NCBI RefSeq assembly: GCF_001006305.1
Contig: NZ_LBHJ01000012.1
Location: forward strand, 1 to 64,000
Length of the DNA: 64,000 nucleotides
Direction: 5' to 3'
Source: Silvibacterium bohemicum
GTDB taxonomy: Bacteria; Acidobacteriota; Terriglobia; Terriglobales; Acidobacteriaceae
Numbering within the stretch: the first letter of the stretch is position 1; the number at the start of each line of letters is the position of its first letter. Positions 1 through 64,000 of this stretch are shown here, in pieces. The position numbers were made by a program, and so were the translations under genes. Under the pieces are notes generated by a model, which had not been told where the DNA came from, did not search any database, and saw only the letters and a program-made list of their open reading frames with translations.

Positions 1-60
1 TGCTCGTCACAACCAGCTTCTCCGGTTCAAATCGAATGGACAACCTCTAGAAACATCACA

Positions 61-93
61 GGTGCCCCACATCTCGATTTTGAGATGTGGGAT
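61..93. repeat. Palindromic repeat, family A
   Basis: Perfect 10-bp arms at 66-75 and 82-91 (CCCACATCTC / GAGATGTGGG) around a 6-nt loop, preceded by GGTG. The same element recurs near 3190, 3290, 3460, 6310, 28074, 59864 and 60652, with degenerate copies near 29840 and 30630. It is always intergenic here. Confidence 0.85.
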
Positions 94-219
94 CGAAAGC
101 TCTACCCCATTCCGAACAATCCCCCGTGCCAAACAAGATTCTCATCGCGCTATCGTAAAGAGGCCTTTCGAGGCTGGAGCAAAGTGCCGAAAATAAGACA
201 TTATTGACACTACAATTTG

Positions 220-468
220 ATGGGCACAACAAGGGCCGCTGGAGACGCTGTGCGAGGATGGCGAAAACCTATCGGAACACTGCTGATCTTGACGCCGCTA
301 CCCATCCTGGTTGCCGTCGGTCTCCTCGCCGTGCTGGTAGGTTCGATGGGAATGGATTTTCACTTGACCTCAAAGACAGCTTTCTACATCGCAATGACGT
401 GTAGCATCCTGCTTCTCTGTGGTTGCGTCATAGCTGGCATCTGGTTACGAAAAAGTCCAAAAGCTTGA
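220..468 (+). CDS. Small two-helix membrane protein, unknown function
   Basis: An 82-residue product. Two hydrophobic stretches (about residues 20-42 and 55-76) predict two membrane helices, with a basic N-terminus and a basic C-terminal tail (RKSPKA). The ATG at 220 is preceded in frame by a TTG at 217. Neither has a clear Shine-Dalgarno sequence, which lowers confidence that the gene is expressed. It stands alone between a palindromic repeat and the convergent glycosyltransferase gene. I do not recognise a family. It could be a chance open frame, although the clean two-helix pattern argues for a real small membrane protein. Confidence 0.4.
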   Translation: MGTTRAAGDAVRGWRKPIGTLLILTPLPILVAVGLLAVLVGSMGMDFHLTSKTAFYIAMTCSILLLCGCVIAGIWLRKSPKA

Positions 469-603
469 AGATGAATTTACACAAAGCCTTTTGTGAGCAT
501 CGGGAGGCAGGATTTTCAAAACCGCCATAGTCGCCTCGAAACGATGGAAAACCACAGTCCGATCTGAACCACAACAGGCGCACCTCGCTGGACGCAAAGT
601 CCG

Positions 604-632
604 CTACACCCTATCCCCTGAACCCTAAACCC
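604..632. repeat. CCCTACACCCTA-type simple repeat
   Basis: A C-rich run built from ctacaccctatcccctg and accctaaaccctg words lies just past the stop of the glycosyltransferase gene. Closely similar text flanks the other end of that gene (1800-1908) and appears inside tgt at about 59188-59222. Confidence 0.6.
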
Positions 633-1788
633 TGTTTTTTTCCAGCTTTCCGTTGCGCAGCACAAACCTGTCCCCGCGCCACGTAACCGTATCGCTCGCG
701 AAGCTCCAGACCCAGAGCCACAGCGCCGCGAAATCCCGTACCGGCAGCAGCCAGAGATCGCGCAGCACCTGTCGATCGCCCAGCATGCCCACTCCCACCG
801 CCAGCGCCACGCTCACCCGCGCCAGCAGGGCGATGCTGAGCAGCGCAACGCTGTCCAGGCTCAAGCCCGATGCCAGAACGTTGAAGATGGCCCACGGCAA
901 TCCAAAGGTAAAGATTAGCCCCAGGTATCCAAGCTTGCGCGAGTCGCGAACACCGCGCGCCCAGCGCAGCTGATGCGCGAAGAAGCCTTCGAGATCGTAG
1001 GCAGGAACCGCGGTCTCGACCACCTCGCGGCTGAGGGAGACGGCGAATCCGGCCTCAGCCACCCGAAGGCCAAGCTCGTAGTCGTCCGCCAGCGCATCGG
1101 CCAGCGGAGCGAAGCCTCCGATAGCGTCCAATGCCTCGCGCGAAACCGCCAGCGTCGAGCCCAGCCCGAAGCGAATCTCGCCGTCGAGCTTTAGAGAGAG
1201 CAGCACGCCCGCAAAGAAATCGGTGGAAATGCCCAGCGCCTCCAGCTTCGATCCCAGCGTGCCATGCGCGCGGCCGCGATACGGCGCCGTCACCAGTCCC
1301 ACCGCTTTGCCCTTCTGCGGCGCGGAAAAATCGCGCATAATCCGCTTCAGATAACGTGGAGAGACGCGGATATCGCTGTCATTCACCACCAGATAGTCAT
1401 AGCGAGCCTGCACCGCAATCTGCGCAACGTTGCTGATCTTTCCGTTGAGCCCCAGCTGCTCTGGGCAAAGCACCAACCGGATGTTGTGCTCCGGAAACTC
1501 CACCCGCAGCCGCTCGATGGCCGGGACTGCCGGGTCATCCATGCTCGACGCGCCGAAGAGGATCTCGTAGTCCCCGGCATACTCCTGCCTGCAATGACTG
1601 GCGAAGGCCTCATACATCTCGGGATCGAGTCCCTTCACCGGCTTCAGGATGCTGACACCCGGCGCGAAGCCGGTCGCAGACTCCCGGCGGCGCAGAAAAG
1701 CCCGCACACTCCACAGAGCGGCGATGAAGTAAAACATTCCGGCAAAGGTAAGGATGGTAGTGACGGAAGCAACGATCGTAGAAAGCAT
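625..1788 (-). CDS. hpnI: HpnI-like family 2 glycosyltransferase (hopanoid/ceramide type)
   Basis: A 387-residue membrane glycosyltransferase. An N-terminal membrane helix (about 8-30) precedes a GT2 domain that opens with VSILKPVKG (45-53). The metal/UDP-sugar motif is NDSD (136-139), the catalytic region DDYELG (235-240), and the Q-x-x-RW type motif QLRWARG (273-279). Several hydrophobic helices follow (about 287-370). This arrangement is that of ceramide glucosyltransferase-like enzymes. The closest known bacterial role is HpnI, which adds N-acetylglucosamine to bacteriohopanetetrol at the inner membrane. The usual partners HpnK and HpnJ are not in this window, so the exact acceptor is inferred. 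No strong ribosome binding site precedes the ATG, and the gene is isolated between C-rich simple repeats. Confidence 0.75.
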   Translation of the reverse strand: MLSTIVASVTTILTFAGMFYFIAALWSVRAFLRRRESATGFAPGVSILKPVKGLDPEMYEAFASHCRQEYAGDYEILFGASSMDDPAVPAIERLRVEFPEHNIRLVLCPEQLGLNGKISNVAQIAVQARYDYLVVNDSDIRVSPRYLKRIMRDFSAPQKGKAVGLVTAPYRGRAHGTLGSKLEALGISTDFFAGVLLSLKLDGEIRFGLGSTLAVSREALDAIGGFAPLADALADDYELGLRVAEAGFAVSLSREVVETAVPAYDLEGFFAHQLRWARGVRDSRKLGYLGLIFTFGLPWAIFNVLASGLSLDSVALLSIALLARVSVALAVGVGMLGDRQVLRDLWLLPVRDFAALWLWVWSFASDTVTWRGDRFVLRNGKLEKNRV

Positions 1789-1799
1789 TAAAAACAGGG

Positions 1800-1908
1800 T
1801 ATCGCCATAGGGGGTAGGGTGCAGGGCTCAGGGCAGAGAAAACACGGCGTGTAGCACAGACGAACTTCGCCTGTGCTGCGCCCTAACCCCTACACCCTAT
1901 CCCCTGCT
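1800..1908. repeat. C-rich simple repeat pair between genes
   Basis: Two words of the ccctaacccctacaccctatcccctg type, in opposite orientations (1806-1834 and 1880-1906), fill the gap between the permease stop and the glycosyltransferase start. They match the run at 604-632. Confidence 0.55.
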
Positions 1909-3165
1909 TTATTCGTACCTAAGCGCCTCAATCGGATCGAGCGTCGCCGCCTTCCACGCCGGATAGATTCCGAAGAGCAGTCCGATGGCTAGCGACACGC
2001 TGAAGCCGATGATCGCCCATGTTGCCGACATGGTCGCCGGCAGCGCCGAGATGATCAGCCGTATCAGCAGCGTGATGATCGCGCCTGCCAGAATGCCGAT
2101 GACCCCTCCGATCGCGCATAGAGTAATGGCCTCGGTCGTGAACTGCGTGAGGATATTCCGCTTGGTCGCGCCGATGGCCTTGCGCACGCCGATCTCGCGC
2201 GTCCGCTCCGTCACCGACACCAGCATGATGTTCATCACGCCTACACCGCCCACCATCAGCCCCACGCTCGACACCGCGACCATGAAGATGGCCAGCCCGC
2301 CGGTCAATTGCTTCCACAGGCGCGCGATCGAATCCGGCGCGAAGATTTCGAAATCGTCCGGCTTCCAGGTCGGGACCTTGCGGCGGCGGCGCAGCATCTC
2401 GCGAATCTCATCCTCTACCAGCGCACGATTCTTCGGGTCGTCGTACTTCGCGCTGATCCAGATGTCTTTGTCTTCGGGATGCAGCTTCTTGAGCGTGCGA
2501 TAAGGGAAGGTCGCCTTGTTGTCTTCGGGATTGTCGCCGCCGCCGAAGACCTGCTTCAGCTTGTCGACGACTCCGATCACCGTGAACAGATCGCCCTCGA
2601 TCTCCACCTCTTTGCCGACAGACGGTTCGTTGCCGAAGAGCTTCTGCGCCGTGTCATGCCCGAGGATCACCACGTTTGCCGCGGTGTCGTTTTCGCCTTC
2701 CGTGAACATGCGGCCCTGCAGCAGCTTGAAGTCGGTCACCTCCGGCAGCGAAGTCGTATCGCCCTCGAGCATCGTGCCCTGGGCCTTCTTGGTGCCGTAT
2801 TTCACGCCGATCAGGCCCACCTGAAAGATCGGATTGACATGCCGCACCCCGGCGTTGGTCGCCACCACATGCGGAAGATCGCGCATGGCGATGGCATCGT
2901 CATACGTCATCCTCTTGCGCGCCAGCATGGCCGCGGTGGGGCGCACGCCGATCACCGGCATGTGAAAGATCCACAGAACATTCGAACCAAGAGAGCTGAC
3001 CCAGTTCTCGACATTCGCGTCCAGCCCGCTGATGATCGAGGAAATGGTGATCACCGTCATCACGCCGATCACGATGCCCAGGATGGTCAACCCCGAGCGC
3101 AGCTTATTCGCGCGCACCGTCTCCAAAGCCATCTTTACGGATTCGCCAGTGCTTCCAAATCTCAT
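1909..3165 (-). CDS. MacB-like ABC transporter permease
   Basis: A 418-residue permease of the MacB/FtsX type. The first helix follows a conserved start (TVRANKLRSGLTILGIVIGV). Next come a periplasmic MacB_PCD region (about 50-270) and three C-terminal helices. The FtsX-like end carries VSVTERTREIGVRKAIGA and closes with YPAWKAATLDPIEALRYE. The start is well supported: TAGGAG lies 7 nt before the ATG at 3165. A paralogue of the same length lies upstream on the same strand. No MacB ATPase or periplasmic adaptor is nearby, so the partner must be encoded elsewhere. The substrate (macrolide-like compound, lipoprotein or peptide) cannot be read from the sequence. Confidence 0.85.
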   Translation of the reverse strand: MRFGSTGESVKMALETVRANKLRSGLTILGIVIGVMTVITISSIISGLDANVENWVSSLGSNVLWIFHMPVIGVRPTAAMLARKRMTYDDAIAMRDLPHVVATNAGVRHVNPIFQVGLIGVKYGTKKAQGTMLEGDTTSLPEVTDFKLLQGRMFTEGENDTAANVVILGHDTAQKLFGNEPSVGKEVEIEGDLFTVIGVVDKLKQVFGGGDNPEDNKATFPYRTLKKLHPEDKDIWISAKYDDPKNRALVEDEIREMLRRRRKVPTWKPDDFEIFAPDSIARLWKQLTGGLAIFMVAVSSVGLMVGGVGVMNIMLVSVTERTREIGVRKAIGATKRNILTQFTTEAITLCAIGGVIGILAGAIITLLIRLIISALPATMSATWAIIGFSVSLAIGLLFGIYPAWKAATLDPIEALRYE

Positions 3166-3571
3166 GATTAGCTCCTAACCAAAAACAGGTGCCCCCCATC
3201 TCGAGTCTGAGATGGGGAATTCCGCCATCGCCATCACCACCGCGAACCTGGCGCTGGAGGCGCAATCGCCTGGACGGCCAGTCCTGCCCCACATCTCGAG
3301 TCTGAGATGTGGGTGAAACCAAACTCAGACCGCCAACCGCTTCTCAGCGATCCGCTTTTTAGCAAACCGGACTTCAGCAGGGTGCCCCATCCTTCACGGC
3401 GTCATCGTGAAGGGTGGGAGACCGCTGCACCTGTCCCTAAACCAGATCCTTCAGCGGGTGCCCCACATCTCGAGTCTGAGATGTGGCAGAAACTAAACTC
3501 AGACCGCCAACCGCGTCTCAGCGACCCGCTTTGCAGCAAACCGAACTTCAGCAACCCGCTTCTAAGCCGCC
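3166..3571. repeat. Repeat cluster between the two permease genes
   Basis: No gene seen. In order: family A palindrome (arms 3194-3202/3209-3217); a GCGCAATCGCCTGGACGG element (3252-3286); a second family A palindrome (3288-3313); 15-nt tandem units (about 3347-3378); a family B palindrome (3381-3420, ccatccttcac...gtgaaggg); a third family A copy (3462-3486); more 15-nt units (about 3519-3563). The blocks 3301-3380 and 3476-3555 are imperfect direct copies of each other, so part of the cluster arose by local duplication. Confidence 0.8.
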
Positions 3572-4798
<1,227 letters not shown>

Positions 4799-5053
4799 AG
4801 CTTTCTAACCGGGGGGAGCCGGCAGCAGCCGGGTACGACGAGTGTAGCAGCCGCCCTTCGCAGGCCAGCCAGCCCAAATTTCGATAGGCTCGACAACCCC
4901 GGAGATCCTGCTGGTTCCCTTTGAGTTCCTACGCATCTGATGAGATGTGGGTTCCACCGAACCCGAAAACGCTCTTCCGTGTGCTCGAAGTCGCCCCCAA
5001 TCCGGCTCTTCCGCACCCAACGATTCCCCAAAATTGCACTCAGGAGTATCAAC

Positions 5054-6250
5054 ATGGCGAGCAATCGCGGCGTTGTTTATCTCGGCCCCGGCAAGGTCGA
5101 AGTCCAGTCCATCGACTACCCCAAGTTTCAGAATCCGCAAGGCAAAGACATCGAGCATGGCGTAATCCTCAAGATCGTCTCCACCAACATCTGCGGCTCT
5201 GACCAGCACATGGTGCGCGGCCGCACCACCGCCCCCAAAGGCATCGTCCTGGGCCACGAAATCACCGGCGAAATCATCGAAAAGGGCAAGGACGTCGAAT
5301 ACCTCAACATCGGCGACCTGGTCTCCGTCCCCTTCAACGTGGCCTGCGGACGCTGCCGCGCCTGTCGCGAGCGCAACACCGGCGTCTGCCTCAACGTGAA
5401 CCCCCAGCAGCCCGGCGGAGCCTACGGCTACGTCGACATGGGCGGCTGGATAGGCGGGCAAGCCGAGTACGTCCTGGTCCCTTACGCCGATTTCAACCTG
5501 CTCAAGTTTCCTGACAAGGATCAGGCTCTCGCCAAGATCAAAGACCTCACCATGCTCTCCGACATCCTGCCCACCGGCTTCCACGGCGCGCGCTCGGCCG
5601 GCGTCGATGTCGGTTCTACGGTATATATCGCGGGAGCCGGCCCCGTCGGCCTCGCCGCAGCCGCTTCGGCTTATATCCTCGGCGCCGCCGTCGTCATCGT
5701 CGGCGACAACAAGAAGGAGCGCCTCGACCATGCTAAAAAGATGGGCTACGAGACCGTCGACATCAGCAAACACGACAGGCTCGGCGAGCAGATCGCCGAA
5801 ATTCTAGGCGTGCCCGAGGTCGATGCCGCCGTCGACGCGGTGGGCTTCGAAGCCAGCGGCCACGGAACAAAGAACGAACCCGCCCCGGCCTCTGTCCTGA
5901 ATGAGCTGATGGAAATCACAGCAGTCGCCGGAGGTCTCGGCATCCCCGGCCTCTACGTCGTCGAAGATCCCGGAGCCGAAAATGAGGACTCGAAGAAGGG
6001 CATCCTCAAAATCCGCCTCGGCAAGGGATGGTCCAAGTCCCTGCACTTCCACACCGGCCAGGCCCCGGTCCTGCAATACAACCGGATGTTGATGCAGGCC
6101 ATCCTCCACGATCGCCTGCCCATCGCCAAAATCGTAAACGCGACAGTAATCAAACTGGACGAAGCGTCCGAAGGCTACAAACAATTCGACTCCGGAGTAG
6201 CCAAGAAATTCATCCTCGACCCACACGGCCTCGTCGCCAAAACAGCATAA
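5054..6250 (+). CDS. fdhA: Glutathione-independent formaldehyde dehydrogenase
   Basis: A 398-residue zinc alcohol dehydrogenase-family enzyme, matching the roughly 399 residues usual for Pseudomonas-type FdhA. Visible motifs are the catalytic zinc site (NICGSDQHMVRG and GHEITGEI), the structural zinc cluster CGRCRACRERNTGVC, and a Rossmann fold around GAGPVGLAAAASAYILGAA. The family oxidises formaldehyde to formate with tightly bound NAD and no glutathione. The start chosen is the ATG at 5054 with CAGGAG 7 nt upstream. The frame stays open further upstream, but that part has no family resemblance. It is a single gene, divergent from the permease. The role is probably detoxification of formaldehyde from methoxylated plant material (inference). 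Confidence 0.9.
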   Translation: MASNRGVVYLGPGKVEVQSIDYPKFQNPQGKDIEHGVILKIVSTNICGSDQHMVRGRTTAPKGIVLGHEITGEIIEKGKDVEYLNIGDLVSVPFNVACGRCRACRERNTGVCLNVNPQQPGGAYGYVDMGGWIGGQAEYVLVPYADFNLLKFPDKDQALAKIKDLTMLSDILPTGFHGARSAGVDVGSTVYIAGAGPVGLAAAASAYILGAAVVIVGDNKKERLDHAKKMGYETVDISKHDRLGEQIAEILGVPEVDAAVDAVGFEASGHGTKNEPAPASVLNELMEITAVAGGLGIPGLYVVEDPGAENEDSKKGILKIRLGKGWSKSLHFHTGQAPVLQYNRMLMQAILHDRLPIAKIVNATVIKLDEASEGYKQFDSGVAKKFILDPHGLVAKTA

Positions 6251-6304
6251 CCAGACAAAACGGAATGCGCCTGACTCGAAATCAGGCGCATTCAATCGAT
6301 ACCG

Positions 6305-6335
6305 GGTGCCCCACATCTCGCGTTTGAGATGTGGG
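6305..6335. repeat. Palindromic repeat, family A
   Basis: Arms at 6310-6319 and 6326-6335 with loop GCGTTT. It lies 55 nt past the fdhA stop and could act as a 3' hairpin, although no T-run follows. Confidence 0.8.
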
Positions 6336-6472
6336 ATTGCCGAGCCCCATCGACTCACCGCTCGCGCCTGTCATCCACGTCTGAGCGACGGCGAAGCCGC
6401 CACCCGGCGCTTAAGCCATCGTCTTCTAAGCCAGTCTGCAACGATAAAATCACACCTACAGGAGCACGAATC

Positions 6473-6766
6473 TCAGCGACGCTGCCAACGGCGCGGATTG
6501 CGCTTCCCGTGAAAGCACGCAATCACCAGAATTCGGTCCGTCTCAACTTGGTAGAACAAGCCATAAGGAAAGCGCCTCACTCCTGCTCTTCTTCGCTCCC
6601 GATGGACAATGGGAAATCGCAAAGGAAACGCGGCGATGAGATGAAGAGTATCTTCAACTGCTTTTACAAACCGCTCCGAGAGCTGCACGCTGACGTCTGC
6701 ATACCATTGCTCGGCTTCGTAAAATTCCGCGATTGCCTCATCCGACCAAAGAACGGGGAGGCTCAC
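6473..6766 (-). CDS. ParE/RelE-family toxin
   Basis: A 97-residue basic protein of the type II toxin superfamily. It has an N-terminal SDEAIAEFYEAEQWY segment, a central FVKAVEDTLHLIAAFPLRFP helix-turn, and the typical C-terminal strand region RRFPYGLFYQVETDRILVIACFHGKRNPRRW. The family acts either on gyrase (ParE) or as a ribosome-dependent mRNA interferase (RelE). The sequence alone does not decide. Its ATG overlaps the stop codon of the upstream antitoxin gene by 4 nt, so the two are translationally coupled. Confidence 0.85.
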   Translation of the reverse strand: MSLPVLWSDEAIAEFYEAEQWYADVSVQLSERFVKAVEDTLHLIAAFPLRFPIVHRERRRAGVRRFPYGLFYQVETDRILVIACFHGKRNPRRWQRR

Positions 6767-6975
6767 CGTTTAGGCAGCCCGGCCTTCACCTGCTCCCATG
6801 GTGTTCCGGCGGGAGGATCGCTCTCGTAGGCAGCAATGCGCCGGTCGAGTTCTTCCGCTTGCTCTGGGCTGAGCGCGGGCGCATGAGCCTCAAGGTCCGC
6901 CCAGATCGCATCCAGCAGCTCAAACTTCTCGGCATCGGAAAGGCTGCTGATATTGCTTGGAAGTGCTGCCGCCAT
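6763..6975 (-). CDS. Addiction-module antitoxin (PF09720-like)
   Basis: A 70-residue acidic protein that starts at the ATG at 6975 (MAAALPSNISSLSDAEKFEL). The frame is open further upstream, but that part reads through intergenic 15-nt repeats and is not protein-like. The helical segment LSDAEKFELLDAIWADLEAH followed by LSPEQAEELDRRIAAYESDP and a GTPWEQVKAGL ending is characteristic of the short 'putative addiction module component' family, which is paired with ParE/RelE toxins. It precedes and overlaps the toxin gene. It is probably autoregulatory with the toxin, but no operator is evident. Confidence 0.85.
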   Translation of the reverse strand: MAAALPSNISSLSDAEKFELLDAIWADLEAHAPALSPEQAEELDRRIAAYESDPPAGTPWEQVKAGLPKR

Positions 6976-7334
6976 GAGATTGAGAGTAGGAAGCCTGACC
7001 GTCCCTGTCAATGCTGTTACCCGGAATTCATCTACCCAGGTAACCGCATCTCTGGCCAGTCCCCGCCACCCGTTTCTAAGCCACCCGCCCTTTAGCCACC
7101 CGTCTCTTACCAACCCGCCGGGTGCCCCATCCTACGCGCGCATCTCGCGTAGGGTGGGATACCACAGAACTCTGCGCCGAAGGTGCGAATCGCAGGATGC
7201 TTAATCCCGCTGAAGGAGCGTGTGCCTGGAGCCCAGCCCTGCGGCCCGCCCTTTAACGACCCGGACCATAGCGACCCGCCCTCTAGCCACCCGCCCCTTA
7301 GCAACCCGCTCCTCAGCCATGATTCAATAGATCC
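6976..7334. repeat. Repeat cluster between antitoxin and ychF
   Basis: No gene seen. 15-nt tandem units (about 7068-7128), then a family B palindrome (7129-7165, cctacgcgcg...cgcgtaggg), a unique stretch, then about four 15-nt units (7255-7318) of form CGACCCGCCCTCTAG ending 16 nt before the ychF ATG. The promoters of ychF and of the antitoxin must lie here, but I could not pick a convincing -35/-10 pair. Confidence 0.75.
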
Positions 7335-8411
<1,077 letters not shown>

Positions 8412-8429
<18 letters not shown>

Positions 8430-8470
8430 GGCCTCCTCAAGTTCAACAGGTAAGACTTCTTCAAGTTGCG
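8412..8470 (+). repeat. Imperfect tandem copies of the ychF 3' end
   Basis: The terminal text tcaagttcaacgtgtaag recurs as tcaagttcaacaggtaag about 23 nt later, and partly again as tcaagttgcg. Two successive stop codons result. It looks like a small tandem duplication of the gene's end. Confidence 0.6.
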
Positions 8471-8688
8471 AAACTTTCTTGCCACTCTCCGGCTCGTATC
8501 AGGGCACGGCTTTCAGCCGTGCCGTAAACAGTTGCAATCCGAACGGCTTTAGACCCCTGAGGACCCGCACCTAAGTCCATCTCATCAGTTCCCGGCCATC
8601 TGTAGTACCGAAGTCATCGGAGGCCAAAGAAGAAATTCAATGGCCCACCGGCTCACGCGTACAATCGTGGCAGGCGGCAAACGACACC

Positions 8689-8922
8689 ATGCAAACAGCT
8701 CTGACGATCGGCATTCCAACGCTCGTAATCCTGATGGGCATATTGCTCAACCGCCAGGACTATGCCCGGCTAGACGCGAAGATTGACGGCAAGATTGACG
8801 GCCTAAGGACTGATCTCACCGGCCAGATCAATGGGCTCCGAGACGATATCAAAGAGTTTTACCGGACCCTCGGCCAGCATGACGCGCGATTGGACGCGCT
8901 TGAGCGCACGCGCAAGAGCTAG
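8689..8922 (+). CDS. Small membrane-anchored coiled-coil protein (copy 1)
   Basis: A 77-residue protein. An N-terminal membrane helix (about 3-20, ALTIGIPTLVILMGILL) is followed by a charged segment with heptad-like repeats (ARLDAKIDGKIDGLRTDL then QINGLRDDIKEF), and then a short tail, LGQHDARLDALERTRKS. The repeated xxLRxDIxE pattern predicts a coiled coil, probably on one face of the inner membrane. I know no function. A second, altered copy lies 170 nt downstream. Small proteins of this shape are frequent hypotheticals in acidobacteria (recollection). Confidence 0.65.
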   Translation: MQTALTIGIPTLVILMGILLNRQDYARLDAKIDGKIDGLRTDLTGQINGLRDDIKEFYRTLGQHDARLDALERTRKS

Positions 8923-9087
8923 CCGAATCGACGCAACCTTGAAGCGTAAGGGCTCCTGCTACGCCAAATATCCAGATTTCAGGGGATTCGAAAATACGGG
9001 CGTGATTTGAGCATACGGGCTGAGGAACCACGTCTCAGTCCATCCACCAGCTCACGCGTACAATCGTCGCAGGCGGGAAGCGACACC

Positions 9088-9324
9088 ATGCAGACAGCTC
9101 TGACGATTGGGATCCCAACGGTCGTAATCCTGATGGGCATATTGCTCAACCGCCAGGACTATGCCCGCCTCGACGCCAAGATTGATCGTCTTGATTTGAA
9201 GCTGGATGGCAAGATCGACGCCCTGAGAGGCGATCTTTCTGGGCAGATCAACGCCCTGCGAGATGACATTAAAGAGTTTTACCGGACGCTCGGACAGCAT
9301 GATGTACGACTGGAATGCAGTTGA
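9088..9324 (+). CDS. Small membrane-anchored coiled-coil protein (copy 2, frameshifted end)
   Basis: A close paralogue of the preceding gene. It has an identical membrane helix apart from one residue, an extra RLDLKL heptad in the coiled coil, and the same QINALRDDIKEFYRTLGQHD core. It ends early as VRLECS. Compared with copy 1, one extra nucleotide near 9315 (tggaatgcagttgagc against tggacgcgcttgagc) shifts the frame. The original ending (TTGAGCGCAC.CG.AA...TAG) is still readable out of frame up to about 9353. The start is the ATG at 9088, matching copy 1. It may still give a functional shortened protein or may be decaying. Confidence 0.55.
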   Translation: MQTALTIGIPTVVILMGILLNRQDYARLDAKIDRLDLKLDGKIDALRGDLSGQINALRDDIKEFYRTLGQHDVRLECS

Positions 9325-9447
9325 GCGCACTCGGAAAAACTAGTTTTGTCGGTCAAGTAGATGCCAATCGAAGCACAGCACTGAAGGGCGCGAGCTCAGC
9401 TCATACATAACCCACCCGATCGGATGGGCCTGAGCCCTAAAACCACA

Positions 9448-11970
9448 TCACCACGAGATCGTAACCGTCTTAGTCACATATCCCACCCCTGCAGGAAACT
9501 CCACCACCAGCTCCCGCAGACCATCGTTCACCGCCCCCAGCGCCGCATCCGATGTCTGCATCTTCAACCCCGGTGCATTCTCCTTCAGTAGTAGCTTTTG
9601 TTCGCTCGATCCCTGAGCCGCGAGCGTCAGCACCAACCGATGTGGCGCCGTCTTCTCATCCAGCACCTTCATCTGCTTGGTCTCATCCCCAAACGGAGGC
9701 AGTTGCTGTGCGATGGCAACCTCCACCGCCGGAAGCGGAATGCGCAGCAATCCTCCCTCAGCGCGAGCGCCTTCGGCATGCGAAGCAAGATGCAGCCCAG
9801 CCGCACCAGCCCCGCTGGCCTCAACCACCAGCTCCTGTCCGCGTCGCGTGAAGACCAGATCCACCGTCTTGTCGCCGACAGGCAGACGGCGCAGCGCGGC
9901 GTGATTCCAATTCGCCGGCAGATGTGGCGTGATATTCAAGCTGTGCTCCGCCGCATCCCACTCCAGGCCGAACATCCCGCGCAGCACGGGCGAAATCACC
10001 ATCGCCGAAGACCATAGCTGATGTGCTGTGCTGCGCCCCAGCGCCTGATAGAACTGGCCGGAGAGCAGCTCGGTCGTCGCGCCAAGATCCTGCGCCCACG
10101 TCAGGTTTGCGTTTTGCATGAGGTGCGCATAGCCCGAGAGCGAACGCCCCGCGCGATACTCGGCAACCGAAACCCATCCGGTAAACAGCGGCCACACCGT
10201 GCCTTGGTGATAGCTGATTGGATCGTAAAAGTTGGTGCGATCACTGAGAATACGCGTGCCCCAATCCGTCGAAAACTCCGCGGATGCCCAACGGTTCAGC
10301 ATCTCATCCGGATGATTCAGGCTGCTGTCGCCATCCCACCACGCGACCGAAGGAAAGATCGTCGCCGTGTCATCCGTCGTGCCGTCGGCATTGCGGCTGA
10401 AAGCGTAAAAGTTGGATGACGGAAGGAAATATTCTTTCTCGATTGTCGCTCGAATCGTCGCCGCACGTTCCTTCGCCTGTGCGGCTAAATGCCCGTGACC
10501 CGCCGACTGCGCAAGGTGCGCGAACGCCTGGCTAGCCTCTTCGTCCAGAACGGCAAGATAGATCTCCTGCTGCGGCATGGAGGGAATCCACGACTCGACC
10601 CACCCGGTGCCCTGGCCGTTGTTGTAAATGCCATCGGCTGAATCATGCGAGGTCTCGAAGTTCCACGCCTTCGCCAGCGCATCCCAATGCGAAGCGATGA
10701 AAGCCGCGTCTCCACTGATCTTGAGATAGTCGTTCATCGCCATCGGCAACAGCTCCGTCGCATCGGCCGCCGCATATTCATAAGGCAAAGATTTCCAGTC
10801 GACAAGGTCAGCCGTCTGCGACCATTCGTGCATGATCTTGCCATCGGCGCGCTGGCGATGGAGCAGAAATTCAATCTCCTCGCGTGTCGTAGCGTAGTCG
10901 CCATAGCTATTGACTGCGTAAAGCGACCACAGCGCATCGCGTCCGAAGAACCATCCGAAGCCAGGCCGCGCCGCATCGCCCGATCCAACGAAGCCTGCGG
11001 TGAGCGCCTCTTCTTTGTGATCGATTGTCTGCACGCGAAGCTGATCGATCGCCACCTCCGCCCACGAGAAAGCCGCGTTGAGATCGGCATCCGGCGAATC
11101 CAGATTGGTGTGCTGCTGGACGAAATTCCGGTAGTAATCACGATTTGCCGTGTACGTTGCCTGGCTCGAAGAGTCGAGCGCTTCCAGGCTCCGCGCCAGC
11201 CCCTCTTTCGTCGAGCTCTGCTGGCTATCTGCAACGGTCATCAGCAGGGGAAAGAGCCTGTCCTGATCCTTCTTCGGATCGAAGTGCAGCACAAATTGCA
11301 GCGGCCACGTCCGCGCGCGCTCCTGGTAAGGCGCAAGGATGCCCGCCTCGGCCGAAGGCATCGCCAGCGCCGCCGCATCACCCGGCAGATCCTCATGAAG
11401 GATGTAAAAACCCGAGCCGCCCTGTGTCGCAACCCACTCCGGCGATGGATTTCCACCGGAAGCGGCAGGCCACATCTTCTGCATCACCGGATCGAAGCTG
11501 AAAGTAAGAGTCACAGGACGAATCGCTTCGATCTGATAGAAGACCTGCACGCCCGCGCCATCCGGCGACTGCTTCGGCGCCAGCATAATCTGCCGAACCG
11601 TGAAGTTGGCATGCGAATAGGTGATGGTGGTGTGATCGGGCTGCACATCGATCTCTGCCGCATGATCGTTCACGTCGATCGGCACCGGATAGCCTTCCAT
11701 CGCGGCCGTAATGCGCATGCCGCTGAAGATCTTCCAGGGAAAGATCCATGCCTCGTACCGGCCGTTCTGCTCGCCCAGCAAGGCTCCGCGAGGCCCGATC
11801 ACGGAAAACGGCTTGCTCGGAACCGCCTCCCGCGAAAGAGCCATCTCACCCGTCGAAGAGGAATGCGGGAACTCGGGCAGCGTGTTGAGCGCAGGCGAAC
11901 TTTGCCCATCGAGCGGAAGCGCTCCGCAAAGCGCACTACAAAACATCAGCAAAAGAACAGACGTCTTCAT
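9448..11970 (-). CDS. Secreted debranching-enzyme-like six-hairpin glycosidase
   Basis: An 840-residue protein with a signal peptide (MKTSVLLLMFCSALCGALP). The ATG at 11970 was chosen over a GTG 12 nt upstream because it gives a clean signal peptide. The N-terminal half is beta-rich. The (alpha/alpha)6 barrel starts near residue 290, with the hallmark GFGWFFGRDALWSLYAV, and continues through LLHRQRADGKIMHEW, GWVESW and YHQGTVWPLFTGW. These are typical of amylo-alpha-1,6-glucosidase/glycogen debranching C-terminal domains. A beta domain closes the protein. The substrate is an exported oligosaccharide (inference). It sits downstream of alpha-glucuronidase and GH3 genes on the same strand, which suggests a role in plant polysaccharide breakdown rather than glycogen metabolism. 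Confidence 0.75.
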   Translation of the reverse strand: MKTSVLLLMFCSALCGALPLDGQSSPALNTLPEFPHSSSTGEMALSREAVPSKPFSVIGPRGALLGEQNGRYEAWIFPWKIFSGMRITAAMEGYPVPIDVNDHAAEIDVQPDHTTITYSHANFTVRQIMLAPKQSPDGAGVQVFYQIEAIRPVTLTFSFDPVMQKMWPAASGGNPSPEWVATQGGSGFYILHEDLPGDAAALAMPSAEAGILAPYQERARTWPLQFVLHFDPKKDQDRLFPLLMTVADSQQSSTKEGLARSLEALDSSSQATYTANRDYYRNFVQQHTNLDSPDADLNAAFSWAEVAIDQLRVQTIDHKEEALTAGFVGSGDAARPGFGWFFGRDALWSLYAVNSYGDYATTREEIEFLLHRQRADGKIMHEWSQTADLVDWKSLPYEYAAADATELLPMAMNDYLKISGDAAFIASHWDALAKAWNFETSHDSADGIYNNGQGTGWVESWIPSMPQQEIYLAVLDEEASQAFAHLAQSAGHGHLAAQAKERAATIRATIEKEYFLPSSNFYAFSRNADGTTDDTATIFPSVAWWDGDSSLNHPDEMLNRWASAEFSTDWGTRILSDRTNFYDPISYHQGTVWPLFTGWVSVAEYRAGRSLSGYAHLMQNANLTWAQDLGATTELLSGQFYQALGRSTAHQLWSSAMVISPVLRGMFGLEWDAAEHSLNITPHLPANWNHAALRRLPVGDKTVDLVFTRRGQELVVEASGAGAAGLHLASHAEGARAEGGLLRIPLPAVEVAIAQQLPPFGDETKQMKVLDEKTAPHRLVLTLAAQGSSEQKLLLKENAPGLKMQTSDAALGAVNDGLRELVVEFPAGVGYVTKTVTISW

Positions 11971-12112
11971 TTCACTACCCACAATGACTGGGGAAACACG
12001 CCCCGTCGATCATCCTACCGGCCATGCAAGAGCGCAAGACCGCGTTGTATAGATACACAGATAGGATGATCGATCGTCGAGTAAGGATCGTAGAGTTGGG
12101 ATCGTCTGCTTT

Positions 12113-14671
12113 TTATCGCTGCGCTGCTGCCACCTTGCTCTGCGCGGGATCGATTTCGATGTAATCCACTGGCGCAGGCTCATCCCGGTCCGGCTGGCCC
12201 ACCAGCTTCAACGTGTCTCCCGGATGCAGCATCACATCGCGGATCGTATAGCGTGTTGAAGTATCCCCGCCGAGCGCATTGAAGATCAGCGTGTTGTCCG
12301 CCTTCCACTCGCCAATCAGCTTCGAGCCGAGATAGAGCTTATAGGTTGACACGCCGTCGTGCAGGTCGAAGTACTGCACGGCAATATCGTAAAGACCGGC
12401 GGGCCTTTGCAGCTCCGCTGTCGCGCTGCAGGTCGCGCCCTCTTTGCAGACCACGGCTTTGCCGCCCGAGGCCGTCTCCCAGGGCGTCACATCGACCGGA
12501 GTATAGCCATCGAGCGTCATCGCTTCGGCCTCGATGCGGTTCGGGAAGTGATCGACGCGGCCCTGTGCATCATCAACGCCCGACATCTTGTGGAACCAGC
12601 TGTTCACCGCATCGCGCCACACAATGGCATGCCCCGCCTGGTACTCCTGCAACGCCAGCACCTGGGCATAGCGCTCCTGATCGACCAGCCCGTCCAGGCT
12701 CTTCCACTGCTCCACCAGCTTCGCCGCGCCGGCCGCGCCCTTGTAGTGCGAGTCGTAGACCCATTGCACCACGGTCTCGCCGTTATAAGGACTCGCATCG
12801 TGCAGCTTATACGTGTAGGCCACATGATGCATGAACAACAGCAGCTCGTCCGGGCACGTCTTCAGGGATTCATAAACCGCAGCCAGCTCCGGCGGATACT
12901 GCCCGATGTACCCCGTCCCGGTAGCAACCGTGCGGTCCATGCCGATGCCGTCATGGTCCGCCCTCAGCCACTGCCCCCATCCATTGCGCTCCGCCGACTC
13001 GATGCCCGGCCCATAATGCGGCCCCAGAATATTCGTCAGCGTGCCCAGCCCCAACGGCCCGGTGTAGTCCTCGTAAAGCGGCCACGACGAAAGCAGCATC
13101 GCGCTGACCGTGTCCACGACCTTCGCATTGTTGCCGAAGGTCAGCCGCGTCCAATCCCTCGCAATCGTCTCCGAGGAAGTATCCGGATTCCACGCCAGCC
13201 GCCCAAATCCATAGAGGTTCGCCATGGCCAGCGGATGATGCAGCCAGTTCGTATCCAGGCCCACGTTGGCCACAGCCACAAACCCGCCCAGCGGCCGATG
13301 AAACGACTTGCCCTCGACGATCTCCTTCACAGGCGTCGATCGGTTCTCCGCACGCATGTCGAGATCCAGCACCTGCTTCCACATCGGAATCAGAAACACC
13401 AGGTGCCGCTGCTGCCCCGTGTACTCCTGCGTCGCCTGCACCTCAATCGATACGTTGGTCTTCGGCAGCCCCGCGAACAAAGGAGACGCCGGCTCGCGCA
13501 CCTGAAAATCGATCGGCCCATTCTTGATCTGCACGATCACGTTGTCGTCGAACTTGCCGTCCAGCGAATGAAAGATGTTATACGCCGCCCGCGCCCGATC
13601 CGCCTTCGGGTCTTTCCAGTCCGCGTGATGGTTGTAGACAAACGCGCGATACAGCAGCACGCCGCCATGCGGCTTCAGCGCCCGCGCCAGCACGTTGGCC
13701 GCGTCCATCGGCGTGCGCCCATACTGCGCCGGGCCCGCGCGCCCCTCTGAATCGGCCTTCACAGTAAAACCGGCAAAGTCGGGGATCGCCGCGTAGACAT
13801 CATCGACCGCCTTCTGCCACCACGCGATCACTTTGGGATCGAGCGGATCGAAGGTATCGAGTCCGCCCACCACCTTCGGGCTGCTCACATCCACCGACAG
13901 CGCCAGCCGCACGCCCCACGGACGGAACTGATCCGCAATGCGTGCCACCTGCTTGATCATCTCCGGCGACAGCATCTTCAAATCGGCGTTCACGTTGTTC
14001 ACGTCAGCGCCGTTGATGCCCACCGAAGCCAGCAGCCTCGCGTATTCGCCTGCTCGCGCTAAATCCGGCCGCACCGTTCCATTGTCGAAGAAGATCGACC
14101 GGCCCGAGTACCCGCGCTCGATCGTGCCATTCGAGTTGTCCCACTGGTCGACCCAACGGATCGGAGCAGCGGGAGATTCAACGTCGTTCAGTCGCGCCAG
14201 ATCCTGACCCTCGGCGATTTTCTCCAGCAGCCGAAAGGTTCCATAGAGCACACCGTTTGGATCGGCGCCCGCAACCAATATGTAACTGTGACCATGGCTT
14301 TTGATCGTCCGGAGAATATAGCCTTCCGCCTGCGGAGCCGCTCCCGGCTTCCACGACGGAAATCGCTGTTGAACTTCGGCCACCGTGCCCAGCACCAGCG
14401 CACCGTTCGCATCCGCCACCTCTGCGGCCTGCAGCGTTCGCCCCAGCATCGACGAGATGCCTTTCTGCGCTTCGCTCCGGGCACTCAAAACGACAGGAGA
14501 CGTATCGAGCGTCTCCACCTCGGCAGGCAGGTCTTTCGATAAAGCTGCAATTGCGGATTGCTCGAGCCGCGCGTAGCGCAGCCATCCCGCCGAGCCATCC
14601 TCGGCAAGTAACGACGTAGACGCGAGTACCAGCGCGCCAAAGGCCACACCACGCAGAGAGAACATCAACAT
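12113..14671 (-). CDS. GH67 alpha-glucuronidase (xylan side chains)
   Basis: An 852-residue secreted enzyme; signal peptide about 1-23 (ending LLAED). It removes 4-O-methyl-glucuronic acid from glucurono-xylooligosaccharides. Conserved GH67 features are the segment IRWVDQWDNSNGTIERGYSG (171-190), KADSEG with Glu309, NGPIDFQVREP with Asp388, and TQEYTG with Glu416. Asp388 and Glu416 are 28 residues apart, as I recall for the catalytic acids of Cellvibrio GlcA67A. After the family's C-terminal domain a further beta-rich stretch (about 760-845, YDIAVQYFDLHDG...) resembles a small carbohydrate-binding fold. The GH3 gene is upstream and the debranching-like gene downstream, all on one strand. Confidence 0.92.
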   Translation of the reverse strand: MLMFSLRGVAFGALVLASTSLLAEDGSAGWLRYARLEQSAIAALSKDLPAEVETLDTSPVVLSARSEAQKGISSMLGRTLQAAEVADANGALVLGTVAEVQQRFPSWKPGAAPQAEGYILRTIKSHGHSYILVAGADPNGVLYGTFRLLEKIAEGQDLARLNDVESPAAPIRWVDQWDNSNGTIERGYSGRSIFFDNGTVRPDLARAGEYARLLASVGINGADVNNVNADLKMLSPEMIKQVARIADQFRPWGVRLALSVDVSSPKVVGGLDTFDPLDPKVIAWWQKAVDDVYAAIPDFAGFTVKADSEGRAGPAQYGRTPMDAANVLARALKPHGGVLLYRAFVYNHHADWKDPKADRARAAYNIFHSLDGKFDDNVIVQIKNGPIDFQVREPASPLFAGLPKTNVSIEVQATQEYTGQQRHLVFLIPMWKQVLDLDMRAENRSTPVKEIVEGKSFHRPLGGFVAVANVGLDTNWLHHPLAMANLYGFGRLAWNPDTSSETIARDWTRLTFGNNAKVVDTVSAMLLSSWPLYEDYTGPLGLGTLTNILGPHYGPGIESAERNGWGQWLRADHDGIGMDRTVATGTGYIGQYPPELAAVYESLKTCPDELLLFMHHVAYTYKLHDASPYNGETVVQWVYDSHYKGAAGAAKLVEQWKSLDGLVDQERYAQVLALQEYQAGHAIVWRDAVNSWFHKMSGVDDAQGRVDHFPNRIEAEAMTLDGYTPVDVTPWETASGGKAVVCKEGATCSATAELQRPAGLYDIAVQYFDLHDGVSTYKLYLGSKLIGEWKADNTLIFNALGGDTSTRYTIRDVMLHPGDTLKLVGQPDRDEPAPVDYIEIDPAQSKVAAAQR

Positions 14672-14789
14672 TGGCCTCGTAATTCAATTAACGCGGAAGT
14701 TCCTGGTTACCCGTAATGGTGAAGTTCAACGACTAGCCAGCTCCCGCTTCAGGCTGTTGTCCACCAACGAAGATTGCGGCCTGCACGCC

Positions 14790-14834
14790 GGGTGCCCCAT
14801 CCTACGCGCGCATTTCGCGTAGGATGGGGCACCA
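14790..14834. repeat. Palindromic repeat, family B
   Basis: The core is ccatcctacgcg with a mirrored cgcgtaggatgg, and the pair is extended here to a nearly perfect GGTGCCCCATCC...GGATGGGGCACC. It lies just past the GH3 stop (14849) and could serve as a 3' hairpin. Confidence 0.8.
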
Positions 14835-14848
14835 CGGTACTCACCTGC

Positions 14849-17527
14849 CTATTTCGGCAACTCCTGCGATCCACGAAGGGTGAACTCGACGGACTGCCCA
14901 GCTCCCGTTGCAGGCTGTTGCCCACCGACAAAGATGGAATACGCTCCGGCCGTCACGCTGCGCCTGCCCTGCGCATCTACTTCGCTCAGCTGGCGGGGAG
15001 AAAGCTTGAACTCCACACGCTTGCTCTCACCGGCGGCCAGATGAATGCGCTGAAACCCCTTCAATTCCTGGATCGGCGATACGTCTGTCTTCGGAGGCAC
15101 AAGATAAAGCTCGGCCACTTCGTCGCCGTCGCGCGAGCCGGTGTTGCGAACATCGGCTTCGACCGTCAGCGTATCGCCCGCCGATACCTCTTTGCTCGAC
15201 AGCTTCACGTCGGAATACGCGAAGCGGCTATAGCTCAAGCCGTAGCCGAAGCCATAGAGCGGCGTTCCGTGAAAGTACCGGTAGGTCCGGTTCTTCATCG
15301 AGTAGTCTTCGAAGCTGGGCAGCTGATCGTTCGACGCATAGAACGTCACCGGCAGCCTTCCGCCAGGATTGTTCTTGCCATCGATGGTCTCAGCAATCGC
15401 CGTGCCGCCAACCTCGCCCGGGTACCACGCCTCGATTACTGCCTTGGCATTCTGCTGCGCCCAGTTCACCGCCAGCGCGCTGCCGTTCATCAGCACCACC
15501 ACCATCGGCTTGCCGGTTGCCTGCAGCGCCTCGAGCAACTGCTGCTGCACCGCAGGGAGATTGATGTCCGTGCGGTCGCCGCCGGCGAAGCCTTCTACAT
15601 GCACCGGCATCTCCTCGCCTTCAAGTTCCGGAGAAAGCCCCACAAAGACAACGACCACATCCGAGCGGCTCGCGATCTTCACCGCTTCGTCGCGCAGCGG
15701 CTGCGCGGGAGGCGTCCAGTTCAGAGTGATGCCCGCGCCAAACAGCGGCGCACGATGCTTGTATTCCAGGCGGAAGGCGTGAGCCTTCGTGTCATCCAGA
15801 TGCACATGAAACGGCGGAGTCGTGCTTTCGCGGGAATCCTTCTCGGCCGTGCCGAACTCAGCCACCTGCTTGTTGTCGAGGTAAACCGTGTAGCCCTCGT
15901 AGTCCCCGCAGGGGTAGCAATGAGCCAGCGTGATCGACAGGGCATAATCGCCCGGCTGCGGCACCTCAAGCGTTCCCGACCAGCGCACGCTGAAGCTCTT
16001 GGCCGGAATGCCGGGCGCAGGGCTCGCGGAATTCCAATCGAAGTCCACCTGCGGATCGACACGCGTGAGCACTGGGCTTCCGCTGAAATCCGCAGAAGCA
16101 AAATACTCTCCGCGCAGGCCTTCTTCTGTCGACCCGGCCGAAGGATGCAGCGTAGTGCGCGGCAGCGGAACCGGCAGGCCCTCCACATACGCCGAGCCCT
16201 GCGCGTAAAGAACCTTCGCGTTCTTGAACTCCGCGCGCAAACCATCGACCGGCAGCACCGGATGCGAAGGCACCGCGTTGTAATTGCCCTCGAGCGCAGC
16301 CAGCGCCGCAGCATTCGGCCCGATCACCGCGATGGTCTTGGCCTTCGGATCGATGGGCAGGAAGTTGTTCTCGTTCTTGAGCAGCACCATCGCCTCGCGG
16401 GCCGTCTTCAGCGCCAGCTCGCGATGCAGCGCCGAATCGTCCTCGCTCATCGGAATACTCGCGTAAGGCACCTGCGCATCGGGATCGAACAGGCCCAGGC
16501 GGAAGCGCGCCGTGAACAGCCGCTTCACCGCAACGTCGATCGCCGCCTCCGAAATCAATCCCTCGCTCACCGCCATGGTCAGCGCGTTATAGGTATTGCC
16601 GCAGTTGGTGTCGGTGCCGGCCAGCACGGCGGTCGCCGCAGCATGCTCCGCATCCGGAGAAGTCATGTGCGTCTTCGGCATGAAGAAATCATCCACCGCG
16701 CCGCAGTCCGAAGTCACATAGCCGTTGAAGCCCCAGGCCTTGCGCAGGTGCTCTTCGAGAAGATTCTTGTTCGCGCAGGCCGGCAGCCCGTCGATGGCGT
16801 TGTACGCGCACATCACCGAATCCGCATGACCCTCGGTCACCGTCGCGCGGAAGGCCGGCAGATAAGTGTCTTCAAGATCGTGCGGCGAGGGATCGACATT
16901 GAAGCGATGCCGGCTCGACTCCGGTCCGCTATGCACGGCAAAGTGCTTCGGCGTGGCCACTGTCTTCAGATACTTTGCATTGTCGCCCTGCAGCCCCTCG
17001 ACGAACGCCACGCCGAGACGGCTGGTGAGATAAGGATCCTCGCCGTAGGTCTCCTGGCCGCGGCCCCAGCGCGGATCGCGAAAGATATTGATGTTCGGCG
17101 ACCAGATGGTCAGGCCGTAATAAATGCTGTGGACATTCTCTTTGACCGCCTGGTTGTACTTGGCCCGCGCCTCCGTCGAGATCGTCGTCGCAATCTGCCC
17201 GAGCAGATCGGTGTCCCACGTCGCCGCCATGCCCACCGCCTGCGGAAACACCGTCGCATATCCTGACCGCGCAATGCCGTGCAGCCCTTCGCTCCACCAG
17301 TCGTAATTCGGCACGCCCAGCCGCGGAATAGCCGCAGCCCCGTTCACCGTCTGCGAAACCTTTTCCTCGAGCGTCATCCGCGAGACCAGGTCATCGACCC
17401 GCTGATCGATGGGCAGATTGGGGTTTTGAAAAGGGAAGGCCTGCTGGCCTGAGGCGGCTCCCGCCGCACCGAGAAAAGTTGCAAGACAGAAAACTGCAGC
17501 GCCCAACCGTGTCCGTTCGAATTTCAT
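14849..17527 (-). CDS. Secreted GH3 beta-xylosidase/beta-glucosidase with PA14 domain
   Basis: An 892-residue protein with a signal peptide (about 1-28, ending AASGQQ). The GH3 N-terminal barrel includes WWSEGLHGIARSGYATVFPQ, DPRWGRGQETYGEDP (151-165), KHFAVHSGPE, and the nucleophile motif VTSDCGAVDD with Asp274. The second GH3 domain follows. It is interrupted by a PA14-like insertion (about 470-610, with FSVRWSGTLEVPQPGDYALS) and ends with a fibronectin-III-like domain. The DYDWWSEGLHG-type active site is common in bacterial beta-xylosidases, which fits the adjacent alpha-glucuronidase, but beta-glucosidase activity cannot be excluded. It probably releases xylose from the side-chain-free oligosaccharides. 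Confidence 0.88.
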   Translation of the reverse strand: MKFERTRLGAAVFCLATFLGAAGAASGQQAFPFQNPNLPIDQRVDDLVSRMTLEEKVSQTVNGAAAIPRLGVPNYDWWSEGLHGIARSGYATVFPQAVGMAATWDTDLLGQIATTISTEARAKYNQAVKENVHSIYYGLTIWSPNINIFRDPRWGRGQETYGEDPYLTSRLGVAFVEGLQGDNAKYLKTVATPKHFAVHSGPESSRHRFNVDPSPHDLEDTYLPAFRATVTEGHADSVMCAYNAIDGLPACANKNLLEEHLRKAWGFNGYVTSDCGAVDDFFMPKTHMTSPDAEHAAATAVLAGTDTNCGNTYNALTMAVSEGLISEAAIDVAVKRLFTARFRLGLFDPDAQVPYASIPMSEDDSALHRELALKTAREAMVLLKNENNFLPIDPKAKTIAVIGPNAAALAALEGNYNAVPSHPVLPVDGLRAEFKNAKVLYAQGSAYVEGLPVPLPRTTLHPSAGSTEEGLRGEYFASADFSGSPVLTRVDPQVDFDWNSASPAPGIPAKSFSVRWSGTLEVPQPGDYALSITLAHCYPCGDYEGYTVYLDNKQVAEFGTAEKDSRESTTPPFHVHLDDTKAHAFRLEYKHRAPLFGAGITLNWTPPAQPLRDEAVKIASRSDVVVVFVGLSPELEGEEMPVHVEGFAGGDRTDINLPAVQQQLLEALQATGKPMVVVLMNGSALAVNWAQQNAKAVIEAWYPGEVGGTAIAETIDGKNNPGGRLPVTFYASNDQLPSFEDYSMKNRTYRYFHGTPLYGFGYGLSYSRFAYSDVKLSSKEVSAGDTLTVEADVRNTGSRDGDEVAELYLVPPKTDVSPIQELKGFQRIHLAAGESKRVEFKLSPRQLSEVDAQGRRSVTAGAYSIFVGGQQPATGAGQSVEFTLRGSQELPK

Positions 17528-17703
17528 CGCTATCCCTTCGCTGTGACCACACCGGTAAACTTGTGCCCGCGATTGAACTCTATTTGAAATATGCGTGGCA
17601 AGAAGCGCGCAGAAAACCGCGTTCCATAGGTGCCCAAACGATAACTAAATCGATTTGCTTGTGTCAATCGTTGCGTTAATCAAATGAAATTGCCTTCAAC
17701 AAT

Positions 17704-18216
17704 TCAATCTTTCCGAGGTGTGGATTCGAGATTCACATGAGCCCGCGTCTGGCTGTTCCGCGCATCGTTGTGAGTCGTCCAGCCGCCCTTCAGCCGGAAG
17801 TATCCATTCTCGGCCTCGGTCAGCCGAGCATCCCCGCGAACGATGGTGCCCTCGAAGGAATACCAGATGCCATGCACTTTTTTGGTTGTGAAGCTGAGGC
17901 TGGCGCCCCGCGCATCGGCCTGGTCGAAGAAAAACGTCAGCGGCGTGCCGCGGTCGCTCTGATCGTCGCCCATCTTCGTCACATATCCTGATAGCCTGCC
18001 CGCGTCCAGCGTAATCTGGATCACCGAACCCTCTTCATCGAGCAGATATTCGCCCGACGCCTCGGCCGGAAGCGTCGAGAGTTCATGCGACTTTGGCGCC
18101 TTGGCCGTCGCCGTCTCGGCGTCGCGCTTTTGCAGCTTGGGATCCGCCGTCGCCGTCTGCGCAAAGCCACGCAGCCCGCACCCCAGCACAACGGCGAGAA
18201 CCATCCCACGCTTCAT
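17704..18216 (-). CDS. Secreted protein of unknown function
   Basis: A 170-residue protein with a signal peptide (MKRGMVLAVVLGCGLRGFAQ). The mature part has a charged, Ala/Lys-rich linker (20-50) and a compact beta-rich region (SGEYLLDEEGSVIQITLDAGRL, then LTFFFDQADARGASLSFTTK). It contains no cysteines after the signal. The gene starts 17 nt after the M28 peptidase gene on the same strand, so the two are probably co-transcribed. I do not recognise the family. Confidence 0.7.
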   Translation of the reverse strand: MKRGMVLAVVLGCGLRGFAQTATADPKLQKRDAETATAKAPKSHELSTLPAEASGEYLLDEEGSVIQITLDAGRLSGYVTKMGDDQSDRGTPLTFFFDQADARGASLSFTTKKVHGIWYSFEGTIVRGDARLTEAENGYFRLKGGWTTHNDARNSQTRAHVNLESTPRKD

Positions 18217-18233
18217 CGCGCCCCCAGCCCTCT

Positions 18234-19913
18234 TTACTGCGCGCCTTCGCTCTTCTTCCGCGCCGCTTCGAACTCATCGCCCGGTTGCCACTCCACGCCG
18301 CGTGGCAGCGAAGACGCCTCCCATCCCAGAATCAATCCGAAGCGCGCCATCTTGGCGTCGCCGCGGAAGTCCATCGAGTCCTTGTACTCATCCGACGGCT
18401 GGTGATAGTGGTGCGCGGTGAAGTCTTCCATCTGCGACACGCCCCATGCCGCATCGTGACCCTCGAAGTGCGTTCCCTGGCCCACCGAAAACGACGGCAC
18501 ACCCACGCGCGCAAAGCTGAAATGATCGGACCGGTAATAGTGCCCCGCCGATGGGAACTGATCGGGCTGGATGGTCAGATCGAAGGCCTTCGCCGTCTTC
18601 TCGACCACAGGATAAAAGTCCGTCCGCTCCGCGCCGCTTACCTCCGCATCAAGAGGTACGCCGATCGGGTTGAGCATGTCGAAATTCAGATCGAGCGAGA
18701 TTGCAGCAGCGGGAACCGGCGGGTGCATACCCAGATACTGCGAGCCCAGCAATCCCTGCTCCTCAGCGGTCACAGCCGCGAAGAAGACGCTGTGCGGAGG
18801 TCGCGCCGAAGCATCCGCAAAGGCCCGTGCCATCTCCAGAATGATGCCGCAGCCCGTGCCGTTGTCGGCCGCTCCGTTATAGATGTTGTCGCCCTTCAGA
18901 TTGGGATCGATGCCGAGATGATCGTAATGCGCCGAGTAGATCACCGCCTGCCGTTTCGACGAAGTATCCTCGCCCGGCAGCTCGGCAACCACGTTGTCCG
19001 AGTCGTAGCGCCGCACCTTGCTCGCCACATGCGCCTTCAGCCGCACCGGCAGCTCGTAAGCATGAAAGCCCGGCTTGCCGGCGGCCACGATCTCGTCATC
19101 CACATTCTTGCCCGCTGCGGCCAGCAGCTTGCGCGCGACATCCAGCTGAATCCAGCTTGCCGCTTTCAGCGTCGCCGACGGATCGCCCTGCAGATAAGAC
19201 TTCTCGACCGACTGCGAGTTGCGGACCACGTCCCACGGATAGCTGGCCAGGTCAGTGCGATGGATGATGAGGACGCCCACTGCGCCCTTGCGCGCCGCCT
19301 CTTCGTATTTGTACGTCCAGCGGCCGTAGTAGGTCATGGTCTTGCCCTTGAAGAACGCATCGTCGGTCGAGGGCGGCTCGTTCACGATTACCAGCAGCAC
19401 CTTGCCCTTCACATCCACGCCCGCATAGTCGTCCCACTTGTACTCGGGAGCATCGATGCCGTAGCCCACGAAGACGATCGGCGCATCTATGTCCGCAGAC
19501 TCTTCGCCGGTCTGGTCTTTTGTAACAACATCGGTGGCATATTGCAGATCGAGCGGCACTCCGTTGGTAGGCAGCAGGCTGAACTTCGTCTCTTCTTCTA
19601 TCGTGTGCACCGCATACAGCGGGACCTTCTGGAAATAAGTCCCGTTATCGCCCGCGGGCTTCAACCCATCGACGGCGAACTGCGCAGCAATATACTTCGC
19701 CGCAAGATCGCCGCCGCGCGTGCCCGGCCCCCGGCCTTCGAGCAGATCATCGGCAAGAAAGCGCACATGCGCGCGAATCTTCTCCGCATCGATCGAAGCA
19801 GCAGCCTGCTGCGCTGCCTCGGGGACTCCGGTGATGGCGGGCACAGAGGCCTGCTGGGCGAAAGCAGGGAGGATGGCAAAAAATGCGGATGCAAACAGTG
19901 CGGTCTTCTTCAT
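18234..19913 (-). CDS. Secreted M28-family zinc peptidase with PA domain
   Basis: A 559-residue exported aminopeptidase-like protein. The start at 19913 (MKKTALFASAFFAILPAFAQ) has AGGAG 7 nt upstream and a clean signal peptide; the frame is open 27 codons further up without such support. A protease-associated (PA) insertion precedes the M28 catalytic domain. Zinc ligands and catalytic residues are visible in YSAHYDHLG (His, then Asp), NGAADNGTG (bridging Asp), TAEEQGLLG (Glu pair), DLNFDMLNP, and TAHHYHQPSDEY (final His). The family removes N-terminal amino acids from peptides outside the cytoplasm. It is followed at 17 nt by a small secreted protein gene. Confidence 0.9.
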   Translation of the reverse strand: MKKTALFASAFFAILPAFAQQASVPAITGVPEAAQQAAASIDAEKIRAHVRFLADDLLEGRGPGTRGGDLAAKYIAAQFAVDGLKPAGDNGTYFQKVPLYAVHTIEEETKFSLLPTNGVPLDLQYATDVVTKDQTGEESADIDAPIVFVGYGIDAPEYKWDDYAGVDVKGKVLLVIVNEPPSTDDAFFKGKTMTYYGRWTYKYEEAARKGAVGVLIIHRTDLASYPWDVVRNSQSVEKSYLQGDPSATLKAASWIQLDVARKLLAAAGKNVDDEIVAAGKPGFHAYELPVRLKAHVASKVRRYDSDNVVAELPGEDTSSKRQAVIYSAHYDHLGIDPNLKGDNIYNGAADNGTGCGIILEMARAFADASARPPHSVFFAAVTAEEQGLLGSQYLGMHPPVPAAAISLDLNFDMLNPIGVPLDAEVSGAERTDFYPVVEKTAKAFDLTIQPDQFPSAGHYYRSDHFSFARVGVPSFSVGQGTHFEGHDAAWGVSQMEDFTAHHYHQPSDEYKDSMDFRGDAKMARFGLILGWEASSLPRGVEWQPGDEFEAARKKSEGAQ

Positions 19914-20097
19914 CTGGCTCCTGACTGTAACCGGTCGACACAAGATTTTCATTGGTTCTGCTGATACCTGTCCCACACTCAACACACTTGGCATCTTGAG
20001 CGGAACGAATCGAAGCGTAGTCGAAGGACCAGCAGTTTGCCCGCGCTGCCACCCATTCTCACCTCTTCACGATCGTCTACTTAACGATCGTCCACTG

Positions 20098-21186
20098 CTA
20101 CCGCGACAGCTCCGGGGTCACATTTTCCAATCTCACCTGCTGCTGCCGTGCGGTGTATCCCGGCAACGCCTTCAGCCGCTTGAGCACCTTGCGCGTCAAA
20201 CCGGTCAGCGGAATCTCCAGCAGCTGCGACGCGCGAACCCATCGGCCAGCACCACCGGAAAAAGACAACACATGCTCTTCACCGGGCTCGTATCCGTACA
20301 CCGTCACATAATAGTTGGTTACGGTGATGGAATGGCGCACATCCAGCAGCCGCCGCTCCGCAGGCGCCGTCTCCGGATCGATGGCCGGCAGCTCCCACAT
20401 GCCCGGCATCAGAGCGGCATCCTTCGGCCGCTGCACCAGCAGAACCTCCGGCACGCGGCGGCTCGATACCCGCCGTAAAAATGCATACGCCGCCTGCCGG
20501 CTCTTCATCTTGGGGCGCTCCCCGGTCGCATGCTCGCCGCGCGTAGCGCACTGCGGCTGCACCGGGCACTGCAGGCACAGCGGCGAACGCGGCAGGCAGA
20601 CTGTCGCCCCCAGCTCCATCATGGCCTGGTTGAAATCCCCCGGCCGCGACTGCGCCAGAAACCTCGCGGCCTCCTCGCGTAGCCGGCCGGGCAGAGCCGT
20701 CTTCTCGTCCCACCCCAGCACCCGGGTCAGCACTCGCTCCACGTTGCCGTCAATGGCCGCGGCAGCCTCGCCGAAGGCGATGCTGGCAATCGCCGCGCTG
20801 GTGTATTCACCGATGCCGGGAAGCTTCTTGAGCGCGATCGCCGATTGCGGCAGCACTCCGCCCAGCTCATCCACGACGAACTTCGCCGCTTTATGCAGCA
20901 TACGAGCGCGGCGGTAGTATCCAAGCCCGCTCCAGATGGCCAGCACGTCGTCCTCGGGAGCAGCGGCCAGCGCCCGCAGCGTGGGATAGCGGCCCATGAA
21001 GCGGTCGTAATGCTCAAGAACAGCGGCCACCCGCGTCTGCTGCAGCATGATCTCCGAAACCCAGATGGCATAGGGATCGCCAGTCCGCCGCCAGGGAAGA
21101 TCCCGCGCATGTTCGTCGAACCAGGCAAGCAGCCGGCTGCGAAATTCATTCCTCTGCGGCTCGGCACTCGCCTCGGGCTGCGTCAT
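20098..21186 (-). CDS. mutY: A/G-specific adenine DNA glycosylase MutY
   Basis: A 362-residue base-excision repair enzyme that removes adenine paired with 8-oxoguanine. The family start appears as the ATG at 21186 (MTQPEASAEP...); the 50 residues open upstream are not conserved-looking. The HhH-GPD core has DLPWRRTGDPYAIWVSEIMLQQ (catalytic Glu in SEIM), the hairpin LPGIGEYTSAAIASIAF, and the catalytic Asp in AAAIDGNVERVLTR. The 4Fe-4S cluster ligands are spaced C-x6-C-x2-C-x5-C (CLPRSPLCLQCPVQPQC). A C-terminal NUDIX-like 8-oxoG recognition domain follows. No clear ribosome binding site is present. It diverges from the transglycosylase-like gene. Confidence 0.93.
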   Translation of the reverse strand: MTQPEASAEPQRNEFRSRLLAWFDEHARDLPWRRTGDPYAIWVSEIMLQQTRVAAVLEHYDRFMGRYPTLRALAAAPEDDVLAIWSGLGYYRRARMLHKAAKFVVDELGGVLPQSAIALKKLPGIGEYTSAAIASIAFGEAAAAIDGNVERVLTRVLGWDEKTALPGRLREEAARFLAQSRPGDFNQAMMELGATVCLPRSPLCLQCPVQPQCATRGEHATGERPKMKSRQAAYAFLRRVSSRRVPEVLLVQRPKDAALMPGMWELPAIDPETAPAERRLLDVRHSITVTNYYVTVYGYEPGEEHVLSFSGGAGRWVRASQLLEIPLTGLTRKVLKRLKALPGYTARQQQVRLENVTPELSR

Positions 21187-21392
21187 GGAGTGATTGTAAA
21201 GCCCCGCTCTACCGCGCTGGTGAGCGGCAAACGGCGCATGAAGGACGATTCGGACCTCGCTTGACGGAATAAAATACGCGTCAATTTTGTTCTCAGGAAT
21301 GTACAACGCGACGAACTTTCTCTTCGCTGCTTTCAAAAAAGGGAAGAGCGGAGAGCAGATTCAGAAGGTTTGAAGCGAAAGGGCTATGTTTC

Positions 21393-22247
21393 ATGCTGAA
21401 CGGCATCTCGAACGATATTATGTCCGCATTCCAGGATTTGGGCTCGATTGCGGAGACATTGGGAAATTCGCAAGGATCACCTGCAGGGTCGAGTAACTCC
21501 GGGGAAGACTTGGGCGCAAATAGCAGCTCCAACCCCGAACAAGAGATCGAGCAGGCGCTCGCCGCGCTGGTACAAGATCTGCAACAGCTCGCCGCTCAAC
21601 TGGACGGCGGAGCGCAGGGACAAAATGACGGCAGCGGAGGCGGCCCTCCCAGCGTGGGCTCAGGCGGCGGAGGTCGAAGCAGCCTGGCAGCTGAACCTCA
21701 GCCTGGCGCCGTCGACAATCAAGCTCCTCCCGCCGCATCCACACCCGCTGCGAGTGCCACCGGAGGCGCGAGCAGCACATCGAGCGCGAATAGCGCATCG
21801 GGCGCGGGCGCGCTCGGTCCCAATGTACCGAGCGCGTTGCAACCCTTTGTCCAGGACATCAACGCCGCATCCAAACAGACCGGCGTACCGGCATCTCTGA
21901 TTGGCGCACAGATCCTGCAGGAGTCGGGAGGGAATCCGAACGCAGTGACCACCAACCCCGCACTGGGGCTGCCGGATACAGGACTGATGCAGGTGGATCA
22001 GGCAACCTTCCAGGGCTTGCAGAGCCAATATCCCAGCCTGCTGGGCGGCAAGTCTGTCTCTGACCCTGCCACGAACATCATGGCTGGAGCGCTTCTCGAC
22101 TCACAGCTGTTGAAGCAGAACAATGGCAATATCTCCGCCGCGCTGACGGCTTACAACGGCTCAGCAGACCCGAGCTACGTCAACGAAGTGACATCCAAGA
22201 TGAACGCCCTCCAGAACGGCACACCGGTTCCCGGCGGCTTCTCCTGA
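21393..22247 (+). CDS. Harpin-like, cysteine-free protein with lytic transglycosylase domain
   Basis: A 284-residue protein with no Sec signal peptide. The N-terminal half is Ser/Gly/Ala/Asn-rich with one amphipathic helix (PEQEIEQALAALVQDLQQLA). Low-complexity sequence runs from about 70 to 145. The C-terminal half (150-284) is an SLT-type fold: GVPASLIGAQILQESGGNPN with the putative catalytic Glu in LQESGG, then GLMQVDQATF and ALTAYNG. It contains no cysteine. Gly/Ser-rich, Cys-free proteins with transglycosylase domains are known as type III secretion helpers or harpins in plant pathogens. Here no secretion genes are adjacent, so that route is only a hypothesis. A weak AAAGGG precedes the ATG. 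Confidence 0.7.
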   Translation: MLNGISNDIMSAFQDLGSIAETLGNSQGSPAGSSNSGEDLGANSSSNPEQEIEQALAALVQDLQQLAAQLDGGAQGQNDGSGGGPPSVGSGGGGRSSLAAEPQPGAVDNQAPPAASTPAASATGGASSTSSANSASGAGALGPNVPSALQPFVQDINAASKQTGVPASLIGAQILQESGGNPNAVTTNPALGLPDTGLMQVDQATFQGLQSQYPSLLGGKSVSDPATNIMAGALLDSQLLKQNNGNISAALTAYNGSADPSYVNEVTSKMNALQNGTPVPGGFS

Positions 22248-22292
22248 TCCTGAACGCTCACGATAACGAGCGAAAAGATAGCTTTCCAAAAA

Positions 22293-22322
22293 CAAAAGGC
22301 CATCCCAAAGGGATGGCCTAAG
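22293..22322 (-). terminator. Rho-independent terminator of the radical SAM gene
   Basis: Stem GGCCATCCC / GGGATGGCC with loop AAA at about 22299-22319. On the minus strand it is followed by TTTTGTTTTT. It lies 70 nt past the radical SAM stop and also between convergent genes, so it may stop both. Confidence 0.75.
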
Positions 22323-22326
22323 TCTT

Positions 22327-22395
22327 TGCGCCGAAGGCGCGGACCGCTGGACGCGCAGTCCCGGCGAAGCCGCAGTTACCTGGACGGTTAGTCCC
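22327..22395. repeat. GCGCAATTGCCTGGACGG-type repeat (family D)
   Basis: Two partial units (gcgccgaaggcgcggaccgctggacgcgcagtcc and cgcagttacctggacggttagtcc). The second supplies the TAA stop of the radical SAM gene at 22388-22390. Other copies lie at 3252-3286, 30690-30760 and 60614-60652. Confidence 0.7.
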
Positions 22396-24487
22396 CCATG
22401 ACGGGTTCTTCGGATTGCGGTGCGGGAGCAGCCTTCGGAGCCGGCTTGATCGCGTCGAGCGAAACCAGGCCTTCGACCGGCTTCTCGCCGAGCACGTGCT
22501 CGCGATACAGCTTGGCCATCTTGGCGTTCTCGGCGTCCTGCTTCAGCTTGGCGTCGCGTGCGCGAATCTTTTCTTCGCGCGAGTTCTTCGCGATGCCCGA
22601 CTTCTCGAAGGTGTCGTTGGCGGCTGCAAACACATGCTCGTTGTTCAGAACGAGAGTGTGTTCCGCTCCGCCCATGCCCACCTTCTTGCCGCCGGCGAAG
22701 ATCTCGTGACGGCCATGCTCGTCGTACCACTTGGTGAGCGTCGCGGTCATGTGCATCTTCTCGATGATGTTGCGCCAGCCCACGCCGGTGTTGTATGCGC
22801 AGAAGCTGATCTCGCCTTCCTGCGTGGCGTAAGGAATGATGCACTGCTCGGTGCGGCGGAAGTCGTAGTTGAACAGATCCTGGAACCACATGCCGGCGAT
22901 GAACAGGAAGTTCCAGCGGTCGGCGCGGCGCTGTTCGATGTCGGCCATGGTGCGGTCGGCGGTGACCTTGCCATACTTGCGGCCGGTCGCGCCAAAGCAC
23001 TTGTCGAACTTCTGCAGCAGGTCAAGGATCTTGAAGTGCGTCGGCGACTTGGTCGGATCGTAGTTGCGCAGCAGCGCAAGCGTCACGCCAACGATGGACA
23101 GGAACTTGCCGCGCGCGGCGTCGTTGATCTTGGCTACGTCCTTGGCCAGGCGATCGGCATTCAGGAACGCCGTCACCGGAACGGCTTCCTTGGTTTCCTT
23201 GTCGATCATCAGCGCCATGCCGATGCCGCAGTTCGGGTGGCATCCGCAGGAGAGCTGGCCCCAGTCGTGGTTCGGTCCGTGCACCAGGTCGGCCCAGTCG
23301 GAGAACGTCGACATGAACGAGATCGGGAACCAGTCGCGAACCGGTTCGCCGAGTCCCGTCTGGTTCTTGATGTCGTGCGCCATGTGGCTCAGCGTGTAGC
23401 GCTGCGCTTCGCGGCGCTCATCGGAGACAGCCTCGTCGCGGCCGGTAAACGAAACCGGCTGGAAGCTGAGGAAGTTGATCTTCTTGGGATTGTCGAGCGC
23501 GAACTGGATGATGTTGCCGACCTGCTCGTTGTTGATGCCGTTGATGATCGTCGTGACGGGCACGATATCCACACCGGCTTCGTGCAGGTTGTGGATCGCC
23601 TGCAACTTCACGTCGAACAGGTTGCCGACCTTGCGGTGCGAGTTGGCAGCGTTGCCGATGCCGTCGAACTGCAGGTACGCATAGCGCAGACCCGCTTCTG
23701 CAGCGGCGCGGCACAGTTCCTTCGACTTCGCGAACTCGATACCGTTGGTCGCTGCCTGCACCGAGTTGTAGCCAACCTTGCGGGCATAGGCGACAGCGTC
23801 CAGGAAGTACGGCGACAGCGTAGGCTCGCCACCCGAGAACTGAACCGACATCTGGCGGCGCGGCTTGATGGTGATCGCGTTGTCCAGCATGGTCTTGATC
23901 TCGTCCCACGTCAGCTCGTGGACGAAGCCCACCTGGTTCGCGTCCATGAAGCAGGGATCGCACATCATGTTGCAGCGGTTGGTCAAGTCGATGGTCAGCA
24001 CCGATCCGCGTCCGTGCGTCACGGTCGAGGTGCCGTGGTTGTGCAGCTTCTCGTCGTTGTGCGCCTTGATGTCGCGGCCCGGGAAGACCTCTTCCAAATG
24101 CTTGAAGAACGCCGTGTCCACCGACATCACGTCTTCGAAGTGGCCGTGCTTGGGGCAATCCTTCACCATCAGGATCTTGCCGTCGCGCTCGATGATCTGC
24201 GCCTTGATCTCGCCGACCTTCTCGTTCAGCAGGATCTCGTGGGGCAGCTTGCCGTCCACGATCTGCTGGCGGATCTCAGGAATGCACTTCGGGCAGAGCG
24301 AGTCGGTCGTACGAGGCCAGCCGAGGGGCGGCTTCTCTTTCTGGTACGACTTGAGCAGCGGCTTGTCCGACCACTTCGGAGTAAAAGAAGCGTTGGGCTT
24401 GATGCTGTTGATCTTCTCGAAAATGGACCACGCGCCCTGGGCTGCGATGGTGACCGCTCTCTCGGCGTACTTGACGGCTTTCGACAT
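22388..24487 (-). CDS. Radical SAM protein related to tetraether/membrane-spanning lipid synthases
   Basis: A 699-residue protein, much larger than typical radical SAM enzymes. An N-terminal metal site (CPKC at 65-68, then CPKHGHFEDV from Cys111) precedes the SAM cluster motif CNMMCDPC (Cys172, 176, 179) and GGEP (219-222). A further cysteine cluster is LSCGCHPNCGIG (414, 416, 420), and a conserved C-terminal segment reads ISFCAYNTGVGWRNIIE. This order matches my recollection of archaeal Tes (GDGT synthase, MJ0619 type) and bacterial Mss enzymes, which join two lipid tails by carbon-carbon coupling. In acidobacteria the product would be iso-diabolic acid (inference). The start has AGGAG 10 nt upstream. 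The last 60 residues are Lys/Ala/Pro-rich. It is a single gene with its own terminator. Confidence 0.8.
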   Translation of the reverse strand: MSKAVKYAERAVTIAAQGAWSIFEKINSIKPNASFTPKWSDKPLLKSYQKEKPPLGWPRTTDSLCPKCIPEIRQQIVDGKLPHEILLNEKVGEIKAQIIERDGKILMVKDCPKHGHFEDVMSVDTAFFKHLEEVFPGRDIKAHNDEKLHNHGTSTVTHGRGSVLTIDLTNRCNMMCDPCFMDANQVGFVHELTWDEIKTMLDNAITIKPRRQMSVQFSGGEPTLSPYFLDAVAYARKVGYNSVQAATNGIEFAKSKELCRAAAEAGLRYAYLQFDGIGNAANSHRKVGNLFDVKLQAIHNLHEAGVDIVPVTTIINGINNEQVGNIIQFALDNPKKINFLSFQPVSFTGRDEAVSDERREAQRYTLSHMAHDIKNQTGLGEPVRDWFPISFMSTFSDWADLVHGPNHDWGQLSCGCHPNCGIGMALMIDKETKEAVPVTAFLNADRLAKDVAKINDAARGKFLSIVGVTLALLRNYDPTKSPTHFKILDLLQKFDKCFGATGRKYGKVTADRTMADIEQRRADRWNFLFIAGMWFQDLFNYDFRRTEQCIIPYATQEGEISFCAYNTGVGWRNIIEKMHMTATLTKWYDEHGRHEIFAGGKKVGMGGAEHTLVLNNEHVFAAANDTFEKSGIAKNSREEKIRARDAKLKQDAENAKMAKLYREHVLGEKPVEGLVSLDAIKPAPKAAPAPQSEEPVMGD

Positions 24488-24875
24488 GTACTTGTATCTC
24501 CTGATGCTCGTCGTTACCGCTGGCTGCCGAGGTGGGCGCCCGCGGTTGGATGAATCTGAAATGTCTGCTGCTCTGGGGTAGTGCTCGTCCTCCTCGCAGG
24601 GAAGACGTTATCCATCATCAGCATAGGCGTCTGCCCAGGCTAGTTGAATCGGTTGTAACCGAATGGTGAAAAACGGCAGCCGGACGGGCAAAGCGCCCTG
24701 TGAACGGGGGCATCCGTAAATCCGGTTCCAGGCTTGAGCTTACCCTACGGGTTCCGGCTTCTGCGACAGCTTCCCCGCGTCGATTACCATCCGGGTTCCC
24801 GGACGTCCATTCCAGTGACGCCCCGGCACGATGATTTCCTTGAAGTTACTATGAAGATGGAGGTTTTTGTACAAG
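24488..24875. other. Intergenic region without a recognised gene
   Basis: A divergent gap of about 390 nt between the radical SAM gene and a beta-barrel gene. It must contain both promoters. I see no repeat family member and no convincing open frame. Confidence 0.5.
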
Positions 24876-25493
24876 ATGCGCCTGCCCTTCGCTCCCCTGA
24901 CCATTGCCAGTTTTGCCCTCGCCGCACTGGCGACCCTTCTTCCCTCTGCCCAGGCGCAGAACATCCTCAAAAACAGCGACATCTCGCTGAGCGGCCTCTA
25001 TCAAACCACCCAGGACAGCTCCGGCAACGGCATTACTGACAAGCCGACCGGCTCCGGCGGCGGTCAGGTCGCCTTCCGGCACAGCTATCACTGGTGGCTG
25101 GGTTATGAAGGAAGCTACGGCTTTACCCGCTTCGCCGAGCGCTATTCGAATCAGCCCTTCCCCATCCAGCACAACATGCACGATTTTGGCGGATCATATC
25201 TGGTCACCGCGCCGGTAGGATTTTTTGGCATCCATCCCTTCGCGCTCGCCGGAGTAAGCGCGCTGATCATGTCGCCGTCTCTGAATGGCGGACAGAATGT
25301 CTCCTATCAGGGACGCCCCGCCTTCAACTTCGGAGTCGGCATCAACAAGGCCCTGCTGACCGACCACTTCGGCGTCCGCCTGCAATACCGCGGACTCTTC
25401 TACAAGACACCGGACTTCGGCGAAGCGGCCCTCACCACCAACGCTACCCGCCTCACCTCCGAGCCCATGGTCGGCGCCTACATCAAGTTCTAA
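24876..25493 (+). CDS. Outer membrane beta-barrel protein
   Basis: A 205-residue protein with a signal peptide (MRLPFAPLTIASFALAALATLLPSAQAQ). The ATG at 24876 was chosen because GGAGG at 24859-24863 is correctly placed for it and too close for the TTG at 24867. The mature protein alternates hydrophobic and polar residues in strand-like blocks (HSYHWWLGYEGSYGF, VGFFGIHPFALAGVSALI, FGVRLQYRGLFYK) and ends in an aromatic residue (YIKF), as outer-membrane barrels do. It resembles the eight-stranded OmpA/OprF-like barrel group. The function is unknown. Confidence 0.8.
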   Translation: MRLPFAPLTIASFALAALATLLPSAQAQNILKNSDISLSGLYQTTQDSSGNGITDKPTGSGGGQVAFRHSYHWWLGYEGSYGFTRFAERYSNQPFPIQHNMHDFGGSYLVTAPVGFFGIHPFALAGVSALIMSPSLNGGQNVSYQGRPAFNFGVGINKALLTDHFGVRLQYRGLFYKTPDFGEAALTTNATRLTSEPMVGAYIKF

Positions 25494-25599
25494 GGCTGAC
25501 CCCGACCGGGCCAGACGTGAAGCAGTTCCCATGAAATCAAATGAGGAATGCAGAACGAAGCCGAAGATAGCGCACGAACGAGGCCGAGAATAACGGGGG

Positions 25600-25670
25600 G
25601 AGCAGGGGCCTTCAGGCCCCTGAATTCCTTCCGCAAAACAAGGAGCTTCAGCCCCGGGCACTAAGCTAAG
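25600..25670. repeat. GGCCTTCAGGCCC / GCTTCAGCCCC hairpin pair
   Basis: The text gcaggggccttcaggcccctgaattc followed by cttcagccccggg recurs at about 29885-29942. It lies between two convergent genes, the barrel gene and the gene ending at 25673. Confidence 0.65.
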
Positions 25671-25672
25671 TC

Positions 25673-26413
25673 CTAAGGATTACCCGCCGTCGCCGACTGG
25701 CCACGTCGCGATTTGTGGTTGTGATGAAAAGCCGCGTCCCGGATATCCGGCCAGAACTCCAGAAAGAGATTGTTCGCCGCCGCGCCGGCCAGCGACGTGC
25801 CCCAGGTCTTGAATACGACGCCGGCGTTGACGCTGGGTTCCGGGTAATACGCTGCGGTCAAGCTGGATGCGGCCAGGCGGCCGAAAATATCTGAAAAGTT
25901 AAACCCATGCGCGCCTGAATCGCGCTGCTCGATGAAAAGACGCTCGGCGGCGTATCCCGCGCGCGCCTCGAAGCCTCCCGAACCCATGCGGTAGTAGCGC
26001 GGATCAGAGTGCGTCAAAAAGGGAAAAAGGCTGTCGGAGAAAAAGCGCATGCTGGCTTCGCGCACGGCCGCGGCGCCCAGCCGCTCTCCAAACGCACCCG
26101 AATCGATGCCGTACTTCGGATCTCCGCCCGTCAACTGGCCGTAGCCGGCGGAGACGAAGGCCGGGAGAAGGCTCACCGGGGTGACTTCCTCATGCAGCCA
26201 GAACACCAGCTTGTCCTTGCTGTAGAGCGGCGCCACCCGCTCTCCCGGATCGACCACCCCATACCATTTGTTGGGCGCAATATGCTTCGTGTCGGCGGCG
26301 TGATCCGGAGGCGCATTAGGCAGCGGCTGAGAATCCTGCCCTCGCGTCGGGAGCGAGGCGCAGAGAAGCAGAAATAGGGGGAGAACCCGCAGATAAAATT
26401 TCGCAGTCACCAT
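25673..26413 (-). CDS. Exported protein of unknown function
   Basis: A 246-residue protein starting at the ATG at 26413 (MVTAKFYLRVLPLFLLLCAS), which gives a signal peptide. A GTG 14 codons upstream is possible but would bury it. The mature part has a Pro-rich start and a stretch rich in small and aromatic residues (HSDPRYYRMGSGGFEARAGYAAERLF, then NFSDIFGRLAASSLTAAYY and AGVVFKTWGTSLAGAAANNLF), and ends in a basic tail. The YYRMGSGG and EFWPDI segments are familiar from acidobacterial hypotheticals of this length (recollection). It could be a peripheral outer-membrane protein. Confidence 0.7.
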   Translation of the reverse strand: MVTAKFYLRVLPLFLLLCASLPTRGQDSQPLPNAPPDHAADTKHIAPNKWYGVVDPGERVAPLYSKDKLVFWLHEEVTPVSLLPAFVSAGYGQLTGGDPKYGIDSGAFGERLGAAAVREASMRFFSDSLFPFLTHSDPRYYRMGSGGFEARAGYAAERLFIEQRDSGAHGFNFSDIFGRLAASSLTAAYYPEPSVNAGVVFKTWGTSLAGAAANNLFLEFWPDIRDAAFHHNHKSRRGQSATAGNP

Positions 26414-26896
26414 ATCGTTCAAGAGTGCCCTTCTTGCTTGGGAGATACCTTCCACTGCCGTATCGACAATTTCTTGAAGGCGGCGGAGTCATCCGCATGG
26501 TCGTTAGAGCGGGATTCGCGACGGCGAGATGTATAGAAGGTTACAACAAGTGCTGAATGAGGACTTTGCGAAGAGGGTATCCGCCCAAGTACGTAACTGA
26601 TTCGGCAACTCCGGAGCGGAGGCCGATTGATTTCACCGCTTCTCCGCGTCAATACTTACCATGCGGTGTTCGAAAACTTGGGAGCATACCGGTCGAATTG
26701 GATTCGAAGAGTACTAAGTTCGAAGGCAACGAGTTCTAAGAGTTAAGAGGCCCGAGACAGATTTCGAAGACCGAAAGGCATGAAGAACAAAAGGTTTTGA
26801 AAACAAAAAGGTTCAAAGGTAGGTACGGGCTTCAGCCCGTACATCCAGCCAGAGAAACGACCGGGGCTTCCAGCCCCTGAGGCAACCAGAGGTTCT
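26414..26896. other. Intergenic region with GGGCTTCAGCCC hairpins
   Basis: No gene that I can support. The left part (26480-26810) is lower in GC than its surroundings and A-rich near 26760-26815. The right part (26820-26882) carries two hairpins, acgggcttcagcccgt and ggggcttccagcccc, ending 14 nt before the next ATG. Confidence 0.55.
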
Positions 26897-27109
26897 ATGA
26901 GCAATCAAAGCGGATTCGAAGACTTCGGCCGCAAGATCGATGAAAAGGTGCCGCGCCTCGAAGAAGAGGTGAAGAAAGTCATCGCCTACCTCAATGACGA
27001 AGTCGTGCCCGATGTGCGGGCCAATTCGTCCAAGGCCCTGCGCGCGGCCGCCGGGCAACTGGCCAAGCTGGCGGACCGCTTTGACCACCGCACCGGTGGA
27101 CAGCGCTGA
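26897..27109 (+). CDS. Small helical protein of unknown function
   Basis: A 70-residue charged protein. Residues 10-33 (KIDEKVPRLEEEVKKVIAYL) form a clear amphipathic or coiled-coil helix, followed by DEVVPDVRANSSKALRAAAGQL. It has no signal or membrane helix. AGAGG lies about 10 nt upstream of the ATG. The stop TGA is immediately followed by the ATG of the rlpA frame, so the two genes are probably co-translated. No family is known to me. Confidence 0.7.
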   Translation: MSNQSGFEDFGRKIDEKVPRLEEEVKKVIAYLNDEVVPDVRANSSKALRAAAGQLAKLADRFDHRTGGQR

Positions 27110-27889
27110 ATGCGGCAATCCCGGATGCAACAATCCCAGATACGGCTATATCGGCCGGCTTGTCTGAGCGCAGCCGCGCTGGCGCTCTCCCTGTTCGTCG
27201 CGGGATGCGGCCATCGTTCGCAAGCTGTCTACACTCCGCCGCCTCCGCCGATCGCGACCCCGCCGGCAGCCCCGGCTCCAAGCATCTCCGAGAGCAACAT
27301 TCCGCCCTCCCCGGCTCCATCCAACCCGAACACCTCACGCACGCCCCTCTATTCGGAAACCGGCATGGCCAGCTGGTATGGGCCGCCCTACAACCGCCGT
27401 CGCGGGGCCAATGGAGAGGTCTACGACCAGAACGCCGTCTCCGCCGCCCACCGCACGTTGCCCATGGGCTCACTGATTCAGGTAACGAATCTGCAGACGG
27501 GACAGACAGCGACTATGCGCATCACCGACCGCGGCCCGTTCGTACCGGATCGCGTGATCGATCTCTCGGTAGGAGCGGCGAAGGCCGTAGGAGTGTGGCG
27601 TCCAGGCACCGCCCGCGTAAGAATTGACGTCTTCGAGGCGCCGAAACCAATCGCCCAGGGCGGACGCTGGTGCGTTCAGATTGGCGCCTTCTCCAGCGAA
27701 CACGAAGCCCTCAAGCTTCAGGACCATCTGGAGCGCAAGTATCAGACCGCGAATGTGATCGAATTCTCCGGGCCAACCGGCTACTGGGTAAGAATCCGCC
27801 CCGCAGCCGACGACCGCGCCCGAGCCACCGAGATCGCTCAGGATCTGGAACCGAAAGAAGGCGAAGCGTATTTAGTGCGGCTGGACTAG
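27110..27889 (+). CDS. rlpA: RlpA-like septal ring transglycosylase/lipoprotein (DPBB + SPOR)
   Basis: A 259-residue protein. The lipoprotein signal ends SLFVAGCGH (lipobox VAGC, Cys near 33). A Pro-rich linker leads to the double-psi beta-barrel (about 85-170: MASWYGPPYNRRRGANGEVY, AAHRTLPMGS, ITDRGPF), which contains the Glu, His and Asp positions known to matter in Pseudomonas RlpA. A C-terminal SPOR domain (about 185-259, GGRWCVQIGAFSSEHEALKL) binds denuded septal glycan. The start may be at 27110, directly after the previous stop, or at 27125. Its role is cutting peptidoglycan at the division septum. Confidence 0.9.
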   Translation: MRQSRMQQSQIRLYRPACLSAAALALSLFVAGCGHRSQAVYTPPPPPIATPPAAPAPSISESNIPPSPAPSNPNTSRTPLYSETGMASWYGPPYNRRRGANGEVYDQNAVSAAHRTLPMGSLIQVTNLQTGQTATMRITDRGPFVPDRVIDLSVGAAKAVGVWRPGTARVRIDVFEAPKPIAQGGRWCVQIGAFSSEHEALKLQDHLERKYQTANVIEFSGPTGYWVRIRPAADDRARATEIAQDLEPKEGEAYLVRLD

Positions 27890-28169
27890 GGGTCGCTAAA
27901 GAAGCGGGTCGCTAAAGAACGGATAGCGAAAAGCCGGTTTGCTAAGAAGCGGGTTGCTAAAGTCCCGGTCGCTGAAACCCGACTAATCCTATCGGGCGGG
28001 TGCCCCATCCTTCGCAGCTTCAACGCGAAGGGTGGGAGACCACGAATATCAGTCCCCACCATAAAACGGGTTCCCCACATCTCGATTTTGAGATGTGGGG
28101 AACTAGCTAACCGCTTCTTAGCGACCCGGGCTTTAGCCGCCGGCTTCCCAGCGACCCGCTTCTCAGCGA
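27890..28169. repeat. Repeat cluster between rlpA and the helicase gene
   Basis: No gene seen. Six 15-nt tandem units of form GGGTCGCTAAAGAAGC (27893-27985) begin 4 nt after the rlpA stop. Then come a family B palindrome (27998-28043), a family A palindrome (arms 28074-28083 and 28090-28099), and opposite-strand 15-nt units (about 28107-28168) ending at the helicase stop codon. Confidence 0.8.
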
Positions 28170-29390
28170 CTAAACTGCTATCGCCGTCCGGCTTCCTTCG
28201 TTCGCCTTCACCCGATACCGCTTGGTCGTGATGCGCAGCGCCTTCTCCATCTTGCGGAGCAGGTGCGTCTCATCGGGAGCGGCAAACGTAGACGCCTTGC
28301 CCTTCGACGAAGCGCGTCCCGTCCGGCCGATGCGGTGGACGAAGTCTTCCGCCTCGCGCGGCATGTCGTAGTTCACCACGTGCGCCACGTCGGCGACATC
28401 GATGCCGCGAGCCGCGACGTCGGTCGCAACCAGAACGCGGTGATGGCCCTGCGCAAAGCTCTTCAACGCCGAGTTGCGCTGCGACTGCGAGCGGTCGCCG
28501 TGAATCTGCGTCGCCGTGTGGCCGCTGCGCGAGAGGCGCCGGGCGACGCGGTCGGCTCCGTGCTTGGTGCGCACGAAGACCAGGAAGCTGCCGACATGCG
28601 ACTCGAGCAGGTGCTCGAGCAGCTCGTGCTTCTTCTCGGTGGGAACCTCGAATGTCTGCAGCTCCACATTCTCGGAGGGCTTGAGCACCGAGCCAATCTC
28701 GACCCGCGCCGGATTCTTCACATACTCGCGAACCACCTCCCGGATAGCCGGGCTGAGCGTCGCCGAGTAGCAAAGCGTCTGGCGGTCGGCAGGCAGCGCA
28801 TTCACGATGCGCTTGATGGCCGGCTTGAAGCCCATATCCAGCATGCGGTCGACTTCGTCCAGCACCAGCATCTTCACGCCGCTCAGGTTGACCAGCTTGC
28901 GGTTGAGGTAATCTTCAAGGCGTCCAGGCGTCGCCACGATCAGGCGCGCGCCGCGGCGGATCGCCTGCAGCTGCGGCCCTTCGGCCATGCCTCCCACCAC
29001 TACCGCAGCGGTGTTATAGCTGCGCGTGAGCTGCTTGTAAGCCTCGACTACCTGAAGCGCGAGCTCGCGCGTAGGCAGCAGAACCAGCGCAGCGGGCCCC
29101 TTGCCGGGCTGCATCTTTTCGATCAGCGGGATCAGGAAGCTGAGCGTCTTGCCGGTGCCGGTCTGCGCAGTGGCCAGAACGTCGCGGCCTTCGAGCGCGG
29201 GCGGAATCGCTCCGGCCTGTACCGGAGTGGGTGTTACAAACTTGGCGCTGGCCAGCTGCTGCTTGAGCGCGGCCGCGATATTGAAGTCTGAAAATTGCAC
29301 AGTCGCTTGCGGGGTCGAAACTTCTTGAGTTGTATTCACTTGATCCTTGGCGGCTTTGCCCGTCTCATCCGCGTGTTCCGGTTGGAACAC
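28170..29390 (-). CDS. rhlE: DEAD-box RNA helicase (RhlE-like)
   Basis: A 406-residue helicase core. Visible motifs are the Q motif (PTPVQAGAIPP), motif I AQTGTGKT, PTRELALQ, TPGRL, DEVD in place of the canonical DEAD at motif II (VLDEVDRM), SAT, and the C-terminal set TDVAARGIDV and HRIGRTGRA. A short basic tail follows. The substitution of the fourth motif II residue is seen in some family members. The start is the GTG at 29390; no other in-frame start precedes the Q motif by a sensible distance. Such helicases remodel ribosomal or mRNA structure, often in the cold. Confidence 0.9.
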   Translation of the reverse strand: MFQPEHADETGKAAKDQVNTTQEVSTPQATVQFSDFNIAAALKQQLASAKFVTPTPVQAGAIPPALEGRDVLATAQTGTGKTLSFLIPLIEKMQPGKGPAALVLLPTRELALQVVEAYKQLTRSYNTAAVVVGGMAEGPQLQAIRRGARLIVATPGRLEDYLNRKLVNLSGVKMLVLDEVDRMLDMGFKPAIKRIVNALPADRQTLCYSATLSPAIREVVREYVKNPARVEIGSVLKPSENVELQTFEVPTEKKHELLEHLLESHVGSFLVFVRTKHGADRVARRLSRSGHTATQIHGDRSQSQRNSALKSFAQGHHRVLVATDVAARGIDVADVAHVVNYDMPREAEDFVHRIGRTGRASSKGKASTFAAPDETHLLRKMEKALRITTKRYRVKANEGSRTAIAV

Positions 29391-30041
29391 ACTGCGGCTG
29401 GCCGCGTTGCTGTCTTCCGTTGCCCGGACACACGTCCGGCGGGAAGTTCAAAGTAAGGGCGTTGGGAAGGATTGAGCTGGTTTCAAAACCAGTGAGCGCA
29501 TACTGAGCGCTGCCTCGACGTTGTTCCGAACGCTGCGTCTTCGGCCGCAAACGCTTACGGGAGTCTTCACCGTGCGACGACCTGGCCGTAATCAGATGTA
29601 CTGACCGGCCATTACGCTGAGGGGCTTGGAAACTACTTGCCAGGCGATCTTGCTGGATGAGGGCGAGAGCGGCTCACATGCCAAACAACTGAGCGTGAGC
29701 TGATTGTAGCAGGATCGAAGTACGTTTTGAAACAGGAATCGACAAAGGAACGAAAGAGCGAGTAAAAAGCTAAACCGTCCGGGCGTCTCGCGCTCCTCTG
29801 AAGATCATCAATGACCAGCGTCGGAAATAATCAGACCGGGCGCCCCCTATCTCGATTCTGAAAGGTGGGATTCCACGGAGGGAGCAGGGGCCTTCAGGCC
29901 GCTGAATTCGTTCCGCAAAGTGAATGGCTTCACCCCCGGGCCAGGTGCTCTCGCCTTTGAGATGCAGGATCGCTAATCTGAAAAAAGCATATCGGGCAAA
30001 CTCGACGCCCAACGAATCGAAAACCTGGGAGAAGACAAGCG
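29391..30041. other. Long intergenic region with helicase leader and repeats
   Basis: About 650 nt between divergent genes. The part nearest the helicase start (29391-29760) has no repeat-family member and could include a long 5' leader. The right part has a degenerate family A palindrome (29839-29870) and a GGGGCCTTCAGGCC hairpin pair (29885-29942). No open frame here looks like a real protein. Confidence 0.5.
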
Positions 30042-30623
30042 ATGGCCGCAAAGAAAATTCTGTTTCTCGTCGGAGACTACGCCGAGGATTACGAGGTGAT
30101 GGTCCCGTTTCAGACATTGTGGGCCGTCGGGCATACGGTCCATGCGGTCTGCCCAGACAAGAAGTCAGGGCAAACGATCAAAACGGCAATTCACGACTTC
30201 GAAGGCGACCAGACCTACTCCGAAAAGCCAGGACACCTCTTCACCCTGAATGCGACCTTTGCCAACGTGAAAGAGGCCGATTACGACGCGCTGATGATTG
30301 CTGGCGGACGCGCTCCCGAATATCTGCGCCTGAACAGCAAGGTCATCGAGATCGTCCAGGGCTTCGCGAAGAAGGAGAAGCCGATTGCCGCCATCTGCCA
30401 TGCAGCGCAAATACTGGCTGCAGCAAACGTCATTCACGGCAGAAAGATTTCGGGTTATGCGGCCTGCGCTCCGGAAATCCGGCTGGCCGGAGCCATCTAT
30501 GCCGACCTGCCTCCCGATGGAGCAGTTACCGATCGCAACTTCGTAACCGGCTTCGCCTGGCCGGCACATCCGCAGTGGCTGGCCCAATTTTTGAAGCTGC
30601 TCGGAACGAAGATCGAGCTATAA
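30042..30623 (+). CDS. DJ-1/PfpI-family protein
   Basis: A 193-residue class I amidotransferase-like protein. It begins KILFLVGDYAEDYEVMVPFQ, where the Glu of the DYE segment corresponds to the conserved acidic residue of the family. The nucleophile elbow is AAICHAAQILAAA with the reactive Cys. GGRAPEYLR also matches intracellular protease PfpI/YhbO relatives. Members act as deglycases, chaperones or hydrolases; which applies here is open. GGGAGAAG lies about 10 nt before the ATG. It is a single gene, with repeats on both sides. Confidence 0.88.
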   Translation: MAAKKILFLVGDYAEDYEVMVPFQTLWAVGHTVHAVCPDKKSGQTIKTAIHDFEGDQTYSEKPGHLFTLNATFANVKEADYDALMIAGGRAPEYLRLNSKVIEIVQGFAKKEKPIAAICHAAQILAAANVIHGRKISGYAACAPEIRLAGAIYADLPPDGAVTDRNFVTGFAWPAHPQWLAQFLKLLGTKIEL

Positions 30624-30628
30624 AAAAC

Positions 30629-30760
30629 GGGTGCTCCCCATCTCAATTCTGAGAGGTGGGATTCCACCATGCCAACACTACCGCGGATGAAGCGCCGAAG
30701 GCGCAATTGCCTGGACGGCTAGTCCCGCCAAAGGCGCAATCACCTGGACGGCCAGCCCTC
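30629..30760. repeat. Degenerate family A palindrome plus two family D units
   Basis: ctccccatctcaattctgagaggtggg (30632-30660) is followed by gaaggcgcaattgcctggacgg (30697-30718) and aaggcgcaatcacctggacgg (30730-30750). The second family D unit runs into the TGA stop of the PagL-like gene (30759-30761). Confidence 0.7.
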
Positions 30761-31502
30761 ACCGCCCAAACGCATAAGTGACCTGAAACATCCCGTTATC
30801 GATGCCCGGATTGGAATCCGCCGTATAAGCATTCGAGATGTGGTGAAAGCGATACTCCGCGCGAATAGACCGTGTCGCCGAGCGGTAGAACTCGAATCCG
30901 GCTCCAAATTCAAAGGTGAAGTTCCACGACCCCGCCGTCGACACCGGAATCGGCTCGGTCGTGAACATGTAGCCCGCTAGCGTCGTGAACACTGGCTGAA
31001 TGCGATGGCGCGGCCGAAAATTCCACTTGAAGCCGAGCGGCGAAAAACCTTCGCCGAAGATCCAGCGCCGTCCGCAGGTGATCGTCTCGGTCTCCGAGTA
31101 AGGAGTGCCCTGGCTTGTCCCGCTAAAGGTGAACGACCCCGGGGCGCAATGCTGACCATAAGTCAGATTCTCGACCGCGGAAAAACCCGGCGGCAGGGTA
31201 GAAGTGAGCACCACATGGTAGACCGGATCGCTCTCCAGCATGACCGGCCGCAGCTCCGCCATGTATTGCCCATCGACGATGCGATTGAGCAGCACCCGCC
31301 GGCTATAAGTCCCGCCAAAGTCCAACAGCTTGCGGTTCTCGGCAACGCCGATCAGGATGTGGCTCGAATCGTTCGAGTATTCGCCGAAGAATCCGAAGCT
31401 GTTCAACCGGCTATAAATTACAGGGGGAGCGGCGGTCTGAGCGAAGGCCCCAGCGGCAAACCACAACAGGATGGGCAAAAAGAGCGACCGGATGCCGGGC
31501 AT
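30759..31502 (-). CDS. PagL-like lipid A 3-O-deacylase / acyloxyacyl hydrolase
   Basis: A 247-residue protein with a signal peptide (about 1-21, ending AGAFAQ) and beta-barrel strand pattern. The C-terminal hallmark is RFHHISNAYTADSNPGIDN. It contains the His-x-Ser pair of PagL and, 14 residues after the His, an Asp where Pseudomonas PagL has its catalytic Glu140 (from memory of the family). The family trims acyl chains from lipid A at the outer membrane. A longer extracellular loop with two cysteines (CAPGSF and TCGRRW) may be disulfide-bonded. The genes upstream on the same strand (thioesterase, thiE-like) may share a transcript. Confidence 0.75.
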   Translation of the reverse strand: MPGIRSLFLPILLWFAAGAFAQTAAPPVIYSRLNSFGFFGEYSNDSSHILIGVAENRKLLDFGGTYSRRVLLNRIVDGQYMAELRPVMLESDPVYHVVLTSTLPPGFSAVENLTYGQHCAPGSFTFSGTSQGTPYSETETITCGRRWIFGEGFSPLGFKWNFRPRHRIQPVFTTLAGYMFTTEPIPVSTAGSWNFTFEFGAGFEFYRSATRSIRAEYRFHHISNAYTADSNPGIDNGMFQVTYAFGR

Positions 31503-31561
31503 GTCGAAGTGAGAAGAACCCTAGCACAGCAGCATCGGCAAACAAAAGCAGGAAAGCGGCG

Positions 31562-32104
31562 TCACTCGCCCGAAGCCAGCTTCTCCCGGGTAAGCGCGTT
31601 CCATTGCAGGAGGGATTCCGGAACCGGCGGCGATGCCACGCCGGGTGCGACCATATCGATCACCCGCTGCGAAGGAATGTTGCCCTCAGCTCCGCGAAAC
31701 AGCCCCTTGACCCAGGCAATGGCAGCCAGGCCGCCCTTAGCCTCAAACACCTGCTCCATGTAGAGCCACTTCTCATCCCAGCAGAGCAGCCGTGTCGTCA
31801 GCGTGAAGGGCGCGAAGAGCCCCAGCGAGCGCCGATAGGTTACGGAGATCGATCCCACCAGCGGCGCCCATCTCTGCTGAATCGCGGGCGTAAGAATTCC
31901 CGTAGCGGCCATCAGATGCACGCGGCCGTAGTCCATGAAGCTGAGATAGCGGGCATTGTTGAGGTGCAGATTGAAGTCGATATCCTGCGGCCAGACACGC
32001 AGCGACAGAAGATCCTCGTCAAGCACGCCGATGCGAGGAAGCGGGCGAATCCGTTGACGGATCGCCAGCGCCGGAATGCGGACGAAGCTGTTGCTACGGG
32101 ACAC
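31562..32104 (-). CDS. Hotdog-fold acyl-CoA thioesterase
   Basis: A 180-residue protein of the 4-hydroxybenzoyl-CoA thioesterase/THEM6-like group. It has the signature WPQDIDFNLHLNNARYLSFMDYGR, where the first Asp and the NNARY segment form the family active-site helix, followed by strands SISVTYRRSLGLFAPFTL and the MEQVFEA segment. It has no signal peptide and is probably cytoplasmic. The start is a GTG at 32104. It sits 38 nt after the thiE-like gene on the same strand. Confidence 0.82.
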   Translation of the reverse strand: MSRSNSFVRIPALAIRQRIRPLPRIGVLDEDLLSLRVWPQDIDFNLHLNNARYLSFMDYGRVHLMAATGILTPAIQQRWAPLVGSISVTYRRSLGLFAPFTLTTRLLCWDEKWLYMEQVFEAKGGLAAIAWVKGLFRGAEGNIPSQRVIDMVAPGVASPPVPESLLQWNALTREKLASGE

Positions 32105-32142
32105 CGGTTATCGACTCACGCTCATTAGGCTCTATGAGAAGT

Positions 32143-32808
32143 TTATAGGCCGCGCAGCCTTCGCCAGTCATCGCCAAGGAAAAGACGAATCGCCGCAATC
32201 CCCGCCGCTCCAGCATCGACACAAGCCTGTGCGTTATCGAGCGTGATGCCGCCCAGAGCAAGCACCGGCGTTCCCCCCGCAGCCTCGCACGCAGCGGCCA
32301 GCGAAGCCAGTCCCGAACCGGAAATGGTTTTTGCGGAAATGAATTTCCCGCGAATAGACTCGCCATTCAGCACCTTCTCAAAAACAGGCGCATAAAGAAG
32401 CAATGTGCATGAGCGCCCCTGCACCGCCTCCTCCGCCGTGTGGCAGGAGCGGCTAAGAATCGCCTGCCTCCCGGCGCGAGCATAAATTTCTCTTGCGATA
32501 TCGGCAGCCTCGGCCGGCGCGTTGCCCGTCAAGTGAACGCCATCCGCGCCCGCTTCAAGCGCAATCGCCGGCGACCCGTTCAGAAGCAATTTCGTAAGCG
32601 TGGGACCGCTCTTCGACTCCTCGCGTACCGCCGCATTCACCCGGGTTGATAGACTAAGTATGTCGGCTGGAGCTAAATCTTTTTCTCGAATCTGGATGAA
32701 GTCGACTCCGCCGCGAGTCCATTCGCGAACTTGTCCGATGAGAGCATCGAGCTGCTGTCGATCGTCTCCCGGAAATTGCTTGCGATCCGTGATGGCGCAG
32801 AGAAGCAT
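32143..32808 (-). CDS. Thiamine phosphate synthase-like protein (ThiE/TenI family)
   Basis: A 221-residue TIM-barrel protein. Matching features are CAITDRKQF at the start, GVDFIQIREKDL, GADGVHL and the C-terminal phosphate loop PVLALGGITLDNAQACVDAGAAGIAAIRLF. True ThiE usually reads GVHLGQ-D. Here it is GVHLTGNAP, which is more like TenI or NUDIX-associated relatives, so synthase activity is uncertain. The ATG at 32808 is chosen; a TTG seven codons upstream (32829) is an alternative, and neither has a strong ribosome binding site. It probably forms an operon with the thioesterase gene. Confidence 0.78.
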   Translation of the reverse strand: MLLCAITDRKQFPGDDRQQLDALIGQVREWTRGGVDFIQIREKDLAPADILSLSTRVNAAVREESKSGPTLTKLLLNGSPAIALEAGADGVHLTGNAPAEAADIAREIYARAGRQAILSRSCHTAEEAVQGRSCTLLLYAPVFEKVLNGESIRGKFISAKTISGSGLASLAAACEAAGGTPVLALGGITLDNAQACVDAGAAGIAAIRLFLGDDWRRLRGL

Positions 32809-32970
32809 ATTCTGAATATAGAGATCCAATCCGGCCCGAGCCTCAAATTGAAATGATTCTTTGCCGATAAGGATTTACGTCCTGTGCACACTGGCGGGTT
32901 TAAGATGTGCGCGTAGCAGGGTCGATACCATAAGCTGATAACAAGCGCTGGAAAAGCGTCTTCGGAGAAC

Positions 32971-34368
32971 ATGGCTACTTACGATTTGCTGGTGATCGGC
33001 TCAGGCCCTTCAGGTCAGCGCGCAGCAGTTTCGGCGGTGAAGAAGGGCAAACGCGTAGCTCTCGTGGAAATGCGCAGTGTGGTGGGCGGCGTGTGTATCA
33101 ACACCGGCACCATCCCCAGCAAGACCATGCGAGAGGCGGTGCTGCACCTCTCCGGCTACAACTACCGTTCCATCTATGGAATGAACTACCGCGTCAAGGA
33201 AAAGATCACGATGTCCGATCTTGCCTTTCGCGTGCAGCACGTCATCAAGACGGAGATCGACGTCACCGAGGCGCAACTCTCGCGCAACGGCGTAGACGTC
33301 ATCACCGGCGTGGCCAGCTTTGTCGACACCAACCACGTACGCATCGATGGCGCAAACGGCTCGAACGTGCACGAAGCGGAACGCATCGTGATCGCCGTCG
33401 GCACTCGGCCGGCCAATTCCGCCAAGGTTCCCATCAACGGCCGCACCATCATCAATAGCGATCAGGTTCTCGAGCTGCAGAACCTCCCTAAAACGATGAT
33501 CGTGGTCGGCGGCGGTGTCATCGGCGTCGAATACACCTGCATGTTCTCGGCTCTCGGCGTGCGCGTGACCCTGGTCGAGAAGCGCCCCAAGCTGCTCGAG
33601 TTCGCAGATCAGGAAATTGTCGAAGCGCTCAGCTACCATCTGCGCGATAGCCGCGTCACCATGCGCCTTGCCGAAGAGGTCGGCTCTGTAGAAGAGCTCG
33701 CCGACGGCACTGTAGTCGCCAATCTCGAAAGCAAGAAGCGCATCTCCGGCGACGCGCTGCTCTACGCCGTAGGCCGCCAGGGCAACATCGACGAGCTGAA
33801 CCTGAAAGAAGCGGGCATCGAAGCCGATTCGCGCGGACGCATTCCCGTCGACAAGGATTTCCGCACCAAGGTTCCGCACATCTTCGCCGTCGGCGACGTA
33901 ATCGGCTTCCCCAGCCTCGCATCCGTTTCGATGGAGCAGGGACGCATCGCCGTCGAGCGCGCCTTTGGCGACGAAGGCATCCAGTCAAACCCCAGCTTCT
34001 ACCCGTACGGCATCTACACCATTCCCGAGATTTCTTTCATCGGCAAGACAGAAGAACAGCTCACCGAAGAGGACGTGCCTTACGAGGTGGGTGTCGCCTA
34101 CTATCGCGAGATCGCGCGCGGACAGATCCGCGGCGATACAACCGGGCGTTTGAAGCTGATCTTCCATCGCGAAAACCGGCAGATTCTCGGCGTGCACATC
34201 ATCGGGGAGGGCGCGGCAGAGCTGGTCCACATCGGTCAGGCAGTGATGACCTTGAATGGCACAGTGGACTACTTCATCGATACCGTGTTCAACTATCCCA
34301 CTCTGGCTGAATGCTACAAAGCTGCGGCGTTTAACGGTGTGAACCGCCTCGCCCGCTTCGGAGAATAG
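32971..34368 (+). CDS. sthA: Soluble pyridine nucleotide transhydrogenase
   Basis: A 465-residue flavoprotein disulfide reductase family member. The FAD site is VIGSGPSGQRAAVSAVKKGK. In place of the redox-active CxxxxC it has GGVCINTGTIPSKTMREA (Cys then Thr), the hallmark of SthA/UdhA. The NAD(P) site is IVVGGGVIGVEYTCMFSALG, and the dimerisation domain ends GVNRLARFGE. The enzyme balances NADH and NADPH in the cytoplasm. GGAG lies about 5 nt before the ATG. The ROK-kinase gene follows 29 nt downstream, so the two are probably co-transcribed. Confidence 0.92.
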   Translation: MATYDLLVIGSGPSGQRAAVSAVKKGKRVALVEMRSVVGGVCINTGTIPSKTMREAVLHLSGYNYRSIYGMNYRVKEKITMSDLAFRVQHVIKTEIDVTEAQLSRNGVDVITGVASFVDTNHVRIDGANGSNVHEAERIVIAVGTRPANSAKVPINGRTIINSDQVLELQNLPKTMIVVGGGVIGVEYTCMFSALGVRVTLVEKRPKLLEFADQEIVEALSYHLRDSRVTMRLAEEVGSVEELADGTVVANLESKKRISGDALLYAVGRQGNIDELNLKEAGIEADSRGRIPVDKDFRTKVPHIFAVGDVIGFPSLASVSMEQGRIAVERAFGDEGIQSNPSFYPYGIYTIPEISFIGKTEEQLTEEDVPYEVGVAYYREIARGQIRGDTTGRLKLIFHRENRQILGVHIIGEGAAELVHIGQAVMTLNGTVDYFIDTVFNYPTLAECYKAAAFNGVNRLARFGE

Positions 34369-34397
34369 GCAGAGCGAAAGGAAACAAGAGCGACGAT

Positions 34398-35318
34398 ATG
34401 GCAAGAACCGTTGGCGTTACCATGACAGACCGCGTCGTCGCGGGCCTGATCGACGATCACAAAATAAGTGGAGAGCTGCTGCGCTATCCCTTGGCCGGAG
34501 CGGTCATCGACGGCCAGGCGGACGAGATGGATTCGCTGATCGAAATGCCGGCCGATGGGCTGTGCGAACTGATCTGCGACAAGATCGCGCAACTCGTTCC
34601 CGCGGGAAGCCAGGTGGAAGCAGTCGGTGTGGCCATGCCTGGCATCATCCGCAATGGCATCATCGAGGACTCGCCCAATCTGCCCCAGCTCAAAGGGGCG
34701 CACGTCGAAGAAGCCGTCCGTACTGGATTAGCCGCACGCAATCTCGTCTCGCCCGTAACCATCCTGAACGATGCCGACGCTGCAGCTGCCGGATTGGCTG
34801 CAACCCGCGGCCAGCTGGACCGGCTGGTGCGGGTGTGGACCATCGGCAACGGCATCGGCTTTGGCCGCTTCCCCTATACCGAGGGCCCGTGGGAAGGCGG
34901 CCACATGGTCGTCACCCTCGATCCCAAGGAAAATTACTGCGCCTGCGGTGGAAGAGGTCATCTCGAAGGCATCATGGGGCACCGCGCCATGCGCCTGCGC
35001 TTCCTCGATCTCGAACCGGATGAGGTCTTCGAGCACGCACGCAAGGGAGACAAGCGCTGCCAGGATTTCGTCGAACGCTGGCATCTCGGCGTCGCAGCGG
35101 CAACCGCGTCGCAGATTCATCTCGAAGGCCCGGGACGCTTCTACTTCACCGGCCGCAACATCCAGCGGCTCGATCTCTCCCGCCTGAAAGACCACCTCTA
35201 CCAGATGGTCAAGATGAGCCCCCTGCAGAGCTACACGCTGGAGGTTCTACCCGAAGACCCAACCCTCGCCGTCATCGGAGCCGCAGCCGCAGCCGAGCAC
35301 GCCAGCAAAGGCTGCTGA
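34398..35318 (+). CDS. ROK-family sugar kinase-like protein
   Basis: A 306-residue protein. ROK landmarks are the phosphate-binding N-terminus (VGVTMTDRVVAGLID, a degenerate form), NDADAAAAG with the catalytic Asp125, NGIGFG (151-156), EGGHM (His169) and the zinc motif CACGGRGHLEG. The zinc motif normally has three Cys (CxCGxxGCxE); here the third position is His188. The phosphate 1 region also lacks the usual DxGGT, so kinase activity on glucose should not be assumed; a regulatory role is possible. AAGGAA precedes the start. It probably shares a transcript with sthA. Confidence 0.78.
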   Translation: MARTVGVTMTDRVVAGLIDDHKISGELLRYPLAGAVIDGQADEMDSLIEMPADGLCELICDKIAQLVPAGSQVEAVGVAMPGIIRNGIIEDSPNLPQLKGAHVEEAVRTGLAARNLVSPVTILNDADAAAAGLAATRGQLDRLVRVWTIGNGIGFGRFPYTEGPWEGGHMVVTLDPKENYCACGGRGHLEGIMGHRAMRLRFLDLEPDEVFEHARKGDKRCQDFVERWHLGVAAATASQIHLEGPGRFYFTGRNIQRLDLSRLKDHLYQMVKMSPLQSYTLEVLPEDPTLAVIGAAAAAEHASKGC

Positions 35319-35322
35319 CCTG

Positions 35323-35359
35323 GAGCATTTTTCCCACAGGTGTAATAGGAAAAATGCTC
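35323..35359. terminator. Bidirectional terminator between convergent genes
   Basis: Perfect 12-bp arms GAGCATTTTTCC (35323-35334) and GGAAAAATGCTC (35348-35359), with a 13-nt loop and A/T runs inside the stem. It lies between the ROK gene and the stop codon of the oppositely oriented glycosyltransferase. Confidence 0.75.
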
Positions 35360-36876
35360 TAACGCTCTGAAATCGTCCCTATAACAAGATTTCCCGCTTG
35401 ATGCAGCTCCGTAAAAAGCATGTTCGCGGGAATATCTGCCAGGAGACGTTTTGGAATCAGAAGCAGGTGAAGCTGCACACTCACAAAATCCCGAAGGGGT
35501 AGCGGATTGAAAAATTCCGTCTCCCGTCCGGTATCTTTTGGCCGCTGCAGCAGCCAGACCTGCTGCGTCTTTTTTCTCGTGTAGAAGATTGCCGATGGTA
35601 GATCCATCCAGCCATCGTCATCGCATAACAGCACGGGCTCCGATACCTGCTGCTGGGCTTCGCCGCGTAGCAGCAGAATAAAATTCTTGTCCGCGTGCAC
35701 CGCCGCGACAGCGGTACTGGGTGAAGTTACGCGCTCTCGCAATCCCTTGGTAAGAAATACCGCAAGAAGAAAAGCTGCCACTGCTCCAACGGCCGCTACC
35801 AAGCATGTTCTCCATCGCCGGCGCGCGGCAAAAATCGGAGCGGTCCAGCTACAGATGCCATCGGCGGTAAGCAAAGCAATCGCTGGATACATGGGCACGA
35901 TATAGCGTGGCAAACGGGTCTGGCTCGCTGTAAAAAGCGCAAAAACCACCAGTGCAAAAACCCTGTATTCCCGAAACTCTCTCTCGCGAAAACCTCTCCA
36001 CAACACAATGGGAAAGACCAAGACCCATGGCGATGCAAAAGCCAGCAGCACTTCCATGAAGAACCACGGTGGGTTGTTGTGAAGTTCGAGCGTGGAGGTA
36101 GCGCGCGCCAGCATCTGCTTGCCTAGATACTCGCGAACGAAAGGCATCCCATACTCGCGATACATCACCACATGCCAGGGCAGAACCAGCACCAGGAAGA
36201 GCAGTAAACCCAGAAAAAATCGCCGATCGAACACCCGCAGCGGCCAGCGCTCCCACAGCAACAGGATCACGAGTGTCAGCGGAATAACGATTGCCGCCGC
36301 ACCTTTGGTCATCACCGCAATGCTGAGTCCAATCCAGAAGAGAAACCAGCCGCGGCCCATGATCTGCTGCCCCAGATCCCCGCGAAGTCGAGTGATGCCG
36401 CACAGCGACACGCAGCAGCCGAGCGTGAGAAGCATATCCACCTCGCCCGTATGGCACGCGCGCACAAAGCCGAGCGTCAAAAACAGGACCAGGGTGGATG
36501 CCCAGGCCGCAGCCAGTCCGCGCACCCGCGCCAGCTGTCCATGAATCAGGCCGGCAACCGCGATACCGGAAAATGCCGAAACTGCCCGCGCCCAGAATTC
36601 ATTGACAGCAAAGAGTCGAAAGCACGCCGCCGTCAGCCACATGGAGAGCGGAGGCTTCTCAAACCATGGATGAAATTGCCACGTCAGGGTAAAGCTGAAT
36701 CGCCCGAGCAGCTCCCTCGCGATCTCGGCATAGATCGCCTCATCCCAATCGGCCAGCGGCTTATGCCCCAGAAGCGGCAAAAACGCCGCAGCCGCCACGA
36801 TCATCGACAGCACAGTGGAAGTAATCCACCGGCGCTTCTGGCCGGCATTTTCACCAGCCAGTGGAGATCCGTTCAT
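35359..36876 (-). CDS. ArnT-like GT39 family membrane glycosyltransferase
   Basis: A 505-residue polytopic membrane protein with about 10-12 helices. After the first helix comes the GT39/PMT-type catalytic segment ADWDEAIYAEIARELL in the first periplasmic loop, then WFEKPPLSMWLTAACF, also a family signature. The C-terminal third (about 390-505) is a soluble periplasmic domain. These enzymes move sugars from polyprenyl-phosphate carriers to lipid A, proteins or other acceptors outside the membrane. With lptD and a PagL-like gene in the window, lipid A modification is possible but not shown. Start ATG at 36876; a TTG nine codons upstream is the alternative. Confidence 0.85.
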   Translation of the reverse strand: MNGSPLAGENAGQKRRWITSTVLSMIVAAAAFLPLLGHKPLADWDEAIYAEIARELLGRFSFTLTWQFHPWFEKPPLSMWLTAACFRLFAVNEFWARAVSAFSGIAVAGLIHGQLARVRGLAAAWASTLVLFLTLGFVRACHTGEVDMLLTLGCCVSLCGITRLRGDLGQQIMGRGWFLFWIGLSIAVMTKGAAAIVIPLTLVILLLWERWPLRVFDRRFFLGLLLFLVLVLPWHVVMYREYGMPFVREYLGKQMLARATSTLELHNNPPWFFMEVLLAFASPWVLVFPIVLWRGFREREFREYRVFALVVFALFTASQTRLPRYIVPMYPAIALLTADGICSWTAPIFAARRRWRTCLVAAVGAVAAFLLAVFLTKGLRERVTSPSTAVAAVHADKNFILLLRGEAQQQVSEPVLLCDDDGWMDLPSAIFYTRKKTQQVWLLQRPKDTGRETEFFNPLPLRDFVSVQLHLLLIPKRLLADIPANMLFTELHQAGNLVIGTISER

Positions 36877-36987
36877 CAGGCCTAAACCCCGCTCAGTTTG
36901 CAAAACAGAATGACCGCAAACATCCGCCTGCCTCTCCGCTCTCGAAGATGGCGCGGGTCTCGCAATCGAAGCGCGGCGCGTTTGACT

Positions 36988-38418
36988 CTAGCGGTAGCTT
37001 CGCTGGTAAGTCCGCGTGATGCGGTCGTGCCAGGTCATGCGGTCGTCGTCGAGAAAGGCCCACAGCACGCCCAGGCCGAGCGGAAGCGCCGAGAGCAGCA
37101 ATGCTGCGACCCGGTTCCGCATGGTCTTCCGCGTGGGATTCTCGTCGTCGAAGGTGCAGAGCGCAATCTTGGCGTAGCGCATCCCCGGCGTGCCGTCGGC
37201 ATAGGTAAAGAAAAGCCACTGATAGAGCGCGAAGAAGGCCACCAGCAAAGCTCCGGCTGCAGCGAAGGCCGGCTTGCCCATCGGCGGATGCGTGGTGCAG
37301 GCGACAAAGACCAGCACAAAGAGCGTGAACGCAATCAGCACCAGCGCGGCGTCGACGATGCCTGCCATCAGGCGGTCCTCCATCGGCGCGATGTGCAGCG
37401 GCAGCATCTCCAGCAGCGGCGAATACGGCTTCTCAGGCCGCCGCTCCGGGCTGCCCGATGCGCGGGCCGGCTGGCGGCCCAGCGGCCGTTCCCCGCCCTC
37501 GTTCTGATCCGTCCGGGCGTCGAGTTGGATGGTATGCCATTCGGGAAGGATCTGATCCACGACCGGCTCCTTGTAAAGCGCTTCGTGCGAGATGGCCTCG
37601 GGTTCGACTTCGAAAATCCTCAGCTGCGCCGCTTCCGGCTCACCCTCCGAGTCGCGCAGAGGACCCTCGGCGATGCGGGGACGAGCCTTGCGGGTCGCCA
37701 CCAACTCTCTTGGGAATTCGATGAGTTTGGCGGGCAGAGGTTGTGCGGCCGCGATGAAGGCGTCCTCGAACGGGTCTTCTATGTTGGTGGGATAGTCCTC
37801 GATGATGCGCGGACGAGACGGCGCCGGCTCCCGGTTCTGGGACTCGTGCGAGGGCGCCTGGCGGCTCTGCGGCAGGGAATCCGGATGGATATGGTACTGG
37901 ATGCGCGCAGGCGCAGGCTCGACGATCGAGACGGGAGCTTCGTGCGTCCGGTCTTCTTCCGCCCGGGCCTCTTCACGGAGAACTCGCGCGGGCGCGACGA
38001 ACCCCGGTTCGCGATCGAGAACGAGCTCCGGCCCGAGTTCCGGCTCAAGATCGGTCTCGGTATCCAGACCCGCCCCTAGGCCTGTCAGGATGGCCTGTGC
38101 CGCAGCATGAGCCTGCTGTGCAGCAACAGCCGCAGCCTCGGCCGCACGAGCCGCGTTGGCGGCCTCGGCGGCCAGCATCTGGCTGTAAGTCGGCGCCTTC
38201 GAATAGCGTTCCGCCACTCGGGCCGCCACGCGAGCCGAGCGCGATTCCTGGCGTGCCGCCTCCAGGCCCGGCAACGCCGGCTGCTCCGCGCCGGAACGCG
38301 TGCGACGGGTGCGGTGCGCATCGAGGCGTGCATTCACTTCCTGCTTCCAGGAAGGAAGCCTCTGGGGTACGTCTTCGAACTCGGACGTCTGCTGCGAAGA
38401 ACTGGAAGAAGCGCTCAA
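36988..38418 (-). CDS. RDD-family membrane protein with long disordered N-terminus
   Basis: A 476-residue protein. Residues 1-340 are low in hydrophobicity and rich in Ala, Glu, Arg and Pro, with an Ala-rich helical block (about 80-115) and many acidic repeats, so they are probably disordered. The RDD domain occupies about 345-476: MEDRLMAGIVDAALVLIAF (the first R and D of the name), two or three helices, then GTPGMRYAKIALC and DRMTWHDRITRTYQRSYR. RDD proteins are linked to ion or stress-related transport, but the function is open. Start: TTG at 38418 with GAGGA 7 nt upstream, and no other start nearby. It diverges from lptD. Confidence 0.82.
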   Translation of the reverse strand: MSASSSSSQQTSEFEDVPQRLPSWKQEVNARLDAHRTRRTRSGAEQPALPGLEAARQESRSARVAARVAERYSKAPTYSQMLAAEAANAARAAEAAAVAAQQAHAAAQAILTGLGAGLDTETDLEPELGPELVLDREPGFVAPARVLREEARAEEDRTHEAPVSIVEPAPARIQYHIHPDSLPQSRQAPSHESQNREPAPSRPRIIEDYPTNIEDPFEDAFIAAAQPLPAKLIEFPRELVATRKARPRIAEGPLRDSEGEPEAAQLRIFEVEPEAISHEALYKEPVVDQILPEWHTIQLDARTDQNEGGERPLGRQPARASGSPERRPEKPYSPLLEMLPLHIAPMEDRLMAGIVDAALVLIAFTLFVLVFVACTTHPPMGKPAFAAAGALLVAFFALYQWLFFTYADGTPGMRYAKIALCTFDDENPTRKTMRNRVAALLLSALPLGLGVLWAFLDDDRMTWHDRITRTYQRSYR

Positions 38419-38684
38419 CGGATAATCCTCGTTTCCTATCGGGGCGCAGCCTGCTTCCGGGTATCCCTGACGAGACGAAACCCGGAAGAAACGCGTCTGT
38501 TGTGTGTGTCAACGTGCGTGATGGAAAGAGACGGAGGTCGGTGCTGGTATCGGAACACACTTCTGGCGGCCATCGGTATATCTCCAATGTCGGCGAGAGA
38601 ACGATATTTCGAGCCAGAGCTGCGGAGCTTCCAGGCAAAAGAGCCGGGGATGAAAGCTTTGCTATCCTTGAGGTGCCCCTTGCA

Positions 38685-41324
38685 ATGAGAGCCCGCAACT
38701 TTTGGTGTACCACGCTGCTGCTGCTATGTCATCCGCAGCTTTGGTCACAGGCATTAACGAAGCAGTTTCCTCCCGCGGGTCCGGCAAGCGCGCAAAGTGC
38801 AAACGGGCCACGTGTGGACGCCCCCGCAGAAGCCGCCTCGGCCTCCGCGAGCATTCCCGACCCTGCCGACGCCGATCCTGACGATGCCAGCGTTTCCAGC
38901 ACCATCCCCGAGGCCCACGTCGTTCCTCCGCCGCCCGTCGGTCTGCCCGTCAAGATCGAGGCAGTGACGCAGACCTCGGTCAAGACCGACGCCGGAGTGG
39001 TCTACACCCTGCTTGGCAATGTCGTCATCCACTACAAGGACTACGTGATCTCCGCCGATCGCGCGACCTACAACCAGGACACCGGCGACATAGTTGCCCA
39101 GGGCAATCTTCGCGTCGACGGCGGACCGGACCAGGCGCACCTGCGCGCCTCGCACGGAACCATGAATCCCGATGCCCATATCGCGCACTATTACGACGTA
39201 ACCGGCACCCTGGGCCAGGGCCGCACATCGCAGGTCAAGGCCGTTACCAATTTCATTCCCGGTGTCGGAGCCATCGCGCAGAGCAAGCCCCAGCTGGCCT
39301 CATCCAGCCCCTTCGCCATATCCGGCAAGGAGTTCATCCAGACTGGCGAGCAGAGCTATCACGTCATCCAGGGAACCATGACCTCCTGCAGCCTGCCCAA
39401 CCCGGACTGGCAACTGATCGCGCGCAATTTCTTCCTCCAGAACGGAGTCGCCAGGGGCAAGAGCAGCGTCTTCGAGCTGAAAGGACTGCCGATAGTCCAC
39501 AAGGTGCCGGTCTTCTACATGCCCTACGTGACCCACGCGATCAACGGCGATTCCCGACAGTCGGGAATCGAGATCCCCATCCTCGGCAATGACACCACCA
39601 AGGGATTCATCTTCGGCGAGGAAATCTATTTCGTACTCGGGCGCAGCGCCGACCTGACCGTCGGAGCCCAGTACTTCTCCAAGCGCGGCTTCGCTCCCTC
39701 GGCCATCTTCCGCTTGCGTGGGCGCGGCAACGACTTCGCCACATTCCGCTTCCAAAGCCTGCTCGATCGGCTTCCCGGAAACGAAAACCAGGGCGGCGTG
39801 GACATGCTCTTCGACGGCCGCCACGATTTCGATACCGAGACGCGCAGCGTTGCCGACATCGAATACCTGAGCTCCTACGCCTACCGCCAGGAGTTCGAAG
39901 ACAACTACTCCGTCGCCATCAACTCGGAAGTCAAGTCTCAGGCCTTTCTCGCCCACTCCCACCAGGCCCTCGCCGAAAGCATCGCCTTCAATCGCTATCA
40001 GAGCTTCGAAAGCAGCGCCGGCACCGTAACCGGAGAGCAGGAGATCACCATCCTGCACGTTCCCTCGCTGACCTTCGATGGCATCGATCAGTATCTCGAG
40101 GGCACCCCGCTGATGTGGGGAGTCACTGCGAGCGGCAGCGGCCTTTCCCGAACCGAGCCCGGCTTCCAGACCTCGCACGTCGTGCCGCGGCTGGATGTCT
40201 ATCCTCACCTGGCGCTGCCTGTGCATTTCTATGGCTGGACTTTTCGCCCGGTGGTAGGCCTGCGTGACACCTTCTACGGGAAGAGCCAGAACCCTGGCCC
40301 CCTGGGCATCGTCCCGACCGAGCGCGATGCCACCCTGAACCGCAAAGACTTCGAGGCCGGCCTGGACTTCCGCCCCCCCGCACTCCAGCGTGACTTCTCA
40401 ACGCCCTGGCTGGAACACCTCCTGGGCGCAGACGTGCGCCACACCCTGGAACCCGATGTGCAGTACAAGTACGTGACCGGAATCAATGACTTCGATTCCA
40501 CCCTGCGCTTCGACTCCGTGGACGTAGCCAGCAACACGAACGAGCTGGAATATTCGCTCACCCAGCGCCTGTTTCTGCGCCACCTGCGCCCGCATCCCTG
40601 CACCGGAGACGAAGCGCTCGGCCCTGACGACACCTGTGCCGGGGAAACCGTGAACTGGCTGAGCTGGCAGGTCGCGCAAAAGTATTTCTTCGACGACCAC
40701 TTCGGCGGAGCCATCACCCCGCGCAGCCGCAATGTGCTGGACACCACCCTCGACCTGACCGGCGTAGCCTTTCTGGCCCGGGAGCGGGCCTACTCGCCCG
40801 TGATCTCCAGGCTGCGCTGGCAGACGACCTCATCCACCAACCTCGAATGGGACGTCGACTACGACACCAAGACCGGCCGGCTCGACTCCAGCAATATCTT
40901 CGCCGCTTACAAGCACGGCGATTACACCTTCACCTTCGGCGATGCCCACCTGCATACGCTGCCCGGCGCAGAACCCGCGAGCACGGCCACAGCAACCCCG
41001 TCCGGAACGACCACCCCGGCATCAACCTCCACCGCCGCAGCAACGGAGACCAACTTCAATCAGGTCCGGCTGTCGGCGATCTACGGAAACTCGATCAAGC
41101 CGGGGCTAAGTACGGGAATCAACGCCGGATACGATTTCACTCTCGACAAGCTCCAATATGGCGGCGTGCAGGCCAATTACAACTGGAACTGCTGCGGCTT
41201 GAGCTTCGAGGTGCGCCGCTATTCGCTGGGAACCGTGCCCGAACACACGACTTATCTCTACAACTTCACGCTGGCAAATGTAGGATCTGCGGGCAGCCTC
41301 TCCTGGGCCACCAGGGTCTTCTAG
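38685..41324 (+). CDS. lptD: LPS-assembly protein LptD
   Basis: An 879-residue outer-membrane protein. The frame is open for almost 200 codons upstream, but the ATG at 38685 starts a proper signal peptide (MRARNFWCTTLLLLCHPQLW) with AGGTG upstream. After a Pro/Ala-rich linker the OstA/LptA-like beta-jellyroll (about 85-240) has YTLLGNVVIHYKDYVISADR and DIVAQGNLRVDGG. The C-terminal two thirds form the beta-barrel. LptD inserts lipopolysaccharide into the outer leaflet with LptE. Two cysteine pairs are present (CSLP; HPCTGDEALGPDDTC). A Thr/Ser/Ala-rich insertion (about 765-790) lies near the end. It is convergent with the following gene. Confidence 0.88.
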   Translation: MRARNFWCTTLLLLCHPQLWSQALTKQFPPAGPASAQSANGPRVDAPAEAASASASIPDPADADPDDASVSSTIPEAHVVPPPPVGLPVKIEAVTQTSVKTDAGVVYTLLGNVVIHYKDYVISADRATYNQDTGDIVAQGNLRVDGGPDQAHLRASHGTMNPDAHIAHYYDVTGTLGQGRTSQVKAVTNFIPGVGAIAQSKPQLASSSPFAISGKEFIQTGEQSYHVIQGTMTSCSLPNPDWQLIARNFFLQNGVARGKSSVFELKGLPIVHKVPVFYMPYVTHAINGDSRQSGIEIPILGNDTTKGFIFGEEIYFVLGRSADLTVGAQYFSKRGFAPSAIFRLRGRGNDFATFRFQSLLDRLPGNENQGGVDMLFDGRHDFDTETRSVADIEYLSSYAYRQEFEDNYSVAINSEVKSQAFLAHSHQALAESIAFNRYQSFESSAGTVTGEQEITILHVPSLTFDGIDQYLEGTPLMWGVTASGSGLSRTEPGFQTSHVVPRLDVYPHLALPVHFYGWTFRPVVGLRDTFYGKSQNPGPLGIVPTERDATLNRKDFEAGLDFRPPALQRDFSTPWLEHLLGADVRHTLEPDVQYKYVTGINDFDSTLRFDSVDVASNTNELEYSLTQRLFLRHLRPHPCTGDEALGPDDTCAGETVNWLSWQVAQKYFFDDHFGGAITPRSRNVLDTTLDLTGVAFLARERAYSPVISRLRWQTTSSTNLEWDVDYDTKTGRLDSSNIFAAYKHGDYTFTFGDAHLHTLPGAEPASTATATPSGTTTPASTSTAAATETNFNQVRLSAIYGNSIKPGLSTGINAGYDFTLDKLQYGGVQANYNWNCCGLSFEVRRYSLGTVPEHTTYLYNFTLANVGSAGSLSWATRVF

Positions 41325-41631
41325 GACAAAAGCGCCCTTCAGGGACGGAACTCATCATGGCCTCGCTTTGCAGCCCTGCCTTATCGACTCGCCTTGTGGC
41401 TTGACTTCGTCTTGGAAGCGTACGACCCTACAGGCCGTGCGTGAATGGGGCTCAGGTTGCTGACAAAGCACTGGTTTGGGGTAGATACGGCCTTCACGCC
41501 ATGTGTAAAGCAGGTGAAATCGCCGTGGCTTTAGCCGCCGAGGGGAAACCCCGCTCGCCAAACAAGGTTGGTCATGATCTGGCAGCGGAGACAAAGGGCC
41601 TCAGCCCTGGAACGAGGAAATTCGGATCAGC
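41325..41631. other. Intergenic region between convergent genes
   Basis: No gene supported; open frames here lack protein-like composition. It holds a CTTTAGCCGCCGAGG / GGGCCTCAGCCC type hairpin stretch (about 41525-41615), similar in text to the GGCTTCAGCC elements elsewhere. Confidence 0.5.
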
Positions 41632-42168
41632 CTAGAGAGCTGCAGCCAGGCGCGGATGAAGTCCCGCATGATTCGCCTCGTAGAGGCAGAGCAGCCGGCG
41701 CAGCATCAGGTAATAAGACGATGCGACCTGGTGCAGATAAAAAGGAAAACGGATCGGACGGCGATGCAGGGTAGCGTCGAACTTGATGCGGAAAAGAGCC
41801 CGCTTGAGCATGATCGCGTCTTGCCGCATGCGTTCCGCCACGATGGCGGCTTCGACCATGTTCCAGCGGCTGGCATAGGCGGCCAACGCAATCATGATGT
41901 CGGCATTCTGCTTCATGCGCCGCAGACCCTCCGGCCCGCCCAGCAGAGCCCACATATCACCCGGCTCGATTTGCAGCTGATGCCCATGCGGATCGATGTG
42001 GTCCAGAGCAACCAGCTCCAGTCCGCGGAAATGGACTGGCTGAAGCATCTGCAGTAGGTCGTCCCACTCCTTATCGCGGAGCTGCGTGACACCCTTCATC
42101 GACCAGAGAAGAGTGGCCCCGGTTGCGAGGACGGTACCGCCGGCGACGATAAGGTAGGGAAGGCTCAT
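41632..42168 (-). CDS. Membrane-anchored protein of unknown function
   Basis: A 178-residue protein. One N-terminal membrane helix (about 4-24, YLIVAGGTVLATGATLLWSM) is followed by a mainly helical, Met- and Arg-rich soluble part (WDDLLQMLQPVHFRGLELVA; then a long helical stretch with AAYASRWNMVEAAIVAERMR). No catalytic motif is evident. Its ATG overlaps the stop of the seven-helix gene by 4 nt, so the two are translationally coupled, and both lie downstream of the peptide-gene array on the same strand. Possible partner of the seven-helix protein (inference). Confidence 0.7.
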   Translation of the reverse strand: MSLPYLIVAGGTVLATGATLLWSMKGVTQLRDKEWDDLLQMLQPVHFRGLELVALDHIDPHGHQLQIEPGDMWALLGGPEGLRRMKQNADIMIALAAYASRWNMVEAAIVAERMRQDAIMLKRALFRIKFDATLHRRPIRFPFYLHQVASSYYLMLRRLLCLYEANHAGLHPRLAAAL

Positions 42169-42953
42169 GAGGACCGTCGCGAATCGGAGCGACTAACCAA
42201 CTTGTCGACATAGTAGCCGAGCTGACGCTGCTGTTCAACCAAAAACTTGTGTCTTTCCGGTGAAACCACGCGGCTAGGCTCTTCCTGCCAGAAAATGAAA
42301 ATCCAAAAGCCTAGAGCAACCAGATTCGCGAGATCCCCTACATATTGCAACCGCTGATAGAGGGTGGTATAGCCCAAATAACTATGAAAGGTCTCTACAA
42401 CGAAAGTAATGAAGGCCCACATCGTCCAACCTTGGGCCAGCCCTATGACGTGATTGCGCCACGCCAGGCCATACTGACGAGCTGTAACAAGAACGGCAAT
42501 CGAGATCATGCAAGTTAGCATGATTGCAAACAGCTTGCCCTTGATCACCCATGCCCAGGTGTAGGTGGGGGCATGGGGACTGGCAATGAAAGTCAGCCCG
42601 AGCGCCGCAACCAGGCTGATTCCACATGCTGCCACCCAGAACGAACGCGCGCCGGATGCCCATCGGCCGAAGGGGCGGAATACCTGACGGGCAATTTCTA
42701 CAACGACGGCAATTTGAAGAACGAACTCAATGGCTTGGCCGATCCAAAAGGCATAGGAATACAGGCTCTGATCTTTGAAAGCAAAAAACAGAACAATGTT
42801 TTGGAGCGCGTCAAATCCTATCAGCGTCGCGAAAAACGGGAACTGACGCGCCCTCTTCTTGCCTATCAGGACGGCGAATAAAGCCGCGAAGGCAGAAAAT
42901 CCGGCGATCCACAGCGCCACGTCTTTCCAGGTGAGGCCCATGGCTAATAGCAT
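42165..42953 (-). CDS. Seven-helix membrane protein of unknown function
   Basis: A 262-residue protein with seven predicted membrane helices (about 10-30, 38-57, 66-86, 104-124, 137-157, 168-188, 207-226) and a charged 35-residue cytoplasmic tail rich in Arg and Ser. Trp and aromatic residues are common in and near the helices (TYTWAWVIKG, GWTMWAF). It has no rhodopsin lysine motif and no transporter signature that I recognise. The start may be 42953 or the ATG at 42941. Only 49 nt separate it from the last of seven tandem peptide genes, with no hairpin between, so co-transcription with the peptides is likely. Confidence 0.75.
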   Translation of the reverse strand: MLLAMGLTWKDVALWIAGFSAFAALFAVLIGKKRARQFPFFATLIGFDALQNIVLFFAFKDQSLYSYAFWIGQAIEFVLQIAVVVEIARQVFRPFGRWASGARSFWVAACGISLVAALGLTFIASPHAPTYTWAWVIKGKLFAIMLTCMISIAVLVTARQYGLAWRNHVIGLAQGWTMWAFITFVVETFHSYLGYTTLYQRLQYVGDLANLVALGFWIFIFWQEEPSRVVSPERHKFLVEQQRQLGYYVDKLVSRSDSRRSS

Positions 42954-43002
42954 GAACCATCAACTCAACCGTAGTACAGGTAATTCCGCCAGAACTGTCT
43001 GC

Positions 43003-43125
43003 TTAACCTCGCAGCACGCCTGGCGGTAACGGCTCGGGCGCAGTGATCAACGAGGCGTAGGAAGTTGCGGCGAAGCCGGCCAGAATGGTAGCGGCGAGGA
43101 CCAGATTGCGAACGATCTTGTTCAT
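43003..43125 (-). CDS. Tandem secreted peptide, copy 7 (last in array)
   Basis: A 40-residue product: MNKIVRNLVL, then AATILAGFAATSYA, then a tail of 16 residues, SLITAPEPLPPGVLRG. The basic start, hydrophobic core and SYA form a textbook Sec signal with probable cleavage after Ala24. Ribosome binding site GGAG 7 nt before the ATG. It is closest to copy 6, differing only in Ala-Val to Thr-Ile inside the signal. The seven-helix gene follows after 49 nt. Confidence 0.8.
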   Translation of the reverse strand: MNKIVRNLVLAATILAGFAATSYASLITAPEPLPPGVLRG

Positions 43126-43188
43126 AGTGAATCTCCAAATATGAAGTGAGTTCGAGATGCTTGGGTTGAGTGACAGCCGAGAAACGAC

Positions 43189-43311
43189 TTAGCCCCGCAG
43201 CACGCCTGGCGGTAACGGCTCGGGCGCAGTGATCAACGAAGCGTAAGAGGTTGCGGCGAAGCCGGCCAGAACGGCGGCGGCAAGGACCAAATTGCGAACG
43301 ATCTTGTTCAT
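43189..43311 (-). CDS. Tandem secreted peptide, copy 6
   Basis: A 40-residue product with the signal MNKIVRNLVLAAAVLAGFAA ending TSYA and the tail SLITAPEPLPPGVLRG. The spacer to copy 5 is nearly the same as that between copies 6 and 7. GGAG precedes the ATG at 7 nt. Confidence 0.82.
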   Translation of the reverse strand: MNKIVRNLVLAAAVLAGFAATSYASLITAPEPLPPGVLRG

Positions 43312-43375
43312 AGTGAATCTCCAAATATTGAAGTGAGTTCGAGATGCTTGGGTTGAGTGACAGTCTAGAAACGAC

Positions 43376-43498
43376 TTAGCCCCGCGAAACACCCGGCGGC
43401 AAAGGCTCCGGCGCAGTCATCAACGAAGCGTAAGAGGTTGCGGCGAAGCCAGCCAGAACAGCGGCGGCAAGGACCAGATTGCGGACGATCTTGTTCAT
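43376..43498 (-). CDS. Tandem secreted peptide, copy 5
   Basis: A 40-residue product. The signal is identical to that of copy 6. The tail is SLMTAPEPLPPGVSRG, differing at Ile-to-Met and Leu-to-Ser. Relative to copy 4 the tail codons differ at several third positions, yet the protein is identical, which is direct evidence of coding constraint. Confidence 0.82.
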   Translation of the reverse strand: MNKIVRNLVLAAAVLAGFAATSYASLMTAPEPLPPGVSRG

Positions 43499-43560
43499 AG
43501 TGAATCTCCAAATATTTATCGAGTCGAAAACGTTGCGTTGAACAGCAGTCTAGAAATGGT

Positions 43561-43683
43561 TTAGCCCCGCGAAACGCCCGGCGGCAGCGGCTCTGGCGCA
43601 GTCATCAGCGAAGCGTAAGAGGTTGCGGCGAAGCCGGCCAGAACGGCAGCGGCAAGGACCAGATTGCGAACGATCTTGTTCAT
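43561..43683 (-). CDS. Tandem secreted peptide, copy 4
   Basis: A 40-residue product identical in protein sequence to copies 3 and 5, with synonymous differences (for example CCAGAGCCGCTG against CCGGAGCCTTTG in the PEPL codons). Tail SLMTAPEPLPPGVSRG. GGAG precedes the ATG at 7 nt. Confidence 0.82.
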   Translation of the reverse strand: MNKIVRNLVLAAAVLAGFAATSYASLMTAPEPLPPGVSRG

Positions 43684-43745
43684 AGTGAATCTCCAAATAT
43701 TTATCGAGTCGAAAACGTTGAGTTGAACAGCAGTCTAGAAACGAT

Positions 43746-43868
43746 TTAGCCCCGCGAAACACCCGGCGGCAAAGGCTCCGGCGCAGTCATCAGCGAAGCG
43801 TAAGAGGTTGCGGCGAAGCCAGCCAGAACAGCGGCGGCAAGGACCAGATTGCGAACGATCTTGTTCAT
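43746..43868 (-). CDS. Tandem secreted peptide, copy 3
   Basis: A 40-residue product with the same protein sequence as copies 4 and 5. Its leader differs from that of the downstream copies: GGGAGACTCATC precedes the ATG, and the spacer to copy 2 has different text. Confidence 0.82.
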   Translation of the reverse strand: MNKIVRNLVLAAAVLAGFAATSYASLMTAPEPLPPGVSRG

Positions 43869-43928
43869 GATGAGTCTCCCGTTTGCTTAAACAACATTGA
43901 TTGTTGAATTGAATTCCCAAAGAACGAC

Positions 43929-44051
43929 TTAGCCGCGCGGCATTCCTGCGGGCATCGGCACCGGAGCGGTAATCAGGCTGGCAAAGGACGCGCCGCTGAA
44001 ACCGGCAAGCATGGTGGCGGCGAGAACGACGTTGCGAACAATCTTGGTCAT
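43929..44051 (-). CDS. Tandem secreted peptide, copy 2 (divergent)
   Basis: A 40-residue product, MTKIVRNVVLAATMLAGFSG then ASFA and the tail SLITAPVPMPAGMPRG. It is the most divergent member but keeps length, signal plan, SL-x-TAP, the spaced prolines and the final RG. GGGGAGAATC precedes the ATG. Confidence 0.8.
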   Translation of the reverse strand: MTKIVRNVVLAATMLAGFSGASFASLITAPVPMPAGMPRG

Positions 44052-44118
44052 TTTGATTCTCCCCGTGCTGGGTCGAAGTGATGTCAAATGCAATGGTTAG
44101 GAATAGCCTACAAACGAG

Positions 44119-44241
44119 CTAGCCGCGCGAAATACCCGGTGGCATCGGCTCTGGTGCACTGACCAGCGAAGCGTAAGAGGTTGCGGCGAAGCCGGCCAGG
44201 ACGGCGGCGGCAAGGATCAGGTTACGGGCGATCTTGTTCAT
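44119..44241 (-). CDS. Tandem secreted peptide, copy 1 (first in array)
   Basis: A 40-residue product, MNKIARNLILAAAVLAGFAA, TSYA, and the tail SLVSAPEPMPPGISRG. It ends in TAG rather than TAA. AAGGAG lies 7 nt before the ATG, the strongest ribosome binding site of the set, as expected for the promoter-proximal gene. Confidence 0.82.
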   Translation of the reverse strand: MNKIARNLILAAAVLAGFAATSYASLVSAPEPMPPGISRG

Positions 44242-44685
44242 GGAAAGCTCCTTGTTGATTGCATTTTTGAAGCAGGTGCGTGCTGAACAGGCAGGTCGGG
44301 CGCCCGCCTTATGGTCTTTCAGCATAAGTCGTTTAGGTATTGGCCGGTAAGAGTGAAACGAAACACTTTGGTTACATCCGTGTGGACTGGATTCCGCACT
44401 ACCTTCTGCATGAGAGATTCCCCCCGGGCGGTAACGCAACCAATGTTGTATAGAGCCTATGCTGTCTGGATTGCTTCGACAATAAAATGATGCAAGTAAG
44501 TTGCATCTAAGTAGTTTTTTGCAAAGTACACCTGCTTTTAAAGGCAGATACAACTTGTTGTGGGTGACTAAGTCCATTTCCCTGCAGCCAATTTCGGATC
44601 CATCCCACGGTAACCAGCGGCCTCGATCAGGCTTCTGCCGGCCTCGGCTCCTCTTCCCCAGTGAGATAATCGAGACATCCGAAAG
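44242..44685. other. Upstream region of the peptide array (divergent from dsbA-like gene)
   Basis: No gene supported. It has lower GC than the surroundings around 44440-44530. It holds a perfect inverted repeat at 44489-44507 (described separately). Promoters for the array (leftward) and the DsbA-like gene (rightward) must lie here. The array-proximal 250 nt could be a long leader. Confidence 0.5.
44489..44507. promoter_or_regulatory. Perfect inverted repeat, candidate operator
   Basis: GATGCAA (44489-44495), spacer GTAAG, TTGCATC (44501-44507). Seven-bp arms with a 5-nt spacer suit a dimeric regulator. It lies about 250 nt from the first peptide gene and 180 nt from the DsbA-like gene, in an A/T-richer patch. 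No regulator gene is adjacent. Confidence 0.4.
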
Positions 44686-45648
44686 GTGGCTGGTTTGTCT
44701 CGAATCCGACTCATTTTTGTCTGCCTGCTGGCCGTGGCCGCGGCAGGCTGCAAGGCACAAACAAACCCGGTTGCGGCGGGCAGCCCTGTCGACCGGGAGA
44801 CCGCACGCAAGATCGAAGTGCTGGCCCGGGAAAAGCTGAAAGTTCCTACCGAGTATGTGGTTACCGTCGGACAGCGCAGCCCCGGCGAAATCCCCGGCTT
44901 CGACAAAGTCAATGTCACCTTCTCGCTCCCTGGACATGCCGACCACACCCAGACCCTTTCTTTCCTGATATCAAAAGATGGCCAGACCCTGGCACGGCTC
45001 TCCGAGTGGAACATCGCGAAGAACCCGGCCGACCTGGTCCCCTACGCCAACCGGCCGGTGCGCGGAAACCCTGACGCCAAGGTAGTGATCGTCAACTTCG
45101 ATGACCTCGAATGCCCCTACTGCGCCAAGATGCACGCCGAGCTCTTCCCGGACACTCTGGATCATTACAAAGGGCTCATTAAAGTGGTGTATCGGGACCT
45201 GCCCCTCGAAGAGCTGCATCCCTGGGCAATGCACGCCGCCGTCGACGCCAACTGCCTGGCCTCCCAGAACGCTTCGGCCTATTGGAGTTACGTGGACTAT
45301 CTCCACGTCCATGGCGAGGACGTCACCGGGCCGGACCGGAATCTGGTGAAGGCCAACGCCACCCTCGATAAGCTGGCCACCCAGCAGGGCGTGAAGAGCG
45401 CGCTCGATGCCGCCACACTCAGCGCCTGTGTCGCAAAACAGGACGAAACCGCGGTCCGCTCCGAGGTCAAGCAGGCCGAGGACCTCGGCATCGAACAGAC
45501 GCCCACCCTCTACGTCAACGGCGAGCAGATGCAGGGTGCTCTGGATGTCTCCACGCTGTGGACCATCATCGACCGCGCCCTGGTCTCGGAGGGAGTCACC
45601 CCACCCGCTGCCCCCAAGCCGCCGGAGCCGGCCAAGCAGGGTAACTGA
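44686..45648 (+). CDS. DsbA-family thioredoxin-fold lipoprotein
   Basis: A 320-residue protein. A signal with lipobox AAAGC puts the lipid-modified Cys at 22. Residues 33-110 form a separate N-terminal domain. The thioredoxin-like DSBA domain follows, with FDDLECPYCAKMH (active Cys143-Pro-Tyr-Cys146) and the cis-proline segment EQTPTLYVNGEQMQG. CPYC with an inserted helical domain is typical of DsbA/DsbG-like oxidoreductases with one or two domains. It acts in the periplasm, perhaps in disulfide formation or isomerisation. The start is GTG at 44686, or TTG at 44695, which sits better relative to AGGTGG. Confidence 0.85.
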   Translation: MAGLSRIRLIFVCLLAVAAAGCKAQTNPVAAGSPVDRETARKIEVLAREKLKVPTEYVVTVGQRSPGEIPGFDKVNVTFSLPGHADHTQTLSFLISKDGQTLARLSEWNIAKNPADLVPYANRPVRGNPDAKVVIVNFDDLECPYCAKMHAELFPDTLDHYKGLIKVVYRDLPLEELHPWAMHAAVDANCLASQNASAYWSYVDYLHVHGEDVTGPDRNLVKANATLDKLATQQGVKSALDAATLSACVAKQDETAVRSEVKQAEDLGIEQTPTLYVNGEQMQGALDVSTLWTIIDRALVSEGVTPPAAPKPPEPAKQGN

Positions 45649-45659
45649 CGCCGAAACTC

Positions 45660-45711
45660 AAATCGGCATGACCTCGCAGTTTGATCATTACGCAGCGATT
45701 CATGCCGATTT
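45660..45711. terminator. Long-loop inverted repeat after the DsbA-like gene
   Basis: Arms AAATCGGCATGA (45660-45671) and TCATGCCGATTT (45700-45711), perfect over 12 bp with a 28-nt loop. It is a possible transcript end; there is no T-run after the second arm, so a regulatory role is equally possible. Confidence 0.45.
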
Positions 45712-45831
45712 GCGGGCTTTCAATTATGCTGGAAGAGCCGCCTTTCGAACCCTGGCCCTGCTTGTGCCGGCTGGTAAGTCGCGACCGGTGCATCGCCATG
45801 TTTGCCGATGCGATTCTAAGGAGATAACTGT

Positions 45832-46959
45832 TTGCAATTCCGATTGGACGCTCACCGCACCACCCTCGCCCCATCCACTTCCAGCACCATCCGCAGTAAG
45901 CGTCCCTTCCAAATGCATGCAGCGGCGGCGCTGGCGCTGGCCGCAGTCTGCGGCGTAACCGGCTGCCAGCGGGGTCACAGCCCCGACACGCTGGCCATTG
46001 TAAACGGAAAGCCGATCCTGCGCCCTGACGTAGAAACGCGCTACCAGGACACCCTGGGGCAATCGAACCAGCATCCTTCGCGCGAGCAGGGCGACATCAT
46101 CCGCCTGAACGTGGTGCGCGATCTCATCGATGAAGAGATCCTGATGCAGCGCGCGGCCAAGCTGAATCTCGTGGCCACCGACGAAGAGGTCATGAGCAAG
46201 ATCAACGAGTTCAAGGCGCCCTTCACCCAGGAGGAGTTCAACAAGCGTCTGCAGGACCGCCATCTGACCCTGGACGACCTGAAGCGCGAGATTCGCCGCG
46301 GCAAGACCGAAGAAAAGCTCTTCAATAAAGAGATCAACTCCAAGATCAACATCACCGACACCGATATCGCGAATTACTACAACGCGCATAAGGCGGAGTT
46401 CAACCTCATCGAGCCTCAGTATCATCTGGCTCAGATCGTTGTGACATCGGTCGCAGCGCCCGCGCAGCAGGCCGGCAACCTGCAGAACAGCAAAGCCGCC
46501 AACGATACCGACGCCAAGAAGAAGATCGACACCCTGCACAACCGCATCGAGAGCGGCGAAGACTTCGGCATGCTGGCAGCGAACTTCTCCGAGCGCCCCG
46601 ACAACGCGCAGAGCGGCGGCGACATGGGCTTCGTCTCCGAGTCCCAGCTGCACTCCGATCCCGAGATTTATAACGCGGTCGGCAAGCTGAAGCCGGGACA
46701 GGTAACCGACGTGCTCCCGCTTTACGAGGGAACACCGGCCGGAAAGAAAGCCGTTGGCTACGCCATCTACAAGCTCGTCGACAAGCAGGCCGCCGGACAG
46801 CGTGAGCTGAACGATCCCCGCGTGCAGCAGGCCATCCGCAGCCAGTTGCGCGACGCCCGCTCGCAGCTGCTCAAGAACGCCTACATCGAAATGCTGCGCG
46901 ATCAGGCCCGCGTCGAGAACTACTTCGCCGAAGAGATCTTCAAGAACGGAGCCCAGTAG
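45832..46959 (+). CDS. SurA-like parvulin peptidyl-prolyl isomerase lipoprotein
   Basis: A 375-residue protein. The start is a TTG at 45832, supported by AAGGAG 7 nt upstream; an ATG 27 codons later would have no such site. The signal ends AAVCGVTGC (lipobox VTGC). A SurA-N-like helical region (about 50-190, IVNGKPILRPDVETRY, then RDLIDEEILMQRA) surrounds a single parvulin domain (about 200-330, PQYHLAQIVV, SGEDFGMLAANFSERPDNAQ, GGDMGFVSESQL). It probably chaperones outer-membrane proteins such as LptD in the periplasm. The oxidoreductase gene begins 2 nt after the stop. Confidence 0.88.
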   Translation: MQFRLDAHRTTLAPSTSSTIRSKRPFQMHAAAALALAAVCGVTGCQRGHSPDTLAIVNGKPILRPDVETRYQDTLGQSNQHPSREQGDIIRLNVVRDLIDEEILMQRAAKLNLVATDEEVMSKINEFKAPFTQEEFNKRLQDRHLTLDDLKREIRRGKTEEKLFNKEINSKINITDTDIANYYNAHKAEFNLIEPQYHLAQIVVTSVAAPAQQAGNLQNSKAANDTDAKKKIDTLHNRIESGEDFGMLAANFSERPDNAQSGGDMGFVSESQLHSDPEIYNAVGKLKPGQVTDVLPLYEGTPAGKKAVGYAIYKLVDKQAAGQRELNDPRVQQAIRSQLRDARSQLLKNAYIEMLRDQARVENYFAEEIFKNGAQ

Positions 46960-46961
46960 CG

Positions 46962-47954
46962 ATGATCCGCTACGGCATCCTCGGCTTCGGTCATCACGCC
47001 GTCAAGCGCATGATCCCAGGCTTTGCCGAAGCTCGCGATTCGCAGCTCGCCGGCTTGTGGCGGCGCAATCTCGATAAGGCTCGCGAGAATGCCCGGGAGT
47101 TCTCCATCCCCCATGTCTTCGAGACGGCCGAAGCTCTCTGCGCGTCGCCCGAGATTGACGCTATCTTCATCTCGTCGCCAGACGCCCTGCACCTCTCCGA
47201 TGTTTTGCTGGCCGCGAAGCACGGCAAAGCCATCCTCTGCGAGAAACCGCTGGGCATGAACACCGGTGAAGTGGAACAGATGCTGGCCGCGGCCAAGGCT
47301 GCGAACGTTGTACTCGGTGTGGCTCAGAATATGCGCTACTACCGCAGCCTGGCGCTCATCCGCCAGTGGATCGCCGAGGGCAAGGTCGGCAAGCCGGTGC
47401 TCGCGCACTCGCAATTCGCCTACTCTGCGGAGAGAAGCCCCCGCGAGTGGATCTACGACCCCGCGCTGGCCTGTGGTGGCCCCATCGGCGACGTAGGCGT
47501 GCATTGCCTTGACGCCCTGCGCTTCGTCCTGCAGACAAATGTAACCGCGGTGAGCACATTAGCCCATAGCGATGCGGAATCGGGTGCGGTCGAGTCCTAC
47601 GCGGTGCTCGCGCTCGCGCTCGCCTCCGAGGCCATGGCCACCGTCACCGTGACCACACGCGCCAGCTATCGCAGCCTGGTCGAAGTCACCGGAGAGATCG
47701 GCGTCATCCTCTGCGAGAACGGCCTGACCGTCGATCATCCCATCGAAGTCGTGCTGCGCAAGGGCGATCAGGTTCTCTTGAGCGAAACAGTCACCAACGC
47801 CGACGCCTACGGCCTCATGCTCGACGGCTTCGCCCAATGGACCGAGGGACGAGGCGACTACCTGGCCCCAGCCAGCGACGGCCTCCACAATCAAAAGGTG
47901 CTGGACGCCGCCTACGCCAGCTGGCGCAACGGCAGACGCGAAGCCATCAGCTAG
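46962..47954 (+). CDS. Gfo/Idh/MocA-family oxidoreductase
   Basis: A 330-residue protein with an N-terminal Rossmann fold (YGILGFGHHAVKRMIPGF), the family segment HGKAILCEKPLGMN with the conserved EKP lysine, and a C-terminal alpha/beta domain including GGPIGDVGVHCLDALRF with the catalytic-type Asp and His. The family uses NAD(P) to oxidise or reduce sugars and related compounds; the substrate is unknown. It is tightly coupled to the surA-like gene (2 nt), an unusual pairing with no obvious functional link. Confidence 0.85.
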   Translation: MIRYGILGFGHHAVKRMIPGFAEARDSQLAGLWRRNLDKARENAREFSIPHVFETAEALCASPEIDAIFISSPDALHLSDVLLAAKHGKAILCEKPLGMNTGEVEQMLAAAKAANVVLGVAQNMRYYRSLALIRQWIAEGKVGKPVLAHSQFAYSAERSPREWIYDPALACGGPIGDVGVHCLDALRFVLQTNVTAVSTLAHSDAESGAVESYAVLALALASEAMATVTVTTRASYRSLVEVTGEIGVILCENGLTVDHPIEVVLRKGDQVLLSETVTNADAYGLMLDGFAQWTEGRGDYLAPASDGLHNQKVLDAAYASWRNGRREAIS

Positions 47955-48240
47955 TCTCAGCGTCCTTGCAGCCGTAGCACGTTTCCATCACTCCTTTTGC
48001 AATTTTAAGAATTGTCATCCCGAGCGGAGTTCGCGTAAGCGAACGCAGTCGAGGGACCTGCAGTTTTAACCGCTCCCCGGCACAAAGAATGTTGAATGAC
48101 TTCTTGGCGTCCTTCGCGTCTTAGCGGTGAACCCGCCGGTGGTGATCCCGCCGGGTGCCCCATCCTTCACAGTGCCATCGTGAAGGGTGGGAGACCACGA
48201 AAGCAAAACTCGGTCGCGTTTGAGATATGGGCGATCTCGT
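47955..48240. repeat. Repeat-bearing gap after the oxidoreductase gene
   Basis: GTCATCCCGAGCGGAG...GTCGAGGGACCTGCAG element (48015-48064, a relative is at 56105-56155), then a family B palindrome (48153-48198), and a family A remnant (tttgagatatggg, about 48219-48231). Confidence 0.65.
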
Positions 48241-48740
48241 TCACTCCACCACCGCCAGCACATCCCCAGCAGCCACCGTACCCCCGGCCACAACGCGAAC
48301 CTCAGCGACCACACCAGCCTTGGGCGACTTCAGCTCGTTCTGCATCTTCATCGCCTCGATCACCACCACGCCCTGATTGGCCTCGACCGTGTCGCCTCTC
48401 TGCGCCAGCACCCGCACCACGCGCCCCGGCATCGATGCCTTGATCGGCCTGGGTCCGTCGCTGCCTTGGGCATGTGCCCGGCGGCCTTTGAGCGAGCGCG
48501 GATCTGCGATTCGATAAGTATGCCGCTGGCCCCCAAGATGAACAGTCGGCTCTTCGGCGTGATCCTCTAAAACCGCCCGATACGCGCGATTGTCGATGAT
48601 CAGCGAAAGAACTCCGGGACGCAGCAAATGGGCCTCGACCGCAACCTCCAGCCCATCCACGGTGGCCCGATACTGATGCGGATCCTCCCCCCGCTCAAGC
48701 TCAATCGTGCGCAAGCCTCCGGCCATCTCCAGCTGCAGCT

Positions 48741-48744
<4 letters not shown>
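48241..48744 (-). CDS. Biotin carboxyl carrier subunit of an acyl-CoA carboxylase
   Basis: A 167-residue protein. The C-terminal biotinyl domain (about 98-167) has IKASMPGRVVRV and the biotin site VVIEAMKMQNEL with Lys133. The first 95 residues resemble the barrel-like linker domain found between biotin carboxylase and carrier in methylcrotonyl-, propionyl- and geranyl-CoA carboxylase alpha chains, rather than the Pro/Ala linker of AccB. Its ATG overlaps the biotin carboxylase stop by 4 nt, so the alpha subunit is split in two but coupled. No carboxyltransferase gene is in the window. Confidence 0.88.
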
Positions 48745-50234
<1,490 letters not shown>

Positions 50235-50749
50235 GGGGATCGGAGGCAAGAGGCAATTCTAGAGCAATCTCCGGCTTCTTGTAAGGTTACCGTCATCCTG
50301 AAGACCTTGCGTGTCTCACCGATGAGGATAGGTGAGGGCTTCCGCCGTCACGAAGGTAGGGAGAGCTTCAGCCTTCATGACGGGTAGGTGAAGGCGTCAG
50401 CCGTCATGAGGGTAGGTGAGGGCTTCAGCCATCACATCGCGGAGATTGCAAGAAGAGGCTTTAGCCTCTGAGGTGCTTTCGCGACAATGATCTCGTCCTG
50501 GCTCCGCCCTTGCGAAGAGAATCGAAAGCAACCGCTGCCGCGTTTTCCGGAGGGAGCGTGAGGCTTCAGCCTCACGAATAATCCAAAGGGAATTTAGGGC
50601 AGCCCCGGGCCCTTCGCTTCTAAACCCGAAACAAAGGCCGGGTGCCCCATCCTTCACAGTCCCATCGTGAAGGGTGGGAGACCACAACGCGTGGGAATCA
50701 CAAAACAAAAAGCCCCCGGCGAACCGGGGGCTTTTCGAGCCTGTCAAAG
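50235..50749. repeat. Repeat cluster upstream of the carboxylase operon
   Basis: No gene seen. Four 28-nt tandem units (50330-50441) share GAGGGCTTCAGCCGTCA-type text. Next come a GAGGCTTTAGCCTC hairpin (about 50454-50470), a GTGAGGCTTCAGCCTCAC hairpin (about 50559-50576), a family B palindrome (50639-50685) and a terminator (50709-50735). Confidence 0.75.
50709..50735 (-). terminator. Rho-independent terminator of the TPR gene
   Basis: Stem AAGCCCCCGG / CCGGGGGCTT with a 4-nt loop. On the minus strand it is followed by TTTTGTTTTG. It lies 15 nt past the TPR stop codon. Confidence 0.88.
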
Positions 50750-51568
50750 CTACTGCATCACTACGCCTTGGGTCTGGCTGTTTTTCTTTTCCTCATTAGC
50801 CTTGCGAGTGCTCATAGCCTTCTCACGCCACTGATCCACCTGCGCCATGTCGTCCTTGCGTGCGGAGTCGTTCCCGCATTCGAGGTCGGCCTTACGGCGG
50901 TAGGTCAACTGGAGGTAAGCCATCGCGTCGTCGTAGGAGGGTCGGATCTCCACGGCTTTGTGGAGATATTCGAGGCCTTCATTGACCAGCTGGCTGTTGT
51001 CCGTCAGCAGATCCTGGCATGCTTTCTTCGGCATCTTCGCATTGCCCATGCCGTCGTCCTGCATGCCCACCGCCTGCAGATCCTTCACTGCATTGCGATA
51101 AGCCAGACGCCAGTCGATGCTGCCGATGGTGTAGGCCGCTTCAGCATCCTGAGGATCGACTTCCAGAACTTTCTTCTGCCAGTCTTTCGCGTCCTGATAC
51201 TTGCCGATGTTGAAATAGATGCTCGCGATTCCCTTCAGGCTATTGACGTCCTTAGGGTCCTGGGCGAGAACAGTCTGAAAATTTTGAATGGCGAGGTTGG
51301 CGTTCTTGAGATTGTCCGACGTCGTGAGGTCGGGAACAACCTGCTGCGCATAAGCGGTAGCCAGATAAGAGCGAGCCATGGGCAGCGTCGGGTCATAGTT
51401 GACCGCCTGCTGGAAGTGATTGATGGCTTCTTCGTACTTGGCACTCTTGTAGGCCTGGACTCCCTTATTAAGCTGATCGCGGGCCTTGAGGCGCTGGCAC
51501 CCGGTCATAAGGACCAGCAACGAGAGCGTTGCCGCGGCCATCACCGGAAAACGTGCAATTCGATTCAT
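50750..51568 (-). CDS. TPR-repeat lipoprotein
   Basis: A 272-residue protein starting at MNRIARFPVMAAATLSLLVLMTGC, a lipoprotein signal with lipobox LMTGC. The frame is open for 63 codons further up. A second ATG at 51580 sits directly on AAGGAG, too close to use it, whereas 51568 has 12-nt spacing. Tetratricopeptide repeats are visible (LNKGVQAYKSAKYEEAINHFQQAVNYDPTLP, then AIQNFQTVLAQDPKDVNSL and DWQKKVLEVDPQDAEAAYTI; quoted in parts). It follows tonB-exbB-exbD-exbD, separated by a terminator. Probably an envelope scaffold. Confidence 0.82.
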   Translation of the reverse strand: MNRIARFPVMAAATLSLLVLMTGCQRLKARDQLNKGVQAYKSAKYEEAINHFQQAVNYDPTLPMARSYLATAYAQQVVPDLTTSDNLKNANLAIQNFQTVLAQDPKDVNSLKGIASIYFNIGKYQDAKDWQKKVLEVDPQDAEAAYTIGSIDWRLAYRNAVKDLQAVGMQDDGMGNAKMPKKACQDLLTDNSQLVNEGLEYLHKAVEIRPSYDDAMAYLQLTYRRKADLECGNDSARKDDMAQVDQWREKAMSTRKANEEKKNSQTQGVVMQ

Positions 51569-51755
51569 TCTGTTTCTCATCTCCTTCGATCGCCAGGCGA
51601 GCCCTAGCAGATGGGATGCTTCAAGGTCGCGAAAAGGAGAAAACTCCTCGCGCTGCTGATTGTAATTCGTTTGCACCATTAGGCAAGGGGCATAAGGGAC
51701 AAACTGCGGATCGGGTGGAAGCGTATATTTCCGTGGGGTGAAGAAACTATGCAGC

Positions 51756-51784
51756 AAAAAAGCGGGCTCTACTGACCCGCTTCA
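51756..51784 (-). terminator. Terminator containing the exbD stop codon in its loop
   Basis: Stem AGCGGGC / GCCCGCT-type (minus strand AAGCGGGT...GCCCGCTT) followed by TTTTTT. The TAG stop of the second exbD (51769-51771) lies in the hairpin loop, so the hairpin spans the end of the coding region. Confidence 0.75.
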
Positions 51785-52206
51785 ATCTTGGGAGTTATCA
51801 GTCCGATGCTGGTGACCCCTACCGCCTTGCCGATATCGACCACTTCGGCAACGGAGGAGAAATTCAAATTCGGATCGCCCTTTACAAACATAACCTTTTC
51901 CGCGCGCGTGGCATAGATGCCGTCTAACCGCGTGCGCAGCTGATCCCTGGCTACGTCGTCCTGATTGATCTTGTAAGTTGGAATCCCGTTCGCCGCGCCG
52001 CTGACCTGTATCACAATGGTCCGGTCATTCGGAACATCCGGCTGCTTGGTCTTCGGCGGCTGGGGCACCAGGGCGTCCAGGCCATGCGGCGTGACCGGCA
52101 CGATCACCATGAAGATGATCAACAACACCAGCAGCACGTCGATCATCGGGGTTACGTTGATATCGGAGTTCAGGCCACCTGGTCCGCCACCACTTCCCAT
52201 TGCCAT
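51769..52206 (-). CDS. exbD: ExbD/TolR-family biopolymer transport protein (second)
   Basis: A 145-residue protein. A short cytoplasmic N-terminus leads to one membrane helix preceded by the conserved NVTPMIDVLLVLLIIFMV; its Asp is the proton-path residue. A periplasmic domain follows (IVIQVSGAANGIPTYKINQD). GAGGAAC lies about 7 nt before the ATG. It couples the proton motive force, with ExbB, to TonB. The motif PMIDVLLVLLIIF is shared with the adjacent exbD, but the periplasmic domains differ, so the two may form a hetero-oligomer. Confidence 0.9.
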   Translation of the reverse strand: MAMGSGGGPGGLNSDINVTPMIDVLLVLLIIFMVIVPVTPHGLDALVPQPPKTKQPDVPNDRTIVIQVSGAANGIPTYKINQDDVARDQLRTRLDGIYATRAEKVMFVKGDPNLNFSSVAEVVDIGKAVGVTSIGLITPKIEAGQ

Positions 52207-52259
52207 ACGTCAGTTCCTCATTTCTCAAAAAGCTGAGATGCAATCCTTACCGGGCTCGC

Positions 52260-52709
<450 letters not shown>

Positions 52710-52743
52710 TCTTTACTCCCTGGTCTGTCCATCTCCGAAAGCG

Positions 52744-52771
52744 GCGCTCCCAAATCGTTTCGATTGGGCGC
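52744..52771 (-). terminator. Hairpin between exbB and exbD
   Basis: GCGCTCCCAAATCG and the partly matching CGATTGGGCGC flank a loop of about 3 nt. It has no long T-run, so it may be a partial terminator or RNA-stability element rather than a full stop. Confidence 0.4.
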
Positions 52772-52992
52772 TTCTTCGGCCTTCCTTCACTGCCCAGGCG
52801 AAAATTTGGGCACCGGGAACGGAACGGATCGGATACCGCCCGCTCCCGATGTGTGATTCCCGTCTTATTCCCCGACTTTATTCCCTTGCTTCACTTGCTG
52901 ACTTCGGGGCAAAGCATGCTGGAACATCCGGCCGCCGCTGCGCGGGAAGCACTCCCATAAGGAGGCTTCCCCGAAGCTACAACCAGCGTGCC

Positions 52993-53736
52993 CTAGCGGC
53001 GGCTGCTCTGCTTGATGAAGTAGTCGATCAGTTCGCTCGAGGAGTTGTCCATCTCGACGTCGAACGCCTCAACCTTGTTGGTGAAGTAGTTGAAGGTCAT
53101 AACGGCCGGGATGGCGACCAGAAGACCGAATGCGGTGGTGACCAGAGCTTCCGAGATACCGGAGGCAACTGCGCCGATACCGGGAGTCTTCTGCGTGGCG
53201 ATTTCCTGGAAGGCCTTCAAAATACCGGCGACCGTTCCGAAGAGACCGACGAAGGGAGCTGTCGAGCCAATGGTGGCCAGACCGCCCAGGCCGCGCTTCA
53301 GCTTGGCGTGCACGATGGCCTCGGCACGCTCCAGGGCGCGCTTCGACGATTCGATCTGCTCGGCGGTGATGGCGCCGCCGCTGCCGTAGTTGCGGAACTC
53401 CTGCAGACCGGCAGTGACCACTTCCGCCAGGTGCGACTTCTTGTTGCGATCGGCAACCTTGACCGCTTCGTCCAGCTTGCCCTCTTTGAGAGCGCCGGCA
53501 ACGCGGGGAGCGAACTCACGCGACTGCTTGCGGGCTGCCGCGAAGTACAGGTAGCGGTCGATGATCACGGCCAGAGACCAGATCGACATGATGAAGAGCA
53601 CGAACACAACGCCGCGAGCCAGCCAGCCCATGTTGTTCCAGAGATCGATGGGGCTGAAACCGACTGCCTGCTGATCCTGAAAGAAACCCAGCGCTGCCGG
53701 GCTAACTGCAAGTTGGTGAATATGAGCGAGAATCAC
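52993..53736 (-). CDS. exbB: MotA/TolQ/ExbB proton channel family protein
   Basis: A 247-residue protein with three membrane helices (about 32-52, 140-165, 185-210). The C-terminal core contains LATIGSTAPFVGLFGTVAGI and ISEALVTTAFGLLVAIPAVM, the family's pore signatures. The start is a GTG at 53736 with AGGAGG 8 nt upstream, which decides it. It forms the ExbB-ExbD motor that energises TonB. It lies between tonB and exbD. Confidence 0.92.
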   Translation of the reverse strand: MILAHIHQLAVSPAALGFFQDQQAVGFSPIDLWNNMGWLARGVVFVLFIMSIWSLAVIIDRYLYFAAARKQSREFAPRVAGALKEGKLDEAVKVADRNKKSHLAEVVTAGLQEFRNYGSGGAITAEQIESSKRALERAEAIVHAKLKRGLGGLATIGSTAPFVGLFGTVAGILKAFQEIATQKTPGIGAVASGISEALVTTAFGLLVAIPAVMTFNYFTNKVEAFDVEMDNSSSELIDYFIKQSSRR

Positions 53737-53838
53737 TGAATCTTTCCTCCTAGGGAGTTACTTCTGGAATCACAGTAAAAGTCTTAGCGGCTGCGGATTG
53801 CTTTCCCGGGGTTTTCCGGATCGGCAGAGATCCGGAAA

Positions 53839-54570
53839 TCAACCACCGAGGGTAAAGATGACGTTGACCTGGGTTTCCACCTCAACCGGCTCGCCGTTGA
53901 GCAGGTAGGGCTTGTAGCGCCAGGTTTTCACCGCTTCGAGCGCCGCCTGCTGAAGCATTGGCGGACCGCTTACGACGCGAAGACCTTCGATCGATCCCGC
54001 CTTCGAAATTGTTGCCTGAAGAACGACCGTCCCCTGAATGCGGGCAGCCTTGGCAATCGCCGGATACTGCGGCGAACTGCCTCCCAGCTTGTTACCGGCG
54101 ATCACACCGGCGGAGACCGCAATCTTCTTCGGTGCAGCAGCCTTCACTACGGGTGCCGGGCCGGTTCCGATGCCGCCAAGAATGCCGCCCATCACGCCGC
54201 CTGCGCTACCGCCGGACATACCGTCCATGCCGGCGACGCCTGCCATGGTCGGCGGAGGAGCTGCGTCTTCCTTGACCATCTTGATTTCTTTAGGAATTTT
54301 GGTGAAGGTGAGCTGATTGTTCAGCATCTCGGACACCACCTTGATCGGATGCACGGGAGCCGGTGGTGGCGGAGGCGGTGGGGGTGGTGGCGGAGGCGGC
54401 GCAACCAGCAACGTGGTCATGGCCGTCTTCGGCAAGGCTTCAGGGTAAATCAGGGGAATCAGAATCAGGGCTGCGATGATCGAACCGTTGAGAATTATTC
54501 CAACAAAAGTGAAATACTTGCTCTTGGTTTTGAGCTTTCCGCCGGATTCTACGAGAGCATCTTCAAACAT
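53839..54570 (-). CDS. tonB: TonB-family energy transducer
   Basis: A 243-residue protein. One N-terminal membrane helix (about 23-45) is followed by a run of 13 prolines and then a Gly/Met-rich spacer (MDGMSGGSAGGVMGGILGGI) and the TonB C-terminal domain (about 160-243, GSSPQYPAIAKAARIQGTVV, AVKTWRYKPYLLNGEPVEVE). GAGGTAGG precedes the ATG. It carries energy from the ExbB/ExbD motor to outer-membrane receptors, none of which is in this window. Confidence 0.92.
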   Translation of the reverse strand: MFEDALVESGGKLKTKSKYFTFVGIILNGSIIAALILIPLIYPEALPKTAMTTLLVAPPPPPPPPPPPPPAPVHPIKVVSEMLNNQLTFTKIPKEIKMVKEDAAPPPTMAGVAGMDGMSGGSAGGVMGGILGGIGTGPAPVVKAAAPKKIAVSAGVIAGNKLGGSSPQYPAIAKAARIQGTVVLQATISKAGSIEGLRVVSGPPMLQQAALEAVKTWRYKPYLLNGEPVEVETQVNVIFTLGG

Positions 54571-54746
54571 GGCCTACCTCGATCACGCGAAACGTTGTTA
54601 CCACCTATAGACACCGAACCACTATCAATTTGTTCCCGAAAAAATTAAGACGTTCTGAAGTCAAAAAGTTAAGACGTTCTCAAGCAGAAAAAGGTGGGCT
54701 CACGTTCTATAACACAAGCTCCCATGATTCATGAAACTTCAAATGC

Positions 54747-55952
54747 TCAGGCCTTGGCTTTCTTCGCGGCAGGTAGAACTGCCGATTTGCCGCGGCCAGA
54801 GCGCCAGTCCTGATACGCAACCAGCATTGGCGCTGCAACAGCGATGGAGGAGTAAGTCCCGATCAAGATACCAATAACCAGCGCAAAGGAAAAGCCATGC
54901 AGCACTTCTCCGCCAAACAAATAGAGCGAGAGCACGGTGAGGAAGGTCAGGCCCGAGGTAAGAACCGTCCGGCTCAGTGTCTGGTTGATGCTGCGATTCA
55001 CGACCACCGAGAGCGGCTCGCGACGGCTCATGCGCAGGTTCTCACGAATGCGATCAAAGACCACGATGGTATCGTTCATCGAATAACCGACGAGCGTGAG
55101 AATCGCCGCAATAACGGTGAGCGAGATCTCCTGGTTCGAGAGCGAGAAGGCGCCGATGGTGATCAGCGTGTCGTGAAACACAGCGACCACCGCGGCTACG
55201 CCATAGATCAGCTCGAAGCGGAACCACAGATAGACCAGCATGCCGGCCAGCGAATACAGCGTCGCCAGCAGCGCCTGCTTGCGCAGCTGCGCACCTACCT
55301 GCGGCCCGACGATCTCCACGTTGCGCACCGCAAAGCCGGAGAGATAGGCATCCTGCTTCAGCTCGTTCGCCACCGCTGGAGTAGTCACGCCGGAAACGTT
55401 GTCGATTGACGCAAACAATCCGCCGTGCTGATTATCGCGGTCATCGAGGATGGCGTTGGCCTGCTGCGTGTAGTGCTGCGTGGAGGAATCGCTATTTCCC
55501 AGATGCTCGGGATCATGCTGCGCCAGCCACGCCGCCAGCGTGCTGCGTCCCGCGTTATCCAGATCGAGCTTGCCCTGATTGGCCGGCCCGGTCGCCGAAT
55601 AATTATTGGTCAGCGTGCTCACGATCGCCGCGCGTCCCTGGTCCAGAGCCGCTTCACTGGTCTGCGACTCGGCCAGTGTGATGATCACCTCGTCGCCCGT
55701 CGCCGCGCCGAAGGACTGAATGCGCGAGTCCTTGAGACCAGCCCTGTCAGCCGCGCGGCGGATGTGGTCGATATCCGGCTTCTGGTCGAACTTCACCCGC
55801 ACCATGGTGCCGCCCTTGAAGTCGACATCCAGCGGAAGACCATGCCAGAAGAACAGCGAGAGCAAACCAGCCACGCTGAAGATCAGAGAAAATCCGAGGA
55901 AATACCACTTCTTCCCCAGCCAATCGATTTTTACTTCACGAAACAGTTCCAC
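54747..55952 (-). CDS. secF: Protein translocase subunit SecF
   Basis: A 401-residue protein with six membrane helices, longer than E. coli SecF (about 320). It carries the first-domain signature DVDFKGGTMVRVKFD and the C-terminal helices with YSMNDTIVVFDRIRENLR and NRSINQTLSRTVLTSGLTFL. A roughly 80-residue expansion in the periplasmic loop (about 110-190, ANQGKLDLDNAGRS... region) accounts for the length. The GTG start has GAGGA 8 nt upstream. It works with SecD and YajC to pull preproteins through SecYEG. It lies downstream of secD on the same strand, separated by 317 nt of repeats. Confidence 0.93.
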   Translation of the reverse strand: MELFREVKIDWLGKKWYFLGFSLIFSVAGLLSLFFWHGLPLDVDFKGGTMVRVKFDQKPDIDHIRRAADRAGLKDSRIQSFGAATGDEVIITLAESQTSEAALDQGRAAIVSTLTNNYSATGPANQGKLDLDNAGRSTLAAWLAQHDPEHLGNSDSSTQHYTQQANAILDDRDNQHGGLFASIDNVSGVTTPAVANELKQDAYLSGFAVRNVEIVGPQVGAQLRKQALLATLYSLAGMLVYLWFRFELIYGVAAVVAVFHDTLITIGAFSLSNQEISLTVIAAILTLVGYSMNDTIVVFDRIRENLRMSRREPLSVVVNRSINQTLSRTVLTSGLTFLTVLSLYLFGGEVLHGFSFALVIGILIGTYSSIAVAAPMLVAYQDWRSGRGKSAVLPAAKKAKA

Positions 55953-56269
55953 GAAAGAGATCCTCTTTAGCTGAAGAACGGTTGGCTGAGAAGCGGTCAG
56001 CTAAAGTCCGGACAGCTAAAAACCGGTTAGCAACGACGCTCCCACCCAATCCACATCTCAAAGCTTCACGCTCACAACAAATCTTTTAAACCAAAACAAA
56101 ACTTGTCATCCCGACCGAAGTGCGCAGAAGCGCACGAAGCGGAGGGACCTGAAGTTCAACCAATGTCTACTCACCACCAGCGACGGAGCAACCACCGAAC
56201 CAGCGACCCGCATTTTAGCCAACCGCCCTTTAGCCGCCCGCCTTTTAGCGACCCGCTTCTCAGCGGCAG
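55953..56269. repeat. Repeat-filled gap between secD and secF
   Basis: 15-nt units on one strand (about 55965-56035, GGTTGGCTGAGAAGC type), a GTCATCCCGACCGAAG...GGAGGGACCTGAAG element (56105-56155), and four clear 15-nt units (56202-56266, AGCGACCCGCATTTT type), ending next to the secD stop. Confidence 0.75.
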
Positions 56270-57883
56270 TCAGATCGACAACGCCTCGCCGCGCTGCTTG
56301 CGGTTCAGGTTCGCCTCGAAGATGACGCGCGAGACGAAGACCGCCGTAAACAGGTTCGCGAAGAGACCGAAAGACAGGGTCACGGCAAAGCCGCGCACCG
56401 GCCCGGTGCCGAAGACAAAGAGAATCGCCGCTGAGACAATCGTCGTCACGTGCGTATCGATAATCGTCGTCCATGCATGAGCGAAGCCCTGATCGACCGC
56501 CGCCGCCGGCGACTTGCCCGCGTGCAGCTCTTCACGGATTCGCTCGAAGATCAGCACGTTCGAGTCGACGCCCATACCGATGGTCAGGATCACTCCGGCT
56601 ATGCCGGGCAGCGTAAGCACCGACCCCGTGAAGCCCATGAATCCGAGCAGGATCACCAGGTTCAGGAACAGTGCGATGTCCGCGTTGATGCCCGCGCCGC
56701 GATAGTAGATCAGCATGAAGACCATCACGGCCAGCATGCCGACAATCGATGCCAGCACACCCTGGTGGATGGAGTCCGCGCCCAGCGACGGTCCAACCGT
56801 GCTCTCCTGCAGATAATGCAGCGATGCCGGCAGCGAGCCGGTATTGAGCAGCATGGCCAGGTCGTTGGCCGCCTGGTTGGTCATCCCCCCGCCGCCGATG
56901 TTGCCCTGGTCCCGGATCTGGTCGTGAATGCTCGCCACTTCCTGGATCTTGTTATCGAGAACAACCGCGAGGTACTTGCCCTTGTTCGCTCCCGTAAACT
57001 CCGCGAAGTGATCGCCGGCCGCCGTGGTCAGGAAGAAGTCGACCTCAGGCTCGCTGGTGTTGGAGTTCTGGCTGACGCGGGCGCTGCGTATATCGGTGCC
57101 GCCCACTTCAGCAGCGCGCTTGATCTGGTAATACTGCACACCGCTGGTCTTGGAAACTCCCGGAGCAGTCGGCACGAGCACGGAATCGAGCGGCACATTG
57201 CCGCCCAACTGCTGCAGCGCTTCCTGCTCGCTGGTGTAAGGACCACCCAGCACCGAATGGATCTCCAGGCGCGCCGTGGACTGAATGACGTCCTTCACGC
57301 GAGCGGGATCATCGACGCCCGGCAGCTCGACCAGGATCTGGTCGCTGCCCAGGTTGTACTCCTGGATGACCGGCTCGCTCACGCCCAGCGTATCGACGCG
57401 GGTGCGGATGACCTCGATCGCCTGCTGCAGCGCATGCGTCTTCAGGTCGGCCACCGCGCTGGGCTTCATGGTCAGCGTCCACGTGTTGTTCGCGCCGGAA
57501 GCAATGTCGTACTGCGTACCGTACTTGGAGTTCAGGACGCTGCGAACATCGTTGCCGCGATCGGCGGGAGCTCCGCTGATCTGGATGGCGTCGGGACGGC
57601 TCAGATCCGGCGCAACCGAGCCGACCGCGATGCTGTTGGCCTGCAGATCCTGCTGGATATGCGCCGCGTCGCTGTCGCGGGCGATGCCCACCGCCTCATC
57701 CACCATCACTTGCAGGATGAGATGGGTGCCGCCCTTGAGGTCGAGACCGAGGTTGATTCGCTTCAGCAGAGAGGCTTTAAGCGCTGCGCCGCTGAATCCG
57801 CCGGGAAGGCCGATGATGCCGAAGACAAAGACGATGACCACGGCGACGATCAGAATAGTTTTGCTGGTGAGATTCTTACGCAT
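56270..57883 (-). CDS. secD: Protein translocase subunit SecD
   Basis: A 537-residue protein with six membrane helices. The N-terminal part reads INLGLDLKGGTHLILQV, the periplasmic P1 region contains VRTRVDTLGVSEPVIQEYN, and the C-terminal helices contain GVLTL-like TLPGIAGVILTIGMGVDSNVLIFERIREEL and GTGPVRGFAVTLSFGLFANLFTAVFV, the SecD signatures. Forms the SecDF complex that uses the proton gradient to complete secretion. The order tgt, yajC, secD, secF is that of many bacteria. No clear ribosome binding site precedes the ATG. Confidence 0.94.
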   Translation of the reverse strand: MRKNLTSKTILIVAVVIVFVFGIIGLPGGFSGAALKASLLKRINLGLDLKGGTHLILQVMVDEAVGIARDSDAAHIQQDLQANSIAVGSVAPDLSRPDAIQISGAPADRGNDVRSVLNSKYGTQYDIASGANNTWTLTMKPSAVADLKTHALQQAIEVIRTRVDTLGVSEPVIQEYNLGSDQILVELPGVDDPARVKDVIQSTARLEIHSVLGGPYTSEQEALQQLGGNVPLDSVLVPTAPGVSKTSGVQYYQIKRAAEVGGTDIRSARVSQNSNTSEPEVDFFLTTAAGDHFAEFTGANKGKYLAVVLDNKIQEVASIHDQIRDQGNIGGGGMTNQAANDLAMLLNTGSLPASLHYLQESTVGPSLGADSIHQGVLASIVGMLAVMVFMLIYYRGAGINADIALFLNLVILLGFMGFTGSVLTLPGIAGVILTIGMGVDSNVLIFERIREELHAGKSPAAAVDQGFAHAWTTIIDTHVTTIVSAAILFVFGTGPVRGFAVTLSFGLFANLFTAVFVSRVIFEANLNRKQRGEALSI

Positions 57884-57920
57884 GGGACTCGTATGGGGTG
57901 GAGTAGCTTAGGCGCGTCAT

Positions 57921-58232
57921 TTACTTAGCGGCATCCTCGGTAGTTACCGAGGCGATCGCGCTTTTGACCACTTCGATCTTGATGTTATCCGGCGGAACAC
58001 GGAGCTGGATGGCGTCCTCTTTAATGCTGAGAATCGTCCCGCGAATACCGCCGCTCGTCGTGACCTTATCCCCCGCCTTCAGGTCGTTGAGCATCTGCTG
58101 CCAGGTCTGCTGCTTTTTCTGGTTGGGACGAATCAGCAACAGATAAAAGACACCGATGATCAGAACAAAAGGAAGAAACTGCAGCACGCCAGGGGGAAGC
58201 GCGATGGCCAGAAGTATTGTTGACGTCAACAC
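57921..58232 (-). CDS. yajC: Preprotein translocase subunit YajC
   Basis: A 103-residue protein. The chosen start is the GTG at 58232, with AAAGGATT immediately upstream; the 36 codons open before it are not family-like. One membrane helix (about 12-33, FLPFVLIIGVFYLLLIRPNQ) is followed by the conserved KKQQTWQQMLNDLKAGDKVTTSGGI, then a beta-rich tail. It binds SecDF. The secD gene begins 37 nt after its stop. Confidence 0.9.
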   Translation of the reverse strand: MLTSTILLAIALPPGVLQFLPFVLIIGVFYLLLIRPNQKKQQTWQQMLNDLKAGDKVTTSGGIRGTILSIKEDAIQLRVPPDNIKIEVVKSAIASVTTEDAAK

Positions 58233-58632
58233 ACAATCCTTTTCGGTGAAGCGGCCTGAAAAGACCGCACTCACCCTTACAAATAGAAATTTGAGGGAAG
58301 GCCCAGGCCCAGAGGAAAATCCCAGGAAGGGAATCTTCAACCGGAGGGCTTTGAACAGCGCCTGCTGCTTCCTTCTACTTCAATTACATAGGCTGCCTGC
58401 CGGGCTTTCTGCGCGATTCATTTTGTAACACTACAGTCGCAAAATTGCCGGGGAAGCGCCTAGGCTCTAAGCATCGCGTACGGAATAGACGCTGTCAAGG
58501 CGCAAGCATCGCGTAAGGGCGCAACGGGAGGCCATATCAGGGGCGCTCTAAGAGATTTTTCGGAGGGAGGGACGGGCTCCAGCCCGTCCATAACAGTAAG
58601 AAACGAAGTGCGGCTTTAGCCGCGGAGGGAAG
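58233..58632. other. Intergenic region between tgt and yajC
   Basis: 400 nt, without a gene I can support. It contains a direct repeat AAGCATCGCGTA (58469-58480 and 58504-58515) and, next to the tgt stop, GACGGGCTCCAGCCCGTC (about 58571-58589) and CGGCTTTAGCCG (about 58611-58622) hairpins. Confidence 0.55.
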
Positions 58633-59772
58633 CTACCCGCCAATAATCCCTGCCCGAACCTTCGCCATCGTCTCCAGATAAAACGCCAGATTATGCACCG
58701 TATTCAACACCGCCGACAGCGGCTCCTGCGCCGTCATCAGGTGCCGCAAATACGCCCGCGTATACCTGCGGCACACCATGCAGGAACACTCCGGATCCGG
58801 AGGCCCCTGATCTTCGGCGAATTTCTTATTCTTGATATTGAGCCGCCCCTCCGACGTAAACAGCAGCCCATGCCGAGCCGCCCGCGTGGGCAGCACGCAA
58901 TCCATCATGTCCACGCCCATCGAAGCGTACTCGACGATCTCATCGGGATACCCCACGCCCATCACATAACGAGGCTTGTCGGCGGGCAGATAGGGCAGCG
59001 TCTCGGCGATCACCTCCCGCGTCAGCTCCCGCGGCTCGCCCACACTCAGCCCGCCGATGGCGTAACCGGGAAAATCCATCTCCACCAGCCGTTCAGCCGA
59101 CTCCCGGCGCAGGTCCTTATACATTCCGCCCTGAACAATGCCAAAGAGATTAGGAGTGAGCCCAACAAAGCATGCGGCCTGGTCTTCTACACCCTGCCCC
59201 CTACCCCCCACACTCTGCTCCCACGGCCGTTCATTCTTATGTGCGTCAAAATGCCGTTTGCTCCGCTCCGCCCAGCGCAGCGTGGTATCCAGCGAGCGCC
59301 GCGCCCGCTCATAGTCGGCGGGATACTCGGTGCACTCGTCGAAGGCCATGGCAATATCCGAGCCCAGCGCGATCTGCACATCCATGGAATGTTCAGGAGA
59401 AAAGAAATGCTTGGAGCCATCCAGATGGGACCGAAATTCGACACCCTCCTCCGTGACCTTGCGCAGCGCATTGAGGCTGAAGACCTGAAATCCGCCCGAG
59501 TCGGTGAGGAGGGCGCGCGGCCAGCTCATGAACCGGTGCAAACCGCCCATCCGCCGGATCAGCTCGTGCCCCGGCCGCAGGTAGAGATGATAAGTGTTGC
59601 CCAGGATGATCCGCGCATCGAGCTCTTCCAGCAGATGCTGCGGCACCGCCTTGACCGAAGCCACCGTACCTACCGGCATAAACACCGGAGTTTCGACCGC
59701 AGCGTGAGGCAGAGTCATAGTCGCCCGGCGCGCATCGCCGCGCGTTTTCAGAATTTTAAAGTCGAGAGACAC
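58633..59772 (-). CDS. tgt: tRNA-guanine transglycosylase
   Basis: A 379-residue enzyme that exchanges guanine-34 for preQ1 in queuosine tRNAs. It has TDSGGFQVFSL with the catalytic Asp91, the FDECTEYPAD segment, and GYAIGGLSVGEP. The zinc site is CSCMVC plus a downstream His (RHLM). Relative to common Tgt sequences there is an insertion of about 22 residues (about 183-206, between WEQ and TPNLFGIVQGG). It is coded by C-rich simple-repeat DNA, yet the frame is intact. First gene of the tgt-yajC-secD-secF cluster; divergent from thymidine kinase. Confidence 0.93.
   Translation of the reverse strand: MSLDFKILKTRGDARRATMTLPHAAVETPVFMPVGTVASVKAVPQHLLEELDARIILGNTYHLYLRPGHELIRRMGGLHRFMSWPRALLTDSGGFQVFSLNALRKVTEEGVEFRSHLDGSKHFFSPEHSMDVQIALGSDIAMAFDECTEYPADYERARRSLDTTLRWAERSKRHFDAHKNERPWEQSVGGRGQGVEDQAACFVGLTPNLFGIVQGGMYKDLRRESAERLVEMDFPGYAIGGLSVGEPRELTREVIAETLPYLPADKPRYVMGVGYPDEIVEYASMGVDMMDCVLPTRAARHGLLFTSEGRLNIKNKKFAEDQGPPDPECSCMVCRRYTRAYLRHLMTAQEPLSAVLNTVHNLAFYLETMAKVRAGIIGG
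59170..59226. repeat. C-rich simple repeat inside the tgt coding region
   Basis: The run ctacaccctgccccctaccccccacactctg matches the intergenic CCCTACACCCTATCCCCTG words at 604-632 and 1880-1906. It encodes the extra loop GGRGQGVEDQAACFVG of Tgt in frame. Confidence 0.6.
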
Positions 59773-59862
59773 TTGAAGATTCTACCGTCGGACCCTCCAC
59801 ATGATTCGACCACCAGGAAGCGGGCGATCACGGGGTGTGGATTTGGCCAGCGGGCCCGGGTG

Positions 59863-59890
59863 CCCCACATCTCGATTTTGAGATGTGGGA
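59863..59890. repeat. Palindromic repeat, family A
   Basis: Arms at 59864-59873 and 59880-59889, identical in text to the copy at 61-93. It lies between divergent tgt and tdk, about 80 nt before the tdk start. Confidence 0.8.
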
Positions 59891-59967
59891 TTCCACGACA
59901 TCTGAATCCTCAACCTACCTTTGTCCCCGGTCTTCAACAGCCCACGCGACTAAACTCACAAATACTC

Positions 59968-60591
59968 ATGGAACAATCACCCACCCCCCAGACATCCCAC
60001 CCCGGCCGCATGGAAGTCATCACCGGCCCCATGTTCTCAGGCAAGTCCGAGGAGCTGATCCGGCGGCTGAAACGCGCCCAGATCGCCCGCCGGCGCGTCA
60101 TCTGCTTCAAACCCGATCTCGACGCGCGCTACCATGCAACCGCGATCGCCTCGCACAGCGCGCAAACCCTGAGCGCCGTCACCGTCGCTACCGTCGAGGA
60201 GCTCAAAGCCGCGCTCTTCCCCGTCATCGATCAGGCTGACGTCATCGCAGTCGACGAGGTGCAGTTCTTCGATAAGTCCCTGATCCCGCTATCGCTCGAA
60301 CTGGTCCGCCGCGGCAAACGGGTGATCCTCGCCGGCCTGGATATGACCTTCGCCGGACGCCCCTTCCCGCCCATTCCCGACCTGATGGCTGTTGCCGATG
60401 ACGTCCTGAAGCTCTCCGCCGTCTGCATGCAGTGCGGCGCGCCCGCCATTCACACGCAAAGGCTGGGATCAAGCCAGACCCTGGTCATGGTCGGCGCCGG
60501 AGGACTCTACGAGGCCCGCTGCCGAGCCTGCTTCCAGCCATCGCACGATGAGCCAGCGGCCCAACTCAACCTGCCCACCAGCGAAACCTAG
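59968..60591 (+). CDS. tdk: Thymidine kinase
   Basis: A 207-residue type II thymidine kinase. The frame is open for over 400 codons upstream, opposite tgt, but the ATG at 59968 fits family length, with the Walker A loop EVITGPMFSGKSEELIRRLK (about 16-35). Motif DEVQFFD, the lasso region (GLDMTFAGRPFPP) and the structural zinc cysteines CMQCGAPA and CRACF are present. Phosphorylates thymidine for nucleotide salvage. No strong ribosome binding site is visible. Confidence 0.92.
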   Translation: MEQSPTPQTSHPGRMEVITGPMFSGKSEELIRRLKRAQIARRRVICFKPDLDARYHATAIASHSAQTLSAVTVATVEELKAALFPVIDQADVIAVDEVQFFDKSLIPLSLELVRRGKRVILAGLDMTFAGRPFPPIPDLMAVADDVLKLSAVCMQCGAPAIHTQRLGSSQTLVMVGAGGLYEARCRACFQPSHDEPAAQLNLPTSET

Positions 60592-60613
60592 AGCTTCCAA
60601 ATCCCAGACGTCC

Positions 60614-60680
60614 CGCGCCGAAGGCGCAATTGCCTGGACGGTCAGTCCTGCCTCACATCTCGATTCTGAGATGTGGGATT
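60614..60680. repeat. Family D unit joined to a family A palindrome
   Basis: gccgaaggcgcaattgcctggacgg (60616-60640) then the palindrome with arms 60652-60661 and 60668-60677. The same A-next-to-D arrangement occurs at 3252-3313 and 30632-30750. Confidence 0.75.
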
Positions 60681-60714
60681 CCACCAAACTCCAACCGTTC
60701 TCTCTACACAAAGG

Positions 60715-61152
60715 TCAGAACACCATCACCGACGAAACCCGATTGTTCCAGGTGTGACCGCCGCGGAAGGGAACCGACCGCAGGTCGGGCACGCTCTGGG
60801 TAATCACCGCGTTTCCGTTGCGGAAATTCCGGTCGTTGAAGATGCGCACGCGCGCTCCTCCGAAGACCTGGATGGAAGAGATATTCCCTCCGAAGTTGGC
60901 CGGAAGTCCCGGCAGCTTATCCCCGGCGCGCACACAGAAGCGGTTACCACGGAAAGGCGCGGTGGTATAAAAGCAGGCCCCGCGGCGCGGATTGGGGCGC
61001 TGGTTCCACCCGGGGTTCCAGGTATTGTTCTGCGGCCCGTAAGCCCAGGGATCGCCCCCCGGCCCACCAGGAGGAGGACCCTGCGGCGGATAATTCTGGG
61101 CAATCGCGGCAAAGGCAAAGAAGAGGATGAGAACGGCTGAGAAGCGCTTCAT
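60715..61152 (-). CDS. Secreted beta/gamma-crystallin-like (I36-type) protein
   Basis: A 145-residue protein with a signal peptide (MKRFSAVLILFFAFAAIAQ) and a Pro/Gly/Asn-rich linker (20-55, with PPQGPPPGGPGGDPW). The C-terminal 90 residues form two Greek-key-like motifs (ACFYTTAPFRGNRFCVRAGD; VRIFNDRNFRNGNAVI) and end in VSSVMVF. This is the pattern of beta/gamma-crystallin folds and of peptidase inhibitor family I36. A CFY...CVR pair may form a disulfide. The function is unknown; calcium binding or protease inhibition are possible. Confidence 0.75.
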   Translation of the reverse strand: MKRFSAVLILFFAFAAIAQNYPPQGPPPGGPGGDPWAYGPQNNTWNPGWNQRPNPRRGACFYTTAPFRGNRFCVRAGDKLPGLPANFGGNISSIQVFGGARVRIFNDRNFRNGNAVITQSVPDLRSVPFRGGHTWNNRVSSVMVF

Positions 61153-61269
61153 GTGGTTGCTCCAGCAGGGATTTTGTTGCCGGGGAGATGGTAGCTGAGT
61201 CCAGGAAGCCCGTCCAGCGTCTCTTGCGTATCAGCCTGAACACCGCCCACAGCCATCGAGCACACATTC

Positions 61270-62991
61270 CTATTGATCTGCACAGCTACGCTGGGGCACA
61301 ACGATCTTCTCCTCAGGAACCTTCGCCTCTTTCACCAGCGCCTGCATCTTTTCGTAGGTCGCATTGGTCCAGCCGAAGCCGATGACATTCTGCTTATAGC
61401 CGCTGGCCACGTTGACCTCCGTCGAGGCCGTCACCACATCGTACTTTTCCCGGATCGTCCGATCGCAGCGATAGTTTTCGCGAACCATGGCCATGAATTT
61501 GCGCGAGATTCGAACCGCATCGGCGTTATCTCCCGCTCTCACCAGCCCGTCAACAGCGACCCACGTGGCCGGCGCCCATCCATAGGGAAGATCCCATTGC
61601 ACGCCCGACTCGTAATCGCTCATGGCCAGGCCACCAGCCCGCTCAAATAAGTTGATGTGGGCTTCCACCGACTTCGCCTGCGCTTCATCCGCAACTCCGG
61701 CCCACAGCGGATAGAGCACGGTCACGTAGTCATAGTCCGCCTGCTTGCTGGCCACGAAGTCGTAGTCGAAGTACGTTCCCTTTTGTGCGTTCCACAGATA
61801 TTTATTCATCGCCACCCTGCGGGCATCGGCAACATCGCGCCAATGCTTCGCTTCGGAGGCCTTCCCCAGCCGCTCGGCCATCCAGTTCAGATCCGTCTCG
61901 TACTTGTAGAGCAGCGAATTCAGGCACACCGGCGCATAGTGATGCGTCGACCCGTCGAACACCCCGAAGCGAAAAGACGGATCGAAGCCGGATTCACGCA
62001 TCGCGCGGTCGCCCTTGTAGAAATCGCTGCTAAGCCAGTGGCCGTCGACATGCGCATGAGCGCAGACTTCGGAGATGCGCGCATCGCAGCTCGTCTCGGC
62101 AAGCTTCGCCTGCTCGGCGGGATTGGGATTCTCCGGTCCATCCACAAGATAGTTGGCATGCGTCTGGGGATGAGCGAGCAGCCAGCGAATGACGTCCGGA
62201 TAATAAGTGCTGTCGTCCGCCATCTCTTCCACCGGGCCATCGCCCAGATCGTAGTAGCGGGCAAGACCGGTGCCGCCCGCTTTATGAAAATCGTTCTCCC
62301 ACAACGCATGGTCGCGCACTGCATAGGGATACGCCTTCGCGATCCATGCTGCCGCTTCTTGGTTACGGCCGGCTGCTGACTCCGCGTCATAGACCGCGCG
62401 AATCATCGACGAGAGAAATGGCGGCTGCGATCGCGTGAAGTAATAAGTACGATTGGCGTTCAGGATGCCGCCGTAATTCTCGATCTCGAAGAAAAAGTTT
62501 TCGACCATGCCCCGCGCTAGATCCACGCGGCCATCCTGAATAAGTCCGAGCAGAATAAAGTAGCTATCCCACCCGTACATCTCATTGAAGCGGCCGCCCG
62601 GCACCACATACCTATTGGGCAGATAAAGAAGCCCGGCATGCGCGATATCCCGCGGCTTGATGTCGCCGAGATGCTCGATGCGCCGCGGCAGACGCCGCAC
62701 CTCGACCTTGCAGCTGCTCTCCAGAGCCTTGACCTCAGCGGGCTCCGGCAGGTCGTGAGGCAGATACATCACCGACGCGCGCGCCAGCTTCGAATCGGCA
62801 ACGGACTTGCAATCGTTCATCGAACGCGAGAGCGTGTCCCAGGCGAGATGAATATAAGTGTCGATGGGAGCGGTAGCGGATGTCTGATGAACGTCCTGAG
62901 CCGGCATCGCTGCTGGCGTTAGGACGAGCATACTGAGCAATAAAAAGCTTGCGGAAGAGAATGGCGGGATGGGACGTTTCTGTGGGCACAT
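61270..62991 (-). CDS. treA: Periplasmic trehalase (GH37)
   Basis: A 573-residue exported enzyme; signal peptide about 1-31 (LLLSMLVLTPAAMPAQ). Both GH37 signatures are visible: PGGRFNEMYGWDSY (131-144) and QWDLPYGWAPATW near residue 470. The catalytic residues expected between and near these are in SGFDPSFRFG-like ESGFDPSFRFG (Asp) and near the C-terminus. It hydrolyses trehalose to two glucose outside the cytoplasm. It is a single gene with no sugar transporter nearby. The start is the ATG at 62991, without a clear ribosome binding site. Confidence 0.92.
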   Translation of the reverse strand: MCPQKRPIPPFSSASFLLLSMLVLTPAAMPAQDVHQTSATAPIDTYIHLAWDTLSRSMNDCKSVADSKLARASVMYLPHDLPEPAEVKALESSCKVEVRRLPRRIEHLGDIKPRDIAHAGLLYLPNRYVVPGGRFNEMYGWDSYFILLGLIQDGRVDLARGMVENFFFEIENYGGILNANRTYYFTRSQPPFLSSMIRAVYDAESAAGRNQEAAAWIAKAYPYAVRDHALWENDFHKAGGTGLARYYDLGDGPVEEMADDSTYYPDVIRWLLAHPQTHANYLVDGPENPNPAEQAKLAETSCDARISEVCAHAHVDGHWLSSDFYKGDRAMRESGFDPSFRFGVFDGSTHHYAPVCLNSLLYKYETDLNWMAERLGKASEAKHWRDVADARRVAMNKYLWNAQKGTYFDYDFVASKQADYDYVTVLYPLWAGVADEAQAKSVEAHINLFERAGGLAMSDYESGVQWDLPYGWAPATWVAVDGLVRAGDNADAVRISRKFMAMVRENYRCDRTIREKYDVVTASTEVNVASGYKQNVIGFGWTNATYEKMQALVKEAKVPEEKIVVPQRSCADQ

Positions 62992-63069
62992 GGCTTAGGG
63001 CGATACCGGGACGTATCTTACCCCAATCGGCGAGCCGCACGCATCCTACGCAGGCCGGGCGCTGATCCG

Positions 63070-63324
63070 TTACCTCTGCGATCGCGCCTTCTGCGCAGGC
63101 CCGAAATGATCTTCGCGGATGCGCATCTGTTTTATCATCTCCCGCAGCTTGAAAGCCCTCAGAAGCTGCGCGTCCACCAGCAAACGATGACGGCGGCGCT
63201 GGTCCGCATTCTCGAATGTGGAGATCATTTGCTCATCGAGTGCAGCCTGTTGCTCCAGTTCGATCGCAGCCGTAAATACCGCGGCGTGAAATCGGGCACT
63301 TACATGTAATGGTTCAGAGCGCAT
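63070..63324 (-). CDS. Small hypothetical protein
   Basis: An 84-residue, charged, helical product (EQQAALDEQMISTFENADQ; LRAFKLREMIKQMRIREDHF) with a basic tail. Start candidates are the ATGs at 63324 and 63336; the frame stays open further to 63441. No signal or membrane helix. I recognise no family. Its composition is protein-like, but nothing else confirms it. Confidence 0.45.
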   Translation of the reverse strand: MRSEPLHVSARFHAAVFTAAIELEQQAALDEQMISTFENADQRRRHRLLVDAQLLRAFKLREMIKQMRIREDHFGPAQKARSQR

Positions 63325-63540
63325 CGTATCCCGCATCGTGCTCAAGAATGTTGTTACCTGAACGATGATAGGAAAACGCACCGCATCGCGCGAGATTACG
63401 GAGCCAACTCTTTGGTTTAAACTTGCCGCTTTTTGAGGCAATGCAGCTGCTGATATACGGTTGCGCGGCTTATTACGGCCGAGCTATCTCATAAATGGCT
63501 GCTATCAGAAATCATTCTCACCGCCATAGTGTTTTTGCAC

Positions 63541-63612
63541 CCGGAGGGAGGGCATGGCTTCAGCCATGCCATAAAACACCCATTTTTCGAGGGCTTCAGC
63601 CCCGGATAGAGT
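63541..63612. repeat. GGCTTCAGCC hairpins near thrS
   Basis: GGCATGGCTTCAGCCATGCC (about 63551-63570) is a perfect hairpin, followed by GGGCTTCAGCCCC (about 63592-63604). Similar elements occur at 8510, 26825, 50330-50580 and 58570. Confidence 0.7.
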
Positions 63613-63714
63613 CGGCGTTGGCAACCAGAATTATTTATGAGATCGCAACCGGATAAGAATTCCTACTCCCGTCGACTTCTCCGTGTCCTCTGCGTCCTCT
63701 GTGGTGAGTTCTAT

Positions 63715-64000
63715 CTACAGCTCCATCGACTTACCGGCGACCAGCTCACCCGCGCGCGCCAGGAAATCCGCCAGCGAAACCGATCCCTGGTCGCCCTTAC
63801 CGCGAGCGCGCACACTTACTCCGCCCGCTGCTTCTTCTTTGTCGCCCATCACCAGAACATAAGGCACCTTCTGCATGGTGAAGTCGCGAATCTTCGCGTT
63901 CATCTTTTCGTTGCGCGCATCGAGCTCCACGCGGAAGCCGGCCTTCTGTAACTCTGCCTGAACTTTTTCCGCGTACGCCTGGTGACGCTCGCTGATTGGG
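63715..64000 (-). CDS. thrS: Threonyl-tRNA synthetase, C-terminal part (runs off the window)
   Basis: The last 95 codons only; the gene continues beyond the window edge. It encodes the end of the anticodon-binding domain: PISERHQAYAEKV, ARNEKMNAKIRDF, QKVPYVLVMGDKEEA and RGKGDQGSVSLADF, all strongly typical of ThrRS. The gene is transcribed leftward and ends at 63715. Confidence 0.9.
   Translation of the reverse strand, partial: PISERHQAYAEKVQAELQKAGFRVELDARNEKMNAKIRDFTMQKVPYVLVMGDKEEAAGGVSVRARGKGDQGSVSLADFLARAGELVAGKSMEL

What the first reader, a model, noticed from the sequence alone, without database searches (positions are those of the whole stretch)
43003..44241. Seven tandem genes for near-identical secreted proline-rich 16-residue peptides
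Seen: seven 41-codon units, same strand, 60-67 nt apart, each with its own GGAG-type ribosome binding site. Each protein is exactly 40 residues with a Sec signal ending SYA or SFA and a tail of pattern SL-x-(T/S)-AP-x-P-x-P-x-G-x-x-RG. Copies 3-5 are identical as proteins but differ by synonymous codons, so the peptide is under selection. Downstream copies are recent, upstream ones older. This looks like gene-dosage amplification of a signalling, antimicrobial or envelope-active peptide. I know no described family with this motif.
Basis: partly seen in the sequence, partly recalled or inferred. Interest (0 to 1): 0.88.

Follow-up and report, generated by a model that had tools for sequence, protein, structure and literature searches.

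The report
Secreted peptide repeats with seven-helix partner
Seven near-identical genes for a tiny secreted proline-rich peptide turn out to be one case of a widespread, apparently undescribed gene cassette in a family of soil bacteria, in which many copies of a short peptide are made beside one seven-helix membrane protein that looks like its receptor.

Summary
In detail: seven 40-codon genes, minus strand, 43003-44241, 60-67 nt apart, each with its own ribosome site, under purifying selection. The next two genes are constant partners: B (42165-42953), a seven-helix membrane protein, and C (41632-42168), one helix plus a cytoplasmic domain; neither matches Pfam or NCBIfam. B homologues occur in 130 of 150 sampled genomes of the bacterial family and in none of about 266 sampled outside it. 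A small secreted peptide gene (A) lies just upstream of 63 of 67 close and 61 of 73 distant B genes, against 60 of 280 controls; with P-x-P required, 58, 47 and 9. A varies greatly but is often multiplied, as 2-7 tandem genes or about 4-26 repeats in one precursor. A helix-turn-helix gene adjoins 22 of 121 B genes, not the window's. Best reading: peptide signalling, A ligand, B receptor, C adaptor. Shown: anatomy, linkage, selection. Inferred: signalling. No structure was obtained; no experiment is known to me.

The parts
44119..44241 (-). A gene 1 (first in transcription): MNKIARNLILAAAVLAGFAATSYA|SLVSAPEPMPPGISRG
   Evidence: cleavage mark is my estimate
43929..44051 (-). A gene 2, most diverged copy: tail SLITAPVPMPAGMPRG
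43746..43868 (-). A gene 3: tail SLMTAPEPLPPGVSRG
43561..43683 (-). A gene 4: same protein as gene 3, synonymous differences only
43376..43498 (-). A gene 5: same protein as gene 3
43189..43311 (-). A gene 6: tail SLITAPEPLPPGVLRG
43003..43125 (-). A gene 7 (nearest to B): tail SLITAPEPLPPGVLRG
42165..42953 (-). B: 262-aa membrane protein, seven hydrophobic segments, N-out/C-in by positive-inside rule; starts 49 nt after A gene 7. The family's invariant first residue is Met 5, so the true start may be 42941
41632..42168 (-). C: 178-aa protein, one N-terminal membrane helix and a domain predicted cytoplasmic; overlaps B by 4 nt (ATGA)
   Evidence: topology is my reading of the sequence

Best explanation
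The seven genes are the ligand part of a lineage-specific peptide signalling cassette. Each A protein is exported by the Sec route and, after loss of the signal peptide, releases a peptide of about 16 residues with an xPxP core. B, a seven-helix inner-membrane protein with its N-terminus outside, binds the peptide on its variable outer face. Its conserved cytoplasmic face passes the signal to C, a membrane-anchored cytoplasmic protein, and in part of the family to a BldD-like helix-turn-helix protein (D) encoded next door. Amplifying A, as tandem genes here or as internal repeats elsewhere, raises peptide output against one B and one C. Shown: anatomy, linkage, equal numbers of B and C in the own genome, purifying selection, repeated amplification, topology signals. 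Inferred: release of the free peptide, its binding to B, the direction of signal flow, self-sensing.
For: A lies within 400 nt upstream of 63 of 67 close and 61 of 73 distant B genes against 60 of 280 control genes; with a P-x-P tail required 58 of 67, 47 of 73 and 9 of 280. C adjoins 53 of 56 close B genes and follows B in 26 of 26 named loci; the own genome has 5 C for its 5 close B genes (in one cassette C lies in front of A). Close and distant B are homologous (profile comparison 99.8%) and so, more weakly, are C and the gene found in its place behind 18 of 75 distant B genes (89.8%); two control pairs gave 0.2%. Two ways to the same end: 21 precursors with internal repeats and tandem A arrays of 2-7 in the window, G066, L083, L114, L115, L117, L120, G013, L254, L255, L256; parsimony needs 10 changes of architecture among 63 labelled B proteins (quick tree). 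Loops taken as cytoplasmic are more conserved than outer loops (2.28 against 1.34 bits, p = 5e-7; K+R 11.1 against 3.6 per protein; loop limits set by eye). D lies beside 7 of 56 close and 15 of 65 distant B genes; the own genome has 4 D proteins, 3 of them next to cassettes.
Against: No kinase or other known signalling domain in 26 B and 26 C proteins (Pfam). The window has no D match and 99 of 121 B genes have none beside them. Faster outer loops are common in membrane proteins. A and B descend together, so matched peptide types do not prove binding. No structure was obtained. 4 of 67 close and 12 of 73 distant B genes lack A by the loose rule, and a group of the latter has a promoter-like block instead. 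One clade has tiny exported peptides without P-x-P. A search for a common A-x-A cutting site between repeats failed (5 of 20 units, shuffled mean 6.7).
Confidence: 0.5

Rival explanations
1. B is a membrane enzyme or translocase that processes, anchors or moves A, in the manner of AgrB or an exosortase, with C as its helper; A is then a substrate with an envelope role.
For: A-B linkage; many A proteins outside the window carry a hydrophobic C-terminal stretch after the xPxP core, such as GGNPHPQVASVALSLGDYASIVISVFGL. Glu 86, Trp 165 and His 168 of B are invariant in the 26-row alignment.
Against: No invariant Cys in B, which AgrB and exosortases need (recalled). The most conserved loops lie on the predicted cytoplasmic side, away from an exported substrate. 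Window tails and most repeat precursors end without a hydrophobic stretch.
Confidence: 0.2
2. A is a bacteriocin-like peptide and B with C give immunity.
For: Diverse A-B pairs, up to six B genes in the own genome; small secreted peptide beside a membrane protein.
Against: Neutral tails; no bacteriocin family hit (no antimicrobial library was searched); conserved loops of B point inwards; HTH gene beside 22 of 121; a B homologue in 130 of 150 family genomes, which fits poorly with an arms race.
Confidence: 0.12
3. A is a structural or binding repeat of the envelope, the short genes being a fragmented form of it.
For: Long Pro-rich repeats in some loci.
Against: The window, G066, L083, L114, L115, L117, L120 and G013 make the unit as separate proteins of about 39-59 residues, each with its own signal peptide, so the single unit is enough.
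Confidence: 0.1
4. The A genes are leader peptides that control translation or transcription of B through ribosome stalling at Pro-rich codons.
For: Position just upstream of B; PPG codons near the C-terminus in six of the seven window copies.
Against: In G013 three A genes follow B and no further B was seen within about 4 kb behind them; in G006 an A-like gene also follows B. Up to 26 repeats or 7 genes are not needed for stalling. Signal peptides are kept.
Confidence: 0.04

Closest known systems
Ascomycete alpha-factor pheromone precursors with cognate receptors (passages read in PMC10182648; that the receptor is a seven-helix GPCR is recalled)
   Same: Signal peptide followed by several near-identical short peptide repeats, or several gene copies, proposed there to give enough pheromone; seven-helix receptor
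   Different: Bacterial; no sequence relation tested or claimed; no processing site between repeats identified here (A-x-A rejected); receptor role of B not shown
Peptide quorum sensing with XRE-type regulators (RRNPP, Rgg/ComR) (recalled)
   Same: Short exported peptide; HTH regulator nearby in part of the family
   Different: There the peptide is imported and binds the regulator; here the constant partner is a seven-helix membrane protein and the regulator is optional
Agr and ComQXPA systems (recalled; ComQXPA make-up also in the abstract of PMC4008528, listing)
   Same: Small peptide gene linked to polytopic membrane proteins; variable peptide types
   Different: No histidine kinase found in B or C and no peptide-modifying enzyme recognised in the cassette
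PEP-CTERM / exosortase (recalled)
   Same: Exported proteins with a Pro-x-Pro motif, some with a following hydrophobic stretch, and a multi-helix membrane partner
   Different: No invariant Cys in B; no basic C-terminal cluster after the hydrophobic stretch in the A proteins that I looked at

Membership tests
Agr-type system | Membrane protease AgrB with conserved His and Cys | tested here: not met
   No invariant Cys among 26 B proteins or 13; no AgrB model among Pfam matches at E <= 1
Agr-type / ComP system | Histidine kinase sensor in the cassette | tested here: not met
   No kinase domain among Pfam matches at E <= 1 of 26 C and 26 B proteins
RRNPP / Rgg quorum sensing | HTH regulator with peptide-binding (TPR-like) domain beside the peptide gene | tested here: inconclusive
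   The D profile finds nothing in the window, but the window's other genes were not scanned for HTH. Of seven HTH proteins beside other cassettes three pass a Pfam HTH cut-off and none matches a TPR model at E <= 0.1
Exosortase / PEP-CTERM | Active-site Cys in the membrane partner | tested here: not met
   No invariant Cys; no exosortase model among Pfam matches
Bacteriocin with immunity | Peptide kills strains without the partner genes | not testable with these tools
   Only indirect: neutral charge, no family hits above cut-off
Seven-helix peptide receptor | Seven helices, N-out, C-in | tested here: met
   By hydropathy only: seven hydrophobic segments, and K+R 11.1 inside against 3.6 outside over 74 B proteins, loop limits set by eye; no structure
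Seven-helix peptide receptor | Fold shared with known seven-helix receptors | tested here: inconclusive
   Structure job accepted and not finished; no PDB sequence match better than E = 7.6
Seven-helix peptide receptor | Binds the peptide and triggers a response | not testable with these tools
   Needs experiment
Ribosome-arrest leader peptide | ORF precedes the controlled gene | tested here: not met
   Met in the window and most loci, but in G013 three A genes follow B

The most novel reading that the evidence does not exclude
Bacteria of one family have evolved their own form of multi-copy peptide hormone with a seven-helix receptor, with several parallel channels per cell, built from protein families unrelated to any described signalling system, and analogous to fungal pheromones and their receptors.
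Probability: 0.42. Interest if true: 0.95.

Novelty: categorically new. Interest (0 to 1): 0.85.

Why it matters
Named relatives are Edaphobacter, Granulicella, Acidipila and other Acidobacteriaceae, common in acidic soils (recalled), and none of the paper lists that I saw deals with peptide signalling in them. If the reading holds, it adds a new kind of bacterial receptor and ligand, explains repeated evolution of tandem genes and internal repeats as selection for ligand dose, and gives many natural ligand-receptor pairs that can be tested with synthetic peptides. Even if the function is another, three linked families without a library entry, kept across a bacterial family, deserve a name.

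Tried and rejected
Array alone as the unit: a scan of genome contigs with the A profile found no relative. In 300 family genomes clear matches besides the own genome lay only in G066 and, weaker, G013. That table was capped; of the 28 other loci looked at most were other reading frames or signal-peptide resemblance and were dropped, save those (for example L017, L019, L022, L025) where a B gene later proved to lie beside them.

Common cutting site between repeats: A-x-A was no more frequent than in shuffled units (5 of 20 against a mean of 6.7). Rejected.

Earlier control counts are superseded: one search used a smaller set, and one search counted newly fetched B genes as controls. One search replaces both; in one of its 9 strict control hits (L211) the counted ORF is B itself.

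Four of the 67 close B genes scored as lacking A (named): two (L089, L094) had a candidate under the looser rule, one (L092) follows a second B, one (L169) is unexplained. L081, L136 and L159 carry imperfect repeats but were labelled 'single' in the tree; 7 of its 70 rows had no label.

Family searches: window B and C match nothing at E <= 1 in Pfam or NCBIfam. Among 26 relatives of each, scattered weak Pfam matches in at most 3 members (best 1.3e-4 for B, Cation_ATPase_C; 0.0015 for C, DUF6249; cut-offs not shown in those tables) and, for B, NCBIfam best 0.0033; relatives of C were not run in NCBIfam. Ten distant B: none in Pfam at 0.01. Ten A proteins: two NCBIfam matches, both below cut-off. 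One window A copy had one NCBIfam match far below cut-off. PDB by sequence: B best 7.6, C best 0.26.

Downstream neighbours of C (61 listed) were judged by eye only: mixed housekeeping genes, 13 of them aldo/keto-reductase-like, three the HTH protein D. Promoter and terminator scans of 41500-44720 gave no more than shuffles. Of 23 candidate C-like genes behind 75 distant B genes 5 were dropped by eye before the profile comparison.

Papers: eight searches on the cassette and one on the fungal analogue; capped listings seen, plus passages of PMC10182648. No listed title or abstract start describes the cassette; subscription papers and preprints are mostly not held.

Full report
The observation. 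The seven ORFs are there as described, on the minus strand. They are repeats at the DNA level, have their own ribosome sites, and evolve under purifying selection: pooled pN/pS 0.23, and the three middle genes differ at nine sites without one amino acid change. The claim that downstream copies are recent holds for the middle three but not for the last, which is also diverged at synonymous sites. The own genome has no further close copy. Three of the seven proteins were scanned; Pfam has nothing and NCBIfam one match far below cut-off.

What lies next to it. Downstream in the same direction, 49 nt after the last copy, is a 262-residue membrane protein (B, 42165-42953), and overlapping it by 4 nt a 178-residue protein with one membrane helix (C, 41632-42168). 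Upstream and divergent is a DsbA-like lipoprotein. In the same-genus genome G066 the same place holds four copies of a related 39-residue peptide (tail GLCTAPPPTPHGLRK; one copy has an N and no readable tail), then B at 58% identity and C.

B led to the family. Paralogues of B in the own genome and its genus, nearly all that have enough sequence upstream, have a small secreted Pro-rich gene just in front, with quite different tails: GTDPEPTSP followed by a hydrophobic stretch, or long runs of GPSAPAPLPPPAFA, SPATPRPLPPPAVAFA, VTGSDPMPKSKGGLTT. C adjoins in most. With a profile of close B proteins, 130 of 150 sampled genomes of the family match. In a phylum sample of 297 genomes 25 match with that profile and 30 with a profile of distant B proteins, all labelled same family; 31 genomes of the family appear in the printed rows, so about 266 are outside it and none of them matches. 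Unmatched rows were not all printed, and at most 8 candidates per genome were scored. A named collection gave 26 loci, titled Acidobacteriaceae, Edaphobacter, Granulicella, Acidipila, Acidobacterium, Silvibacterium, Acidobacteria, and one Bryobacterales MAG; C follows B in 26 of 26. The window's genome itself is unnamed; its family is inferred from these relatives.

Counts. Of 155 distinct B genes, 140 had at least 600 nt upstream. A small ORF with ribosome site and crude Sec signal lies within 400 nt upstream in 63 of 67 close and 61 of 73 distant ones, against 60 of 280 other genes from the same loci; with a P-x-P tail and at most 260 residues, 58, 47 and 9 (Fisher p = 2e-46 for the close group). 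In 59 close-group peptides with the motif, the residues before P-x-P are G in 36, then G, T or S in 44, then D or N in 28. C adjoins 53 of 56 close B genes and 1 of 65 distant ones; behind 18 of 75 distant B genes another one-helix protein stands in its place, probably a remote homologue (profile probability 89.8%).

Copy number. The peptide is multiplied in two ways. Tandem genes: 7 in the window, 4 in G066, 6 in L117, 3 in L083, L114, L115, L120 and G013, 4 in L254, 2 in L255 and L256. Internal repeats: 21 precursors with units of mostly 14-24 residues, about 4 to 26 units. On the B tree the architecture changes at least 10 times among 63 labelled rows; L083 (three genes), L025 (about ten internal repeats) and L088 (single) form one small group. 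This argues that the single short unit is the active product and that its amount is selected. Fungal alpha-factor precursors show the same dual pattern, and the same reason has been proposed there (PMC10182648, passages).

How B is built. Seven hydrophobic segments; K and R favour the loops that put the N-terminus outside and the C-terminus inside. Over 74 close B proteins the inner loops are far more conserved than the outer ones (2.28 against 1.34 bits, p = 5e-7; loop limits set by eye), with E86, P94, W165, N167, H168 and E225 among the most conserved residues. This suits a protein with a variable ligand side and a constant partner inside, though fast outer loops are common in general.

A regulator nearby. 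In the GTDPEP subtype, six of six loci with enough flank have a convergent gene for a helix-turn-helix protein (D) right behind B or C. D resembles PDB entry 2ewt (E = 3e-6; BldD as I recall) and, in 5 of 6 members, the NCBIfam BldD model far below its cut-off. D has only four members in the own genome, three of them at cassettes. In the distant group D lay upstream of A on the same strand in 12 of 14 cases. In all, D is beside 7 of 56 close (one of them a fragment) and 15 of 65 distant B genes. The window has no D match.

Interpretation. The simplest account of a variable, multiplied, exported peptide, a seven-helix protein with a constant inner face, a membrane-anchored cytoplasmic partner and an occasional transcription factor is signalling by a secreted peptide. 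Enzyme or translocase, immunity, structural and leader-peptide readings are weighed above; the leader reading fails on gene order in G013. I put the signalling account at 0.5 because no structure was obtained and nothing is known of expression.

Limits. Signal peptides were called by a simple rule; many genomes are drafts and some precursors hold N runs (L098, L162; one G066 copy). B and A are inherited together, so their matching types are no proof of binding. Literature silence rests on eight searches of an open-access library with capped listings.

Noticed in passing
L178, L180, L185, L186, L189, L190, L193, L198, L200 (weaker: L118/L228/L263, L179): Distant-group B genes without a true A gene have instead a conserved block of about 100 nt, in most behind what looks by eye like a CBS-domain gene, with GGTAAC/GTTACC half sites and TTGACC, like an operator and promoter.
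   Followed up: partly
L099, L164, L171: One clade of close B genes has tiny exported peptides without P-x-P, such as ...AHASPLQYLLDVWRLG, so the xPxP core is not universal.
   Followed up: no
window 44686-45648 and G066: A DsbA-like thioredoxin lipoprotein lies divergent to the array; strong matches (E < 1e-120) in 8 of 9 genomes of the genus, the own included. The same neighbourhood was checked only in G066.
   Followed up: partly
L092/L172 (G033), L096 (G144), L098 and L125 (G008): Some loci carry two B genes in a row, as if the receptor part is also duplicated.
   Followed up: no
L008 1677-1790, L098, L162: N runs fall inside peptide genes or repeats of other genomes, so repeat numbers there are lower bounds.
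   Followed up: no
G000:C16:610597-611349 (L267): A sixth B gene of the own genome, of the distant type, with its own peptide gene ending AGMPAPLCSPATCNIRGGK; many peptides of that type hold two Cys near the end.
   Followed up: partly
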